Shown here in pieces: positions 1 through 64,000 of a stretch of 64,000 bases of DNA. A program made the translations under genes and the position numbers. This stretch comes from Pectobacterium punjabense. GTDB lineage: Bacteria; Pseudomonadota; Gammaproteobacteria; Enterobacterales; Enterobacteriaceae. The stretch covers positions 3,720,001 through 3,784,000 of the forward strand of contig NZ_CP038498.1 of assembly GCF_012427845.1 (NCBI RefSeq), given 5' to 3'. The notes below the pieces were generated by a model. That model was not told the DNA's origin and made no database searches. It saw only the letters and a list, made by a program, of their open reading frames with translations. How positions within the stretch are numbered: the first letter of the stretch is position 1; each line of letters starts with the position of its first letter.

Positions 1-1124
1 GGATCAAGTAATATCTTATCAAAACCCTGAGCCGCCCACGGCTGCTGCGTGACGTCATCCTCAAGATTTTGGTGAAAAAATGTGACATTCGACAGCGCAT
101 TGCGTCGGGCATTCTCGCGCCCTTTCTCGACTAACGCAGTAACCCCTTCCACACCGACAACGCTGGCAGCACGCTGTGCCAGCGGCAGCGTGAAATTGCC
201 CATGCCGCAAAACAGATCCAATATTCTATCCTGCGGTTGCACATCCAGCCACGTTAGCGCCTGCGTGACCATCTGCTGGTTAACCGCATCATTAACCTGA
301 ATAAAATCACGCGGGCTAAATGCCAGCGTCAGCCCGGCGACGTGATAGACCGGCTCTTCACCGTGTAGACACGTCAACGAATCGGCATCCGATGCCAGAT
401 AAACCGAGACACTCTGCTGCTGGGCAAAATCACGTAACGCCTGCTCATCCGATGGATGCAGCGGATCAAGATGCCTCAGCACCAGCAGCGGACCGTTCTC
501 CGCTTGCACCAGTTCTGCATGCCCAAGACGCTTTACCGCTTTTAGTCGATTCAAACATTCGCGCAGCGGTTGTAGCAGTACTTCAAGCTCGGGACGCAAT
601 ACCGGACAGGTTTTGATATCCACCAGATCGTGAGAATTTGCCTGCCGATAGCCCATCAACAATCGTTGCTCTTTTGCCTGAAAGTATAACGCAAGCCGCG
701 CACGCCTCCGATAGGCATAAGGTGTGCCAGCAATCAGCGATGCCGCAGGCAGCTCAACGCCCGTTTCCCGCGTCATCATGCGCATCAATGCCACCGTTTT
801 GCTGCTCTGTTGCAACGTAATTTCTGCATGCTGCTGCTGACAGCCGCCACAGCGGGTAAAATGAGGGCACTGAGGCTCAACGCGCTGCGGGCTAAGCGTC
901 AACAGGCGTTTAAGTTTTGCATGCGAAAACTGACGCTTCTCTTCCGTCAATTGCACCTCGGCCTGCTCTCCCGGCAGCACACCTGTAACAAAAACCGTCT
1001 TGCCTTCGTGACGCGCCACGCCCTGCCCAAATGGATCAAGTGACGCCACCGTGACAGTAAGGTTTTTCGCTGGAACTGCTTTCCGGGTCGTCACACGCCG
1101 GTTTGGAGAGTAGAATTGCGCCAT
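1..1124 (-). CDS. rlmD: 23S rRNA (uracil-1939-C5)-methyltransferase RlmD (RumA), 3' part missing
   Basis: SAM-dependent enzyme that methylates U1939 of 23S rRNA. The first about 374 codons are visible; the C-terminal part lies beyond the left edge. The N-terminus ([10 protein letters not shown]) leads into a TRAM-like RNA-binding domain (about residues 15-75). Next come the cysteines expected to hold a 4Fe-4S cluster (C86, C92, C95 in [10 protein letters not shown], plus a later Cys in DIKTCP). The Rossmann methyltransferase core follows ([15 protein letters not shown]) and the sequence breaks off just after FDKILLDP. The family is about 430 residues long, so roughly 60 are missing. It is divergent from barA with a gap of 109 bases, the same pairing as in E. 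coli. Confidence 0.95.
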
Positions 1125-1233
1125 AATGTACTATCGATTTTTCTCTTGAGTTGAACGGCTGTAACAGATAAACGCAGTACCCAATAAACATTAGGGTACC
1201 CAGCATCCTCTAATTCTCCCACATTGGAACCTC

Positions 1234-4029
1234 ATGACCAAATACAGTCTTCGTGCACGGATGTTGATACTGATTTTGGCACCAACGCTGATGATCGGGC
1301 TGTTGCTCAGCTCGTTCTTCGTTATCCATCGTTACAATCAGTTGCAGTCGCAGTTGGCCGATTCAGGCACCAGCATCATCGAACCACTGGCAACCATCAG
1401 CGCCTATGCCATTACCCATCGCCAGATGGACACAATTCCTGCGTTAATCAATACACTTCATCGCCGCCACTCCGCGATTATTCGTACCATTAGCGTATTC
1501 GATGCCCGTAATCAGCTACTAGCCACCACTAATGTACGCAATAATGTGGCGTTGCAGCCGCTCAGCAGCGATGCGCTTTCGTACAATAAGCTGCATCTGC
1601 ACCACACGAGTGATGCGCTGATTCTGCACATGCCGATAGTTAACGACAGCGAATTCATGCCTGGCGGGGGAGCCCCCCTATTCCCTGGTACAGCGACACC
1701 TCTCGGCTATCTGGTCATTGAGCTGGATACCAGTACCATTCGGCTTCAGCAGTATCAGGAAATCTTTATCGCCGCGCTCCTACTGCTGTTATCGTTGGGT
1801 GCAGCCGTTGTCTTTGCCTATCGTCTGATGCGCGATGTCACCACGCCAATCCGTAATATGGTGGATACCGTCGATCGTATTCGCCGCGGGCAGTTGGATA
1901 GTCGGGTGGAAGGCTACATGCTCGGCGAGCTAGATATGCTGAAAAATGGCATTAACTCAATGGCTATGTCGCTGACCGCCTACCACGAAGAAATGCAGCA
2001 AAACATCGATCAGGCGACCTACGATCTGCGAGAGACACTGGAGCAGATGGAGATCCAAAACGTTGAACTGGATCTCGCCAAAAAGCGGGCACAGGAAGCC
2101 GCACGCATCAAGTCCGAGTTTTTGGCGAATATGTCACATGAACTGAGAACGCCACTGAATGGCGTGATCGGTTTCACCCGCCAGACATTGAAAACCCCAC
2201 TGAACACCACCCAGACTGACTATTTGCTGACTATCGAGCGATCTGCCAATAACCTGCTAAATATTATTAACGATGTACTGGATTTCTCTAAGCTGGAGGC
2301 CGGAAAGTTGGTGCTGGAGGATATTCCATTCTCCCTGCACAGCACGCTAGACGACGTTGTGATGTTGCTGGCACATACGGCACATGAAAAAGGGTTAGAG
2401 CTGACGCTCAGCATTCAGAATGACGTTCCTGAACAGTATGTCGGCGATCCGCTACGGATACAGCAGATCATCACTAACCTGCTGGGCAATGCGATTAAAT
2501 TTACCGAACAGGGCAACATTGACATTCGCGTAGAGAAGCGGCGGCAGGAGCATCATCAAATTCAGCTAGAGGTGCAAATACGCGATACTGGCATCGGTAT
2601 CGCCGAATTGCAGCAATCGCAGCTGTTTCAGGCTTTCCGTCAGGCTGACACCAGTATTTCACGTCGTCATGGCGGCACAGGGCTTGGGTTGGTCATCACT
2701 CAGCGTCTGGTCAAAGAAATGGGCGGCGATATCAGTTTCCAAAGCCAGCTCAACAAAGGCTCGACCTTCTGGTTCCACATCACGCTGCCGCTCAATCCCC
2801 ACGCCATACCAACCGAACCGGCCTATACGATGCTGCAAGGTAAACATCTGGCCTACGTGGAGTACCATCCTATCGCCGCACAGGCTACGCTGGATATCCT
2901 GAGCCAGACGCCGCTTATCGTGAGCTATAGCCCGACGTTTGAGCAACTGCCGGAAGGGGAATTCGATATCCTGCTGCTCGGTATTCCCGTGCAATATCGC
3001 AACTCTCTGCTCGACTACACGCCCAGACTGCGCGATATCTGCCGCCGTGCGCCTTGCGTCATTCTGGCACTACCCAGTCTGGCGCAAATGGATGCCGAGC
3101 AGTTGAAAACTTTCGGCGTACATGCCTGTCTGAGCAAGCCGCTTGCCTCATCACGCCTGTTGCCACTACTACAGGACAGCACGCTGTTCCAGCTCTCTTT
3201 CCTGCCGAGCGACACCGCAGCGAACCAGAATGCACTACGCCACCCAGCTCGTCTGCCGCTGAGCGTGATGGCGGTAGATGACAACCCCGCAAATCTGAAA
3301 CTGATCGGCACACTGCTGGAAGAACAGGTCGATACGATTATCCTGTGCGAAAGCGGAACAGATGCGATTGCACAGGCGCAAATACATCAGCTCGATATTA
3401 TCCTCATGGATATTCAGATGCCGGGCATGGACGGTATTTGCGCCAGCGAACTGATCCGCCAGATCCCTCATCATGCTACGACGCCCATTATCGCGGTGAC
3501 TGCGCAGACCATGACGGGTGAACGCGATCATCTATTGCGCTCAGGTATGGATGACTATCTGGCTAAACCGATAGACGAGCAAATGCTGAAAAGCGTGCTG
3601 ACACGTCATGCCCGAAAAAATCCGTTGAAGCGCGATCGAGGCGATATTACACGTCTGTTGAACGAGCACGATGATAGCCAACTGTCACTTGACTGGGCAT
3701 TGGCACAGCAACAGGCCGCTAACAAGCCGGAGCTGGCGCGTGACCTGTTACAAATGCTGCTGGATTTCCTACCGGAAGTACGACGAAAGATCGAGAACGT
3801 ACTCAACGGTCAGACGGATGACGACATTATTGAACTGGTTCATAAACTGCACGGCAGTTGCAGCTACAGCGGCGTCCCACGTCTGAAGCGCATCTGTCGC
3901 TATCTGGAACAACAACTGCGTAAAGGCGTTCACGCCAGCGATCTGGAACCCGAATGGCTGGAGCTACTGGACGAGATCGACAATGTCAACAAAGCCGCCC
4001 AGCCGCATATCAATCCCATGCATTCGTAA
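1234..4029 (+). CDS. barA: Hybrid sensor histidine kinase BarA (ExpS/GacS type)
   Basis: Inner-membrane tripartite sensor kinase. With its response regulator (UvrY/ExpA/GacA) it activates Csr/Rsm small RNAs and, in soft-rot bacteria, exoenzyme and virulence genes; that role is family knowledge. The 931 residues show a transmembrane segment near the N-terminus, a periplasmic region, a second transmembrane segment near 180-200, HAMP, a HisKA H-box ([11 protein letters not shown], phospho-acceptor H302), HATPase_c, a receiver domain ([12 protein letters not shown]726) and a C-terminal HPt domain (HKLHGSC, H873). E. coli BarA is 918 residues with the same layout. The start is the ATG matching the E. 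coli N-terminus (MTKYSLRAR). A 7-bp hairpin follows the stop. Confidence 0.97.
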
Positions 4030-4045
4030 TCAATCGTCCCGCTTC

Positions 4046-4062
4046 GCCACATTTTATGTGGC
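4046..4062 (+). terminator. Small hairpin just downstream of barA
   Basis: GCCACAT, a 3-base loop, then ATGTGGC: a perfect 7-bp stem starting 17 bases after the barA stop. There is no T-tract, so it may stabilise the 3' end rather than terminate. Confidence 0.35.
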
Positions 4063-4063
4063 T

Positions 4064-4225
4064 GCGGAGACAGTTTCGTGCGCTTTGCTGTTATCCGGCA
4101 TAATTTACGCCGAAAGCCTAGGGGTCACGGGGCAAGCGGCGATGGAGCCGCCCCGTGTCGGGCGCGTGCTGCGAAGTAGCATGGAATAGCAGTATTGTGG
4201 CGCACGAAACCGCCTCAGCCTCCGC
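4064..4225. repeat. 162-bp imperfect palindromic intergenic element between barA and garK
   Basis: The arms GCGGAG..GTTTCGTGCGC (4064-4083) and GCGCACGAAAC..CTCCGC (4200-4225) are inverted repeats, with an exact 11-bp core at 4073-4083 and 4200-4210. Inside is a second GC-rich palindrome (ACGGGGC at 4127-4133 and GCCCCGT at 4150-4156). It lies between the convergent ends of barA and garK and holds no credible gene. The shape suggests a non-autonomous palindromic repeat or a large bidirectional hairpin. Confidence 0.5.
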
Positions 4226-4291
4226 GTCTACATCTACGTCTACATAAAAAAGTGTAGTAAGACCAACATTGAATCTAAATCACGATGGCGC

Positions 4292-5437
4292 TCAGCACGA
4301 TACTGACTGCGCCAGTCGGATCGTGGCGGCGATATTACGCGCCGTCATTCGCACATTCTCTGCCGCATTATCCAGCGCTTCTTCTAGTGAGCAGATGTTG
4401 TAAAGCACGCTGAATACGGCATCTAGGCCATGTTCATGCACCACCGCGACATCTGCCGTTAGGCTACCTGCAATGCCAATCACCGGTTTATTGTACTGCT
4501 TGGCGACGCGTGCCACGCCAATCGGTACTTTGCCATGGATCGTCTGGCTATCGATGCGCCCTTCCCCAGTAATCACCAACGTGGCATCTCGAACCAGTTC
4601 GTCCAGTCCCAGCGCTTCCGTAACAATCTCAATACCCTGACGAAGTTCAGCGCCGCAAAAAGCCTGTAACGCCGCGCCCATTCCGCCCGCAGCACCCGCT
4701 CCAGGAACGTGTTCCACGTCCATGTCCAGACCGTGCCGGATCACCGTCGCATAATGCTTCAACGCATTATCCAACTGTTCGATCATCTCCGGCGTTGCGC
4801 CTTTCTGAGGACCAAAAATAGCCGATGCCCCAAGTTTCCCCGTCAACGGGTTGGTTACATCGCAGGCCACTTCAAAACGGCAACCTTTAATACGCTCATC
4901 CAGCTCGCTGATATCAATGCTGGCAAGCTTATCGAGTTCACCGCCGCCAAAACCAATCTGTTCGCCCTGCTTATCCAGCAACTTCGCGCCCAGCGCCTGC
5001 ACCATGCCCGATCCGCCATCATTGGTTGCGCTTCCGCCAATCCCGATGATGCAGTGCCGAACGCCGTGATCCAACGCGCAGCGAATCAACTCGCCCGTGC
5101 CATAGCTCGTGGTCTTTAACGGATTACGCAGTTGAGAAGGCACACGTTCCAGGCCACTTGCCGCCGCCATTTCAATAAACGCCGTTTTCTCATCGCCAGA
5201 CAGGCCAAAGAACGCGTCAATATTATCGCCTAACGGTCCTGTCACCTTAACATTAACAATCTTGCCATCGGTCGCAGCAACCATGGCTTCAACCGTGCCT
5301 TCTCCACCATCTGCAACGGGCAATTTGACATAGCAGGCATCGGGAAATATTTCACGAAATCCCTTTTCAATCTGCGTAGCAACCTCTTGTGCAGACAGGC
5401 TTTCTTTATAAGAATCCGGTGCGATCACTATTTTCAT
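4292..5437 (-). CDS. garK: Glycerate 2-kinase GarK
   Basis: Phosphorylates D-glycerate to 2-phosphoglycerate, the last step of the galactarate/glucarate route into glycolysis. The 381 residues match the GarK/GlxK family along their length, with the N-terminal IAPDSYKESLSA, PVADGGEGT, the glycine-rich GIGGSATNDGGSG segment near 130-145 and GAGAAGGMGAAL further on. It is last in the minus-strand order gudX-gudD-garL-garR-garK. A gap of 176 bases and a strong hairpin separate it from garR, so its level may differ from the upstream genes. GlxK is the alternative name for such kinases in allantoin clusters; the neighbours here favour GarK. Confidence 0.93.
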   Translation of the reverse strand: MKIVIAPDSYKESLSAQEVATQIEKGFREIFPDACYVKLPVADGGEGTVEAMVAATDGKIVNVKVTGPLGDNIDAFFGLSGDEKTAFIEMAAASGLERVPSQLRNPLKTTSYGTGELIRCALDHGVRHCIIGIGGSATNDGGSGMVQALGAKLLDKQGEQIGFGGGELDKLASIDISELDERIKGCRFEVACDVTNPLTGKLGASAIFGPQKGATPEMIEQLDNALKHYATVIRHGLDMDVEHVPGAGAAGGMGAALQAFCGAELRQGIEIVTEALGLDELVRDATLVITGEGRIDSQTIHGKVPIGVARVAKQYNKPVIGIAGSLTADVAVVHEHGLDAVFSVLYNICSLEEALDNAAENVRMTARNIAATIRLAQSVSC

Positions 5438-5565
5438 AAACGATCCGATTTCATCAACGTTCCGATTGCATCAATAATCCGCGCGCTCATGAAATAGCGC
5501 TTATACCCATCAGTTTTCAGGGCAGAGATCCTGAAATCTCTTGGGTAGATCAGAATGCTTATCTG

Positions 5566-5598
5566 TCAGTCGGCTGGCACCTTATGCCAGCCGACTGA
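5566..5598. terminator. Strong perfect hairpin between garR and garK
   Basis: TCAGTCGGCTGGC, loop ACCTTAT, GCCAGCCGACTGA: 13 perfect pairs immediately downstream of the garR stop. No T-tract follows on the minus strand. It may act as an mRNA 3' end stabiliser or processing site within the operon. Confidence 0.5.
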
Positions 5599-5613
5599 CT
5601 ATCGCTTCACGGC

Positions 5614-6498
5614 TTATCGCGTAACTTCTACTTTAGCCAGTTTCTCGTAATAGCACGCCAGCGCACTGTGGTCAGCCGATCCCAGATCGTCCGCTTTCAG
5701 CGCCTGCATCATTTCCATCACCGCCGCCGTTAACGGTAACTGTGCACCAACGCCGTGTGAGGTATCCAATGCATTAGCCAGATCTTTGATATGCAGATCG
5801 ATACGGAACCCCGGCTTGAAGTTACGATCCATCACCATCGGTGCTTTCGCATCCAACACCGTGCTGCCCGCTAACCCACCGCGAATCGCCTGATAAACCA
5901 GATCGGGGTTAACACCCGCTTTCGTCGCCAGCACCAGCGCTTCAGACATGGCGGCAATGTTCAATGCCACAATGACCTGGTTCGCTAGTTTGGTGACGTT
6001 GCCCGCACCGATATCGCCGGTATGTACAACGGAACCTGCCATTGATTTCAGAATTTCAAAGCAGCGGTCAAACTGCGCCTTGTCACCGCCAACCATCACG
6101 GACAGCGTGCCGTCGATCGCTTTGGGTTCACCGCCGCTAACCGGGGCATCCAGCATCGCGATCTCTTTCGCGGCCAGTGCGGTCGCAATTTCACGGCTAG
6201 CAAGCGGGGCGATTGAGCTCATGTCCACCACAATGCTTCCGGCACGCGCACCGTCGATGACGCCGTTTTCACCCAGCACTACGTCTTTAACGTGTGGAGA
6301 GTTAGGCAGCATGGTGATGATGACATCGCACTGCTCTGCAACCTGTTTCGGCGTTGTAGCCGCCGTGGCGCCTGCCGCAACCACTTCCGCGACCGCGTCC
6401 AGATTTCGATCCATCACGACTAATGAGTAACCTGCTTTCAGCAGATTTTTACTCATCGGTTTTCCCATGATGCCCAATCCAATAAAACCAATTTTCAT
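5614..6498 (-). CDS. garR: 2-hydroxy-3-oxopropionate (tartronate semialdehyde) reductase GarR
   Basis: NADH-dependent reduction of tartronate semialdehyde to D-glycerate. The 294-residue protein belongs to the beta-hydroxyacid dehydrogenase family. It has an N-terminal Rossmann motif (GFIGLGIMGKPM), the substrate-binding DAPVSGGEPKA near 120 and the catalytic lysine in GAGNVTKLANQ near 170. The frame is open 11 codons further upstream (to 6531), but the ATG at 6498 gives the family's usual MKIGFIGLG start, so I use it. It follows garL across a 253-base gap that holds a palindromic repeat. Confidence 0.95.
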   Translation of the reverse strand: MKIGFIGLGIMGKPMSKNLLKAGYSLVVMDRNLDAVAEVVAAGATAATTPKQVAEQCDVIITMLPNSPHVKDVVLGENGVIDGARAGSIVVDMSSIAPLASREIATALAAKEIAMLDAPVSGGEPKAIDGTLSVMVGGDKAQFDRCFEILKSMAGSVVHTGDIGAGNVTKLANQVIVALNIAAMSEALVLATKAGVNPDLVYQAIRGGLAGSTVLDAKAPMVMDRNFKPGFRIDLHIKDLANALDTSHGVGAQLPLTAAVMEMMQALKADDLGSADHSALACYYEKLAKVEVTR

Positions 6499-6610
6499 CG
6501 CCCTAACCTCATTGTCTGATGTAGATATCACTTCAATTCATGATGAACCCGCCTCATGGCAGATTCGATTCGCTACGGAATGACTGAGTTTGCTAACAAA
6601 GTACGCCGAG

Positions 6611-6715
6611 CGGTGATAATGGGTAGATCGTAAAGTCGCTGCAAGTACGTCCCTGTAAGCTCGAGCCGCGCCATCCCTGGCGCGGACGCTTTACTCTTCT
6701 ATCCCATTCCCACCG
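6611..6715. repeat. About 105-bp palindromic intergenic element between garL and garR
   Basis: The ends are inverted: CGGTGataATGGG with a nearby GTAAAG on the left, CTTTAC with CCCATtcccaCCG on the right. An internal perfect stem CCGCGCC/GGCGCGG (6666-6685, loop ATCCCT) sits inside. It resembles dispersed palindromic repeats I recall from Pectobacterium intergenic regions. It falls inside the presumed gar/gud operon, so it is probably transcribed as a folded RNA. Confidence 0.55.
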
Positions 6716-6751
6716 TTTTCATTCTGTAAGTAAGTTTGTCGGCAGTCTGAA

Positions 6752-7522
6752 TCACTTCTTGTATTTGTCGCTCAGCGCCTGTGTTGCACTGCGGAATACG
6801 CCCAGATCGCTGCCTACCGCGACAAAGCTTGCGCCCCATTCCAGATAGCGACGCGCATCGGCTTCAACCGGTGCCAGAATGCCGCACGGTTTGTTATGTG
6901 CTGCTGCGCGATCGAAGATGTGGCGGATCGCCTTCTGCACATCGGGGTGGTTAGGCTGACCGAGATAGCCCAGCGCCGCAGACAGATCGCTCGGGCCAAC
7001 AAATACGCCGTCTACGCCATCTACCGCGATGATCGCATCCAGATTGTCTAGGCCATCCTGACTTTCGATTTGCACCACGACGGTAATGTTGTCGTTAATC
7101 TTGGCGAAATAGTCCGGTTCAGTGCCATAGCTGTTGCTACGATGCGCCACGGAAACACCGCGAATCCCCGCTGGCGGATAACGGGTGGAGGCCACCGCAC
7201 GCGCGGCTTCTTCCGCCGTTTCTACGAAGGGGATCAGGAAGTTATTGAACCCAATATCCAGCAGCCGTTTGATGATGATTGGCTCATTACATGGCGGGCG
7301 GACAACGGGCGCGCTGTGACTACCTTTCAGCGCCATTAACTGGGGAATAAACGTCACGATATCATTAGGCGCGTGTTCTCCATCCAGCACGAGCCAGTCG
7401 AATCCCGCCAGCCCCAGCACTTCAGTTGAAATCGGATTGCCTAGCGCGCACCAGCAGCCAATCAGCGTTTTCCCCTGCTGCAAATCTTGGCGAAAACGGT
7501 TAGGTAACAGCGGAGTCTTCAT
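6752..7522 (-). CDS. garL: 5-keto-4-deoxy-D-glucarate aldolase GarL
   Basis: Class II aldolase of the HpcH/HpaI family. It splits 5-keto-4-deoxy-D-glucarate (and the 2-keto-3-deoxy isomer) into pyruvate and tartronate semialdehyde. The 256 residues equal the family's usual length. Visible motifs are [10 protein letters not shown] near 45-55, the metal-ligand segment [11 protein letters not shown] near 150 and [12 protein letters not shown] near 175. It lies 69 bases downstream of gudD on the same strand, so co-transcription is likely. Confidence 0.95.
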
Positions 7523-7591
7523 TTTTTATCCTCGGTCATTCCAGCGCCGCTTACCTGAAGCGGCGCGCTCAAAAAACGGAAAAGCAGAACG

Positions 7592-8932
7592 TTAGCGAAC
7601 CAGACAAGGACGTTTATTATCAAACGTCCACTCAGGAATAAGGTACTGCATTCCCATTGCGTCGTTACGTGCGCCTAATCCCATGTTTTTATACAGTTCG
7701 TGTGCTTTCATTACCTGATCCATATCCAGCTCGACACCCAGACCCGGTTTCTTCGGCACTTCCACCATACCGCCAACAATCTGCAACGGTTCTTTCGTCA
7801 GGCGTTGGTTGCCTTCCTGCCAAATCCAGTGCGTATCAATCGCCGTAATCTTACCCGGAGCCGCTGCGGCAACTTGGGTAAACATCGCCAGTGAAATATC
7901 AAAGTGGTTATTGGAGTGAGAACCCCAGGTTAAGCCCCATTCGTGGCACATCTGCGCCACACGAACCGAACCTTGCATCGTCCAGAAGTGCGGATCGGCC
8001 AACGGAATATCGACCGATTGCAGCGAGATAGTGTGGCCCATTTGTCGCCAATCGGTAGCGATCATGTTGGTCGCGGTAGGCAGCCCCGTCGCCCGGCGGA
8101 ATTCCGCCATGACTTCACGACCGGAGAAACCCTGTTCCGCACCGCACGGATCTTCTGCATACGCCAGCACGCCGCGCAGCTGTTTGCCTAAACCGATGGC
8201 TTCATCCAGCGACCAGGCTCCGTTCGGGTCTAGCGTGATGCGCGCCTGCGGGAAGCGTTTCGCCAGCGCAGTCACCGCTTCGGCCTCTTCGCTACCGGCC
8301 AAGACGCCGCCTTTCAGTTTGAAATCATTGAAACCGTATTTTTCATACGCAGCTTCTGCCAAGCGCACGATGGTGTCAGGAGACAGGGCTTCTTCGTGGC
8401 GCAGACGATACCAATCACACTTCTCATTCGTCTGGCTCTGATAAGGCAGATCGGTTTTATTACGATCGCCGATATAGAACAGGTAACCCAGCATTTCTAC
8501 CGCATCACGCTGTTGACCATCACCGAGCAGCGAGGCCACGCTGACATTGAGGAATTGCCCCAGCAGATCGAGCATGGCGGCTTCAATCCCTGTGACGACA
8601 TGGATGGTGGTACGTAGATCGAACGTCTGCAAACCGCGCCCGGATGAATCACGGTCAGCGAACTGCGTACGCACCGCTGTCATCACGTTTTTATATTCAC
8701 CCAGCGTTTTCCCCACCACCAACGCGGCGGCATCCTCCAGCGTTTGGCGGATTTTTTCACCACCAGGAATTTCACCGACACCGGTATTCCCAGCGTTATC
8801 TTTCAGAATCACAATGTTGCGCGTGAAATAGGGTGCATGTGCGCCACTCAGGTTGAGCAGCATACTGTCGTGACCTGCAACCGGAATAACCTGCATGTGG
8901 GTAATAACCGGCGTTGAACTTTGCAATGTCAT
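7592..8932 (-). CDS. gudD: Glucarate dehydratase GudD
   Basis: Dehydrates D-glucarate (and L-idarate) to 5-keto-4-deoxy-D-glucarate. It is a 446-residue member of the mandelate-racemase branch of the enolase superfamily. The catalytic lysine motif is FNDFKLKGG near 205, the metal-binding carboxylates are in DPNGAW and EDPCGAEQG with a metal-site Asn in TNMIATDW, and the general base His is in [10 protein letters not shown]. The sequence tracks E. coli GudD more closely than GudX, for example in the C-terminal NKRPCLVR. It starts 37 bases after gudX ends, which indicates an operon. Confidence 0.96.
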
Positions 8933-8969
8933 TTTCTTATCCTTATCTCTCTAATTTTTCACTGTAGGG

Positions 8970-10307
8970 TTAGCGGCCAAAAACCGGGCGTTTGCGATCA
9001 AACTTCCAACCAGGAATCAGGTACTGCATGGCGGCGGCATCATTACGTGCCCCACTCGGTAATTTTTTGTACAGATCATGGGCTTTCATCACCTGTGCCA
9101 TATCCAGCTCGATTCCCAAACCGGGTCGTTCCGGCACCTTAATTTTACCGTTGACGATTTGCAGCGGTTCTTTAGTCAGGTGCTGGCCTTCCTGCCAGAT
9201 CCAGTGCGTATCAATCGCTGTCGGGTTACCCGGCGCCGCTGCGCCCACGTGTGTGAACATCGCCAGGGAGATATCGAAATGATTATTGGAATGGCAACCC
9301 CATGTCAGACCCCATTCGTCACACATCTGAGCAACGCGCACCGCACCGTGCATCGTCCAGAAATGCGGATCGGCCAGTGGGATATCGACGGCCTGCAACA
9401 TCACGGCATGATTCATTTCACGCCAGTTGGTGGCAATCATGTTGGTCGCCACCGGCAGTCCGGTAGCACGGCGGAACTCAGCCATCACTTCACGACCAGA
9501 GAAACCCTGCTCAGCACCGCACGGGTCTTCCGCATAGGTCAGAATACCCTTCATGTCTTTGCATAAATCAATCGCTTCATCCAGCAGCCAGGCTCCGTTG
9601 GGATCGACGGTAATGCGGGCATCCGGAAAACGTTTCTTCAGTGCCTTCACAGCATCGATTTCCTGCTCGCCGGGCAACACGCCACCTTTGAGTTTGAAAT
9701 CTTTAAATCCGTAGCGGTCAGTGGTGGCTTCGGCCAAACGCACAATCGCCTCACTGTCCATCGCCTGCTGGTGACGCAGGTGATACCACTCGTGTTTGTC
9801 TTTCTCACCCGACAAATAGGGTAAATCCGTCTTCGTACGGTCGCCGATATAGAACAGATAACCGAGCACGGTGACTTCATCACGCTGTTTACCCGGCCCC
9901 AGCAGCTCAGCAACAGGGACACCCATAAATTGCCCCAGCAGATCGAGCAGTGCCGCTTCGAGTGCTGCCACCGCATTCACGCGCAGTTCAAACGTCCAGG
10001 CACCTTTGCCGAAAGAATCAAAATCAGAAGATTGGTTGCCGAGATGAATGTCATGAACCAAACGGTTCATACGGGCGATTTGTTCGCCTTTTACGCGGGG
10101 AATCGCTTCAACCAGCGTGTTGTAAATAACGTCACCACCGGGCGCTTCGCCGACACCGGTATGCCCGGCGCTGTCGGTTAAAATGACGAGGTTACGAGTG
10201 AAGTAAGCGCCATGTGCACCCCCGATGTTCAACAGCATGCTGTCATAGCCTGCAACAGGAATGACTTTCATATCGGTAATTACAGGGGTTGCGGAAAAAC
10301 TTGTCAT
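8970..10307 (-). CDS. gudX: Glucarate dehydratase-related protein GudX
   Basis: Paralogue of GudD, 445 residues, keeping the same active-site motifs: [32 protein letters not shown] and [10 protein letters not shown]. In E. coli GudX is reported to be a poor dehydratase of uncertain role. Specific sequence features ([13 protein letters not shown] near the N-terminus, KRPVFGR at the end) match GudX. A GTG at 10310 directly precedes the ATG at 10307. The ribosome binding site AAAGGAGCC is 5-6 bases before the ATG, so I take the ATG. It is the first gene of the gudX-gudD-garL-garR-garK series, and its upstream region shares motifs with the gudP/garD region. Confidence 0.93.
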
Positions 10308-10515
10308 CACAGGCTCCTTTCATGAATGGAGCGCACAGGGTTTACGCTTAGGTTTCCGATGTTTGCCAAAATGCAGGAACACATTGAGGCAGATGAAAAT
10401 AATTCAGTCATACAGAAAGAAAAAACAGATGGTGCACCAGTAGATGATTTCATATTGTTTTCCTACTTTATTAGCGCGACCTTGTTTTTACTCTGATTTA
10501 GAATGAACCATGCTT

Positions 10516-10531
10516 GTAGGGTTATCAGAAT
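10516..10531. promoter_or_regulatory. Candidate operator motif A, gudX side
   Basis: GTAGGGTTATCAGAAT, identical over 16 bases to 14168-14183 upstream of gudP. It lies about 210 bases upstream of the gudX ATG. Its occurrence in front of both glucarate transcription units suggests a shared regulator such as CdaR, but I have no CdaR consensus to compare with. Confidence 0.4.
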
Positions 10532-10717
10532 AAAAACAGGTATAACTGCCTTAATACCGAAATAACACGGTCAGAAAAGCGGTGTCGAACTTCGTATCGC
10601 CTTACCAACCTCAGTAAAAAGTATAAGTTTTCTTATTTCACAACTCATTGGGCAATAGCACAGCATTCCCTGTCTAAATGCAGATTAAATATGTCATTAT
10701 CACAGTCGAATGGGAGA

Positions 10718-10730
10718 TGTTTCACGAAAA
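10718..10730. promoter_or_regulatory. Candidate operator motif B, gudX side
   Basis: TGTTTCACGAAAA, identical over 13 bases to 14395-14407 in the gudP/garD divergent region. It lies about 410 bases upstream of gudX. Confidence 0.35.
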
Positions 10731-11305
10731 CGAGGAAAAGCGAATTTCTTTAACTTATGTTGTGTGAGAATTCAGCTAGTAAAAAATCTTAACTTATTGT
10801 TTTTATTTAAATAGTTAACATCAATAATTGTCCACAATTAACACACTTCATGAACTAACGCTGTGTCACTCGTTTTTTAGGCTTTTTTATACAAGTTGAT
10901 AGTCACAGTTTACGTTCCCTCTCACACCACACTTTTAAAACTAATCTTCTAAATTACACAGAATGAAGGTCGAATGCCTTTATCGAGCGTTTTAACCGGA
11001 CATACCGGACTGAAGTCTGTTCAGAATGCTGAATTAAGCACGAGAAATCACAAGGCGTTAGCTAACAGAATACAATAGCGAGCAGTCTCACGAATCGCTG
11101 AACGATCTAACGCAGGAAAACTACCTGCTGATGGCTGAAAAACTGGGAGCGCCAACAGTACGTGTGACTAAAACAGGTCTACTTGCAAGCACATCAATAG
11201 AGAAGCGCCCTACGAATATGACATCTTATAAAATAACTGATAGATTACCATTCATTTTCTATTCAATAATCTATTCATTTTTAATTCATTAAGTGGTTCG
11301 GCGTT

Positions 11306-12610
11306 ATGAAAAATCGCTTTGACATGATACGCAAAATGCTACGCTTGGGGCCAATGACCGCAAGGCAATTATCTGATATTACTGGCGTTAGCCAACCTAC
11401 TGTTTCCCGAGATTTAAATTCACTTGGTGATAACGTTGTTCGATTTGGATCAGGTTCATCTATTCAATATGCTTTGCGTGACGATTTTCGCGGGTTTGAT
11501 CCTACCCCCATTTACCGCATAACCGAAGGGGGTCAAGTAACATCACTTGGTAAACTCATTCCCGTTCACCCAGACGGATTTGTCATGGAGGAGACTAGCA
11601 ATGAGTGTATTCATAGTGACGGGCTGCCCTGGTGGTTATTTGACATGCGGCCGCAGGGATATCTTGGGCGAGCATATGCATCAACATATTCAGCCGAGCT
11701 CGGTTTACCTCCTAATCCAGAAGACTGGACTGACGCTAATGTTATTAGAGCCTTGTTAGCTCATGGGTACGATGCGGTAGGAAATCTATTGATAGGTGAA
11801 CAGGCAAGAAACCAATTTGTGGAGATGCCGTTACCTACTCCCGTTGATCGAGCTACAGCCTATCCCACGCTAGCGTTGGCTGTTAGCTCCGGTGAGGTAC
11901 CAGGTTCATCTGCTGGAGGTGAGCAACCAAAATTTTGCACCTATACAGAAAGTGGCCATGTGCTAGTGAAATTCACAGCTCTGGACGATAACCCCATAAG
12001 TGAACGCTGGCGCGACCTGCTACAGTCCGAACATCTTGCGTTAAAAGTGCTCGGAGTAGACACAGAGGTGTTTGATTTTGGAGGGCGACGCTTCCTTGAG
12101 ATCCCGCGGTTCGACCGTGCAGGCCTGTTAGGCCGTATTGGTATCTTTTCTTTACGGTCGCTAGAGGCTGAGTTTGTAGGTCGCGCGCGGGACCCTTGGC
12201 CCATTTTGGTCAATGAGCTGGTTAAGCAAAGACATGTTCATCCTGATGCCTCAATTGGCACGGCACGACTTTGGGCGTTTGGGACGCTGATCGGCAATAC
12301 CGACATGCACCACGGTAACCTGTCGTTCATTAGTAGCAATGGCCGCCCATACAAGCTTGCGCCAGCCTACGACATGCTGCCAATGGGTTTTGCCCCTAAA
12401 TCAGGTGGCGAAAGAGTGAATACACTTCGACCAGCGAAACTACTTGAAGTGATCGGCGGGGAAATCTGGCAGGAAGCATTGGAGCTGGCAGAGAATTTCT
12501 TAGCTTTAGCACGTGATAGCAGCCACTTATCCGCCAATTTTGGCCCATGCCTTACGGCGTTGCGTAGCCACCTTGACGAGGCTAGATCGCGTATATCGCG
12601 CTTGGGATAA
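11306..12610 (+). CDS. HipA-family serine/threonine kinase with N-terminal HTH (HipH/YjjJ-like)
   Basis: 434 residues. Residues about 16-45 form a winged-helix/MarR-like DNA-binding motif (TARQLSDITGVSQPTVSRDL). The rest is a HipA-type kinase: Gly-rich loop GSSAGGEQPKF (200-210), ATP-binding lysine in LVKF (K222), catalytic GNTDMHHGN (330-338, D333 and N338) and metal-binding APAYDMLP (D356). The layout matches E. coli YjjJ (HipH), a one-protein relative of HipBA in which DNA binding and kinase are fused. There is no hipB-like gene beside it. Base composition is more AT-rich than the neighbours, and the gene interrupts the gud cluster in opposite orientation, which suggests acquisition. All kinase residues are present, so it is probably active; its target is unknown. 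Confidence 0.88.
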   Translation: MKNRFDMIRKMLRLGPMTARQLSDITGVSQPTVSRDLNSLGDNVVRFGSGSSIQYALRDDFRGFDPTPIYRITEGGQVTSLGKLIPVHPDGFVMEETSNECIHSDGLPWWLFDMRPQGYLGRAYASTYSAELGLPPNPEDWTDANVIRALLAHGYDAVGNLLIGEQARNQFVEMPLPTPVDRATAYPTLALAVSSGEVPGSSAGGEQPKFCTYTESGHVLVKFTALDDNPISERWRDLLQSEHLALKVLGVDTEVFDFGGRRFLEIPRFDRAGLLGRIGIFSLRSLEAEFVGRARDPWPILVNELVKQRHVHPDASIGTARLWAFGTLIGNTDMHHGNLSFISSNGRPYKLAPAYDMLPMGFAPKSGGERVNTLRPAKLLEVIGGEIWQEALELAENFLALARDSSHLSANFGPCLTALRSHLDEARSRISRLG

Positions 12611-12631
12611 TGGCCTGTAATTGCTAAGAGG

Positions 12632-12649
12632 GTCACTTAAGAGAGTGAC
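12632..12649 (+). terminator. Hairpin downstream of the HipH-like gene
   Basis: GTCACT, loop TAAGAG, AGTGAC, starting 21 bases after the stop, with flanking GAGG/CCTC that can extend the stem. There is no clear T-tract. Confidence 0.35.
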
Positions 12650-12695
12650 TCCTCCCGCCGATAATAGACCACAATATTTTCCATGATATAAATAA

Positions 12696-12726
12696 ACGCC
12701 GAGCTATCAGCATGATGGCTCGGCGT
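12696..12726 (-). terminator. Rho-independent terminator of gudP
   Basis: ACGCCGAGC and GCTCGGCGT form a perfect 9-bp stem with a 13-base loop. On the minus strand it is followed by TTTATTTAT. It lies 32 bases past the gudP stop. Confidence 0.7.
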
Positions 12727-12757
12727 GTTGTATTACAGCTACATTCAGAGATGCTAA

Positions 12758-14110
12758 TTAACGCTTAACGAACGGCTTCAATTCGATACGTTTAATATCT
12801 TGCACGATGAACAGGTAGCTAACGATAGCAACCAGCGCGTGAATCCCGACATACACCAGACCACCATTAAAAGAGCCGGTCATCCCGATGATGTAGCCAA
12901 TTGCAATCGGCGTGACGATGCCTGACGCATTACCGAACATATTGAACAACCCACCGCTTAACCCGCTGATTTCTTTCGGTGCCGTATCAGCCATAACCGC
13001 CCAGCCCAGCGCACCAATGCCTTTGCCGAAGAAAGCCGCAGACATCACCGCAATGACAACCCACTCAGTTTCCACGTAGTTACAAATCACCATCGACATG
13101 GAGAGCAACATACCAAGAACGATAGGCGTTTTACGGGCAAAGGTCAGCGAATTCGTCCGGCGCATCAGATAATCGGAAATGATGCCCCCCAGTACACCGC
13201 CGACAAAACCACAGATAGCAGGCACCGAGGCGACAAACCCCGCTTTGAGGATCGACATCCCGCGCGCCTGAACCAGATAAAGCGGGAACCAGGTGATAAA
13301 GAAGTAGGTTAATGCGTTAATGCAATATTGACCGATATAAACGCCAAGCATCATACGGGACTGCATTAATTGCTTGATCTGATGCCATTTCTCACCCTTC
13401 ACGGTCGCATTCTTCGACCCTTTGGCATCCATATTAATTAGTGCACCACCGGCTTCAATATAATCCAGTTCAGCCTGATTCACGCTAGGGTGATCCTTCG
13501 GATCATGGATCACTTTCAGCCAGACAAAGCTGAGGATGATACCCAACCCACCCATGAACCAGAACACATGCGCCCAACCCACGGCATGTACCAGCCAGCC
13601 CATGATAGGGGCGAAGATCACCGTCGCAAAGTACTGTGCCGAGTTGAATATCGCAACAGCTGTTCCACGCTCTTGAGCAGGAAACCAGGCAGCGACAATG
13701 CGGCTATTTCCTGGGAAGGAAGGCGATTCGCACAGACCAACCATAAAGCGTAAAAGGAACAGAGAAATAACAATGCCCGCGCCACTGAATATATCGACAA
13801 ACCCTTGTAATAAGGTAAAAATCGACCAGGTGAAGATACTATAGAAGTAGACTTTCTTTGAGCCAAAGCGATCGAGCAGCCAGCCTCCCGGTATTTGACC
13901 AATAACGTATGCCCAGGAGAACGCAGAGAAGATATAGCCCATCCCTACCGCATCCAACCCAATTTCCTTAGACATTGCTGAACCAGCAATGGACAAGGTC
14001 GCACGGTCTCCATAGTTAAATGACGTGACAATAAACAACATCACGACAATCCAGTAGCGGGCGTTTGTTCTCTTTTGTATCGCGCCAGCTGCTGAGCTTA
14101 CTGTATTCAT
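12758..14110 (-). CDS. gudP: Glucarate/galactarate MFS transporter GudP
   Basis: Twelve-helix inner-membrane proton symporter of the anion:cation symporter (ACS) family, importing D-glucarate or galactarate. 450 residues. The N-terminal KRTNARYWIVVMLF and FNYGDRATLSIAG, the loop WLLDRFGSKKVY and the C-terminal IKRIELKP match E. coli GudP better than its paralogue GarP. An in-frame upstream codon (14143) exists, but the ATG at 14110 has AGGAG 8 bases before it and matches the family start. In E. coli gudP is directly followed by gudX; here the HipH-like gene sits between them. It is divergent from garD. Confidence 0.95.
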   Translation of the reverse strand: MNTVSSAAGAIQKRTNARYWIVVMLFIVTSFNYGDRATLSIAGSAMSKEIGLDAVGMGYIFSAFSWAYVIGQIPGGWLLDRFGSKKVYFYSIFTWSIFTLLQGFVDIFSGAGIVISLFLLRFMVGLCESPSFPGNSRIVAAWFPAQERGTAVAIFNSAQYFATVIFAPIMGWLVHAVGWAHVFWFMGGLGIILSFVWLKVIHDPKDHPSVNQAELDYIEAGGALINMDAKGSKNATVKGEKWHQIKQLMQSRMMLGVYIGQYCINALTYFFITWFPLYLVQARGMSILKAGFVASVPAICGFVGGVLGGIISDYLMRRTNSLTFARKTPIVLGMLLSMSMVICNYVETEWVVIAVMSAAFFGKGIGALGWAVMADTAPKEISGLSGGLFNMFGNASGIVTPIAIGYIIGMTGSFNGGLVYVGIHALVAIVSYLFIVQDIKRIELKPFVKR

Positions 14111-14167
14111 GATGAACTCCTGCTTCAATCGCGGTTCGCTCATTCATTCCAAATAACAGATAACGGC

Positions 14168-14183
14168 GTAGGGTTATCAGAAT
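14168..14183. promoter_or_regulatory. Candidate operator motif A, gudP side
   Basis: GTAGGGTTATCAGAAT, identical to 10516-10531, located 58-73 bases upstream of the gudP ATG, a plausible place for an operator or activator site. Confidence 0.45.
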
Positions 14184-14394
14184 GAAGATCAGTGGATTAT
14201 TTAGGGTATAGTTAAATTCCCATTTTTATTTTTTTTGCGAATAGCCAGGCTATATAGCTTCAGAGTAATTAGCTGACATCCTCAACTCGCAGGAACATTA
14301 TAATTTTTACCTGCTGGGTGCTCACTAGATAAAAGCACAACATTAAAAATCCCCTTTGGAATATGTTGGTGCACTTGCCCTATATAGTGCGAGG

Positions 14395-14407
14395 TGTTTC
14401 ACGAAAA
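14395..14407. promoter_or_regulatory. Candidate operator motif B, gudP/garD side
   Basis: TGTTTCACGAAAA, identical to 10718-10730, located midway between the gudP and garD starts. Confidence 0.35.
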
Positions 14408-14479
14408 ATGCCGTTATTCTCTATTTACATTCATACACATTATTTTCATTTCCGCCTTAGAAACCACGTGCAGACAGAA

Positions 14480-14495
14480 TGTGATCAAACTCACC
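14480..14495. promoter_or_regulatory. CRP-like site upstream of garD
   Basis: TGTGATCAAACTCACC matches the CRP consensus TGTGA-N6-TCACA at 9 of 10 defined positions. Catabolite control is expected for a sugar-acid pathway. The site is about 170 bases upstream of the garD ATG. Confidence 0.55.
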
Positions 14496-14664
14496 GAAAA
14501 CTGGAACTTAGCCTGATAAATAAGAAACAAAAAGCGCCGGCTTAGGTCAATTGCATAATGTATGAGAAGAGAACCTCACGTATACTCATTAGCGAGCAAT
14601 GAAGTAATAGCGTGGTAATAGTGACTACTGCGTTTCTGATAAACCAATAATAAAGGCTTGCATC

Positions 14665-16239
14665 ATGTCAGATAAATCAGAAAGTAATGCTGCACAAGAG
14701 CAGCCACTTTATATTAAGGTTCATGATTCTGATAATGTTGCCATTGTTGTTAATAATAATGGCTTACGTGCTGGAACCCGTTTTAATGATGATCTGGAAT
14801 TAATTGAGCATGTTCCACAGGGGCACAAAGTTGCCCTTGTTGATATCGCCAAAGCAGGTGCAATCATCCGCTATGGAGAAATTATCGGGTATGCACTGCG
14901 CGATATTGCCCAGGGAAGCTGGATTGATGAATCCCTGGTCGAATTGCCTCAGGCTCCTGCGCTAGAAACTCTGCCGCTGGCAACCAAAATCCCCCCCGCG
15001 CTTCCCCCTCTGGAAGGCTATACCTTTGAAGGTTATCGTAACGCCGATGGCAGCGTGGGTACGAAAAATCTGTTAGGCATTACCACTAGCGTGCATTGCG
15101 TCGCGGGCGTAGTGGACTATGTGGTCAAAATTATCGAACGGGATTTATTGCCCAACTATCCCAATGTAGATGGCGTGGTCGCACTCAATCACCTCTATGG
15201 CTGCGGTGTGGCAATCAATGCCCCTGCCGCAGTGGTTCCTATCCGCACCATTCACAATCTGGCATTAAACCCAAATTTTGGCGGCGAAATACTGGTGGTG
15301 GGTCTGGGTTGTGAAAAATTACAGCCGGAACGTCTGCTGGAAGGGACGCCGGATGTACAGGCCATTTCTCTTGATGACACCAGCATTGTCCGCTTGCAGG
15401 ATGAACAACATGTTGGCTTCCGATCGATGGTGGATGACATTCTGACGATGGCAGACAAGCACCTGCAACGATTGAACAAACGTCAGCGTGAAACCTGTCC
15501 GGCATCAGAATTGGTTGTCGGCATGCAGTGTGGCGGCAGCGATGCTTTTTCTGGCGTCACCGCTAACCCGGCCGTTGGTTTTGCATCCGACCTGTTGGTA
15601 CGCTGCGGCGCAACCGTCATGTTCTCTGAAGTAACCGAAGTGCGTGACGCCATTCATCTGTTAACGCCACGCGTTATCAATGAAGACGTGGGTAAACGTC
15701 TGCTGGAAGAGATGGCCTGGTACGATAATTATCTCGACAGCGGTCAGACTGACCGTAGCGCTAACCCATCGCCGGGCAACAAAAAAGGTGGCCTCGCGAA
15801 TGTGGTGGAAAAAGCGCTTGGCTCTATCGCCAAATCCGGTACCAGTGCAATTGTCGAAGTTCTGTCTCCCGGTCAACGTCCCACCAAACGCGGGTTGATT
15901 TACGCCGCAACGCCAGCCAGCGACTTTGTATGTGGAACACAGCAGCTCGCTTCTGGCATCACCGTACAGGTCTTTACCACCGGTCGCGGTACGCCCTATG
16001 GTCTGCTTGCCGTACCCGTGATCAAAATGGCAACCCGAACCGCATTGGCAAACCGCTGGCACGACCTGATGGACATTGACGCGGGTACGATTGCAACCGG
16101 AGAAGCCACAATTGAAGACGTCGGCTGGCAGCTTTTCCATTTCATTTTGGATATCGCCAGCGGCAGGAAAAAAACCTGGTCCGATCAATGGGGACTTCAT
16201 AACGCCTTGGCCGTTTTCAACCCGGCCCCGGTAACCTGA
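14665..16239 (+). CDS. garD: Galactarate dehydratase GarD
   Basis: Converts galactarate to 5-keto-4-deoxy-D-glucarate, feeding the aldolase GarL. 524 residues (E. coli 523). It has an N-terminal SAF-like domain (about 10-95), then the UxaA-family dehydratase domain with GTKNLLGI near 133, LNHLYGCGV near 175, [11 protein letters not shown] near 212 and [17 protein letters not shown] near 290. The start ATG is followed by [10 protein letters not shown] and preceded by AAAGG. It is divergent from gudP, so uptake and both dehydration routes are controlled together. Confidence 0.96.
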
Positions 16240-16907
16240 TTATCTTTTCCCGCAGGTCAGAGTCATTCTCCGGCCTGCGGATGGCGTTATTTGATCTGCA
16301 ATAAATTCCGCTTTAATGCGAAGGGGAAAAAACGGAGAAAAAGAATAACAAATAGCAATGCAGCAACATTTCATTCCATTGATGCAATGAAATAATATAA
16401 AAAAATTAACAAGTGATTATTCTTAATCAGAAACAATGTTTATATAGAACACATTTCAAGTAAAAATTCTATGTTCTACTCCCCTATTCTTCATCATTTT
16501 TTCTCTAATTATTTATTGCCAATAAAATGAATCAATTGACAGGTAATCGTCCTCATCATAAATTTACGCCTGCTGAAAAAGCGTGCTAACAATGATGAAA
16601 TATTTGTTACAAATATATAGTTACAAAATCTCCATCACGCACAATATAGGGTTAATAGCCCGCTCATTATTAAATAGTGCTTGGCATTATTTTATATAAG
16701 CGAGTAAGCCACCCAAGAAATTTCAGTATACCCATTTGAATAACTTGAATATTTACACAGCAATATGCCTGACAGATTTCACAGTATCGTCACGCGGCAG
16801 CCTTGCAACGTCTTAGCCTCTGGAATAGCCAGAATCGCTGAGACGAGAAAAGCGGTCGGCATGGCTGAACTTGGAAACTGAGCGGGATACGTACGCCGGG
16901 GTTTCTA
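16240..16907. other. AT-rich intergenic region between garD and aer
   Basis: It begins with a GC hairpin (CCGCAGG 16250-16256, CCTGCGG 16274-16280) that may end garD transcription. After that I see about 600 bases of AT-rich sequence without a gene. I looked for a sigma-28 promoter in front of aer and found no convincing match. Confidence 0.6.
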
Positions 16908-18443
16908 ATGAGATTAAATACACCTGTCACACAGCAGGAGTATCTGTTAGACATGGACACCATATTGATGTCCACAACAAATATTCACAGCCACATTACC
17001 TATGCCAACTCTGCCTTTATTAAGGTTAGCGGTTTTTCTGAAGAGCAGCTCATCAACCAGCCGCACAATATTGTGCGCCATCCAGACATGCCCGTTGAGG
17101 CCTATGCCGATCTGTGGTTTACGCTGAAACAAGGCGATAGCTGGACCGGATTAGTCAAAAACCGCCGTAATAACGGTGACCATTACTGGGTTCGTGCCAA
17201 CGTGACCCCGGTTTACCAGCAAGAGCAGCTGGCAGGCTATATCTCGGTACGTAACACACCCAGCGCCGAAGAAATAAAAGCGGCTGAAATGTTGTACAGC
17301 GCCGTGCAGAAAAAGCAGGCTGGCAGCCGTAAATTCTACAAAGGATTGGTTGTTCGCACCGGGCTTTTCTCTCCGCTGTCGCTTTTGCAGAAATTGTCAG
17401 TCCGCTGGCGCTTGCGTGCTGCGGTATTGGCTGTCGGGCTTATTCCCACATTACTTGCTTTCAGTGGCATGAACCCCCTGTGGCTGTTGGCGCTGACGTT
17501 ACCACTCATCGTCATCATGGATCAGTTTCTACAGCAGCAAATTGCACAGCCAATCAAGATGATACTCAAACAGGCGCAGCATGTGGTATCAGGCCGTAAA
17601 GTAAAACATATCCACCTCAATCGGATAGACGAAATTGGCTTACTGCTACGTTCAGTTAACCAGTTTGGCCTGAATCTGCATTCGCTTGTCGATGACGTCA
17701 GTACGCAAGTTAACGGCATCACGAATGTCAGCCGTAAATTGGCGGAAAACAATGTCGATCTGAATAGCCGTACAGAAGAAACGTCGGCAAATCTGCAACA
17801 AACCGCCGCAGCCATTGAAGAAATTACCGTTGCTGTGCAGCAAAGTGCAGAAACGGCGGCACAAGCGACAGTAATGGCAGAAGCTGCCAGCAGCACCGCG
17901 CTTAAAGGTGGCAATATCATGAAGGAAACCATCGGCATGATGGATTCCATTTCCAGCGCCAGCGATAAAATCGTCGATATTATTGGTGTAATAGACAGCA
18001 TCGCTTTCCAGACCAATATCCTCGCGTTGAATGCCGCCGTTGAAGCCGCTCGCGCTGGCGTACAAGGGCGAGGGTTTGCCGTGGTCGCCGCCGAAGTCCG
18101 CAATCTGGCACAGCACTCCGCTTCTGCGGCTAAAGAAATTAAAACCCTGATCGATGCCAACGTTGAAAGTGTGAAGCAAGGCAGCACAATGGTAGAAACC
18201 GCGGGTAAACATATCAGCGATATCGTTGATGAAGTATTCCAAGTCTCCACCATGATCAAAGAGATCAGCAATGCGACACATGAGCAGACTTCTGCATTAG
18301 GCCTGATCAATACCTCGATTGCGCAGATAGAACAAATGACACAGGGCAATACCGATATGGTTACGCAATCAACCGATGCCGCCGAAGGGTTAAACCTTCA
18401 GGCTAAGCGACTGAACAGCGCAATTAACGTGTACGGGAGCTAA
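16908..18443 (+). CDS. aer: Aer-type aerotaxis receptor (PAS domain methyl-accepting chemotaxis protein)
   Basis: 511 residues (E. coli Aer 506). The N-terminal cytoplasmic PAS domain is about residues 15-120, with MSTTNIHSHITYAN, QPHNIVRHPDMP and KNRRNNGDHYWVRAN as in FAD-binding Aer. A central hydrophobic membrane anchor follows (about 165-205), then a HAMP-like segment and the signalling domain with the conserved tip [21 protein letters not shown]. There is no periplasmic domain, as expected for Aer, which senses redox state or oxygen through FAD. The C-terminus lacks a CheR-binding pentapeptide. Two FlxA-like flagellar-regulon genes follow. Confidence 0.92.
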   Translation: MRLNTPVTQQEYLLDMDTILMSTTNIHSHITYANSAFIKVSGFSEEQLINQPHNIVRHPDMPVEAYADLWFTLKQGDSWTGLVKNRRNNGDHYWVRANVTPVYQQEQLAGYISVRNTPSAEEIKAAEMLYSAVQKKQAGSRKFYKGLVVRTGLFSPLSLLQKLSVRWRLRAAVLAVGLIPTLLAFSGMNPLWLLALTLPLIVIMDQFLQQQIAQPIKMILKQAQHVVSGRKVKHIHLNRIDEIGLLLRSVNQFGLNLHSLVDDVSTQVNGITNVSRKLAENNVDLNSRTEETSANLQQTAAAIEEITVAVQQSAETAAQATVMAEAASSTALKGGNIMKETIGMMDSISSASDKIVDIIGVIDSIAFQTNILALNAAVEAARAGVQGRGFAVVAAEVRNLAQHSASAAKEIKTLIDANVESVKQGSTMVETAGKHISDIVDEVFQVSTMIKEISNATHEQTSALGLINTSIAQIEQMTQGNTDMVTQSTDAAEGLNLQAKRLNSAINVYGS

Positions 18444-18466
18444 TTGCCCCCATCCCAGCACGATTA

Positions 18467-18500
18467 CTGGCAAGGGAGTAAGGAAACACTCTTGCCAGCG
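18467..18500 (+). terminator. Hairpin downstream of aer
   Basis: CTGGCAAG and CTTGCCAG form an 8-bp stem within 60 bases of the aer stop; no strong T-tract follows. Confidence 0.4.
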
Positions 18501-18563
18501 CCCATTCTTCTTTGCAACAAATGCCTAGCCGCTCCTCACCCCATTTCATTTGTAAGCTTTTCG

Positions 18564-18590
18564 TAAAGAAAATAACGATACCGCCGATAG
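18564..18590 (+). promoter_or_regulatory. Sigma-28 (FliA) promoter of the first FlxA-like gene
   Basis: TAAAGAAA (18564-18571), an 11-base spacer, then GCCGATAG (18583-18590). The FliA consensus is TAAAGTTT-N11-GCCGATAA, so the spacing is exact and the boxes nearly so. It lies 35 bases before the start codon. E. coli flxA is a known FliA-dependent gene. Confidence 0.85.
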
Positions 18591-18624
18591 TAACTGAAGA
18601 ACTGACTTATTTCAGGAGGAAGTG

Positions 18625-19041
18625 ATGTCCAACGATATCAGCCGGATTACCATGAATACGTTGTCAAAAGCCACGGTGGCTCCGACAACCAGTAAAGCGA
18701 CATCAAGTAAGGCTACCTCTGCTACAGAGAGTAAGTCTGCGTCTGCGGCAGGTAGTGGAGCTCAACAAAAGATTGCCGCATTACAAAATCAAATCCAACA
18801 GCTAACCAAAAAGCTAAAAGAGTTGGGTGAGTCAGCCGCCAGTGCGAAAAGTGAAGATGAACGCAAACTCATCAAGCAGCAGCAGCAGATGATCCAGGCG
18901 CAAATACAAGCCCTGTATGCCGAAATTGCCCGTATCCAAAAAGAAGAAGCTGAAAAGAAAGCGCTTAGCGCAGCGTCAGACAAAGCATCACAACCTGTAG
19001 AAAATAAAGGAAAAAAAGACGGTGTTGATATCTACGTCTAA
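18625..19041 (+). CDS. FlxA-like protein, first of a tandem pair
   Basis: 138 residues, of the FlxA-like family. A low-complexity Ser/Thr/Ala/Lys N-terminal third is followed by a predicted coiled coil (QQKIAALQNQIQQLTKKLKE, about 50-110) with SEDERKLIKQQQQMIQAQIQAL, and a charged tail ending DIYV. No signal peptide or membrane segment is visible. A GTG at 18622 abuts the ATG; AGGAGGA is 4 bases before the ATG, so the ATG is chosen. A clear sigma-28 promoter upstream puts it in the late flagellar/chemotaxis regulon. Its molecular function is not known. The next gene is a paralogue sharing the coiled coil and the terminal IYV. Confidence 0.82.
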   Translation: MSNDISRITMNTLSKATVAPTTSKATSSKATSATESKSASAAGSGAQQKIAALQNQIQQLTKKLKELGESAASAKSEDERKLIKQQQQMIQAQIQALYAEIARIQKEEAEKKALSAASDKASQPVENKGKKDGVDIYV

Positions 19042-19237
19042 TCACCATCTCTGACGAATCTCCCCTTTCTTTCTCTCTCTTTCCTGGTAGATATATTTTG
19101 TTACATTAGCTATCAGGAAAGTGAGTATTTCATGTTTCATTGCCAACAATGTCACCTTCGATAAAGTGTTTAAATTGCCGATATAAGGGCTTGTCCCGCC
19201 AATAATTCGGGTATTAGGCATATTTTCAGGAGGGAAG

Positions 19238-19594
19238 ATGTCAAACACAATCAGCAGTATTAGCGTATCGGCAACAACCGCAAGCAGCAGTAAAAGCAGC
19301 AGCACGTCAGAACAACAGATTGCGCAGCTCACCAAGCAGGTCCAGGCGCTCACCAAACAGGCGAGTAAGCTGACCGAATCGGCTTCCAGCGCAGAAAGCG
19401 ATGAAGATCGTAAACTGATCGAACAGCAGCAGCAGGCAATTCAGGCGCAGATCCAAGCGTTGCAGGCGCAAATTGCCCGCTTGCAGAGTGAAAAATCAGA
19501 GCAGCAGTCTGATTCCTCTGCTTCGACGCAACATGCTAAACAAGAGGGCGTTAATCGTCCGACAGCAGACAATAAAATTAATATCTACGTCTAG
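19238..19594 (+). CDS. FlxA-like protein, second of a tandem pair
   Basis: 118 residues, paralogous to the preceding gene: a Ser-rich start, a coiled coil (EQQIAQLTKQVQALTKQASK) with ESDEDRKLIEQQQQAIQAQIQAL, and the same terminal motif (NIYV). AGGAGG lies a few bases before the ATG. The upstream region has sigma-28-like half-sites but with a 7-base spacer (19162-19184). It may instead be read through from the first copy, since no terminator separates them. A perfect terminator follows. Function unknown. Confidence 0.82.
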   Translation: MSNTISSISVSATTASSSKSSSTSEQQIAQLTKQVQALTKQASKLTESASSAESDEDRKLIEQQQQAIQAQIQALQAQIARLQSEKSEQQSDSSASTQHAKQEGVNRPTADNKINIYV

Positions 19595-19626
19595 CCTGCG
19601 TCAGGGATGGGTAACCAGTTAACGTG

Positions 19627-19656
19627 AAAGGTCGCTTCAATGAAGCGACCTTTTTT
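19627..19656 (+). terminator. Rho-independent terminator after the FlxA-like pair
   Basis: AAAGGTCGCTTCA/TGAAGCGACCTTTT form a near-perfect stem with a 1-base centre, running into TTTTTT. On the minus strand the A/T flanks allow it to serve ypeB as well. Confidence 0.85.
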
Positions 19657-19685
19657 CGTCAGATCCTGTGGCAGGAAGTTAATAA

Positions 19686-19907
19686 TCAGGGGCGGGACCG
19701 CTTCAGCGGCGTGACTAACCCTTGCAGACCCTCTATCTTGATTGCCAGCGTAATTTGCATCAATTCTCCCAAGCGACCATGAGGAAATTCATCCTTGCGG
19801 GAGAACCACAGCAGGTACTCTTCTGGTAAATCAATCAGCACCCGCCCCTTATATTTACCAAAGGGCATCTGCATCGTGGCAATGTCTATCAGGTCTTCTT
19901 TTTCCAT
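19686..19907 (-). CDS. ypeB: DUF3820 protein YpeB
   Basis: 73 residues, matching E. coli YpeB (72 residues) end to end: MEKEDLIDIA, MPFGKYKGR, LIDLPEEYLLWF and GELMQITL. The family (DUF3820) is sometimes labelled a quorum-sensing-regulated virulence factor, but no activity is established. It lies 4 bases after the ligA stop, as in E. coli, so it is co-transcribed with ligA. Confidence 0.92.
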   Translation of the reverse strand: MEKEDLIDIATMQMPFGKYKGRVLIDLPEEYLLWFSRKDEFPHGRLGELMQITLAIKIEGLQGLVTPLKRSRP

Positions 19908-19911
19908 CCGT

Positions 19912-21999
<2,088 letters not shown>

Positions 22000-22009
22000 T
22001 TATGATTTT

Positions 22010-22046
22010 TATAATTCTCGCCCGTGGTGTATCAGAGCGAGAATCA
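22010..22046 (-). terminator. Hairpin between hldE and ligA
   Basis: ATTCTCGC and GCGAGAAT form an 8-bp inverted repeat about 60 bases after the hldE stop on the minus strand, followed by an AT-rich stretch. It may limit read-through into ligA. Confidence 0.45.
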
Positions 22047-22103
22047 TTAGCTTGCGGACTGAGCGGCGCAGAAATCGTTTGAGCGCCGTCAGTTTTATTT
22101 CGT

Positions 22104-23540
22104 TTACGGTTTAGACGTGCTGGCTTTAATCGTGTTGATGATATTTGTCGTGGAGCAACCGTCCTCAAAATTCAGAACCTTCACTTCACCGCCGTTGGCC
22201 CAGACCTCTTCACTACCAGCGATTTCATGTGGCTGGTAGTCTCCGCCTTTCACCAGAATATCCGGCAGGATGCTAGCAATCAGGCGCTGTGGCGTATCTT
22301 CTTCAAACGGCACAACCCAATCGACAGCTTCCAATGCTCCTAGCACGATCATCCGCTGCGGCAGTGGGTTGACGGGTCGCGTTGGTCCCTTCAGCCGCTT
22401 GGTGGATGCATCGCTGTTTACCGCAACGATTAACCGATCGCCAAGCTTGCGGGCATTTGCCAGATAAGACACATGCCCGGCATGCAGAATATCGAAGCAG
22501 CCGTTGGTCATCACAATCTTTTCGCCACGCTGACGCGCCAGCTCAACGGCATGTTTCAACTGTTCTTCAGTCATCACGCCAAATCCGGTTTCGGCACGAC
22601 CGCGGATAGCATTCTCCAACTCAATCGGCGTAACGGTAGACGTTCCCAGCTTGCCAACGACAACACCGGCGGCGGCATTCGCCAAGAAACAGGCTTCTTC
22701 CAGCGGATTACCCGCCGCCAGCGCAGCAGCCAGAACACCAATTACGGTATCGCCTGCACCGGTCACGTCATACACTTCCTGCGCCTGCGTCGGCAAATGC
22801 AGCGGTGCTTTACCTGGCTGTAGCAGCGTCATCCCTTGCTCGGAACGGGTGATCAACAAGGCAGACAGATCGTAATCCGCCACCACCTGCATACCGCGCT
22901 CGACCAGTTCTTCTTCCGTTTTACTGCGCCCTGCAACGGCTTCAAACTCAGACAGATTCGGCGTCAGCAGCGTCGCACCACGGTAACGAGAAAAATCGGT
23001 GCCTTTCGGGTCGATCAACACCGGAACACCAGCCGCTTTTGCCGTCTGAATCATGGCTTGCACATGCGCCAACGCGCCTTTCGCATAGTCAGACAGCACC
23101 AGCGCACCCATTTTTGGTAACGCCAGTTGAATACGTTCGATGATCGGCTGAGGATCGATCCCCTCAAAGCCCTCTTCGAAATCCAGCCTGATCAACTGTT
23201 GATTACGAGACAGCACGCGCAGCTTGGTGATAGTGGGATGCGTGGGAACAGAAACAAAGTCACATTTCACATTCACTTCAGCCAGTTTGGCATTCAGTGC
23301 ACGTGCAGCATCATCAATTCCCGTTAATCCCACCAGACGCGAGCCAGCCCCCAGTGCGGCGATGTTCATTGCAACGTTCGCCGCCCCACCCGGGCGCTCT
23401 TCGATCGTATCAACTTTGACCACAGGCACCGGTGCCTCTGGTGAAATTCGGCTGGTAGGGCCATACCAGTAACGATCCAGCATGACATCACCCACCACTA
23501 ACACACCCGCTTGACGGAAATCAGGCAGCGTCACTTTCAT
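22104..23540 (-). CDS. hldE: Bifunctional heptose-7-phosphate kinase / heptose-1-phosphate adenylyltransferase HldE
   Basis: Makes ADP-D-glycero-D-manno-heptose for the lipopolysaccharide inner core. 478 residues. The N-terminal PfkB-type kinase domain (about 1-320) carries [14 protein letters not shown] and [11 protein letters not shown]; the C-terminal nucleotidyltransferase domain (about 340-478) carries [14 protein letters not shown]. It lies 56 bases downstream of glnE and forms the ygiF-glnE-hldE block known from E. coli. Confidence 0.97.
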
Positions 23541-23596
23541 CCTCTACTCCAGGCTTATTTCGCATAATGCGCGTAATAATATCATAGGCACGATCA

Positions 23597-26452
23597 TTAC
23601 ACGCCCACCAGCCACTTATTCCAACTCACCAGCACCTGCTCCCGCTCCGCAACAAACCGCTCCTGGCTGACACGGCCAGAGAGTTCCTGCAAAGCCAGAT
23701 GGTGCAATTCATTGCGCATGGTGACATAGGCCAGCTTGAGTGCATTAGCTTCGCTCTCTTCCATCACGCCATACTGCGCCATCAGTTCCAGAATTCGTAC
23801 ATTGTCTGACCAACGGGTCAAACGCGGCTCCTGAGCGGCGTAGCGCAGTACCAAATACTGGGCGATAAATTCAATGTCCGTAATGCCGCCCGCATCCGTT
23901 TTGATATCAAAAAGCGTTTTACCTTTGTTCGCCAGATGCTGACGCATTTTTTCCCGCATTTCGCGCACTTCGGTTCGCAGAGTATCCGCGTCACGCTCTG
24001 CGCAAAGAATACGACGGCGAATAGACTCAAAGGTCTGCTGCACACCGCTTTCGCCATACACCATACGTGCACGCACCAACGCCTGATGTTCCCACGTCCA
24101 CGCCTCGTTGCGCTGATAATCATCAAACGCTTCCACCGTGCTCACCAACATGCCTGCCGCGCCCGATGGACGCAGACGAGCATCCACTTCATACAAAATG
24201 CCTGATGACGTCCGAGTACTAAACAGATGCATGACTCGCTGTGCGAGGCGCAGATAAAACTGGCGACCATCAATACTGCGTTCCCCCTCCGTCATCACGT
24301 CAGACGGACAATCCAAGAGGAAGACCAGATCCAAATCAGAGCGATACCCCAATTCCCAGCCGCCAAGCTTGCCATAGGCAATGACGGCGAACCCTCGCCC
24401 TTCACGGTGTTGCAAATGGGATGGCTGACCGTAGCGCGCGACCATCTGTCCCCATGCCTGCTGAACTACTGCCGCGATAATCGCTTCCGCCAGATACGTT
24501 AAGTGATCGCTCACTTTCATCACCGGTAGGACGCCGCCGATGTCCCCTGCGGCAATGCGCAACTGCTGTGACTGTTTAAACTGGCGCACGGCTTCCAGTT
24601 GTTGTTCTTCATCGTCCTCAGGGACACGCATCAAATACTGACGCAGCTCATCAGAGTAGGCGCCCGGTGCCGTCGGCTGATACAGCGTTGAGGCATCAAG
24701 CAATTCATCTAACAGGAGGGGATAGCGCGCCAGTTGGCTGGCAACCATCGGCGAAGCCGCACATAGGCGAATCAACTGAGCCAAAGCTGCACGAGACTCC
24801 AGCAACAGCTCAAGATAGGTGGTACGTGTGACGATGCCCAACAGTAACGGCGTCAAACGAGATAGCACCGTATCCGCCTCCTGCAGAGCGCACACTTCCG
24901 CCAGTAAACACGGCATGAGCTGATCCAGCACATCCCGCCCGCGCGGCCCTATTGTGCGTTTCGCCACATCGTGACGGAATTCCACAATCGTCCGCATCAG
25001 CTTCTCACGCACGGTTTCCGTAAGATGCGGCGTTAGCGGAGCCAGTTCACCATCATCCAGCGTATCCTGCCATAGGCTGCTGTAGCTGCTATGTTCGGGG
25101 ATATCGTTATTGTCTGGTGCATCATCGCCGATCAGCTCATCAAATACGTTCCGCACCGCCTGCATATGCTGTGCCAGCATGGATTGCAGTACGTCCCAGT
25201 TGTCGAAACCCATTCCCCATGCCAGCCGTTGCTGATTGAGTTCATCGCCCGGCAGCGTTTGCGTCTGCTCATCGGCAATCGCCTGCAACAGGTTCTCCAG
25301 ACGGCGCAGAAACAGATAAGCGCCACTGAGATCGAGCACCTGCTGCGGCGTTAATAACCCCAGAGTCCCCACATGCTGGAGCGTAGGTAGCAGCGATCGT
25401 CCCTGTAACCCCGGTTCACGCCCGCCACGAATCAGTTGGAAAACCTGCGTGATAAATTCGATTTCACGAATCCCCCCGGCTCCCAGCTTGATGTTGTTGC
25501 GCAAATCCCGGCGACGCACTTCACGGGCAATCATGCTCTTCATATTTCGCAGCGATTGGATCACGCTGAAATCAATATAGCGACGGAAAACGAAGGGCTT
25601 CAGCGTACTACGCAGTTCCTGGCTGTAAGCATCATCCATTCCCCCCATCAGGCGCGCTTTGACCATTGCGTAACGTTCCCAGTCGCGGCCCTGCTCCTGA
25701 TAATAATCTTCCATCGCTGCAAAGCTGAGTACCAGTGGCCCGCTGTCGCCAAAGGGACGTAGCCGCATATCCACACGGTAAACAAAACCATCGACAGTCG
25801 GTTGATCTAGCACCTTGATCAGCCGCTGTCCCAGACGCGTGAAGAACTGTGCATTATCCAGTTCACGCCGTCCGCCTTGCGTATGACCATTTTCGGGATA
25901 GACGAAGATGAGATCGATATCCGAAGAGAAATTGAGCTCTCCTCCACCCAATTTTCCCATGCCAAGAATCAGCAGAGGCTGAGCCACACCCTGCGCATTG
26001 CAAGGTGTTCCCCACTCACGACAGCAGGCCTGATATAGCCAGCTTCTGGCCGCCACAATGACCACTTCGGCCAGTTCACTCAACTGACGCAGCGTGTGTT
26101 CGGTGGTGCTGGTTTGCAGCGCCTGTGACCACGCAATTCGCGTCAGCATATGCCGACGAAACCGACGCAATGCCGCCATCAACGCATTTTCGTCGTTAAC
26201 ATCGGCCAATGCGTTACTCAGCCAGTCGGCGTAGTGCTGCCATTCTTCAGGCTGCGGCGGTTGCTGATGAATCCCTTGCCACCAGTCAGGATGCAGCGCA
26301 AGCGCGTCACTGACAAAATCGCTCAATGCCAAAACAGCGGCATCGTTGTCCGTTATCAGTGCATCAGGTGCGGCTTCCCGCAAACGCGATAGCGCACGCT
26401 GAGAGTGTTCCGTCAGAAGCGCAGGTAAAGCTGGCAAAGGAAGTATCGACAT
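23597..26452 (-). CDS. glnE: Glutamine synthetase adenylyltransferase / adenylyl-removing enzyme GlnE
   Basis: Adjusts glutamine synthetase activity by adding or removing AMP, directed by PII. 951 residues, the usual length. It has two nucleotidyltransferase domains: the N-terminal adenylyl-removing one with [14 protein letters not shown] near 170-185, and the C-terminal adenylylating one with [12 protein letters not shown] near 700. Regulatory helices lie between and after them. It lies 52 bases after ygiF. Confidence 0.97.
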
Positions 26453-26504
26453 GGGTGTTCCCTTGATGTGCCGCCTATCCTCACTGACAAGCGGCAGTTA
26501 ACGG

Positions 26505-27836
26505 TTACTGTCCGCCGCTATGTAGCCAAAACGGGGACAAGGTCAGCACGGCTTTACGCTGGGCTTCCAGATAGACGGAAGGAGCCTTCCCGGCAGCAAG
26601 CCGCTCAATCTCCTGGAGTAACGCTCGCCAGTGTTCAGTGTAAGCTTCGACTTGCTCTGCCGGATAGGCACCAGATAAGAGGAGAAATGCGCAGAGATTA
26701 CGTTGAAGACGAGGAATTTGCTGCTCGTACTGCGCATCCGTCAAGGTAGAAGAAAAGGCGCTTTTCAGCTCCGCCGTACTACGGCTTAGCATAATGTCAG
26801 CAAAGCGTTTGAACGATCCCTGTAGCTTAATGCGATCTTTATTATCCATATAGTCACGCCAGCCAGACTCGACTAGCCAGGAAGTCAGTACTAACTTACT
26901 TTGCAGGTAGTCAGCGCTATAACAGATCTCCGCGCCACCGGGGCCTTGTAGCCGATTTTCCAGAGTAGTGAGCGCAGAGCGAAAAAGCGTAGTCACCTTA
27001 CGTAGCACGACGCCGCCCACCAGCACCAGCATTTCACGCATCAACGCGCTGGCCTGTGGCAGGGCTTCACGAGCAGAGGAATCCCCTCTTACCCAAAGCT
27101 CTTCGTGGTATTGCCAGTGAGCCAGCGCCAATTCTAACGCCGCGCGGATGGCCTGATCGATGTTGGTTTTTGCATCCACGACCAATGTATTGAGCGGAAG
27201 ACATTCGCGTACGGGATTGCCTTTAGCCAGATGGTATCCACGTGCCGCTTTACTGAGGCTCCCCTGCCGCATACCACCAAATTCCGCGATTTCTTTTGCC
27301 AAGGCCAACAGATGAGTGGTTTGTCCAAGCTTAAGCTCCATCTCCAGTTCGCACAGTGGTTCACTCAGATCGCCAGCACGAATTTCGCCGCGGTCTAATG
27401 CAACCTCAATCACGCTTTGGTAGTAAGTAAACACCCACTTCTCACGCGTAAAATCCGTACTAAACAGTGGATTAAGTGAGGGTTGCAGCACCTCAATATC
27501 GCAATCTTCCGGCCACATTTCCGCGGGAAATAGGCTGAGATCCAACTCTGCTTTCTCCAGCGCAACGTTATACTCAGGGTGTTGGTGCAAGCCACCAATC
27601 ACCTTACCCGCTGTTTTCGCTGTCATTTCGTAGCGTTCATTCTCGCCGCGAATACGTAGGCCGATCCCATTACGACGCAGATAGTTATCTGCGGTTTCAT
27701 AATAGACATTGCTCAGACGCTGAGCGCGCATATGCTCATACTGGCTGTAATCACTCTCCCATTCAGCCAACTGCGTCAGCAGCGATTCAACGCTGTCAGG
27801 ATGAACAATAAACTTCAGTTCAATTTCTTCACTCAT
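26505..27836 (-). CDS. ygiF: Inorganic triphosphatase YgiF (CYTH-CHAD protein)
   Basis: Hydrolyses inorganic triphosphate in E. coli. 443 residues. An N-terminal CYTH domain starts with the signature EIELKF (residues 3-8) and a helical, basic CHAD domain occupies about 215-440. A GTG three codons upstream (27845) is in frame, but the ATG at 27836 gives the family start MSEEIELKF. It is the first gene of the ygiF-glnE-hldE set, with 286 bases separating it from the divergent ygiM. Confidence 0.93.
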   Translation of the reverse strand: MSEEIELKFIVHPDSVESLLTQLAEWESDYSQYEHMRAQRLSNVYYETADNYLRRNGIGLRIRGENERYEMTAKTAGKVIGGLHQHPEYNVALEKAELDLSLFPAEMWPEDCDIEVLQPSLNPLFSTDFTREKWVFTYYQSVIEVALDRGEIRAGDLSEPLCELEMELKLGQTTHLLALAKEIAEFGGMRQGSLSKAARGYHLAKGNPVRECLPLNTLVVDAKTNIDQAIRAALELALAHWQYHEELWVRGDSSAREALPQASALMREMLVLVGGVVLRKVTTLFRSALTTLENRLQGPGGAEICYSADYLQSKLVLTSWLVESGWRDYMDNKDRIKLQGSFKRFADIMLSRSTAELKSAFSSTLTDAQYEQQIPRLQRNLCAFLLLSGAYPAEQVEAYTEHWRALLQEIERLAAGKAPSVYLEAQRKAVLTLSPFWLHSGGQ

Positions 27837-28122
27837 AGCTTTCACAACACCAAGATCGCGTTCATTATTATGTCAGTAAATAACATTTTACTTCACCTTA
27901 CTACCCTTACCGCACACACTCTTTTTCACCTGCGAACAAGCGCGCATTTCTTATGCAAACCGGCCATCAAGAACATTCTCCTTTCTGTTTAAATACGGAG
28001 AGCACAGCCTTCCTAGCACAACCTCCGCCAAGAGTAAGACTGTTCTCATTTCGGTTTATACATTGCCTCGTCAGACTTAAGCCTCTACTATCAGACCACC
28101 ATTAACGCAACATGATGATCTT

Positions 28123-28743
28123 ATGCAGAAATTAGGCTTACTCTGTTTCACTTTATTTTCTCTCACGCTGAGTTGGACCACTCAGGCGGAAGAAAAACGC
28201 TACATTTCCGATGAGTTATTGACATATGTCCACAGCGGGCCGGGCAATCAATATCGTATCGTCGGCACGCTGAATGCAGGCGCTGAGGTCACGCTACTCA
28301 GCGTTAATGAAAGCGCAGGCTATGCGCAGATCCGTGATGATAAAAACCGTACCACCTGGATTCCTCTCGACCAGCTTAGTGATACGCCAAGCCTGCGCAC
28401 CCGGGTGCCGGAATTGGAAAAACAGGTAAAAGACCTGACTGACAAACTGAATAATATCGATCAGACTTGGAACCAGCGTACCGCCGATATGCAGCAAAAA
28501 GTGGCTGCCAGCGATGATATTATCAACGGATTACGTCAGGAAAATCAGGATCTGAAAAATCAGCTTACCGTGGCACAGAAAAAAGTCAGTGCGGCAAATG
28601 TCCAGCTTGATGATAAGCAGCGCACCATCATTCTACAGTGGTTCATGTATGGTGGTGGGGTTGCGGGGATAGGCTTGCTGCTAGGCTTGCTGCTGCCGCA
28701 CATCATCCCGCGTAAAAAGAAAAATGACCGTTGGATGAATTGA
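28123..28743 (+). CDS. ygiM: SH3-domain membrane protein YgiM (TIGR04211 family)
   Basis: 206 residues. It has a cleavable-looking signal peptide (about 1-22, ending TQA-EEK), a bacterial SH3 domain (about 25-90), a coiled-coil region (LEKQVKDLTDKLNNI onward) and a single C-terminal transmembrane helix (about 168-190) with a basic cytoplasmic tail (RKKKNDRWMN). Likely anchored in the inner membrane with the SH3 domain in the periplasm. E. coli YgiM is its orthologue; the exact role is uncertain. It is followed by a terminator, then cca. Confidence 0.93.
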   Translation: MQKLGLLCFTLFSLTLSWTTQAEEKRYISDELLTYVHSGPGNQYRIVGTLNAGAEVTLLSVNESAGYAQIRDDKNRTTWIPLDQLSDTPSLRTRVPELEKQVKDLTDKLNNIDQTWNQRTADMQQKVAASDDIINGLRQENQDLKNQLTVAQKKVSAANVQLDDKQRTIILQWFMYGGGVAGIGLLLGLLLPHIIPRKKKNDRWMN

Positions 28744-28752
28744 TTGGAATAT

Positions 28753-28779
28753 ATGCCTGCTTCTCGCAGGCATTTTTCT
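28753..28779 (+). terminator. Rho-independent terminator between ygiM and cca
   Basis: ATGCCTGC, loop TTCTC, GCAGGCAT, then TTTTCTC. It lies 10 bases after the ygiM stop. Confidence 0.75.
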
Positions 28780-28851
28780 CTGCGGCCAACGCAACAGCAT
28801 AAAGATGATAGTATGTTGCGAAACATTGGTTATTTATTCAGGAGCCCAACG

Positions 28852-30096
28852 TTGAAGATTTACCTTGTCGGCGGTGCTGTTCGGGACAGCCTGCTGAGTT
28901 TACCCGTCACCGAAAAAGATTGGGTGGTGGTCGGCGCTACGCCGGAGAATCTGCTTGCACAGGGCTACCAGCAGGTTGGAAAGGATTTTCCCGTTTTCTT
29001 GCATCCTGTCAGCCACGATGAATACGCCCTCGCACGAACCGAACGCAAATCCGGCAAAGGCTATACTGGGTTTGTCTGCCATGCCGCACCGGATGTCACG
29101 TTAGAGCAGGATTTACTCCGCCGCGATTTGACCATCAATGCGATTGCCCGTACTGAGCAGGGCGAGCTGATCGATCCGTATCACGGTCGTCGCGATCTCG
29201 AAAACCGCGTACTGCGCCATGTCTCTGGCGCCTTTGGCGAAGATCCGTTACGCGTCCTGCGTGTCGCCCGTTTTGCCGCTCGTTTTGCCCACCTCGGCTT
29301 CCAGATTGCAGAAGAAACCATGGTATTGATGCAAAAAATGGTGCATGAGGGTGAACTGGCTTACCTGACGCCAGAACGCGTCTGGAAAGAGACGGAAAAG
29401 GCTCTCGGAACGTCGTCGCCGGATGTTTATTTTCAGGTGCTGCGTGACTGCGGTGCGCTGGCTGTACTGTTCCCTGAAATCGATAACCTCTATGGCGTAC
29501 CCGCTCCAGCCAAATGGCACCCGGAAATCGATACCGGCATTCACACCATGATGACGGTGGCAATGGCCGCACGCCTCAGCCCTGAGATTGACGTGCGCTT
29601 TGCCACACTGTGTCACGATGTCGGAAAAGGGCTAACGCCCCCCGAACTGTGGCCACGGCATCATGGCCACGGCCCTGCGGGTGTCAAACTGGTTGAAGCC
29701 CTGTGTCAGCGTTTACGTGTGCCTAATCCCATTCGCGATCTGGCGAAATTGGTTGCGGAATATCATGACCTGATTCATACCGTGCAGGTACTGCAACCCA
29801 AAACGCTATTGAAGTTATTTGATGCAATTGATGTCTGGCGCAAACCCCAGCGTCTGGAGCAGCTAGCGCTGACGAGCGAGGCCGATGCCAGAGGCCGAGC
29901 CGGTTTTGAAGAGAATCCTTATCCACAAGGCGATTACCTGCGTGAAGCCTTCCGCGTTGCCGCTCTGGTCAGCAGCGCAAGCGTCGTCGCCGACGGTTTT
30001 AAGGGTATTGACGTGCGCAATGAACTGGCTCGCCGCCGTATTCACGCTCTGGCAGAGTGGAAAGCACAACAGCCTGATATATTGGGCACATCCTGA
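28852..30096 (+). CDS. cca: tRNA nucleotidyltransferase (CCA-adding enzyme) with HD domain
   Basis: Adds or repairs the 3' CCA of tRNA. 414 residues (E. coli 412). The N-terminal nucleotidyltransferase head has [22 protein letters not shown] and [10 protein letters not shown]. An HD phosphohydrolase domain (LCHDVGKG, near 255) follows, with 2'-phosphatase activity in E. coli. The start is a TTG at 28852: AGGAG lies 7 bases before it and the protein then begins exactly like E. coli Cca ([12 protein letters not shown]). In-frame ATGs upstream (28753, 28813) lack a good ribosome binding site, and the first lies in the terminator stem. Confidence 0.95.
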
Positions 30097-30129
30097 AAAA
30101 AAAGAGGCCACGCATTAGCGCGGCCCTTC
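30096..30129. terminator. Bidirectional terminator between cca and uppP
   Basis: An A-run, then GGCCACGC, loop ATTA, GCGCGGCC with one mismatch, then CTTCTCT. The two genes are convergent. Confidence 0.6.
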
Positions 30130-30159
30130 TCTATCTAACGACAGAATACGCTCTCAATC

Positions 30160-30978
30160 TTACATAAACACCATGTAAACCACGCCCGCGACGATAAAAC
30201 GGTAAATGGCGAAGGGGACAAACGAGATACGCTTGATGATTTTCAGGAAGGTTTTAATCGCAATCAGCGCCACGACAAACGCCGTCACAAACCCCACGGC
30301 AAACATTGGCACATCAGCCAGAGACAAGAAATGCCAGCTTTTATACAGATCCAGAACGGTCGCGCCCATCATCATGGGAACCGCCAGAATAAAAGAGAAT
30401 TCAGAGGCCGCATAGCGGCTGACGCCCACCAGCATTCCGCCGGAAATGGTCGCTCCCGAACGTGAAAAACCGGGCCACAGCGCCAGACATTGAAAACAAC
30501 CAATCATAAACGCCTGACGATGCGTAATGTCATCCAGCCCAACGGCACGTGGTTTTTTAGGCTTGAGCCATTCAGCCGCTAATAGCAGAAAACCACCGAT
30601 CACCAACGCATACATCACATTTTGTGGATAAAATAACGATTTGATCACGTCGTGGAAAACCAGCCCAAGCACCACCGCGGGGATCATAGCCAGCAAGATG
30701 TGCGTCAACTTCAGTCGGCCAGCCGTATGCCCTTCATGCGGCACCTTGCCAAAGTGAATCCCAATCAGGCCAAAGAGACGACGCCAGAACATGACGACAA
30801 CCGCCAGAATTGAGCCAAGTTGGATAATCACTTCAAACGTCTTGGCTTTCTCATCAACAAACCCCAACCAATGACCAACAATAATCATATGCCCCGTAGA
30901 CGATACGGGCAGAAACTCGGTCAACCCTTCGACCACGCCAAGAATAAATGCGATTAGCAGCGAATGCAGGTCAGTCAT
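30160..30978 (-). CDS. uppP: Undecaprenyl-diphosphatase UppP (BacA)
   Basis: Inner-membrane enzyme that dephosphorylates undecaprenyl pyrophosphate, recycling the lipid carrier for cell-wall and O-antigen synthesis; loss or gain changes bacitracin sensitivity. 272 residues with about eight hydrophobic helices. Both family motifs are present: [14 protein letters not shown] (17-30) and [20 protein letters not shown] (about 168-187). Confidence 0.97.
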
Positions 30979-31026
30979 CTAAAAATCCTTGCCTCTAATA
31001 AAAACGAAAATTGAGCCCATAAAAAA

Positions 31027-31051
31027 GCGGCCGCGTACTTTCGCGAGCCGC
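31027..31051 (-). terminator. Rho-independent terminator of folB
   Basis: On the minus strand GCGGCTCGCG, loop AAAGTA, CGCGGCCGC with one bulge, followed by TTTTTT. It lies 75 bases past the folB stop. Confidence 0.75.
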
Positions 31052-31125
31052 TACAATTGGCTTATAGACTATTTGGGTTACGGTTTAGTTGCACGTAAAT
31101 CAGTATTTATTCTATTAAATCAGAT

Positions 31126-31479
31126 TTATCGCGTACCGCGTTCGATAATGACCCCAACCTGACGCGCCTGCGCGACGGCACCTGGCTTGCTGAGCTTGAT
31201 CCGCAGCCAAGGGATCGAGAAGCGCTGCATCAGCAACTGTGCGACTTCTTCAGCAACGCGCTCCACCAGAGCAAAGCGCTGGTTTGCCACATGGGCAATC
31301 ACCGCATCGCTAACATCGGCATAGCTCAGGCAGTCCTTAACATCGTCACTGGCCGCGGCCTGACGGTTATCCCAGCCCATTTCGATATCGAACACCAATT
31401 TCTGCTGGATAGTCTGTTCCCAATCGTAAACACCAATGGTAGTGATTACAGTAAGTTCTTCAATAAATACGATATCCAT
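31126..31479 (-). CDS. folB: Dihydroneopterin aldolase FolB
   Basis: Converts 7,8-dihydroneopterin to 6-hydroxymethyl-dihydropterin in folate synthesis. 117 residues. It begins [26 protein letters not shown], keeps the catalytic Glu in GVYDWEQ and the Lys in [10 protein letters not shown] near 100. A GTG at 31482 precedes the ATG at 31479; the ATG matches the family start. It is divergent from plsY. Confidence 0.95.
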
Positions 31480-31586
31480 CACGCCGTTCTCTGTTTTTGT
31501 CGCTGTCGGATACCACTTCCGACGGAATATGCGTATTATCCACAGATGAGAAGAGTAAAACGACCCTTATTAAACGGAATGGCGTT

Positions 31587-32222
31587 ATGAGTGTTACCGC
31601 GCTTGGTATGATGTTAATCGCGTATCTGTGTGGCTCTGTTTCCAGTGCGATTTTGTTTTGCAGAATTGCTGGGCTACCCGACCCGCGTCAGCATGGTTCT
31701 GGCAATCCTGGAGCCACTAACGTATTGCGTATTGGCGGCAAAGCGGCCGCAGCAACCGTGTTGGTTTTTGACGTTCTGAAAGGTATGTTGCCAGTCTGGG
31801 CTGCTTACGCATTGGGCGTTGCCCCGCTGTATCTCGGGTTAACCGCCATTGCTGCCTGCCTCGGTCATATCTATCCCGTTTTTTTCCACTTTCGCGGGGG
31901 GAAAGGTGTGGCAACCGCTTTTGGTGCCATCGCCCCTATCGGCTGGGATTTGACAGGCCTGATGACCGGAACCTGGCTACTGACCGTTCTGCTGAGCGGC
32001 TATTCCTCACTCGGTGCCATCGTCAGTGCGCTTATCGCCCCGTTTTATGTCTGGTGGTTCAAACCACAGTTTACCTTTCCCGTTGCGATGCTCTCTTGTC
32101 TGATACTGATGCGTCACCACGACAACATCCAACGCCTATGGCGCGGACAGGAAAGTAAAATCTGGGATAAACTGCGCAAGAAGAAGCAACCAGAAGACGA
32201 GAATACGTCCCCCGAAGAGTAA
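31587..32222 (+). CDS. plsY: Glycerol-3-phosphate acyltransferase PlsY
   Basis: Inner-membrane enzyme using acyl-phosphate to acylate sn-glycerol-3-phosphate, the first step of phospholipid synthesis. 211 residues with five or more hydrophobic helices. Family motifs are [12 protein letters not shown] (about 38-49), [13 protein letters not shown] (about 98-110) and the C-terminal [10 protein letters not shown]. The frame is open back to 31497, but the start at 31587 gives the family's MS-start and normal length; the upstream part would overlap the folB promoter. Confidence 0.94.
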
Positions 32223-32226
32223 GGCA

Positions 32227-32259
32227 AAAAAATTCCCGCGTTCACGGGAATTTTTTTAT
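32227..32259. terminator. Bidirectional terminator between plsY and an MCP gene
   Basis: AAAAAAATTCCCG, loop CGTTCA, CGGGAATTTTTTT: a long stem with A- and T-tracts on either side, serving both convergent genes. Confidence 0.85.
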
Positions 32260-32276
32260 GAAGTATGAAGGGGGAA

Positions 32277-33863
32277 TTAGAATCGGCCGATGGCGGCAAA
32301 CGTCTGCGACTGGACTTTAAACTGAGACATACTTTCTGCCAGCAGGCGCGCCTGATCTTCCAGTGAGCGCGTGGCTGCCGCAGATTCTTCAACCAGAGAC
32401 GCATTTTGCTGTGCGACCTCATCCATCTGCGATACCGCCAGATTCACTTGCCCAATCCCATTACTCTGTTCACGCGTTGCCGTTGAGATTTCACGCATCA
32501 AGGACGTCACGCGCGCCACGGCGTCAGAGACGTCATCCATCGTTTCGCCCGTCATTTTTGCCATAATGGTGCCTTCACTGACGCGGCTCTGGGATTCCTC
32601 CATCAGCGTTTTGATCTCTTTCGCTGATTGTGCACTGCGCTGCGCCAGATTACGGACTTCACCCGCGACCACGGCAAATCCACGTCCCTGTTCACCCGCT
32701 CGCGCGGCTTCAACTGCTGCATTCAGCGCAAGAATATTGGTCTGAAACGCGATACCGTCAATCACCGCCAGAATATCGCCAATACGGGCGGAACTGCTGG
32801 AGATCATCTGCATCTTCTCAATCATGTTCCCCACCATCTCGCTGCCTTTATTGGCGATATAAGACACATTTTGCGCCAGCGTATGGGCTTGTTCCGCACT
32901 CTCGGCGTTTAGCGTTACCGTAGCGGTGAGTTGTTCCATACTGGCTGCGGTTTCTTCCAGCGATGAGGCTGACTCTTCCGTACGGGCGGCCAGATGGGTG
33001 TTGCCGGAAGACAGTTCGCGCGTACCAACATCGATCTGCATACCCGCATCGCGGACACGCCCTACGGCGGTTGCCAGCGAATGCTGCATTGCTTTCATCG
33101 CCTGAATCAGGCGACCAATTTCATTATTACCACCATCGGCAATCTGTTGAGTCAAATCGCCATGGGCAATAAATTCCAACTGTTCGACCGTCTCTTCAAG
33201 CGGAGACAAAATAGAACGCTTCAGGGCGACCCAGGCAGCCAACACCAGCAGCAGAACGAATAGACAAGCAATACCGATGATCGTCAAGCGCTCGAACGCA
33301 AAGCGTTCTGCTTCTGCCAGCATGTTTTCCCCGACTTCCAGGCCAAAGTCGCGAAATTCATTCGCTACCTTATCCATCTTCACGCTAAGCGGTGGTAGTA
33401 CGTCCTGCAACAGCACGTAATAGGCATTCACATCGCCGCGTTTCAACGCATCGACCATCGGCTGAACGCCAAGATTCATATATTGCTCGTAATTGCTTTT
33501 GACCTCTGCCGCCATTTTGGCGCCGCGTTCCGTTACGGTGCCATAGGAAAGAAAACGCGCCATTTCTTTGTGGGAAAGTGCCGTGTAGGCTTCTGCTCTC
33601 GCCACTGACGCATTCGCGAGATCGGTCAGTCCATTTTCCATCTGGCGGGCAGCCAATGCTGCCCCCGTTCTGGCACGCAGCGAGGCCGTGTAACTCCCTG
33701 CCAGCGCCGTCACTTCTTTGCCCTGAATCTTGTCAATGGTCGTGAGCGATGTGATCCCCTGATTGATTGAGGTGATGCCAATTCCGCATACGAGTAATAA
33801 GAGCAGTACCATCGTGCCCAACAAAGCAATCAAGCTCGTCTTGATTGTGATGTTTCTTAACAT
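32277..33863 (-). CDS. Methyl-accepting chemotaxis protein (four-helix-bundle sensor)
   Basis: 528 residues. TM1 is about 10-32 (LIALLGTMVLLLLLVCGIG), followed by a roughly 155-residue helical periplasmic domain of the Tar/Tsr four-helix type, TM2 about 190-212, HAMP, and a signalling domain with the conserved tip [20 protein letters not shown] and two methylation-helix stretches. No C-terminal CheR pentapeptide (ends FAAIGRF). The frame is open to 33917, but the ATG at 33863 has AGGGA upstream and gives a normal MLRNITIKT start. A sigma-28 promoter sits 75 bases upstream. The ligand cannot be told from sequence. Confidence 0.93.
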   Translation of the reverse strand: MLRNITIKTSLIALLGTMVLLLLLVCGIGITSINQGITSLTTIDKIQGKEVTALAGSYTASLRARTGAALAARQMENGLTDLANASVARAEAYTALSHKEMARFLSYGTVTERGAKMAAEVKSNYEQYMNLGVQPMVDALKRGDVNAYYVLLQDVLPPLSVKMDKVANEFRDFGLEVGENMLAEAERFAFERLTIIGIACLFVLLLVLAAWVALKRSILSPLEETVEQLEFIAHGDLTQQIADGGNNEIGRLIQAMKAMQHSLATAVGRVRDAGMQIDVGTRELSSGNTHLAARTEESASSLEETAASMEQLTATVTLNAESAEQAHTLAQNVSYIANKGSEMVGNMIEKMQMISSSSARIGDILAVIDGIAFQTNILALNAAVEAARAGEQGRGFAVVAGEVRNLAQRSAQSAKEIKTLMEESQSRVSEGTIMAKMTGETMDDVSDAVARVTSLMREISTATREQSNGIGQVNLAVSQMDEVAQQNASLVEESAAATRSLEDQARLLAESMSQFKVQSQTFAAIGRF

Positions 33864-33938
33864 TTTTGTTTCCCTGGAATTACAAACGATAAATAAATGC
33901 GGAGAAATGCTCCACATAACGTGATCTCGATCATGTTC

Positions 33939-33965
33939 CTATCGGTAACAAGCCTGCTTTCTTTA
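33939..33965 (-). promoter_or_regulatory. Sigma-28 (FliA) promoter of the MCP gene at 32277-33863
   Basis: Minus strand: TAAAGAAA (33965-33958), an 11-base spacer, ACCGATAG (33946-33939), against consensus TAAAGTTT-N11-GCCGATAA. Confidence 0.8.
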
Positions 33966-34111
33966 AAGAAACTTTAGTAACGAAAGTATTTTTACTTAAA
34001 CGACTCACGCGAATGCATAGTGCTTCGACACGCTAAAAATCGGCGACATTAAATGCTTTTTGGCTATAATGACGGCCACGCTATTTCAGGTTTTAAGAGA
34101 AGGAAACTGAC

Positions 34112-34642
34112 ATGAGTCTGAACAATGTTCCGGCAGGTAAAGATCTGCCAGAAGATATCTATGTAGTGATTGAAATTCCCGCGAATGCCGATCCGATTAA
34201 ATATGAAATTGATAAAGATACTGGTGCGCTGTTTGTAGACCGTTTCATGTCTACCGCCATGTTCTACCCATGCAACTATGGCTACATCAACCACACGCTG
34301 TCTCTGGATGGCGACCCGGTTGACGTGCTGGTACCAACCCCGTATCCGTTACAGCCTGGCTCAGTGATCCGTTGCCGCCCTGTTGGCGTACTGAAAATGA
34401 GCGACGAAGCTGGTGAAGATGCCAAGCTGGTTGCCGTTCCGCACAGTAAGCTGACCAAAGAATACGATCACATTAAAGACGTTAACGACCTGCCTGAACT
34501 GCTGCGTGCACAGATCGGCCACTTCTTTGAACACTACAAAGATCTGGAAAAAGGCAAGTGGGTGAAAGTTGAAGGTTGGGATAACGCTGCTGCGGCGAAA
34601 GCCGAAATCGTTGCTTCCTTCGAGCGCGCAAAAAACAAATAA
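34112..34642 (+). CDS. ppa: Inorganic pyrophosphatase Ppa
   Basis: Hydrolyses pyrophosphate to phosphate, pulling biosynthetic reactions forward. 176 residues, the size of E. coli Ppa. It has the family signature DGDPVDVLV with the Mg-binding aspartates, plus [14 protein letters not shown] and the conserved [22 protein letters not shown] precedes the ATG. A terminator follows. Confidence 0.98.
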
Positions 34643-34711
34643 GCGCCTTTCAATACGCAATCAAAAGCATTGCGTATGCGAAAACATGACGTGCTCAAAA
34701 ATAGCACGATC

Positions 34712-34741
34712 AAAAACACCGCATTACGCGGTGTTTTTATT
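34712..34741. terminator. Terminator between ppa and ytfP
   Basis: AAAAACACCGC, loop ATTAC, GCGGTGTTTTT: an 11-bp stem with A/T flanks, usable from both sides. Confidence 0.85.
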
Positions 34742-34773
34742 TATACCGACCATGATTTGGTGGTTACTCGACC

Positions 34774-35121
34774 TCAAGCCTCTTCATCACGTTTCAACCA
34801 GTCGCCGCTGGCAATACGCGTCAACCCTTCAGTCGGGTGTTTATATAGGTAGATCCAGGCACTACCCAGAGGAGTGGAAATCAGCTCTCGCTGGTATTCA
34901 TGGCCGTCTCGCTTTAAAGCATCCAGCTCCGTCAGTATCGACGAGCTGATGCGATAAACCTCACAATGGATTTCTCCATTTCCGGGGACGACTGCCGGAT
35001 AATGGCCGAGATCGTACAGCTCGAAACCGGCGAGCTGACAATCCCCTAACCATTGCGCATTCGTCATCCAATGACTATTTCCCTGTTTGCGTCGTAAACT
35101 GCCGTAAACAATAATTCGCAT
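34774..35121 (-). CDS. ytfP: Gamma-glutamylcyclotransferase-fold protein YtfP
   Basis: 115 residues, GGCT/AIG2-like family. It begins MRIIVYGSLRRKQGN with the family's YGSLR substrate loop, and carries YPAVVPG. Catalytic activity is not demonstrated for YtfP. It starts 2 bases after the tamB stop, so it is the last gene of the tamA-tamB-ytfP operon, as in E. coli. Confidence 0.92.
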   Translation of the reverse strand: MRIIVYGSLRRKQGNSHWMTNAQWLGDCQLAGFELYDLGHYPAVVPGNGEIHCEVYRISSSILTELDALKRDGHEYQRELISTPLGSAWIYLYKHPTEGLTRIASGDWLKRDEEA

Positions 35122-35123
35122 CG

Positions 35124-38100
35124 CTAGAACTCAAACTGATAGAGCACATCTAGTGCCTGGCTAATTCCAGACACCGCTTCCAAGTATAGCTTTGGCATCA
35201 GGCGGTAACGCAGCGTTAACGTTGCCAAAGAATCGAATATGCCAACTCCATATTTCACTTGCAGACCCGGAAGGACGTAGCCGCTGACGACAACCTGAGA
35301 ATTATCGCCAACACCCTGTGTATCCAGAGCTAAATTACTTACGCCAAAGGCCTCGCCGATTTTACCCACAACTTGACCACTTTGTGCAACCCCTAAACCT
35401 ACTAACATTGAGGTCATCGCCGAGCTATCTGCTCCACCGCTGTCCAAACCCTGTCCACGCAGCAGATAAGAGAGCGCTTCTTGCTGTGACATCGCCGGAT
35501 CGGAGAAGACTTCCAGCTTCGGCGTGGCGGCCATGCCCGTAACGCGAACACCAGCCGTAACGTCATCAGCTGTGTTGTCTGGATTACGAATCGCTTCGAT
35601 ATTCAGGATCGGCTGATCTGGTGGGCCAGAGAACAAAATCAGTCCTTTACGAACGATCAGATCCTGCCCATAGGCTTTAAAACGACCGGATGGAATATCG
35701 ATTTGGCCGTTCAGCCCTAATCCGCGCTCGTCCTGAACCATCTTCAGGTCACCCTGTAGACGAGCGGCCAACCCAAACGCATCCAGTTGAACATCATTCC
35801 CGACGCGGATCGTTAGATTGCTGTTAATCGGAATCGCAGCGCTGGCTTTCTTCAACGGCTGGCGTTGGGCATCGAGCATCACTTCATCCGATGACACCGC
35901 CACCGCGCTTTCCGGCATGTCTTTAACCACAATGCGCGCCCACGGAATACTGACCGATCCATTGAGCGCAAACAGCTGCGGCGTCGCTTCAAAAACAATA
36001 TCCGGCGACACATCCAACCGCGCCATCGGTGGAATCGTCACCCGCAGCTTCTGGCCTTTCGCGGCAATGCGCGCACGCCAGGCGTCAGGCCGAGACCAGT
36101 CGGCATTCCCACCGAGGTTCAGTTGCCCATTGTCCGTTTTCAAAAAGCCTTGCAGCGTTGACGACATCCCGCTGAAGTTTACCGCCAGCCGCCCGTTAGT
36201 CAGATCGATAGGCATCCAGTTACCATCAATATCCAACCGTTCCAGCACCATTTGGCCGAATATCTGCGGGCGAGCGACATCGCCCGCCAGACGCAGGTTT
36301 GCATTTAGCATGCCTGCCGCCTTTTCTCCTTTGCTCAATGCGGGGTTGAGCAAGGCCAGCGAAATATTATTGATCGTGACACTGCCGCCGAGATTGCGCC
36401 GCCCCTGTGGATCGCTCACCTGAATATCGCCGCTGAAGCGCCCGTTTTCCCGAATTGCCATCAGCCAACCGAGCTGTGCTCGTCCACGATCGAGCCCAGC
36501 ATTCAACGTAAAGGTATCGAAATCAATCGGCAGCGTATTGCCCTGCATCTGTTGACGCACGCTCACGCCGTTACCCACCAGCGAAATTTTCGCCTGTGGT
36601 AAACCTTGTCCCGCCTGCCAACTGATATCGGCACCGCCCGTGAACGTCCCAGCCAGCACCGTATCTTCCGTCAGGAACGGTTTTAACATCGCGAGATCGA
36701 AGCGGTTCAGTCGGATACTCGCCTGCCCGCTCGGCCCTGCTTCAATCGCTTTTGGTACACACAGCTCGGCGTTCGGATTGCGCCAGCAGTGCGTTCCAAT
36801 CGTGATCTTCTGTTGTGTATTCTGGTAATCCAACGCCATATCCTGCGCCAGACGCCATTCCCCCACCGGCGTGTCGAAACGGGTATTGTTCAGCGTTCCA
36901 CGCCAGCGTTGTTCCTGACGATCAAAGCTACCTGAAAGCACCAGTTGCCCCGCGACCGGTTCCCCCTGCATAGTCAACCGAAGCTGATGCTGCTTCTCAT
37001 TGCCGCTGGCATCCAGCGTCAACAGGGCAATATTCAGGCCGTCCTGCTTCAGCGCTTCAAGGCGCACCGCGAGTTTGCCCTGAATCTGCTGTTCAGAACG
37101 CACATCACCTTCTACCCTCACCTGACTAATGGTGATCGCCTGCCAGCGCAGACCAGAAGCCGTAATATCCGCCAGCATCTGCGGTTCACGCAGATTACCG
37201 CGTAGCTTGAGTGTGCCAATGGCGCGCCCCGCCAAACCGGGCAACATCCCATCCAGCGACGGCGCATTGATGTCGGCATCCAACTGCCACTTGTCGCTCA
37301 GATCGCCTTTGACGTTAAGTTGGTTACGCCCTAACGCCAGATTCAGCTCAGGTATTGTCCACTGCCCCGCCGCGTTACCGCGCAGTTCACCTCTGGCCGT
37401 GAGCTTATTCGCTTTCACGTTACCATCCAGCCGCAGTTCCGGCACCTGCAACTGCCAGCTACCGCCATAGACGCTACCGCGCGTTGTTATCTTGCCATCT
37501 ATTTTCGCGGGCCATTCGGGCCACTGTTTCGCGGTGTTAATCCCGTTCAGCAACAGCTCACTGCGCCAACTGATTGCTTTACTCCAGTCGATAAGGGCGT
37601 TCAGATCGGCATTGCCCTGCAACGCCGCCAGCCGTAGGCGACTCAGCGTAAACTGCTGCTCATTACCTTTGCCATCCAGCAACAGTGTCGCTGGAGGAAT
37701 ATCTGCCCCGCTCAAGTCGCCGCGCAGCGACAGGGCATAGTCTGTCACTTTGCCGTTAAAACGCAGCATGACGTTGCTGGCCTGATACTGTGTTGCGCCC
37801 GTCAACGGCCAGCGCACGCGTTCGGTTTGCAGCGTCAACGCCAGCGGTAGCCCGGCTTCTACCAATTTGGTTTGCAGCTCCAACTGCGCACGCTGTGGCC
37901 CCGAGAGATTCAGCGCCACATTCAACTGTTCGCGCAGTCCGCCATCGACCGTCAGCTTCAGCGTCTCCCCCTTGAGCGGATCGACGTTCAACACGCCGTT
38001 CGCCGCCAGTGAAACAGGCCAGTTATCACTGAGCGTCGCCTCACCGCGCACATTCAATCCCCCCTGCGGCGATTGCACGATCAGCTTATCCAGACGCAAA

Positions 38101-39152
38101 TGCTGTTGCTGGGTTGACGCCTGCACGAACAGGTTATTAATCAAAATATCCTGATCGCCCGTCAGCCGCAGCTGTTCACCGTGAATCTCAACGATGTTCA
38201 AATCCAGCGGTAGCGTGAACTGCGGTAAATCCGGCAGCAGCGGTTTGGAGAATAGTTCACTGAGGCGTTCACCCAGAGGCTGTTCAGGCACCGCGGGTTT
38301 GTCCGAGGCATTATCCGTTTTCGCCGTTGGTATCGGTGTCGTCGTCGTGGCTGTCGCTACCGTGTTATTTGCTTCTAGCACGTTATCGATTTGAAGCGTT
38401 TGTGAGGTGCCTTGTTCAGCTGCCTCGCGGACATTTTCCGCCGTTTCTTTGATGACGGACGCCATTTCCGCTGCCGTCACTTTGCCATCTTCCAACACAT
38501 CAACAGGCGTTTTCGGCAAAGCCACCAGCAGCGCACTAATTTTGGTCGGTAACAGCGTCAACGCGCGTCCTTCCCACTGCATTCCCGTACGGAATTCACC
38601 CAGTGAAATCGCCGTATCATCGACGGTAACCTGAACGCCGTTGAGCACCAGTTGACGCAGAGAAATAGGGAAAGGCGCGGAGATTTCTGTGACTGGTTCT
38701 GAAGGCGTTGTAGGTTCTTCTGATGCAGGCAACGCTTTGGTATCTACCACCACGTCAATGCGATTAGCCGAGAGGTCATTGATGCACAGCTGGCTTTTAC
38801 GCAGACAGCCCAGCGCGAGCGACAGATGAAATTCTTCGCTCTTTACCGTTACGCCCGGCATTTCGTAGCTGACATTTTTCAGGGTTAAATCACGCCAACC
38901 ACCGCTCACGCTGGCGATCTCCAACCCCGGCACCACGCGCGCGGCGGTATTCAGCAACAGGTGCAGACCCGGTGTGGTCCCGACTAACAGGCCCACGCCA
39001 ACCACGAGCAGCAGTAAGAATGCAACAAGGCCAATCCCGATACGTTTCCACCAGCGTCCTTTTCGTACTGGCACCGCCGATACATGATCCTGCGCGACCT
39101 GTTCTTCCGTCACCGCAGCGGGTGTGCTGTTGTCGTTTTTATCATCCATCAT
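35124..39152 (-). CDS. tamB: Translocation and assembly module inner-membrane component TamB
   Basis: 1342 residues. A single N-terminal transmembrane helix (about 37-58, [19 protein letters not shown]) is followed by a long periplasmic part predicted as a beta-taco groove, ending in the DUF490 domain (about 990-1342) and a C-terminal aromatic-ended segment (YQFEF). It bridges the inner membrane to TamA and is implicated in outer-membrane protein assembly and phospholipid transport. The segment around 230-300 is low-complexity (T/A/E-rich) and longer than I expect from E. coli (about 1259 residues). Its start overlaps the tamA stop (ATGA). Confidence 0.96.
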
Positions 39153-41011
39153 AATTCAGGCCCCAGTGCGATATAGAACTGAACATCGTTCTTCTTCTCT
39201 GCATCGCCAATCGGCATGGCAACATCGAATTTCACCGGACCAATCGGCGAGGCCCAGCGTACACCGACACCCGTGCCGGTCTTGAAGTTACTCCGTTTGA
39301 TGTCATTCACCGCTTCACCTGAATCAACAAAAACCGCGCCCCACCATTTTCCCGTCACGTTGTATTGGTATTCGAGCGCTCCGGTCGCCAGTTTAGACGC
39401 ACCGGTCAGTTTGCCGTCGCTGTCGCGCGGCGAAATAGATTTGTATTTATACCCACGGATGCTGCGATCGCCACCGGCAAAGAACCGCAGTGAGGGCGGC
39501 ACACGGGAGAAATTATTGGTTTCAATCCAGCCCAAATTGCCGCGCGCGACGAAACGGTGTTTATCCGCCAGCGTGCGAATCCAGACGTTTTGTGCCTGAA
39601 CCACGGCAAAATCGATATCCGATCCCCACGTGGTGTCGGAAATGTCGATAGAGTAGCGCTGCGTATCGCCCCATACCGGCATCAGCCCACCGCGCTGGCG
39701 GGTTCGGTTAATGCTGACACCCGGATAGATCAGCATCGTGGTATCCGTTACGCTCGCCTGCGTAAAGTGGTCGAGACTCCAGCGCAGATTAATCGCCCGC
39801 TGCCACCCGCTAGAGAGATCCCAGTAGCGAGCGACATTCAGCGTGGTGCCATCAGATTGGGTATCGTTGAGATCTTCGCGCTTGAAACCGCCTTGCAGCA
39901 GGTAATACTGCTCGAGTGGGTTCTTCAACAAAGGAATTTTGTAGCTAAAATCAAGCGATTGCTCTGGCGCGGAGACGCTCAGGCTGCTTTCCAGGCTGTG
40001 ACCCCGTGAATTCACCCAAGGCTTATTCCAGGTGGTTTTAAAACGGGGGCCAACATCCGTCGCATAACCCACCCCGGTTTCGATGCGGTTACGGGTCCGC
40101 GGCGTTACCACCGCATCCAGCGGCAGAACTTTGGTACTTTTTGACTGGTCAAAATTGGGCGACACCACGACAGAATTGAACCACCCGGTCGCGGAAAGGC
40201 GGCGGTTTAACTCGCCGAGATCTTCGCTGGTATACACATCACCGTCATGAAACGGCACCAGATTTTGCAGATAATCATCGCGGATTTGTGCGCCCTGAAA
40301 GTGTACAGCGCCAAAGCGATAGCGTTCCCCGCTGTCAAAATCGATATCCCAAAAGGCTTCTTTTTCTTCACGCATCACACCGAGCTGACTTTGCAGGAAG
40401 CGCGCATCAAAGTAGCCTTTGCGTAACGACAAACCGTTCAGCCCGCTTTTAAAACGATCGTAATCACTATGATTCAGCACCGAGCCAATCTCGGGGCGAT
40501 CGTCTTTAACCAGCTGTTGGTAATCTTTATCATCATGCGCACCGCCGCGCAGCGTGATGTTCACCCCTGCAATTTTTACCGGGTCGCCAGGGGTGACAGT
40601 GGCAATCAATACCGGTCGCCCACCATTAACGGCAGGCCGAAATTCAAAACCTATCTGTGGATCGTAATAGCCGAGTGCTCGCAACCCCTGACGGATCGCT
40701 TCATCAACGCGTGAGCGGAAACGTCCGTCGGCATTCACCTCATCGCCCGCTATGGTGGATAAACGCGCCCGTACATTCTTTTGCAACTGCCCTTCTAGCC
40801 CCATGACTTGCAGACGCACATTCGCCGCCTGGCTTTCAGGCACCAACATGAGCAACGCGCACATCAGGCCAAGAATCCGGTATCGAGAGACACCACCGCA
40901 GCGAGCAAGGCCGGTTTTTCTTCCCGCTATGCCTTTTTTCCCGGTGGCACTTTTTTGCCCAATGAAACGGTTCTTTGAAGTAAAACGTCTTTTTGCAATG
41001 AAAATAGTCAC
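39149..41011 (-). CDS. tamA: Translocation and assembly module outer-membrane component TamA
   Basis: Omp85-family barrel, 620 residues (E. coli 577). Three POTRA-like domains (about 65-310) precede the 16-strand barrel with the conserved loop motif [11 protein letters not shown]. The signal peptide ([13 protein letters not shown]...SQA) is preceded by about 45 unusual, basic residues. The GTG start at 41011 has AGGGAG 5 bases before it, so the longer form is favoured, though a shorter one starting nearer the hydrophobic stretch is possible. It is translationally coupled to tamB. Confidence 0.94.
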
Positions 41012-41344
41012 TGAGCTCCCTGATAAATCGATCTGTCACCCAAAACCTATAGCATGGCTTTCATCACTTCGCCCGCCACGCTGACGGTCATAGAGGTTCA
41101 TGTTTCCAAACAAAACATCATGTAAAGCAGCAACAGGCTAATAACCCCGCATGAAATCAGTGATAAATACTAATTTTTTATCTTAGCGTTAGATATTAAT
41201 CTGCAATTATCACTTTTTCGCGTTATGGACACGCATTACCTTAACATTAAACACTTTTAAGATATAAAGACAGGTCAATACTTCTTAGTTATGCTCTCAG
41301 TGAGAGAGGGTCATTCACCCAGTCCTGTTGGAGTTAACAACGTG
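41012..41344. other. tamA/msrA divergent intergenic region
   Basis: 333 bases, AT-rich in the middle (about 41150-41260). It must hold the divergent promoters of tamA and msrA, but I can place no defined operator. Confidence 0.5.
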
Positions 41345-41983
41345 ATGAGTTCGATTGATAAGACACAGCGGATTACGCAATCCGATGCTTTACCGGGGCG
41401 TTCCACCCCGATGCCAGTGGCCAGACTGCATGTCGTGAATGAACATTCAATGACGCATGTGCCAGACCATATGTCCGTGGCTATTTTTGCCATGGGTTGT
41501 TTCTGGGGAGCGGAGCGTTTGTTCTGGCAACAACCGGGGATCTACAGCACAGCGGCGGGATATATTGGCGGTTATACGCCCAATCCAACCTACCGTGAAG
41601 TGTGCAGCGGGAAGACTGACCACGCTGAAGCGGTACGTGTCGTTTTCGATCCTGCGGTCATCAGCTACGGTCAATTGTTGCAACAGTTCTGGGAAAATCA
41701 CGATCCTGCGCAAGGCATGCGTCAGGGCGGGGATATCGGCAGCCAGTACCGTTCCGCCATCTACACGCTCACGCCTGAGCAGGAACAGGCAGCACAGGAA
41801 AGCCTTCAGCGCTTTCAGCAGGCGATGAGAGAGAACGGTGATGGCCGCGCGATCAGCACAGAAATAGAGCCTGCGGGTCCGTTCTATTATGCTGAAGATG
41901 ATCACCAGCAATATCTGCACAAGAACCCGAACGGCTACTGTGGGTTAGGCGGCATCGGCGTCTGTCTGCCGCCACCGCGTTGA
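41345..41983 (+). CDS. msrA: Peptide methionine-S-sulfoxide reductase MsrA
   Basis: Repairs S-methionine sulfoxide in proteins. 212 residues. The catalytic cysteine is in AMGCFWGAE (about residue 52); [20 protein letters not shown] and the resolving-cysteine tail [14 protein letters not shown] are present. The frame is open upstream to 41291, but the ATG at 41345 gives the E. coli-like start MSSIDK. TTGGAG lies 13 bases upstream, a rather long spacing; an adjacent GTG at 41342 is an alternative. Confidence 0.94.
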
Positions 41984-42070
41984 CCGCTGGCGGTAATTTC
42001 ACCGCTCCTGCTATAATGCGCCCGAACCGGGCCCATCCTCGCCCGGTTTTGACCTTCAACAATGATCATA

Positions 42071-42098
42071 ATGTGTTCACCTTTATGTGTTCACCTTT
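42071..42098. repeat. 14-bp tandem duplication upstream of ytfL
   Basis: ATGTGTTCACCTTT occurs twice with no gap (42071-42084, 42085-42098), in the leader 57-84 bases before the ytfL start. Confidence 0.8.
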
Positions 42099-42154
42099 CT
42101 GAGGATCGCTGCGTCAATTTCGGCTCATGCGAAAACTTACCTAAAGTAAAAACT

Positions 42155-43480
42155 ATGTTAAACAGTCTATTACTGATTCTTTTTCTTATTGCCATCAGTG
42201 CATTTTTCTCGTTGTCCGAGATATCGCTGGCGGCGTCTCGTAAAATTAAACTCAAACTGATGGCCGATGAGGGAAACCTCAACGCCGATCTGGTGCTCAA
42301 GTTTCAGGAAACGCCGGGCATCTTCTTTACCGTGATTCAGATTGGCGTCAACGCCGTCGCCATTCTGGCCGGTATCATCGGCGATGCGGCATTTTCTCCT
42401 ACCTTTTCCATCCTGTTTGAACGCTTCATGTCACCTGAAGCCGCAGATAAAGTCAGCTTCATCTGCTCATTCGTCCTTGTCACCAGCCTGTTCATCCTGT
42501 TTGGCGATCTCACCCCGAAACGCATTGGTATGATTGCGCCGGAAACCGTAGCGGTCCGCATAATCAACCCCATGCGCTTCTGCCTGTTCCTTTTCCGCCC
42601 GCTAGTCTGGATATTTAACGGCCTGGCTAACGTCATTTTCCGTCTGCTCAAACTGCCGATGGTACGTAAGGATGACATCACATCCGATGATATTTATGCC
42701 GTGGTGGAAGCTGGCGCATTGGCTGGCGTACTGCGTAAGCAGGAACACGAACTCATCGAGAACGTATTTGAACTGGAATCCCGCACCGTACCTTCCTCAA
42801 TGACCTCGCGCGAAAGCGTGGTTTACTTCGATCTGCGTGAGCAGGAAGACAGCATTAAGGAAAAAATCGCCCAGCAGCCGCATTCCAAGTTTCTGGTTTG
42901 CGATGGCACGATTGATCAGATCGTCGGCTACGTGGACTCCAAAGATCTGCTGATTCGGGTGCTGGGAAACCAAAGCCTGACGCTAAGCAGCGGCGTGCAG
43001 ATTCGCCCGGCGCTGATCGTACCGGATACGCTGACGCTGTCCGAAGCATTGGAAAGCTTCAAAACGGCGGGCGAAGATTTCGCAGTCATTCTGAATGAAT
43101 ATGCGCTGGTCGTCGGTATCATCACGCTTAATGACGTGATGACCACCCTAATGGGCGATCTTGTCGGTCAAGGTATGGAAGAGCAGATTGTGGCGCGCGA
43201 TGAGAATTCCTGGCTGGTAGAAGGCGGTACGCCAATAGAAGACGTGATGCGGGCGCTGAATATTGATGACTTCCCGCACTCCGGCAACTACGAAACCATT
43301 GGCGGCTTCATGATGTATACGTTGCGGAAAATCCCCAAACGTACCGATGCCGTACGTTTCTCAGGCTATAAGTTTGAAGTGGTGGACATCGATAGCTATA
43401 AGATCGATCAGCTGTTGGTCACCCGTTTGGAAGACCGACCTATCGTCGCATCCAGCGCGCGGGCTGATAGCACGGACTAA
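42155..43480 (+). CDS. ytfL: CNNM/CorC-family membrane protein YtfL (UPF0053)
   Basis: 441 residues. An N-terminal CNNM domain with four membrane helices (about 1-165) is followed by a CBS-domain pair (about 210-330) and a C-terminal CorC_HlyC transporter-associated domain (about 345-430). Motifs include SLSEISLAASRKIKLKL and ITLNDVMTTLMGDLVGQ. Related proteins are linked to magnesium, cobalt and, for YtfL, polyamine homeostasis. The frame opens at 42062, but the ATG at 42155 matches E. coli (MLNS). The leader contains a 14-bp tandem duplication. Confidence 0.93.
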   Translation: MLNSLLLILFLIAISAFFSLSEISLAASRKIKLKLMADEGNLNADLVLKFQETPGIFFTVIQIGVNAVAILAGIIGDAAFSPTFSILFERFMSPEAADKVSFICSFVLVTSLFILFGDLTPKRIGMIAPETVAVRIINPMRFCLFLFRPLVWIFNGLANVIFRLLKLPMVRKDDITSDDIYAVVEAGALAGVLRKQEHELIENVFELESRTVPSSMTSRESVVYFDLREQEDSIKEKIAQQPHSKFLVCDGTIDQIVGYVDSKDLLIRVLGNQSLTLSSGVQIRPALIVPDTLTLSEALESFKTAGEDFAVILNEYALVVGIITLNDVMTTLMGDLVGQGMEEQIVARDENSWLVEGGTPIEDVMRALNIDDFPHSGNYETIGGFMMYTLRKIPKRTDAVRFSGYKFEVVDIDSYKIDQLLVTRLEDRPIVASSARADSTD

Positions 43481-43539
43481 CCTTGTCAATCAGCGAGTGA
43501 TATACCAGAACGGCCCGCTATGGGCCGTTTCTTTATCAT

Positions 43540-43746
43540 TCATCCCATCTCGGCCTGAAGCCGGATGACCTGGCGATTCACCTCGGACATCACCAGAAGA
43601 TGCTGCTTATCCTGTTTCTTTGGCAAAAGAATTTTGCCGTAGTCGAACTCAAAAGCACCAACCCCTTTTATGTACAGCCGCCCACGAAACAGGGTTTTTA
43701 CATATTTAGCGACTTTCAAAGGGTTGTAACGTTCGAAGATCCTCAT
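43540..43746 (-). CDS. ytfK: Stringent-response modulator YtfK (DUF1107)
   Basis: 68 residues, aligning with E. coli YtfK end to end ([17 protein letters not shown] at the start, [13 protein letters not shown] at the end). In E. coli YtfK binds SpoT and promotes (p)ppGpp accumulation under phosphate or fatty-acid starvation. It is convergent with ytfL. A direct repeat resembling a degenerate Pho box lies upstream (43890-43908). Confidence 0.92.
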
Positions 43747-44094
43747 CGTTTTACTCTCCCGTTTTATTTTTCTACGCTCTCCCTATCGCCAACATGGCTG
43801 AGGTTCTGGAGCGCTAATGAGATAACGGATACTGCTAATTAGTCCTGTAAAACGGCTTTTAGTTCCCCACTATTCAGTATTCTTAACTGCTTTTACAGAT
43901 TTTTACAGAACAGTGTTTAAATAAACCCTTAGCCATCAGTATAAACCTTCAAAAGTAAGGGTTTTGTGCACTCGACCACAAACCGTTTCAGCACGGAGCA
44001 GGACAGACCAGTTTCCTGAATCTACGCTTATTCCATAGCCTGACATTTTCCATAATAGACATCGCATCAGGCTCCCCACACTGAAGGACATGCC
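43747..44094. other. ytfK/ytfJ divergent intergenic region
   Basis: 348 bases without a gene. On the minus strand CTGTAAAAATCTGTAAAAG (43890-43908) is a direct repeat with a 10-base period, similar to a Pho box, which has an 11-base period. An 8-bp inverted repeat (AACCCTTA/TAAGGGTT) lies around 43925-43965. Confidence 0.5.
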
Positions 44095-44673
44095 ATGATA
44101 AAAATACGCCACCTGCTGCTCGCGCTCTCTATCACTCCCTTACTGGGGCTTATTTCGCTCTCCACGTCAGCGCATACGCTGGTGCTCAACCAATTAGTTC
44201 CCCCTATCGGCGTCGCAGATCGGGGAGAACTTCAGTACCTTAATAATCAGTTTAGTTATAAAAACTGGAACAGCGCGCAATTGCCCGGGAAAGTACGGGT
44301 GATACAGCACATCGCTGGCCGAACCTCGGCAAAAGAGATGAACGATCCCCTCATCTCCGCGCTGAAGGCCGCTAACCTACCGCATGATTATTACCAAACG
44401 ACGACAATCGTGAATACCGACGATGCCATCATCGGCACCAGCATGTTTGTGCGCAGTAGCCTTGAGGACAACAAGAAAGCCTTTCCATGGTCGCAATTCA
44501 TTGTCGACAGCAACGGCAACGTGCGCAAAGCCTGGCAGCTACAGCCGCAAAGCTCCGCTATCGCGGTGCTGGATAAACAAGGGAAAATTCGGTTCGTGAA
44601 GGATGGAGCATTAAGCGGGCAGGACGTGCAGCAGGTGATGTCCCTGCTGCGTCAGTTGCTGGAAGAGAAATAG
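44095..44673 (+). CDS. ytfJ: Periplasmic YtfJ-family protein
   Basis: 192 residues with a clear signal peptide (about 1-26, LISLSTSAHT). The mature part matches E. coli YtfJ, which has a thioredoxin-like fold but no redox CxxC motif; none is present here either. It carries LPGKVRVIQHIAGR and AIAVLDKQGKIRFVKDGAL. AAGGACATGCC precedes the ATG. Function unknown; it converges with cysQ, 2 bases apart. Confidence 0.92.
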   Translation: MIKIRHLLLALSITPLLGLISLSTSAHTLVLNQLVPPIGVADRGELQYLNNQFSYKNWNSAQLPGKVRVIQHIAGRTSAKEMNDPLISALKAANLPHDYYQTTTIVNTDDAIIGTSMFVRSSLEDNKKAFPWSQFIVDSNGNVRKAWQLQPQSSAIAVLDKQGKIRFVKDGALSGQDVQQVMSLLRQLLEEK

Positions 44674-44675
44674 CG

Positions 44676-45416
44676 CTAAAATAAAGAGACGCGAAAACCG
44701 GGGTTGAGGAAAGATTCACGCGGCGTGTAGGACAGCGGTTGCCCCTGCCAATCGTGAATCTGCGCCCCTGCTGCCACCGCCACCGCATGGCCCGCCGCGG
44801 TATCCCAAATGTTAGTTGGCCCGAAGCGGGGGTAAAGCTGCGCTTCGCCTTCAGCCACCAGACAGAATTTTAGCGATGATCCAATCGCCACCGTCTGGTG
44901 CTCGCCTAGTTGGTTGAGATAATCCTTTAACTCGCTATCGGCATGAGAGCGGCTGACCACCACCAGCGGCGGATGCGCCTGCTTCACCGAAATTTGCCGC
45001 CGCTGACCGTTCTCTTCTTTCCAGGCTTTGCCTTCCGCTGCGGAGTACATCACACCCGTGACCGGTACATAAACCACGCCCAGCACCGCCTGACCGTTCT
45101 CGATCAGCGCAATGTTTACCGTGAATTCACCGTTGCGATTGAGGAACTCTTTAGTGCCATCCAGCGGGTCAACTAGCCAATAGCGCTGCCAGTGCCGGCG
45201 AATTTCCCACGCTGGTGGATCTTCTTCTGACAGCAGAGGAATATCAGGAAACGCGGCGGCCAGCCCGTCTTTAATCACCCTATGCGCGGCAAGATCGGCA
45301 GCGGTCACGGGTGAATCATCTTTCTTGTGTGCGACATCCACCGGATGTTGCCCATCGTAAACGTGCATAATGGCAGCACCGGCGTCACGGGCCAGTTGGC
45401 AAATCGGTTCTAACAT
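44676..45416 (-). CDS. cysQ: 3'(2'),5'-bisphosphate nucleotidase CysQ
   Basis: Dephosphorylates PAP (and PAPS), protecting sulfate assimilation from the by-product PAP. 246 residues, inositol-monophosphatase superfamily. Metal-binding motifs are LSEED near 62, [11 protein letters not shown] (about 84-94) and [15 protein letters not shown] near 195. It is divergent from cpdB as in E. coli. Confidence 0.96.
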
Positions 45417-45620
45417 GCTCTACCTCATCGTTATCGGTTGCGCGTAACGCAGACTTCATCTCTACCCTTCATTATACATCTGTGAGGCAATCTACGATTA
45501 TTGCCATTATTGATGTCATCCTCAGGATTTAGAGGCGATAATCACTTTAACTTCATCATGATATGAAAAACACCCCCGATCGCCTTACGCATCGACAATC
45601 ACCGCACAAGGAGTTACCCA

Positions 45621-47573
45621 ATGAAGCATTCACTGGCACTCAGCCTGCTTGCAACGCTGGTCGCCACGACCGTTCATGCCGCTACCGTTGATTTACGGGT
45701 ATTGGAAACCACCGATCTGCACAGCAATATGATGGATTTCGATTACTACAAGGATACGCCAACCGATAAGTTTGGTCTGGTGCGTACCGCCAGCTTGATT
45801 CACGCCGCACGCGAACAGGCCACCAACAGTGTACTGGTCGATAATGGCGACCTGATTCAGGGCAGCCCGTTAGGCGACTACATGGCGGCAAAAGGGCTGA
45901 AAGCGGGCGATGTACACCCGGTTTATCAGGCGATGAACACGCTGGATTATTCCGTCGGCAATATCGGTAACCACGAATTCAACTATGGCTTGGACTACCT
46001 GCACAAGGCGCTGTCCGGCGCGAAATTTCCTTACGTGAACGCCAACGTGCTGGATGCAAAAACGGGTAAGCCGCTGTTTACGCCTTACCACATTGAAAAC
46101 AAGTCAGTCACGGATCGCGAAGGTAAGCAGCATACCCTGCGCATTGGCTATATTGGCTTCGTCCCGCCGCAGGTAATGGTGTGGGATAAAGCCAATCTGA
46201 CAGGCAAAGTCACCGTGGAAGACATCACGGAGAGTGCCAAAAAATGGGTGCCAGAAATGCGTAAACAAGGTGCCGATCTGGTCATCGTTATCCCTCACTC
46301 CGGCCTGTCTGCCGAGCCGTATAAAGCCATGGCAGAAAACTCCGTTTACTACCTCAGCCAAATTCCTGGGGTTGATGCAATCATGTTTGGCCATGCTCAT
46401 GCCGTTTTCCCCAGCAGTGACTTTGCCAACATCAAAGGCGCGGATATCAAACAGGGAACGCTTAACGGCGTACCTGCCGTCATGCCGGGGCAATGGGGTG
46501 ACCACCTCGGCGTCGTCGATTTTACGTTGAATAACGACAGCGGCACATGGAAAGTGGAAAAGGCGACAGCAGAAGCCAGACCGATTTATGACAAAGCGCA
46601 GAAGAAATCACTGGCAGCGGAAGACGACAAGCTCGTAAAAGTGCTCTCCGATGCGCACAAAGACACGCGTGAGTTCGTCAGCAAACCCATCGGCAAATCC
46701 GCAGACAACATGTACAGCTACCTGTCGCTGGTTCAGGACGATCCGACCGTGCAGATCGTCAACAATGCCCAGCGCGCCTATGTCGAACACTTTATTCAGG
46801 GCGATCCCGATCTGGCCGATCTGCCAGTGCTCTCCGCCGCCGCACCGTTTAAAGCCGGTGGACGTAAAAACGATCCGGCCAGCTATGTCGAAGTAGAAAA
46901 AGGCCAGCTCACTTTCCGTAACGCCGCCGATTTGTATCTCTACCCAAATACGCTGGTGGTGGTGAAAGTCAACGGGCAGCAGGTGCAGGAATGGCTGGAG
47001 TGCTCTGCGGGCCAGTTCAAACAAATTGATACGAGCAAGCGTGAACCACAGTCGCTACTCAACTGGGATGGCTTCCGCACCTATAACTTCGACGTGATCG
47101 ATGGCGTCAATTATCAGATTGATGTCACGCAACCTGCCCGCTATGACAGCGAGTGCGCGTTAATCAACGAGAAATCACACCGTATCAACGCGCTGACGTT
47201 TAACGGCAAACCAATCGATCCTAAAGCAACCTTCCTGATCGCCACGAATAACTATCGCGCTTATGGTGAGAAATTTGCCGGTACGGGTGAAAAATATGTG
47301 GCCTTTGCCTCGCCGGATGAAAACCGTTCCGTGCTCGCGGCTTACATTAGTGCGGAAACGCAAAAATCGGGAGAAGTGAAACCGCAGGCGGATAACAACT
47401 GGCGTCTAGCACCTATCATCAGCGACACGCCGCTGGATATCCGTTTTGAGACGTCACCGTCAGAGAAAGCCACGGCGTTTATCAAAGAGAAAGCGCAGTA
47501 CCCGATGACGTCCGTCGGGAATGATGACACCGGCTTTGCGGTTTATCGTATTGACCTGCAACACGCTAAATAA
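45621..47573 (+). CDS. cpdB: Periplasmic 2',3'-cyclic-nucleotide 2'-phosphodiesterase / 3'-nucleotidase CpdB
   Basis: 650 residues. A signal peptide (1-20, LVATTVHA) precedes a calcineurin-like metallophosphoesterase domain with [25 protein letters not shown] and FGHAHAVF (about 25-270), then a C-terminal 5'-nucleotidase domain (about 350-560). It salvages extracellular nucleotides in the periplasm. AAGGAG lies 9 bases before the ATG. Confidence 0.97.
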
Positions 47574-47590
47574 ACGCTGACAGCCCTGTC

Positions 47591-47614
47591 AGGCTCCTGC
47601 TGCGGTGGGAGCCT
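47591..47614 (+). terminator. Hairpin downstream of cpdB
   Basis: AGGCTCC and GGAGCCT form a 7-bp stem with a 10-base loop, 17 bases after the stop; no T-tract. Confidence 0.4.
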
Positions 47615-47758
47615 GAACTCCCCGTAACTCAAACCCGGTTATCTCGCATTTTCACTCCAGTATCATAATGTTACAGAGTAATGAAACAGAGATAATCTTT
47701 TCTCGGTGTAAAGTAGGTTATCGACATACCGATACAACATAGAAAAATGGGGACAATA

Positions 47759-48313
47759 ATGTCAAAAAGCGTCGTTATTTATCATTCCGGCTATGGCCAC
47801 ACACAACGTCTGGCACAATCCGTAGCAGAAGGCGCGCAAGCAGCGCTGATCGCGATTGATGCTGAAGGAAACATTACCGATGCCGAGTGGGAGCAACTCG
47901 CCGCTGCCGACGCGATTATTTTCGGTGCACCGACTTACATGGGCGGCGTTCCCTGGCAGTTCAAGAAATTTGCGGATGCCAGCTCTAAAGTTTGGATGTC
48001 CCGCAGTTGGAGCAACAAAGTGTTTGGCGGCTTTACTAACAGTGCCAGCCTGAATGGGGACAAACAGGTTACGCTGATTTATCTGCAAACGTTGGCTTCA
48101 CAGCACGGCGGGATTTGGGTCAGCCTGAACCAGTTGCCTTCCAATGCCAAAGCGGCAAAACGTGACGATCTGAACAATTTAGGTGGCTCCGTGGGTCTGC
48201 TGGCACAAACACCTTCTGATGCCAGCGCAGATGAAGTGGTCGCCGGCGATCTGGCGACCGGTAAACTGTATGGCCAGCGCATCGCAGACATCGCTGCAAA
48301 ACTGGCAAACTAA
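47759..48313 (+). CDS. Flavodoxin-family protein (WrbA/FMN-reductase-like)
   Basis: 184 residues with a flavodoxin fold. The FMN phosphate-binding start is VVIYHSGYGHTQRLA (about 5-19), followed by FGAPTYMGGVPWQFKKF (about 61-77) and the segment VFGGFTNSASLNGDK, typical of NAD(P)H-dependent FMN proteins. An upstream in-frame ATG (47747) exists; the ATG at 47759 has GGGGA 6 bases before it and is preferred. E. coli has no such gene at this place between cpdB and ytfE, so it belongs to an inserted group with the DUF2502 and ipdC genes. A redox role is likely; the substrate is unknown. Confidence 0.85.
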   Translation: MSKSVVIYHSGYGHTQRLAQSVAEGAQAALIAIDAEGNITDAEWEQLAAADAIIFGAPTYMGGVPWQFKKFADASSKVWMSRSWSNKVFGGFTNSASLNGDKQVTLIYLQTLASQHGGIWVSLNQLPSNAKAAKRDDLNNLGGSVGLLAQTPSDASADEVVAGDLATGKLYGQRIADIAAKLAN

Positions 48314-48334
48314 ACGCCCTTCGCTGACGAACAT

Positions 48335-48360
48335 GCGCCGCCCCTTAGCGGCGCTTTTTT
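48335..48360. terminator. Terminator between the flavodoxin-like and DUF2502 genes
   Basis: GCGCCGC, loop CCCTTA, GCGGCGC, then TTTTTT. Confidence 0.85.
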
Positions 48361-48366
48361 ATTTAG

Positions 48367-48789
48367 CTAATCGCGGAACGCCCCTCGCCCATTGCGGTAA
48401 TAGCCATTTCCTCGCTCATGTCCACGCCTATCCCAATCACCGCGACGCGGGCCCCGCTCGTCAACATAGCGTGGAGGATCAAAACGGCGATTGTCGTAAT
48501 CGCGTCTATCGCGTTGGCTCTCACGCCACCAGCGAGCATCCCGCCAGCGCCAGCCATCCCAGTAGTAACCGTGTCGATTACGTTCACCACGATGGTAACC
48601 CCGGTGCTCCTGCCACCAGCGCTCGCTGCGCCAGTCATAGCCATCCCAGTAATTACCGCGTCTGTCACGCTCGCCGATATTCAACGTAACGCCAGGCATC
48701 AAATCGATGCTTGCACCCTTAGCCTCTGGCGCTGGCATAACCGCAAACATTCCCACAAACAGGGCACTGATGACGAGTGGCTTAAACAT
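48367..48789 (-). CDS. DUF2502 (YpeC-like) secreted protein
   Basis: 140 residues. A signal peptide (about 1-25) is followed by a short conserved part (ASIDLMPGVTLNIGERDRRG) and a long Arg/Trp/Tyr/Gly-rich tail with repeated YYWDGWRWRD-type units. It is similar to E. coli YpeC (DUF2502), though longer. The frame is open to 48828, but the ATG at 48789 has AAGGAG 9 bases upstream and gives the signal peptide. Periplasmic or exported; function unknown. Confidence 0.82.
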   Translation of the reverse strand: MFKPLVISALFVGMFAVMPAPEAKGASIDLMPGVTLNIGERDRRGNYWDGYDWRSERWWQEHRGYHRGERNRHGYYWDGWRWRDARWWRESQRDRRDYDNRRFDPPRYVDERGPRRGDWDRRGHERGNGYYRNGRGAFRD

Positions 48790-49090
48790 AGAGGGTACTC
48801 CTTGCTCACCGCGACTGCGGCCTGGCAAAGATATACGGGGAATTCCTCTGTCCCACTATCAGATAAATGCGCATTTTCCTGATTTTACCGTTCTTAACGT
48901 TTCGCTAACGCCAATGCACGCTATTCATCAGCACCCTATTAATTCATTAATAAATTTAATGCCAAATATCCCTTTCAAGCACGAATAGACGCAAATTATA
49001 GGGTTAACCATAGGGAATAAGTATTAGAAATATTCACCTTATCGCTAATACTTATTCTCAGAATATCCGTCATTCATAGAGGGAACAGCG
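48790..49090. promoter_or_regulatory. DUF2502/ipdC divergent region with inverted repeat
   Basis: 301 bases. The main feature is a perfect inverted repeat GAATAAGTATTAG (49015-49027) and CTAATACTTATTC (49045-49057), 17 bases apart, ending 33 bases before the ipdC start. It could be an operator or a stem-loop in the ipdC leader. Confidence 0.6.
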
Positions 49091-50758
49091 ATGGGCAAAA
49101 ATTATACGGTGGGCGATTATTTACTGGATCGTCTGGCACAGATTGGTATCCAGCATCTCTTCGGTGTGCCGGGCGATTACAATCTGCATTTTCTCGATCA
49201 TGTCATCAGACACCCAGAGATCGCCTGGGTGGGCTGCGCGAACGAATTAAACGCCGCTTACGCCGCCGATGGCTATGCGCGATGTCGTCCAGCTGCGGCG
49301 CTGCTCACCACCTTCGGCGTAGGTGAACTCAGCGCAATTAACGGCATCGCAGGCAGCTATGCCGAATACCTGCCCGTTATTCATATTGCCGCAGCCCCCA
49401 GCCTGACTTCACAACGCAACGGCGAATTACTTCATCACACATTAGGCGATGGAGACTTCAACCACTTTTCTCGCATGGCGGCAGAAGTCACTGTTGCACA
49501 AGCCCACCTCACCGTCGAGAACGCAACGACAGAGATCGACAGAGTCATTGGGGAAGCGCTTTCTCAGCACAAACCGGTATACCTGTTCCTGCCATTGGAC
49601 GTCGCGGCGGCTCCCGTCAACACACGCTCCTATCCGCTCGTTATCCCCGAACCATTACGCTCTGATGACGCTCTGCGAGCCTTTACCGCCGCGGCCACCG
49701 GTATGCTAGGTAAGGCAAAATCAGTTTCGTTGCTGGCAGACTTTCTGGCTCAACGCGTTGGCGTCGCGGAACAAATCCAACGCTGGCTTGATAAAACGCC
49801 ACTTCCCCATGCCACCTTACTGATGGGCAAAGGTACGCTAAACGAACAGCACCGTAGCTTTACCGGCACCTACGCGGGTGGCGGCAGTCACGATGCGATC
49901 CGGGCACACATCGAGGACGCAGATGTCATCATCAGCATCGGCGTACGCTATACCGATACGATTACCACCGGTTTTAGCCATCAGATTCCGAGCGAAAAAA
50001 ATATCGACATTCAACCAACGTTAGCTCGCGTAGGGAATCAGGTTTTCTCCTCCGTACCAATGTCAGATGCTATCGCCGCGTTGGAAAAAATCACCGCGCC
50101 GCTCGCGCCCCGCTGGGATCATCACACCATTACGCCTCCGGCCTTACCACAAGCAGAATGCAAGAACGCGCTCAGCCAGCATGAATTTTGGCAACAGATG
50201 CAGCGCTTCCTCCGCCCTGGCGATATTCTCGTGACCGATCAGGGTACCTCGTGTTTTGGGGCCGCGACGCTCCGGCTACCAAGGGACTGCCATTTCATCG
50301 TCCAACCGCTGTGGGGCTCGATAGGCTATTCTTTGCCAGCGGCATTCGGCGCGCAGATTGCTGAACCAGAAAGACGTGTAGTTCTATTGATCGGCGATGG
50401 CTCATTTCAGCTTACCGTACAAGAACTCGGTTCTATCATTCGGGATCGCTTAAACATGGTCATTGTGGTGCTGAACAACGAAGGCTACACCGTCGAACGG
50501 GCTATTCATGGCCCAGAACAGCGCTATAACGATATTGCGGCCTGGAACTGGACACGGCTTCCCGCTGCGCTAGGTGCGGATGAAAACGAGATACTCTGCG
50601 AACAGGTACGTTCGCCCGCCGCGCTCGCGCAGGTGCTTGAGCTCGTGAACGCAGAATCTCGCTTGTCACTTATAGAGGTCGTATTGCCGAGGATGGATAT
50701 TCCCGCATTATTGCAAACCATCACCCAGTCGCTTGAGACCCGCAATACCGTGCAGTAG
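49091..50758 (+). CDS. ipdC: Indolepyruvate (phenylpyruvate-type) decarboxylase
   Basis: Thiamine-diphosphate enzyme, 555 residues. The N-terminal domain has FGVPGDYNLHFLDHV and the cofactor-activating Glu in GCANELNAAYAADGYAR (about 52). The C-terminal domain has the ThDP/Mg motif from LIGDGSFQLTVQ to VLNNEGYTVE. The best match is the indolepyruvate decarboxylase group, making indole-3-acetaldehyde towards auxin, a trait of plant-associated enterics; pyruvate or phenylpyruvate decarboxylase is the alternative. AGAGGGAAC lies before the ATG. A 13-bp inverted repeat sits in the leader. Confidence 0.88.
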   Translation: MGKNYTVGDYLLDRLAQIGIQHLFGVPGDYNLHFLDHVIRHPEIAWVGCANELNAAYAADGYARCRPAAALLTTFGVGELSAINGIAGSYAEYLPVIHIAAAPSLTSQRNGELLHHTLGDGDFNHFSRMAAEVTVAQAHLTVENATTEIDRVIGEALSQHKPVYLFLPLDVAAAPVNTRSYPLVIPEPLRSDDALRAFTAAATGMLGKAKSVSLLADFLAQRVGVAEQIQRWLDKTPLPHATLLMGKGTLNEQHRSFTGTYAGGGSHDAIRAHIEDADVIISIGVRYTDTITTGFSHQIPSEKNIDIQPTLARVGNQVFSSVPMSDAIAALEKITAPLAPRWDHHTITPPALPQAECKNALSQHEFWQQMQRFLRPGDILVTDQGTSCFGAATLRLPRDCHFIVQPLWGSIGYSLPAAFGAQIAEPERRVVLLIGDGSFQLTVQELGSIIRDRLNMVIVVLNNEGYTVERAIHGPEQRYNDIAAWNWTRLPAALGADENEILCEQVRSPAALAQVLELVNAESRLSLIEVVLPRMDIPALLQTITQSLETRNTVQ

Positions 50759-50873
50759 AACAATCAGACTGTTGACGAACCTGTTTATTGAACTCACACC
50801 GCTATACGGACTTTGTCAGCAACCTCGGCATGCTTTTTACCGCCTACCTCGTAAGCGGTATATTCAACACCAA

Positions 50874-50896
50874 AAGATGCATTTAAAATGCAATTT
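50874..50896. promoter_or_regulatory. NsrR-like operator upstream of ytfE
   Basis: AAGATGCATTT, a central A, then AAATGCAATTT: it closely fits the palindromic NsrR site built on AAGATGCATTT. It lies 30 bases before the ytfE start. E. coli ytfE is repressed by NsrR and induced by nitric oxide. Confidence 0.8.
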
Positions 50897-50925
50897 ATAA
50901 ACTGCATTCGTTGAGAGGCATCATC

Positions 50926-51591
50926 ATGGCATACCGCGATCAATCCCTGGGTGAACTGGCTATCGCTATTCCGCGCGCCACCAAGCTCTTTCGTGAACTC
51001 AATCTGGACTTCTGCTGCGGCGGAAAACAAACGCTAAGCCGCGCGGCTGGCAAAAAAGATCTCAATATCGATGAGCTAGAAGCCCAGTTAAATGAGCTGG
51101 CTGCACAGCCTTCTGATGCACGAGACTGGCGTGAAGCACCACTGGCTGACATTATCGCGTACATCATTCCTCGCTTTCATGACCGCCACCGTGAACAATT
51201 GCCGGAACTGATTCTGATGGCAGAAAAAGTCGAGCGGGTGCACCACGATAAAGCAGACTGTCCGCACGGCCTCGCAGCACAATTGACCGCAATCTATAAC
51301 GAACTGTCCCAGCATATGATGAAAGAAGAGCGCATCCTCTTCCCAATGATTAGTCAGGGAATGGGGGCAAATGCTGCCGCACCGATTTCAGTGATGGAAC
51401 ATGAGCATGATGACGCAGGGCGTGATGTGGAAGTGGTCAAAGAGCTGACCAACGGCGTCGTGCCACCAGAAGGTGCCTGCAACACCTGGCGCGCACTGTA
51501 CTCAGGTATTAACGAGTTTATTACCGATCTGATGGAACACATCCATCTGGAAAACAATTTGCTGTTCCCACGCGCACTGCGTGGTGAGTAA
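50926..51591 (+). CDS. ytfE: Iron-sulfur cluster repair di-iron protein YtfE (RIC)
   Basis: 221 residues. The N-terminal ScdA-type domain has [13 protein letters not shown]. The C-terminal hemerythrin-like domain holds the di-iron ligands in [32 protein letters not shown] and [14 protein letters not shown]. It repairs Fe-S clusters damaged by nitric oxide or oxidants. The ATG at 50926 (GAGAGG 5-8 bases before it) is used rather than the in-frame codon at 50911. The NsrR-like operator fits nitric-oxide induction. Confidence 0.95.
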
Positions 51592-51667
51592 TGTCGCTGT
51601 AGTAAAAAAATAAGAAAGTCCAAAAAATAAAAAAGTCAGTAAAAACCATTCAGTAGAAACAACAAAG

Positions 51668-51692
51668 GCGCTCAGTGAGCGCCTTTTTTTTG
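51668..51692. terminator. Terminator between ytfE and fklB
   Basis: GGCGCTCA, loop GTG/A, TGAGCGCC, then eight T; the genes are convergent. Confidence 0.85.
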
Positions 51693-51700
51693 TCTGGAGA

Positions 51701-52321
51701 TTACAGAATTTCCAGCAGTTCTACTTCAAAAATCAGCGCGCTGAACGGCGGAATGGAAGCGCCTGCACCGCGTTCGCCATATGCCAGGTTATGCGGGATA
51801 TAGAGCTCCCACTTAGAACCGACTGGCATCAGCGTCAACGCCTCAATCCAGCCAGGAATAACGCCGCTGACCGGGAACTCTGCAGGTTGGCCACGCTCAA
51901 CGGAGCTGTCGAACACACTGCCGTCAATCAGGCGACCGGTGTAATGCACACGAACACGATCCTGACGAGCAGGAATTGCTCCTTCACCCTGAGTTAACAC
52001 ACGGAATTGCAGACCGGACTCTGTGCTATCCACACCTTCTTTCTGCGCGTTTTCCGCCAGGAACTGTTGGCCTTCTACCGCCAGCACCTGTTGGCGCTCA
52101 CGACGTACCGCATCAGCACGCTCATGGATTTCACGCAGCGCACGATGAACCACATCCACAGGCACCGCAGGCGCGTTACCTTCCAGCGCATCGCGTAGAC
52201 CAGCAAGCAGGGCTTCTGGGATCAGACCTTCAAGCCCTGATTCCTGTAACTGTTGACCAACCTGTAAGCCGATGCCGTAACTTGCCTGCGCTTCGACGCT
52301 ATCAAAAGAAGGAGTTGTCAT
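51701..52321 (-). CDS. fklB: FKBP-type peptidyl-prolyl cis-trans isomerase FklB
   Basis: 206 residues (E. coli FklB, FKBP22). The N-terminal dimerisation domain (about 1-85, YGIGLGVQQ-type) and long helix are followed by the C-terminal FKBP domain, with [27 protein letters not shown] and [11 protein letters not shown]. No signal peptide, so cytoplasmic. AAAGGAAC precedes the ATG. Confidence 0.95.
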
Positions 52322-52674
52322 GGATGTTCCTTTTAATCTGTAAAAAACTGAAAGCGCAGCATAACAGCGACGGGGATTGGGGTAAAATCCTGTGTGCAGG
52401 TAATCACGTTAACTGAACGCGAGCCAAGCCATTGCCGGAAGCTGGCCTATACTGGTGATTCTACTATTCCTAATACATCGGCTGCCTTGTTCATCAACGT
52501 GTTAACTAGTCAGCTAAGGGAAATTATCGGTATACTGAACGCATTCTTATCCTGATACGGTTTTTATGCTGACGCAGCGTTATTGTTGGCATAGCGTGGT
52601 TAATGACATCATTTTTATCTGATGCGTTTTTATACTGACTGTTTTTATACTGAATTGTAGTAAGAGAGGTCACC
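52322..52674. other. fklB/ytfB divergent region with short dispersed repeats
   Basis: 353 bases without a gene. Between 52531 and 52653 a motif close to TTTTTATACTGA recurs: TATACTGA (52531), TTATCCTGA (52547), TTTTTATGCTGA (52561), TTTTTATCTGA (52612), TTTTTATACTGA (52627) and again at 52642. The last copies lie within 35 bases of the ytfB start. Confidence 0.6.
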
Positions 52675-53388
52675 ATGGGCAGAATTGCGCCCAGGAAGCG
52701 GAAAACCACCTGGGATTATCAAACGCTAGTGCGCTTCTGCCAGCGAATTATCCAGCGGCAGCCCTCAGATGCTGTAGCCGTAGAAAATGATGAGGCGAAT
52801 GAAGAGCAGGAGCGTCTGTCTCCCCCTTCCCTGCGTGAACGTATGAGTGTCACGCTGCAAAAAATCTGGCATCTGCCCGACAGCTACCACTGGATGGAAC
52901 CGTTGCCTCTCCTCCATCGTCGCTGGATTTTAATCGCTATCGCACTGCTGCTGGTCGTATTGCTCTGGCCTTACAGCGCGCAACATCCGCAGCCTGCACG
53001 TAGCACCCCCGTACCTCTTACTCAGGCGGATAATCAGGCTGCGATGCAGGCCGTGATTATTGAAAATCCGCCTTCCACATCACAGCAGCAACATGCGCCT
53101 ACACCGCCACCGGCTCAGCATTCAGCGCCGTGGCGGAACTATGAAATATCATCAGGGCAAACACTGGCACAGCTCTTTCGCGATAATAACTTGCCCGTCA
53201 GCGATGTGTTCGCTATGGCGCAGGTGGAAGGCAGAGATAAGCCACTCAGCAATTTGCGGGCAGGTCAGGCGGTCAAATTACAACTGAATGCGCAAGGCAT
53301 GGTGGCAGAGCTGGAAATCGAAACCACAGCAAACCAGACGATTCGGTTCACGCGCGGTGCGGACGGCGCGTTCACCCGCACACGCTAG
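52675..53388 (+). CDS. ytfB: Cell-division-associated LysM-like protein YtfB (OapA family)
   Basis: 237 residues. A basic cytoplasmic N-terminal part carries an OapA N-terminal-like segment (about 55-90); one transmembrane helix follows (about 84-104, WILIAIALLLVVLLWPY), then a Pro/Gln-rich periplasmic linker (105-155) and a C-terminal LysM-like OapA domain (YEISSGQTLAQLFRDNNL, about 160-237). E. coli YtfB binds glycan strands and localises to the septum. AGAGAGG lies before the ATG. Its stop overlaps the convergent DUF488 gene by 4 bases. Confidence 0.9.
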   Translation: MGRIAPRKRKTTWDYQTLVRFCQRIIQRQPSDAVAVENDEANEEQERLSPPSLRERMSVTLQKIWHLPDSYHWMEPLPLLHRRWILIAIALLLVVLLWPYSAQHPQPARSTPVPLTQADNQAAMQAVIIENPPSTSQQQHAPTPPPAQHSAPWRNYEISSGQTLAQLFRDNNLPVSDVFAMAQVEGRDKPLSNLRAGQAVKLQLNAQGMVAELEIETTANQTIRFTRGADGAFTRTR

Positions 53389-53747
53389 CGGGCCAGCTGT
53401 TCCAATAGGAAATCGCGCAGGACGAGAGCATGGTTGTGCTGCGCATCTTTACTGCCATAAAGCAGCGTTATAGTCTTCTTCTGCTCAAGTAACGCCAACA
53501 GCCTGTTGCACGCCGTCCCCTGCGCTAACTCATTACGATAATAATCCACAAACTCCGCCCAACGTTCAGGCTCAGCGTGGAACCATTTTCGCAGCTCGCT
53601 GCTCGGCGCAATGTCTTTAAACCACTCAACCCCTTCCAGGCGCGTTTTACTGATGCCACGCGGCCACAGGCGGTCAATAAGAAAAGTGGGGGAAGAAAAA
53701 GGGGCGTGCGCATCATACACGCGGATGAGGTGAATCAAATCGGACAT
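53385..53747 (-). CDS. DUF488 family protein (YeaO-like)
   Basis: 120 residues with the DUF488 features IRVYDA, FLIDRLWPRGISK, WFKDIAPSSELRKWF and TLLYGSKD. It is similar to E. coli YeaO, which lies elsewhere in that genome. Function unknown. Upstream the sequence CTAAAAAGGAG is present twice 14 bases apart, giving two possible ribosome binding sites, the second directly before the ATG. Confidence 0.85.
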   Translation of the reverse strand: MSDLIHLIRVYDAHAPFSSPTFLIDRLWPRGISKTRLEGVEWFKDIAPSSELRKWFHAEPERWAEFVDYYRNELAQGTACNRLLALLEQKKTITLLYGSKDAQHNHALVLRDFLLEQLAR

Positions 53748-53821
53748 ACGGCCTCCTTTTTAGCGTCTCCTTTTTAGGGTAGTCAGGTAAGGATAGTCCA
53801 TTTCCCAATCCCTAAAATGCA

Positions 53822-53846
53822 AAACGCTGGCACAAGGCCAGCGTTT
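53822..53846 (-). terminator. Terminator of the rpsF-priB-rpsR-rplI operon
   Basis: Minus strand AAACGCTGGC, loop CTTGT, GCCAGCGTTT, followed by TGCATTTT; 41 bases past rplI. Confidence 0.8.
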
Positions 53847-53886
53847 CACATGTTAACTAAAGCGTTAATTCAACGATAAACGTAAA

Positions 53887-54339
53887 TTATGCTTCAGCAA
53901 CAACAACGACATTCAGTTCAGCAAAGACATCGCTGTGTACCTGGAAGCTCACTTCGTGCTCACCCAGAGTACGCAGAACGCCGTTCGGCAGGCGAACTTC
54001 GCTCTTAGCGATTTCAACACCGGCAGCCGTTACCGCATCAGCGATATCGCGAGTACCGATGGAACCGAACAGTTTACCTTCGTCGCCTGCTTTAGACGCG
54101 ATGGTAACGCTACCCAGTTCTTTGATCTTAGCGGCGCGAGCTTCAGCAGCAGCCAGAACGTCAGCCAGTTTGGCTTCCAGTTCAGCACGGCGTGCTTCGA
54201 AGAACTCAACGTTTTTCTTAGTTGCCGGCACAGCTTTGCCCTGCGGAACCAAGAAGTTACGAGCATAGCCCGCTTTAACGTTTACCTGATCACCCAGGCT
54301 GCCCAGGTTTGCTACTTTATCAAGCAGAATAACTTGCAT
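53887..54339 (-). CDS. rplI: 50S ribosomal protein L9
   Basis: 150 residues. The N-terminal RNA-binding domain ([13 protein letters not shown], then [13 protein letters not shown]) is joined by a long helix to the C-terminal domain (about 80-150). GAGGATAAAGTA precedes the ATG. It is last in the rpsF-priB-rpsR-rplI operon. Confidence 0.99.
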
Positions 54340-54380
54340 TACTTTATCCTCTCAAAGTCTCGTTAATGGACAGTGGCCGA

Positions 54381-54933
<553 letters not shown>

Positions 54934-54938
54934 AACAA

Positions 54939-55400
<462 letters not shown>

Positions 55401-55512
55401 GTATGTGTGCGGCTGAAAAAATGACGCGTAAGTATAGTGCTCGACATTAAAGAACACAAGGAAGAAACACAGGAGTTTTCTGCGTGGTGATATTTCAGCG
55501 TTAGGAGCAAAA

Positions 55513-56265
55513 TTACAGCGTCCGCTGGAAGAAATCAGCCCCCGCCTGCAACGCCGTCGGCGTAATACGATGCGCCACACCTGGCTCGGTCAAATACGTC
55601 AGATTAGCAAGTTGCTCGCGCGCCTGTAATGCCTGGTGGAGACGTGCGCTTTCTGCCGCAGGCACGACATCATCCGCCTCACCATGCCACACAAACAACG
55701 GCCGACTGGACAGTGCCTCCAGCCGCGTGGTGACATCATAATCAGCGAGCTGGGCCGCTAACGCCTGCAACACCGCCTGATTCTCTTCGCGATCGGCCGG
55801 AACCGGAGGAAATAGCGTTGAGGATAACGTGGAGAAGTAGCCAGAACCCATAAATGCCGCCACCGCCGTAATCCAGGGATAGCGCGCCATGCACCCCAGT
55901 GCGCTCATTCCGCCAAGTGACGCGCCGCAAACGCCAACCCGTTCCCCGTCGATCAGACCACGTTGCCGATATTCCGCTACATAACCAGGAAGTTCTTCAA
56001 TATTCGATCGCAGGATATCCCAAAAATGACGCAACCGCTGCGCTTCATCCCCGTCATAACGGGCACCATGCATGGCAGCATCGGGTAGAATCACTCTGAA
56101 TCCAGCCTGAGCCAGCGCATAGCCAAAATACGAGTACACCTCTTTTGACGAGCAGTAACCGTGGAAGAAAAAAATCGTCGGCAGAGGCTGTTCCTTTCTT
56201 CCCGCAGGCACCGCATGAATCACATCTATACCGCTGCCGAGTTTATCCAGTGACATTTCAACCAT
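55513..56265 (-). CDS. yjfP: Alpha/beta-hydrolase (esterase) YjfP
   Basis: 250 residues, carboxylesterase. It has the oxyanion region FFFHGYCSSKEVYSYF, the nucleophile elbow GASLGG, an acidic residue in HGEADDVVPA and the catalytic His in GVAHRITP. It matches E. coli YjfP throughout. The natural substrate is unknown. It ends the conserved backbone block before the accessory region. Confidence 0.9.
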   Translation of the reverse strand: MVEMSLDKLGSGIDVIHAVPAGRKEQPLPTIFFFHGYCSSKEVYSYFGYALAQAGFRVILPDAAMHGARYDGDEAQRLRHFWDILRSNIEELPGYVAEYRQRGLIDGERVGVCGASLGGMSALGCMARYPWITAVAAFMGSGYFSTLSSTLFPPVPADREENQAVLQALAAQLADYDVTTRLEALSSRPLFVWHGEADDVVPAAESARLHQALQAREQLANLTYLTEPGVAHRITPTALQAGADFFQRTL

Positions 56266-56480
56266 ATTTCCCTCGTATTCCGTTCTGTCAGCACACTTTT
56301 ATGTAGCGAAATCGTATTTAGCAACAAGGTCACAACCTTTTACGATAAACCCGCTCACAATAATCTTCCTATCTCAGTAATGTTATTAATTTCATGCTTA
56401 TTTAAGCAGCGCATTTATGTAAATAAAAAAATTGCATTGATCCAGATCAATTACTGAAATGGATATTTACACTCCGTGAT

Positions 56481-56507
56481 TAAATTTTTTTTATTTACTG
56501 CCGTTAA
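56481..56507 (+). promoter_or_regulatory. Sigma-28 promoter of the Cache-domain MCP gene
   Basis: TAAATTTT (56481-56488), an 11-base spacer, GCCGTTAA (56500-56507), against TAAAGTTT-N11-GCCGATAA. Transcription would start near 56515, so the coding start must lie downstream. Confidence 0.75.
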
Positions 56508-56559
56508 CGCATGTGAAGTAAGACTAAAAAATAACCTTTTTATTATAAGAGACACACAT

Positions 56560-58500
56560 ATGTTGGGACTTTCCTTTAAGCACTGGGGTTTGGGTATCAA
56601 GTTATCAATTATCGCCTCCCTAAGCGTGGCGATATTGTTCATAGCTTTCACCCTTACTCTTACCCGCTCCGCAGGCGATCAACTAAAATCGTTGACCCTC
56701 AATGACATGCAGAGCCAGGTGAATGGAGTCACCGACATGATCAACATGTACGATACCAGCCTACAAGCCGAGGTCAGCAACTATACGCGGCTGCTAGCGA
56801 GCTTTCTGCCGACGCGGTTTTCACTGGATACCGTTAACCGTATCCCTTTCGGCAACACACCTCAGCCGACACTAAAGGCTGGCGATACGGTATTGAACCT
56901 TAACACCGAGGTGACGGATGACTTTCTGAGCCGTACTCACGCAATCTCAACAATTTTCGTCCGCGATGGAGAGGATTTTACGCGCATCACTACTTCACTG
57001 AAGAAAGAAGATGGATCGCGCGCAATGGGCACCAAACTCGATCGTGAAAGCCCGGCCTATGCACTTGTCATGAAAGGTGAAACTTACAGTGGGTTAGCAA
57101 CGCTGTTCGGCAAACAGTACATCACCCAGTATCAGCCGATACGCGATAGTGAAAACAAGGTCATCGGTATTCTGTTCGTCGGCGTCGATATCACGAAGCA
57201 ATTTACCGAGATGCAACACACTATTCTGAACAAGAAAATGGGTGAGACAGGCCATTTCTTTGTCCTTAGCACGAAAAAAGGAAAGGATGCAGGTAACTAC
57301 CTTTACCACCAAAGCAATGCCAACCAACGTCCTGACTGGTCAGAAGGTGCATTAGAGAAAGTGCTGGCAACCGGTAATGGTACGATCGAATACGACAACA
57401 ACACGATGACGGGCGAAGAGAAAACCCGGATCATGGTGTATCGCAGCATTCCGCAGTGGAACTGGATTGTTGCAGGCACGGTGAGTAAAGAAAGCTTAAT
57501 GGCAGAGATTAATCATACCCGTAACCTGTTCTTAGGCGGCGGTATTATTCTGGTTCTGCTCTTCGCTGCATTCTTTGTCGTGCTAACGCGCAAATGGCTG
57601 AGCCAGCCGCTGGTTGAAATCGTCAAAGTGGCAGAACAATTTTCTGCCGGTAACCTGACGGCCACGCTTTCCAGCAACCGGAGCGATGAAGTGGGTCGCT
57701 TGATCGATGCGATTAACGGCATCGGGCAGGGGTTAACGACTATCGTGTCGCAGGTAAGAAGCTCCTCTGAGGAAATCAGTGCCAGCACCGATGCGCTTGC
57801 CGCTGATAGTGAAAATATCAGTGAGCAGATTGCCCGTCAGGCCAGCAGCGTCGAAGAAACCTCTGCCAGCATGGAGCAGCTCTCCGCCAGCGTGAAGCAG
57901 AATGCCGATAATGTCTCCGCCGCCAAAGATCTGGCAGAGCAGAGCGCAGCGGCGGCACGCAACGGCAGCCAGACCGTCACCGACTCGGTTTCTACGATGA
58001 GTGACATCAAAAATTCATCGCAGCGGATCGCCGATATCACGACGGTGATCGAATCTATCGCTTTCCAGACCAATATTCTGGCGCTTAATGCTGCCGTAGA
58101 AGCCGCTCGCGCGGGCGAGCACGGCAGAGGCTTCGCCGTGGTTGCTGCTGAAGTGCGCGCGCTGGCACAGCGCAGTTCTACTGCGGTGAAAGAGATCGAA
58201 AGCTTGATTGATGAGTCGCTGGAAAAAATCGAAGCGGGCTACCATTTCTCAGAAAAAACGCAGGCGGTAATGGACGACTTACGTAACCGCATCCTGCAAG
58301 TCAGCACCATCGTGAACGATATTGATATCGCCTCACGCGAGCAGTCCGCCGGTATCAGCCAGGTAAACATCGCGATTGTACAGATTGGTCAGGCAACGCA
58401 GGAAAACGCCATTCTGGTCAACAATTCGGAAGACACGGCGCAGAGTCTGCGTCAGAAAGGCCACCACCTCAGCGAGCTGGTCAGCGTCTTCCGTATTTAA
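56560..58500 (+). CDS. Methyl-accepting chemotaxis protein with Cache-type sensor
   Basis: 646 residues. TM1 is about 12-32, followed by a large periplasmic domain (about 35-320) of the double-Cache kind ([54 protein letters not shown]), then TM2 about 322-343, HAMP and a signalling domain with tip [20 protein letters not shown]. The frame is open to 56476, but the sigma-28 promoter at 56481-56507 lies inside that extension, so the ATG at 56560 is the start. Double-Cache receptors often bind amino acids or small organic acids; the ligand is not predictable here. Confidence 0.93.
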
Positions 58501-58510
58501 CATCCACCCA

Positions 58511-58707
58511 TACCCTAAATAATTCGAGTTGCAGGCAGGCGGCAATCGCACGAATCCCCAAGAGCTTACATAAGTAAGTGACTGGGGTGACAAATCTGCC
58601 GGGAGCAGATTTGAACGCTGCTTGCAGCGGCCCTTTAGGGCGAGGCCCACGACGGGCCGAGTATTTAAGAGAAGCCAACGCACATGCAGCTTGAAGTATG
58701 ACAGGTA
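58511..58707. repeat. 197-bp dispersed palindromic repeat with inverted ends
   Basis: The ends TACC...TTCGAGTTGCAGG and, inverted, TACC...TTCAAGCTGCATG are imperfect inverted repeats. The body contains AAGAGCTTACATAAGTAAGTG, GGGCGAGGCCCACGACGGGCC and GAAGCCAACGCACATGCAG. I recognise this as an abundant non-coding repeat of Pectobacterium and related genera, here in a longer form with an internal GC-rich insert (about 58591-58672). Confidence 0.6.
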
Positions 58708-58801
58708 TAGCGGCCATCAAAGGTATTGCGCGATGGCCGCCACTTAAGTATTATGCCGACGTTTTTTCACCCATCCCCCCACTGACAAAGGAGACGACAT
58801 C

Positions 58802-58846
58802 ATGACAACACTTACTCTGATTCTTTGCAGGACATCTCGGGACTAA
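58802..58846 (+). CDS. Possible 14-codon leader peptide upstream of rtcB-prfH
   Basis: ATG to TAA encodes MTTLTLILCRTSRD. AAGGAG (58788-58793) is 8 bases before the ATG, a near-ideal ribosome binding site and stronger than that of the following rtcB gene. It could be a leader peptide, or the remains of a longer gene broken by a stop. Speculative. Confidence 0.35.
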   Translation: MTTLTLILCRTSRD

Positions 58847-58929
58847 TTCCGCATTCTTTTCCGCTTTGCGTTATCCCCCCAGCTGTAGCCTGCCTTACCC
58901 TATTTTTAAATTGATCAGCAGGATGATCT

Positions 58930-60051
58930 ATGGGCAATGCTATTCGCTCTATTTCGGCGCGCGTCAGTGTGATCGCGACGGAAAATACCTGGATTGAAGA
59001 TAAAGCAATCCAACAGCTTCAAATTACCTCACAGCTTCCCGATATGGTACGTGTGGCCGGTATGCCAGATTTGCACCCAGGCCGCGGTTACCCCATTGGG
59101 GCAGCATTTTTTTCACAACAGCGCTTCTACCCCGCTCTGGTTGGAAATGATATCGGCTGCGGCATGGCGCTATGGCGCACTGGCCTGAACGCCAACAAAA
59201 TTTCGCTGGATAAGCTGGAAAAACGGCTTGGCAATATCGATGGGCCACTAGAAGACGATGACAATATTCCACCCAAGCTGGCAGATTTCCGCTATTCGCT
59301 GGGCACCATCGGCGGCGGTAACCACTTTGCAGAATTGCAGCAGCTTGATGAAATTTATCAGCCAGATACGCTGCACGATCTGCGCATTGATCCTAAACAA
59401 CTGCTGTTGCTCGTGCATAGCGGCTCACGCGGATTAGGACAAACCATACTGGAAGCCCACGTGCGGGAATTCGGTCATCAGGGTCTTGAAGCCAACACAC
59501 CAGCCGCAGAAGCCTATCTGGCACAGCATCAGTTTGCGCTGACGTTTGCCACCCACAATCGGCGACTGATCGCTCAGCGAATGCTGGAACGTTGGCATAC
59601 GGAAGGCGATGCCGCACTGGACGTGAACCACAATCTAGTGACACCGACAACGATTGAAGGCATTTCCGGCTGGCTGCACCGCAAAGGCGCGACACCCGCC
59701 GACTGCGGCCCGGTTATCATCCCCGGCTCACGCGGCGACTACAGCTATATCGTCCAACCTATCCCTCACGCCGACAGCCTGTATTCACTGGCACATGGCG
59801 CGGGGAGAAAGTGGATGCGCACGGAGTGTAAAGATCGTCTGTCTTCACGTTACAGCGTCCAGCAACTGGCGCGTACTCGCTTCGGCAGCCGCGTAATTTG
59901 CCAGGACAGGCAGTTGATTTTTCAGGAAGCCCCGGAGGCCTACAAACCGATAGACAGCGTGATTGGCGCGATGCAGCAGGCGGGATTAATCACGCTGATT
60001 GCACGCCTGAAACCGGTGCTCACCTATAAAACGCGCGGGGAGGATAAATGA
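58930..60051 (+). CDS. RtcB-family RNA ligase (RtcB2 type), partner of PrfH
   Basis: 373 residues, shorter than the general E. coli RtcB (about 408). RtcB joins 2',3'-cyclic phosphate (or 3'-phosphate) and 5'-OH RNA ends using GTP and Mn. Visible metal ligands are D74 and C77 (NDIGCG), H132 (GGGNHFAE), H163 (VHSGSRG) and H234 (DVNHN); H289 (AHGAGR) is the expected guanylation site. It begins [25 protein letters not shown], as in the family. It overlaps prfH by 4 bases (ATGA), and no rtcA or rtcR is present. This arrangement defines the rtcB2-prfH module, reported to mend 16S rRNA cut at the decoding centre. Confidence 0.93.
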
Positions 60052-60671
60052 TATTACTTCAACTTTCTGCCGCGCAGGGACCGGACGAATGCATGCTCGC
60101 AACGGCAAAAGCGTTACAAGCTCTACTACGCGATGCAGCACGACAAAGTATCGAGTGTGAAATTATCGAAACCGAAGCAGGGAAACGTTCCGGTACGCTA
60201 CGTTCCGCACTGGTTCTGTTAAACGGCGATCGGGCGGAACCGCTGGCTGCCAGCTGGTGCGGTACGCTCCAGTGGACGTGCAATAGCCCCTGGCGTAAAG
60301 GGGGTGGACGTAAGAACTGGTTTATCGGCGTCGCACGCTTTCATCAGGAGCAGGCGTTTGCCGATAACGAGATTCGTTTTGAAGCCACGAAATCCTCCGG
60401 TCCCGGCGGGCAGCATGTGAATAAAACCGAGTCTGCCGTCCGCGCTACCCATGTCGCCAGCGGCATCACGGTGAAAGTGCAGAGTGAACGCAGCCAACAC
60501 GCGAATAAGCGTCTGGCCTGTTATCTCATCGCCTACCGTCTGGAAACGCTACAGCAACAGCAACACGCCGAACTACGCGCGCAGCGGCGTCTGTTCCACC
60601 ATCAGATAGCGCGCGGCAATCCGGTAAAAGTCTTCAAGGGCGAAGATTTTACGCTGGTTGCTTCCCACTAA
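60048..60671 (+). CDS. prfH: Peptide chain release factor homologue PrfH
   Basis: 207 residues. A class-I release-factor catalytic domain with the GGQ motif at 120-122 ([17 protein letters not shown]), but no domain able to read stop codons (no PxT or SPF recognition loop) and a much shorter length than RF1/RF2 (about 360). The C-terminal basic helix ([18 protein letters not shown]) fits ribosome binding. Reported to release peptides from ribosomes whose decoding centre is damaged, letting the RtcB2 partner religate the RNA. Its start overlaps the rtcB stop, so the two are translationally coupled. Confidence 0.93.
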
Positions 60672-60680
60672 CCTCAACTA

Positions 60681-60707
60681 ACGGGCGGGCATCGATTGCC
60701 TGCCCGT
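60681..60707 (+). terminator. Terminator after prfH
   Basis: ACGGGCGGGCA, loop TCGAT, TGCCTGCCCGT with one mismatch, followed by GATTTTCC. It starts 9 bases after the stop. Confidence 0.65.
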
Positions 60708-60779
60708 GATTTTCCCCCTCGCTAAAGAGAGGGCTATCAGTGCGCTGAGAGCGTTCCCGTATCATCACGCAATGGCGCA

Positions 60780-61178
60780 TCAGTACGACATACACGCCGC
60801 ATTCAGAATCCCACCGCTGAGCGAAGCAGCACAGAGAAAAGCACCGGACGCAATATCGTTATTCTGGATATGTTGGCTGAGACGCGGCATATACAGGCGC
60901 ACCGCGAAATAAATCAACAGTTGCACCACCAGCGCGACCACGCCCCAGGTGATGTAATCCACGAGGCTCACCGAATTAATCGCCGCACTGGAAAGTGGAA
61001 TCACATAACCAATCAACGCCCCACCAAATCCAATCGCGGCCGTACCGTTGTTCTCTTTAATCAGCGCCCACTCATCATGCGGCGTAACGCGGGTATAAAT
61101 AAACAAAAAGGCCAGCACCATGGCAAACCCGATAAAGAAATAGGACGCGAAAGCGAGTAGCGACGTAATAATAGGCAT
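60780..61178 (-). CDS. DUF350 inner-membrane protein, YjfL-like (UPF0719)
   Basis: 132 residues with four predicted membrane helices (about 5-27, 48-66, 75-97, 108-130), a repeated DUF350-type layout with EWALIKENNGTAAIGFGGALIGY in the loop/helix 2 region. It resembles E. coli YjfL, which lies in the same general chromosomal neighbourhood. Function unknown. The frame is open to 61304; the ATG at 61178 has AAGGA 9 bases before it and gives the family length. Confidence 0.85.
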   Translation of the reverse strand: MPIITSLLAFASYFFIGFAMVLAFLFIYTRVTPHDEWALIKENNGTAAIGFGGALIGYVIPLSSAAINSVSLVDYITWGVVALVVQLLIYFAVRLYMPRLSQHIQNNDIASGAFLCAASLSGGILNAACMSY

Positions 61179-61534
61179 AGCGATATTCCTTTTAAATGAG
61201 ACACGTTGGCGCGCCAGCAATAGGTAAGGGAAAGAATGGAGAATTATAGATGATTCGTGCAGAGCAAAGCGCTTATTGATAAACAATGCAGGAATCCCCC
61301 GCACGGCGCTTTACCACTCTGGCCGTTGTATCCACACGAATATCCTCACATTGTTTGAGAAAATGAATAAGTATTGCGTCTGAAATGCCGATAACGGATG
61401 AGGCATTTTTTATCAGTGATATAGGAGTCTGTTCCACTTTCATCACCTGCCCTTTTTACACAACACACAACGACAACTAATCCGTTATTGGCCTGCTATG
61501 ACGGTAATAATTAATGAACAAAAGGAAGAAGTTT
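61179..61534. other. Intergenic region between the YjfL-like gene and the last MCP gene
   Basis: 356 bases. It holds the sigma-28 promoter at 61368-61394 and a 140-base leader to the MCP gene. The region near 61200-61320 has no recognisable feature. Confidence 0.5.
61368..61394 (+). promoter_or_regulatory. Sigma-28 promoter of the MCP gene at 61535-63070
   Basis: TAAGTATT (61368-61375), an 11-base spacer, GCCGATAA (61387-61394). The -10 box is a perfect consensus; the -35 box matches at five of eight positions. Confidence 0.7.
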
Positions 61535-63070
61535 ATGCTGCGCTGGATGTCATTTCAAAACCTGTCGGTAACACGCAAGTTATTGGTAGGGTTTGGTTTA
61601 TTGCTCATCATGGGAGTAATCCTTTCCATGGTCGGCTTTTATGGATTATACAATAGCGACCAATCATTAAAGCGCATCAGCCGTCTGGGTGCCATTTATG
61701 ACAAGACCGTTGTCGCCCGAGAAGGTAACTTTGGTTATGCGCTAGAACGTAAGGCGCAGTATCTGGAACAGCATGACAGCGCTATCGGCAATATCAGTGG
61801 AGAGCTATCAGCACTGCTGAAGGAAATTGATACGGGACACTGGCCTGCGGAAGATAAAAGCGCCATTCAGGATATCAGCGCGTCGCTCAATACCTACCTG
61901 ACCCAGCGCCAGCAGGTCATGAGCCCGGATGTCAGCCAACAGCGGCTCAGTGAATTGAACGATCAAATGGCGCTGTTGCAGGAAAATATCAATAAGCTTT
62001 ACTTCACGGAAGAGAGCCGCGCGGGCCGTAACGTCATCAGCAGCGATATTCAACTGGGCGTGATTACGCTGATTGCCATCATACTCGGCCTGACCACCGC
62101 AATTGTTATTTCACGGCAGATCGTTCGCCCATTACACCAGGCGCTACACGCGACTCGCGCCATTGCAGAAGGCGATCTCACGGTACACCTTCACAATGAA
62201 CGCCGTGATGAGTTAGGCCAGCTGATTTCGGCTATGGGGCAGATGAACAACAATCTGCACAGCATGATTGATAAAATTCGCCTCAGCGCGAATCAGATCT
62301 CCTCTGCCGCAGGGGAAATTACCGCCGGTAATGCCGATCTTTCCGTCCGAACCACGCAGCAAGCTGCTGCACTGGAAGAAACCGCCGCCAGTATGGAACA
62401 GCTGACGTCAACGGTAAAACAAAATGCCGATAACGCCCATCAAGCCAACCGGCTGGTTATGGACGCCTCTGATACCGCAAATCAGGGGGGAGAACAGGTT
62501 TCTAAAGCGGTTAATACCATGCACGGCATCGCACAGAGTTCTCACCGTATTGCTGAAATCACTTCAATGATTAACAGCATCGCGTTCCAGACTAATATTC
62601 TGGCGCTCAACGCAGCAGTAGAGGCTGCGCGAGCCGGTGAACAAGGTCGTGGTTTTGCCGTCGTCGCCAGTGAGGTACGCAATCTGGCACAGCGCAGCGC
62701 GCAGGCCGCAAAAGAGATCGATACGCTCATTGGCGAGTCAGTTTCACAGATTAATAACGGTGCGGCACTCGTTAACAGCGCAGGGAAAACAATGGAGGGG
62801 ATTGTACAGTCCGTGACACAGGTCCACACCATAATGAAAGACATTACTACCGCCTCGGACGAGCAACATCGCGGTATTTCTCAGGTCGGTCAGGCAATCA
62901 TAGAGATGGATCAGAACACGCAGCAAAATACCGTGCTGGTCGAGCAATCCTCTTCTGCCGCTCACTCGCTGGAGCAACAGGCGATCGTGCTTTCTGATGC
63001 CGTTTCTGTCTTCCGGCTTTTACATCCTTCACAGCAAGACCTTCGCAGGCTGGCAAACCCCGCGGCCTAA
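61535..63070 (+). CDS. Methyl-accepting chemotaxis protein (four-helix-bundle sensor)
   Basis: 511 residues. TM1 is about 12-33 ([19 protein letters not shown]), followed by a helical periplasmic domain of about 145 residues, TM2 about 176-195 ([20 protein letters not shown]), HAMP and a signalling domain with tip [20 protein letters not shown]. It ends [12 protein letters not shown], without a CheR pentapeptide. An upstream in-frame ATG (61514) lacks a ribosome binding site, while AGGAAG precedes the ATG at 61535; the shorter form is preferred but not certain. Ligand unknown. Confidence 0.92.
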
Positions 63071-63080
63071 CCCCAACGAC

Positions 63081-63106
63081 AGAGAGGTGCCTTATAGCAC
63101 CTCTCT
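63081..63106. terminator. Perfect hairpin between the MCP gene and rlmB
   Basis: AGAGAGGTGC, loop CTTATA, GCACCTCTCT: a 10-bp stem between convergent genes. Confidence 0.65.
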
Positions 63107-63126
63107 GCTATCAGATACGACGCTAA

Positions 63127-63858
63127 TCACCCGCGCTGGCGAACGGCTTCAAACAGACACACGCCAGTGGCAACAGACACGTTCAGTGAAGACACGCTGC
63201 CCGCCATCGGAATACTGATCAGCTCATCGCAGTGCTCACGGGTCAGGCGACGCATCCCTTCCCCTTCCGCGCCCATCACCAGCGCCAACGGCCCGGTCAG
63301 TTTACTTTGGTACAACGTATGATCTGCTTCACCCGCCGTGCCGACGATCCAGATATTACGCTCTTGCAGCAGGCGCATCGTGCGAGCCAGATTGGTCACG
63401 CTGATGACTGGCACCGTTTCCGCTGCCCCACAGGCCACCTTCTTCACCGTCGCATTCAACTGTGCCGAACGATCGCGGGGCACAATCACCGCATGCACGC
63501 CAGCGCCATCAGCATTACGCAGGCACGCGCCCAGATTATGCGGATCGGTCACGCCGTCCAATATCAACAGGAAAGGCGTTTCCAGATTGTCTAACATCGC
63601 AGGCAGATCGTTTTCCTGATATTTCCGCCCTTCTTTGACCTTCGCTACGATCCCCTGATGCACCGCGTCTTCAGCCTGCTTATCCAGCCACTGCCGATTC
63701 GCCACTTGAATGACGATACCTTGCGCTTCCAGCTCGGCAATCACAGGCTGAAGGCGACGATCGTCGCGCCCTTTCAGAACAAAAACTTCCAGAAAACGCT
63801 GCGGGTCGCGCTCAAGCAGTGCTTTAACCGCGTGGATACCGTAAATAATTTCGCTCAT
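63127..63858 (-). CDS. rlmB: 23S rRNA (guanosine-2'-O)-methyltransferase RlmB
   Basis: SPOUT-class enzyme methylating G2251 of 23S rRNA. 243 residues. An N-terminal substrate-binding domain ([16 protein letters not shown], about 1-75) precedes the knotted methyltransferase domain with [20 protein letters not shown] (about 106-125), [10 protein letters not shown] and [20 protein letters not shown]. It follows rnr on the same strand, as in E. coli. Confidence 0.97.
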
Positions 63859-63920
63859 TAATACTCTTCAAATTAACCATAACAGGCAGAGCCTGTTCAT
63901 TAGAGATAGAGGCTTACCCG

Positions 63921-63948
63921 GCTTCCTCCTCTACATCGAGGAGGAAGC
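63921..63948 (-). terminator. Intercistronic hairpin between rnr and rlmB
   Basis: GCTTCCTCCTC, loop TACATC, GAGGAGGAAGC: an 11-bp perfect stem, extendable by three more pairs. There is no T-tract on the minus strand, so it may be a processing or stabilising element rather than a terminator. Confidence 0.5.
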
Positions 63949-63961
63949 TGGCTAGTTAACC

Positions 63962-64000
63962 TTACTCAGCAGATTTTTTCTTTGCGCGTTTAGCCTTGGT
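63962..64000 (-). CDS. rnr: C-terminal end of ribonuclease R (partial)
   Basis: Only the last 12 codons and the stop are in the window (TKAKRAKKKSAE). A lysine-rich basic tail is typical of RNase R, and rnr precedes rlmB in E. coli. The identification rests on this context, since too little protein is visible for a domain match. Confidence 0.75.
   Translation of the reverse strand, partial: TKAKRAKKKSAE

Follow-up and report, generated by a model that had tools for sequence, protein, structure and literature searches.

We analysed a 64,000-nucleotide stretch of the Pectobacterium punjabense genome (the window) that harbours on its forward strand the genes rtcB2 and prfH, preceded by a predicted short leader open reading frame (ORF). 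According to the ORF reading, rtcB2 (58930..60051, +) starts with the ATG at 58930, ends with the stop codon at 60049-60051 and encodes an RNA ligase RtcB family protein of 373 amino acids. It is located directly 5′ of prfH (60048..60671, +; ATG at 60048, stop codon at 60669-60671), which encodes a peptide chain release factor H of 207 amino acids, and the two genes overlap by four bases (ATGA). These coordinates confirm the sequence-only reading, which had described an RtcB-type ligase and a release-factor homologue overlapping by 4 bases, and both proteins score far above the curated cut-offs of their families. RtcB2 reached 621.2 bits against NCBIfam TIGR03073 (cut-off 271.8) and PrfH 328.7 bits against TIGR03072 (cut-off 166.65); in Pfam they belong to PF01139 and PF00472, respectively. 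The nearest solved chain to PrfH is 7sa4, ‘Peptide chain release factor H’ (E 9.4e-81).

The motifs DIGCG, GNHF, HSGSRG, the H of (V)NHN and the H of HGAGR, expected for an RtcB ligase, are all present in RtcB2 and are common to the other RtcB of this genome and to E. coli RtcB2; we take their residues to be those that bind the metal and carry the GMP. The anticipated GGQ was found at PrfH residues 120-122. The earlier statement that PrfH has no stop-codon-reading domain did not hold, as PrfH residues 8-180 align to residues 118-294 of RF2: the stop-codon-reading region of RF2 is represented, and the missing part is RF domain 1. The absence of RF domain 1 from PrfH is also stated in PMC1586002 and PMC9223846. 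The locus thus contains a member of the prfH-linked RtcB subfamily, a PrfH with GGQ and without RF domain 1, and rtcB2 placed before prfH with overlapping ends. Judged by these features, it is a ribosome rescue-and-repair operon of known type, first described in PMC1586002. Protection against decoding-centre cleavage by colicin E3 was reported for RtcB2-PrfH of E. coli ATCC25922 (PMC9223846), and the identity of the two proteins leads us to ascribe this known rescue-and-repair role to the pair studied here. The E. coli operon combines members of both families in this order, likewise with overlapping ends, at an identity level of 63% for PrfH and 57% for RtcB2, but in an E. coli genome it occupies another chromosomal site, between yafP and pepD.

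The searched genome (4.79 Mb, one contig) encodes a second RtcB at G000:C1:548344-549471 (within locus L001, G000:C1:546844-550971), with 438.7 bits to PF01139. It is followed by an ORF of 263 amino acids, presumably an RNA-repair nucleotidyltransferase. None of the PADLOC models matched RtcB2 or PrfH. A search for the colicin-E3-type nuclease domain PF09000 gave 0 matches in the genome, but also 0 in the control genomes, and is therefore uninformative.

Distribution and genomic site of the operon

Intact prfH was found in 20 of the 25 genomes of the genus, with PrfH identities of 93-98%. The position between yjfP and rlmB, noted from the sequence alone, proved to be the same in all 19 prfH-bearing relatives that were fetched. 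Up to three of the five genomes without intact prfH contain remnants of the module: L065 retains the leader together with some 200 nt of rtcB2 and part of prfH, L063 retains 52 nt of prfH, and in L062 there was just one weak match, 24 nt long, close to the end of the stretch fetched. In the other two, L061 and L064, no remnant of the leader or the genes was found in the locus comparison. The proposed check of presence and absence between yjfP and rlmB therefore returned one site, occupied in most genomes, and losses in others. Recent mobile cargo within the genus was rejected on the basis of the 20/25 presence, the single site in 19 relatives and the remnants in non-carriers.

At larger distances, 19 of 149 genomes of the family (one per genus) exceeded the family cut-off, two of these through partial genes, and prfH was present in 44 of 394 genomes of the order, 6 of 369 of the class and 14 of 398 of the phylum (E up to 1e-45). 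From these comparisons, the module is an old inherited resident of the genus, with losses, and sporadic over long distances. The description as mobile defence-like cargo is partly supported, by this sporadic occurrence and by the different site in an E. coli genome; within the genus it fails, as the module is inherited at one site.

The flanking ORFs at 56476-58500 and 61514-63070 look like MCPs from the appearance of their sequences. The former adjoins the operon in all 19 prfH-bearing relatives fetched and therefore belongs to the usual gene order here. Stretches resembling prfH were found in 8 phage records (E up to 1e-15) and 39 plasmid records (E up to 1e-30). Positions 3035-3640 of the Salmonella phage record OR850930.1 are 61.9% identical to PrfH over 98% of the query; this 4.8-kb record carries no annotation and is filed as phage. 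A repeat is present at 58582-58720 of the window; stretches like it occur within the spacers of L102 and L121 and, in several relatives, upstream. It resembles the enterobacterial ERIC element, and Rfam matched 58582-58678 to AaHKsRNA22 below threshold (29.9 bits, gathering score 39.8). On the minus strand, at 55329-55413, the window also contains the RpsF ribosomal-protein leader RF02893 (108.7 bits).

The short ORF upstream of rtcB2

Upstream of rtcB2 we predict a leader ORF of 14 codons and a stop codon, MTTLTLILCRTSRD (58802..58846, +), which carries a strong Shine-Dalgarno sequence. Identity to the window over the 200 nt preceding rtcB2 is 93.5-98.0% in 19 relatives (for L055, 156 nt were compared), against 87.8-93.7% for rtcB2 and 86.7-91.7% for prfH, and in each of these relatives the upstream 200 nt are more conserved than rtcB2. 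The alignment of 20 sequences of the genus revealed a strong Shine-Dalgarno sequence, a 14-codon ORF, a near-invariant spacer and conservation that runs into the first rtcB2 codons. The first 19 codons of rtcB2 (58930..58986, +) are frozen at synonymous sites. Among codons of conserved residues only 3 of 17 vary in this part, versus 206 of 278 in the rest of the gene (Fisher p 4.3e-6; 19 sequences, with L046 left out for a 3-nt length difference), and no other 19-codon stretch of rtcB2 is less variable.

Leaders were also counted by a rule without hand selection, namely an ATG ORF 13-16 codons long whose Shine-Dalgarno match reaches 5 or more, located within 350 nt upstream of rtcB2. The input comprised 107 loci, of which 11 had no usable rtcB2 start; 7 of the other 96 were duplicates, leaving 89 unique loci. 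From one set of 80 loci, 16 were included (L117-L129, L131, L132 and L149), and the count excludes the more distant L130 and L133-L135 as well as L136-L148 and L150-L196. In total, 73 of the 89 unique loci had a leader, among them 72 of the 78 loci with an RtcB2 at least 50% identical, against a background of 0.019 per 350 nt of the window and of 57 in 4450 shuffled upstream regions. By this rule, the leader is absent in six close loci (L097, L122, L126, L131, L212 and L240), although the first three harbour a leader-like ORF that fails the Shine-Dalgarno or length requirement, and in 10 of the 11 distant loci. A leader-type ORF also precedes rtcB2 in an E. coli genome, Vibrio sagamiensis, Pseudoalteromonas, Motilimonas, Gilliamella, Morganella and a Neisseriaceae MAG. 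When 394 genomes of the order were searched with a strict leader pattern, matches were found in 75; for 25 of the 44 genomes with prfH, a match precedes this gene by no more than about 2 kb, and the remaining matches lay elsewhere, showing that the pattern alone is not specific. Rfam gave no match over the leader of the window at E up to 5 (54000-64000 scanned) and none at gathering scores over the leaders of eight loci.

Conserved upstream DNA of an ordinary, already known module might be merely promoter and operator. The sequence TTGCGC-17-TATTAT at 58726-58754, conserved in most of the 20 sequences of the genus, could indeed be the promoter of a leader transcript, and the fold of 58772-58990 is not unusually stable. 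However, a promoter scan of 58500-60900 found no site, TTGCGC-17-TATTAT being below its threshold, and promoter DNA would leave unexplained the fixed-length ORF with its Shine-Dalgarno sequence in 72 of 78 loci, the frozen synonymous sites at the rtcB2 start and the species-matched pairing described below. We consider this explanation very improbable.

Pairing segments of the leader RNA

Four segments with alternative pairing partners were identified in the leader RNA. Segment 1 (58782..58793, +) is the Shine-Dalgarno region of the leader, CTGACAAAGGAG, and can pair with segment 2 (58821..58832, +), the leader codons around CTTTGCAGG. Segment 2 can pair instead with segment 3, AGCTGTAGCCTGCC (58881..58894, +), which was assigned from the alignment, folds and pair counts and can also pair with the rtcB2 start region. 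The first part of segment 4 (58913..58928, +) is a predicted GATCA-GCAGGA-TGATC hairpin with the rtcB2 Shine-Dalgarno sequence in its loop, near-invariant in 20 genomes. Its second part in this genus is formed by the frozen first codons of rtcB2; the predicted fold has codons 2-8 paired to segment 3. Across species, segment 3 corresponds to a CCTGCC stretch downstream of the leader and segment 4 to the rtcB2 start region.

Segment 1 is paired to segment 2 when 58772-58990 is folded at minimum energy; a piece of the window starting inside segment 1 has 2:3 instead. The 15-codon leader of E. coli (L116) has the same segments, and its minimum-energy fold contains 1:2 and 3:4 together, with both Shine-Dalgarno sequences covered. 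None of these folds was more stable than those of shuffled sequences, so that the case rests on the comparison between species.

For this comparison, 75 leaders were hand-picked from the 89 loci; they are non-independent and fall into 41 clusters, the cluster of this genus alone holding 19. Six leaders without an anchor (L107, L119, L125, L126, L238 and L243) were dropped, leaving 69. In a swap test, the own pairing partners of 41 cluster representatives were compared with partners borrowed from other species (2000 permutations). The own partners paired better for 1:2 (z -7.3), 2:3 (z -8.1) and 3:4 (z -2.7), with 0, 0 and 10 of the 2000 permutations being as good, respectively. For the control combinations 1:3, 2:4 and 1:4 (z 0.85, 0.01 and 0.62) own partners were no better. 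Swaps within groups of 35 anchored representatives gave z values of -4.7 (1:2), -5.7 (2:3) and -3.3 (3:4), the controls again not being significant (-0.7 for 1:3, -1.5 for 2:4 and 0.6 for 1:4).

Over the 35 representatives, pairs were formed in 294 of 315 cells for 1:2, 260 of 315 for 2:3 and 202 of 256 for 3:4, a count in which three representatives lack an anchor for segment 4 and L227 seems to be wrongly anchored in segment 3. When the partners were slid by 1-3 positions, 22-59% of the cells were formed. Double changes in 2:3 amounted to 45 cells in 6 pairs, above every slide, as in GCAGGC/GCCTGC (L099), GCAGAC/GTCTGC (E. coli L116) and GCGGAC/GTCCGC (L111); L218 has a 15-base match. For 1:2 there were 10 cells in 4 pairs, with one slide near-equal (9 cells in 4 pairs). 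The 4 cells in 1 pair for 3:4 were not above the slid controls, and this pairing therefore rests on complementarity and the swap test. In summary, the between-species comparison shows the leader, its geometry, the complementarity of the segments and their species-matched pairing, and by this comparison the mutually exclusive 1:2, 2:3 and 3:4 pairings hold across species, 3:4 being the weakest.

The E. coli leader region, used as a query (L116:2800-2970), was matched in 5347 of 5426 E. coli genomes. Among 40 rows taken across the ranking, 11 had one full piece, 19 two pieces, 9 the leader part only and 1 the rtcB2 part only. In the subset measured, two-piece matches had 55 or about 128 extra bases between the pieces. 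The matches break some 20 nt ahead of rtcB2, at a point that separates segment 3 from segment 4, and the insert often parts the leader from the rtcB2 start.

The leader might also act on transcription, its translation controlling an intrinsic or Rho terminator before rtcB2. A weak terminator-like site at 58838-58851 overlaps the leader stop, and control of topAI is accompanied by premature Rho termination (PMC12121999). However, the two terminator-like sites in 58500-60900 are not above shuffled sequences (mean 2.6), none is present in region 2650-2980 of E. coli L116, and the match of segment 3 to the rtcB2 start region points to translation. Transcription attenuation is accordingly improbable in our view.

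A proposed translational switch

Across the 69 leaders with an anchor, the 2:3 half in segment 2 has its first base at +23 to +31 from the start codon (+23 to +29 in 68), and in 66 this base lies 15 or 17 nt before the leader stop; the 2:3 half begins in codons 8-11 of leaders of 13-16 codons. For ribosomes arrested on a start codon, the edge has been placed at +16 to +18 (PMC12121999). By this measure, the first base of the 2:3 half stays uncovered while the P site holds codon 1, and does so up to codons 2-5. From the ribosome footprint, a ribosome at the leader stop would cover it.

The two positions were compared in an energy model by masking the RNA under the ribosome. With the ribosome at the leader start rather than the stop, 3:4 pairing was lower in 32 of 35 representatives and the rtcB2 start was more open in 24 of 35. 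For the 28 representatives with spacers of up to 200 nt, the loss of 3:4 was 3.3 pairs versus -0.6 with scrambled leaders, exceeding the controls in 26. The copy of the window behaved differently: with a ribosome at the leader start, 2:3 reached only 1.4-2.2 pairs (4.1 in a shorter stretch) and segment 3 kept about 8 pairs with rtcB2 codons, which rose to 11.5 with a ribosome at the leader stop. In this model the window's own RNA hardly changes, and its switching is unsupported.

Leader translation could instead activate rtcB2 by coupling, which is possible for a short leader close to a gene, or the peptide itself could act. Many leaders share an MxxxxxLCR-like ending, which would suit peptide action, but their N-terminal residues differ, and the 35 representatives read the common RNA string in more than one frame (26, 8 and 1 of them), indicating that the RNA is kept and not the peptide. 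The spacer between leader and rtcB2 measures 60-295 nt in the 69 anchored leaders, and its upper lengths are long for coupling. Furthermore, a ribosome at the leader stop raises 3:4 pairing in the energy model, against the opposite polarity. We hold such mechanisms to be improbable as well.

We favour a translational attenuator, in which the leader and its exclusive pairings would switch on the operon once ribosomes stall within the opening codons of the leader, as is predicted for cut ribosomes. This is likely, with a probability of roughly 0.6; translation of the leader, the switch, its polarity and its inducer are what we infer. With the leader idle, 1:2 and 3:4 would form, the rtcB2 start would be covered and the operon OFF. 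Intact ribosomes would cross the leader and cover segment 2 at its stop, again allowing 3:4 to form and keeping the operon OFF. A cut ribosome would initiate on the strong leader Shine-Dalgarno sequence, cover segment 1 and be unable to advance. Segment 2 would then be free, 2:3 would form and 3:4 would open, so that RtcB2 and PrfH could be made. Afterwards PrfH would release the stuck peptide and RtcB2 would reseal the 16S rRNA, as reported for the E. coli proteins.

Colicin-E3-cut ribosomes initiate at about 75% of the control, form the first peptide bond 15-fold slower and are expected to make essentially no peptide beyond about 8 residues (PMC2615495). Given this reach and the start of the 2:3 half in codons 8-11, only intact ribosomes would pass. 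The leader could be dedicated to sensing ribosomes whose 16S decoding centre has been cut, acting as a ruler about 8-14 codons in length that can be crossed by intact ribosomes only; it would have been retained alongside rtcB2-prfH across the Gammaproteobacteria and in at least one genome of the Neisseriaceae. We put this forward tentatively, with the odds close to even. A broader role is conceivable, namely a general sensor of translation stress by which any drug or shortage that halts ribosomes early induces rtcB2-prfH, cut ribosomes not being special. The leader geometry needs merely a ribosome stopping within the first codons, and the toiL uORF responds to several antibiotic classes, including tetracycline and retapamulin at its start codon (PMC12121999). 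On the other hand, the genes that follow the rtcB2 leader have 16S cleavage as their known target (PMC9223846), and the length of the leader is just over the reach reported for E3-cut ribosomes (PMC2615495). A general sensor in which cut ribosomes have no special part appears unlikely to us. Sensing of general stress and of cut ribosomes may also both be true together.

Attenuators of the ermC type have four segments with exclusive pairings and a leader with its own Shine-Dalgarno sequence, and the next start is covered when OFF. The erm leaders stall on a drug together with the nascent peptide, which is conserved at the stall site. The layout of four segments and a leader Shine-Dalgarno sequence (cf. 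PMC11264731 and PMC8274638) matches the rtcB2 leader. A leader ORF with its own Shine-Dalgarno sequence, read from sequence only, and exclusive pairings were both found here. In contrast to the drug-induced erm leaders, we found no conserved nascent peptide among the rtcB2 leaders compared, as peptides and frames vary, and the predicted inducer is the broken ribosome. The toiL-topAI uORF of E. coli is likewise a short ORF at which early-stalled ribosomes free the Shine-Dalgarno sequence of the next gene (PMC12121999), as predicted for rtcB2. There, however, the uORF RNA pairs directly with the topAI Shine-Dalgarno sequence, while here a 1:2/2:3/3:4 chain lies beside ribosome-repair genes. RtcR-controlled rtcBA also represents RNA-repair genes that are switched on by RNA damage, but in that system a sigma-54 activator protein senses RNA ends (PMC12606134), whereas rtcB2-prfH would be switched by an RNA leader in cis. 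From the ORF list, no obvious regulator ORF lies beside rtcB2-prfH.

The words ‘leader’ and ‘upstream’ have 0 occurrences in PMC9223846, as does ‘leader’ in PMC1586002, and no description of a leader before rtcB2-prfH was found in the titles, abstracts and passages of the open literature searched. At this level, the protein pair is already known and the conserved leader is a regulatory layer that we did not find described. The same literature on RtcB2-PrfH leaves unexplained how cells notice a cut decoding centre and make the repair proteins while translation fails. If our reading is true, a cis-acting RNA induced by the broken ribosome itself would account for both the sensing of the damage and the synthesis of the repair proteins.
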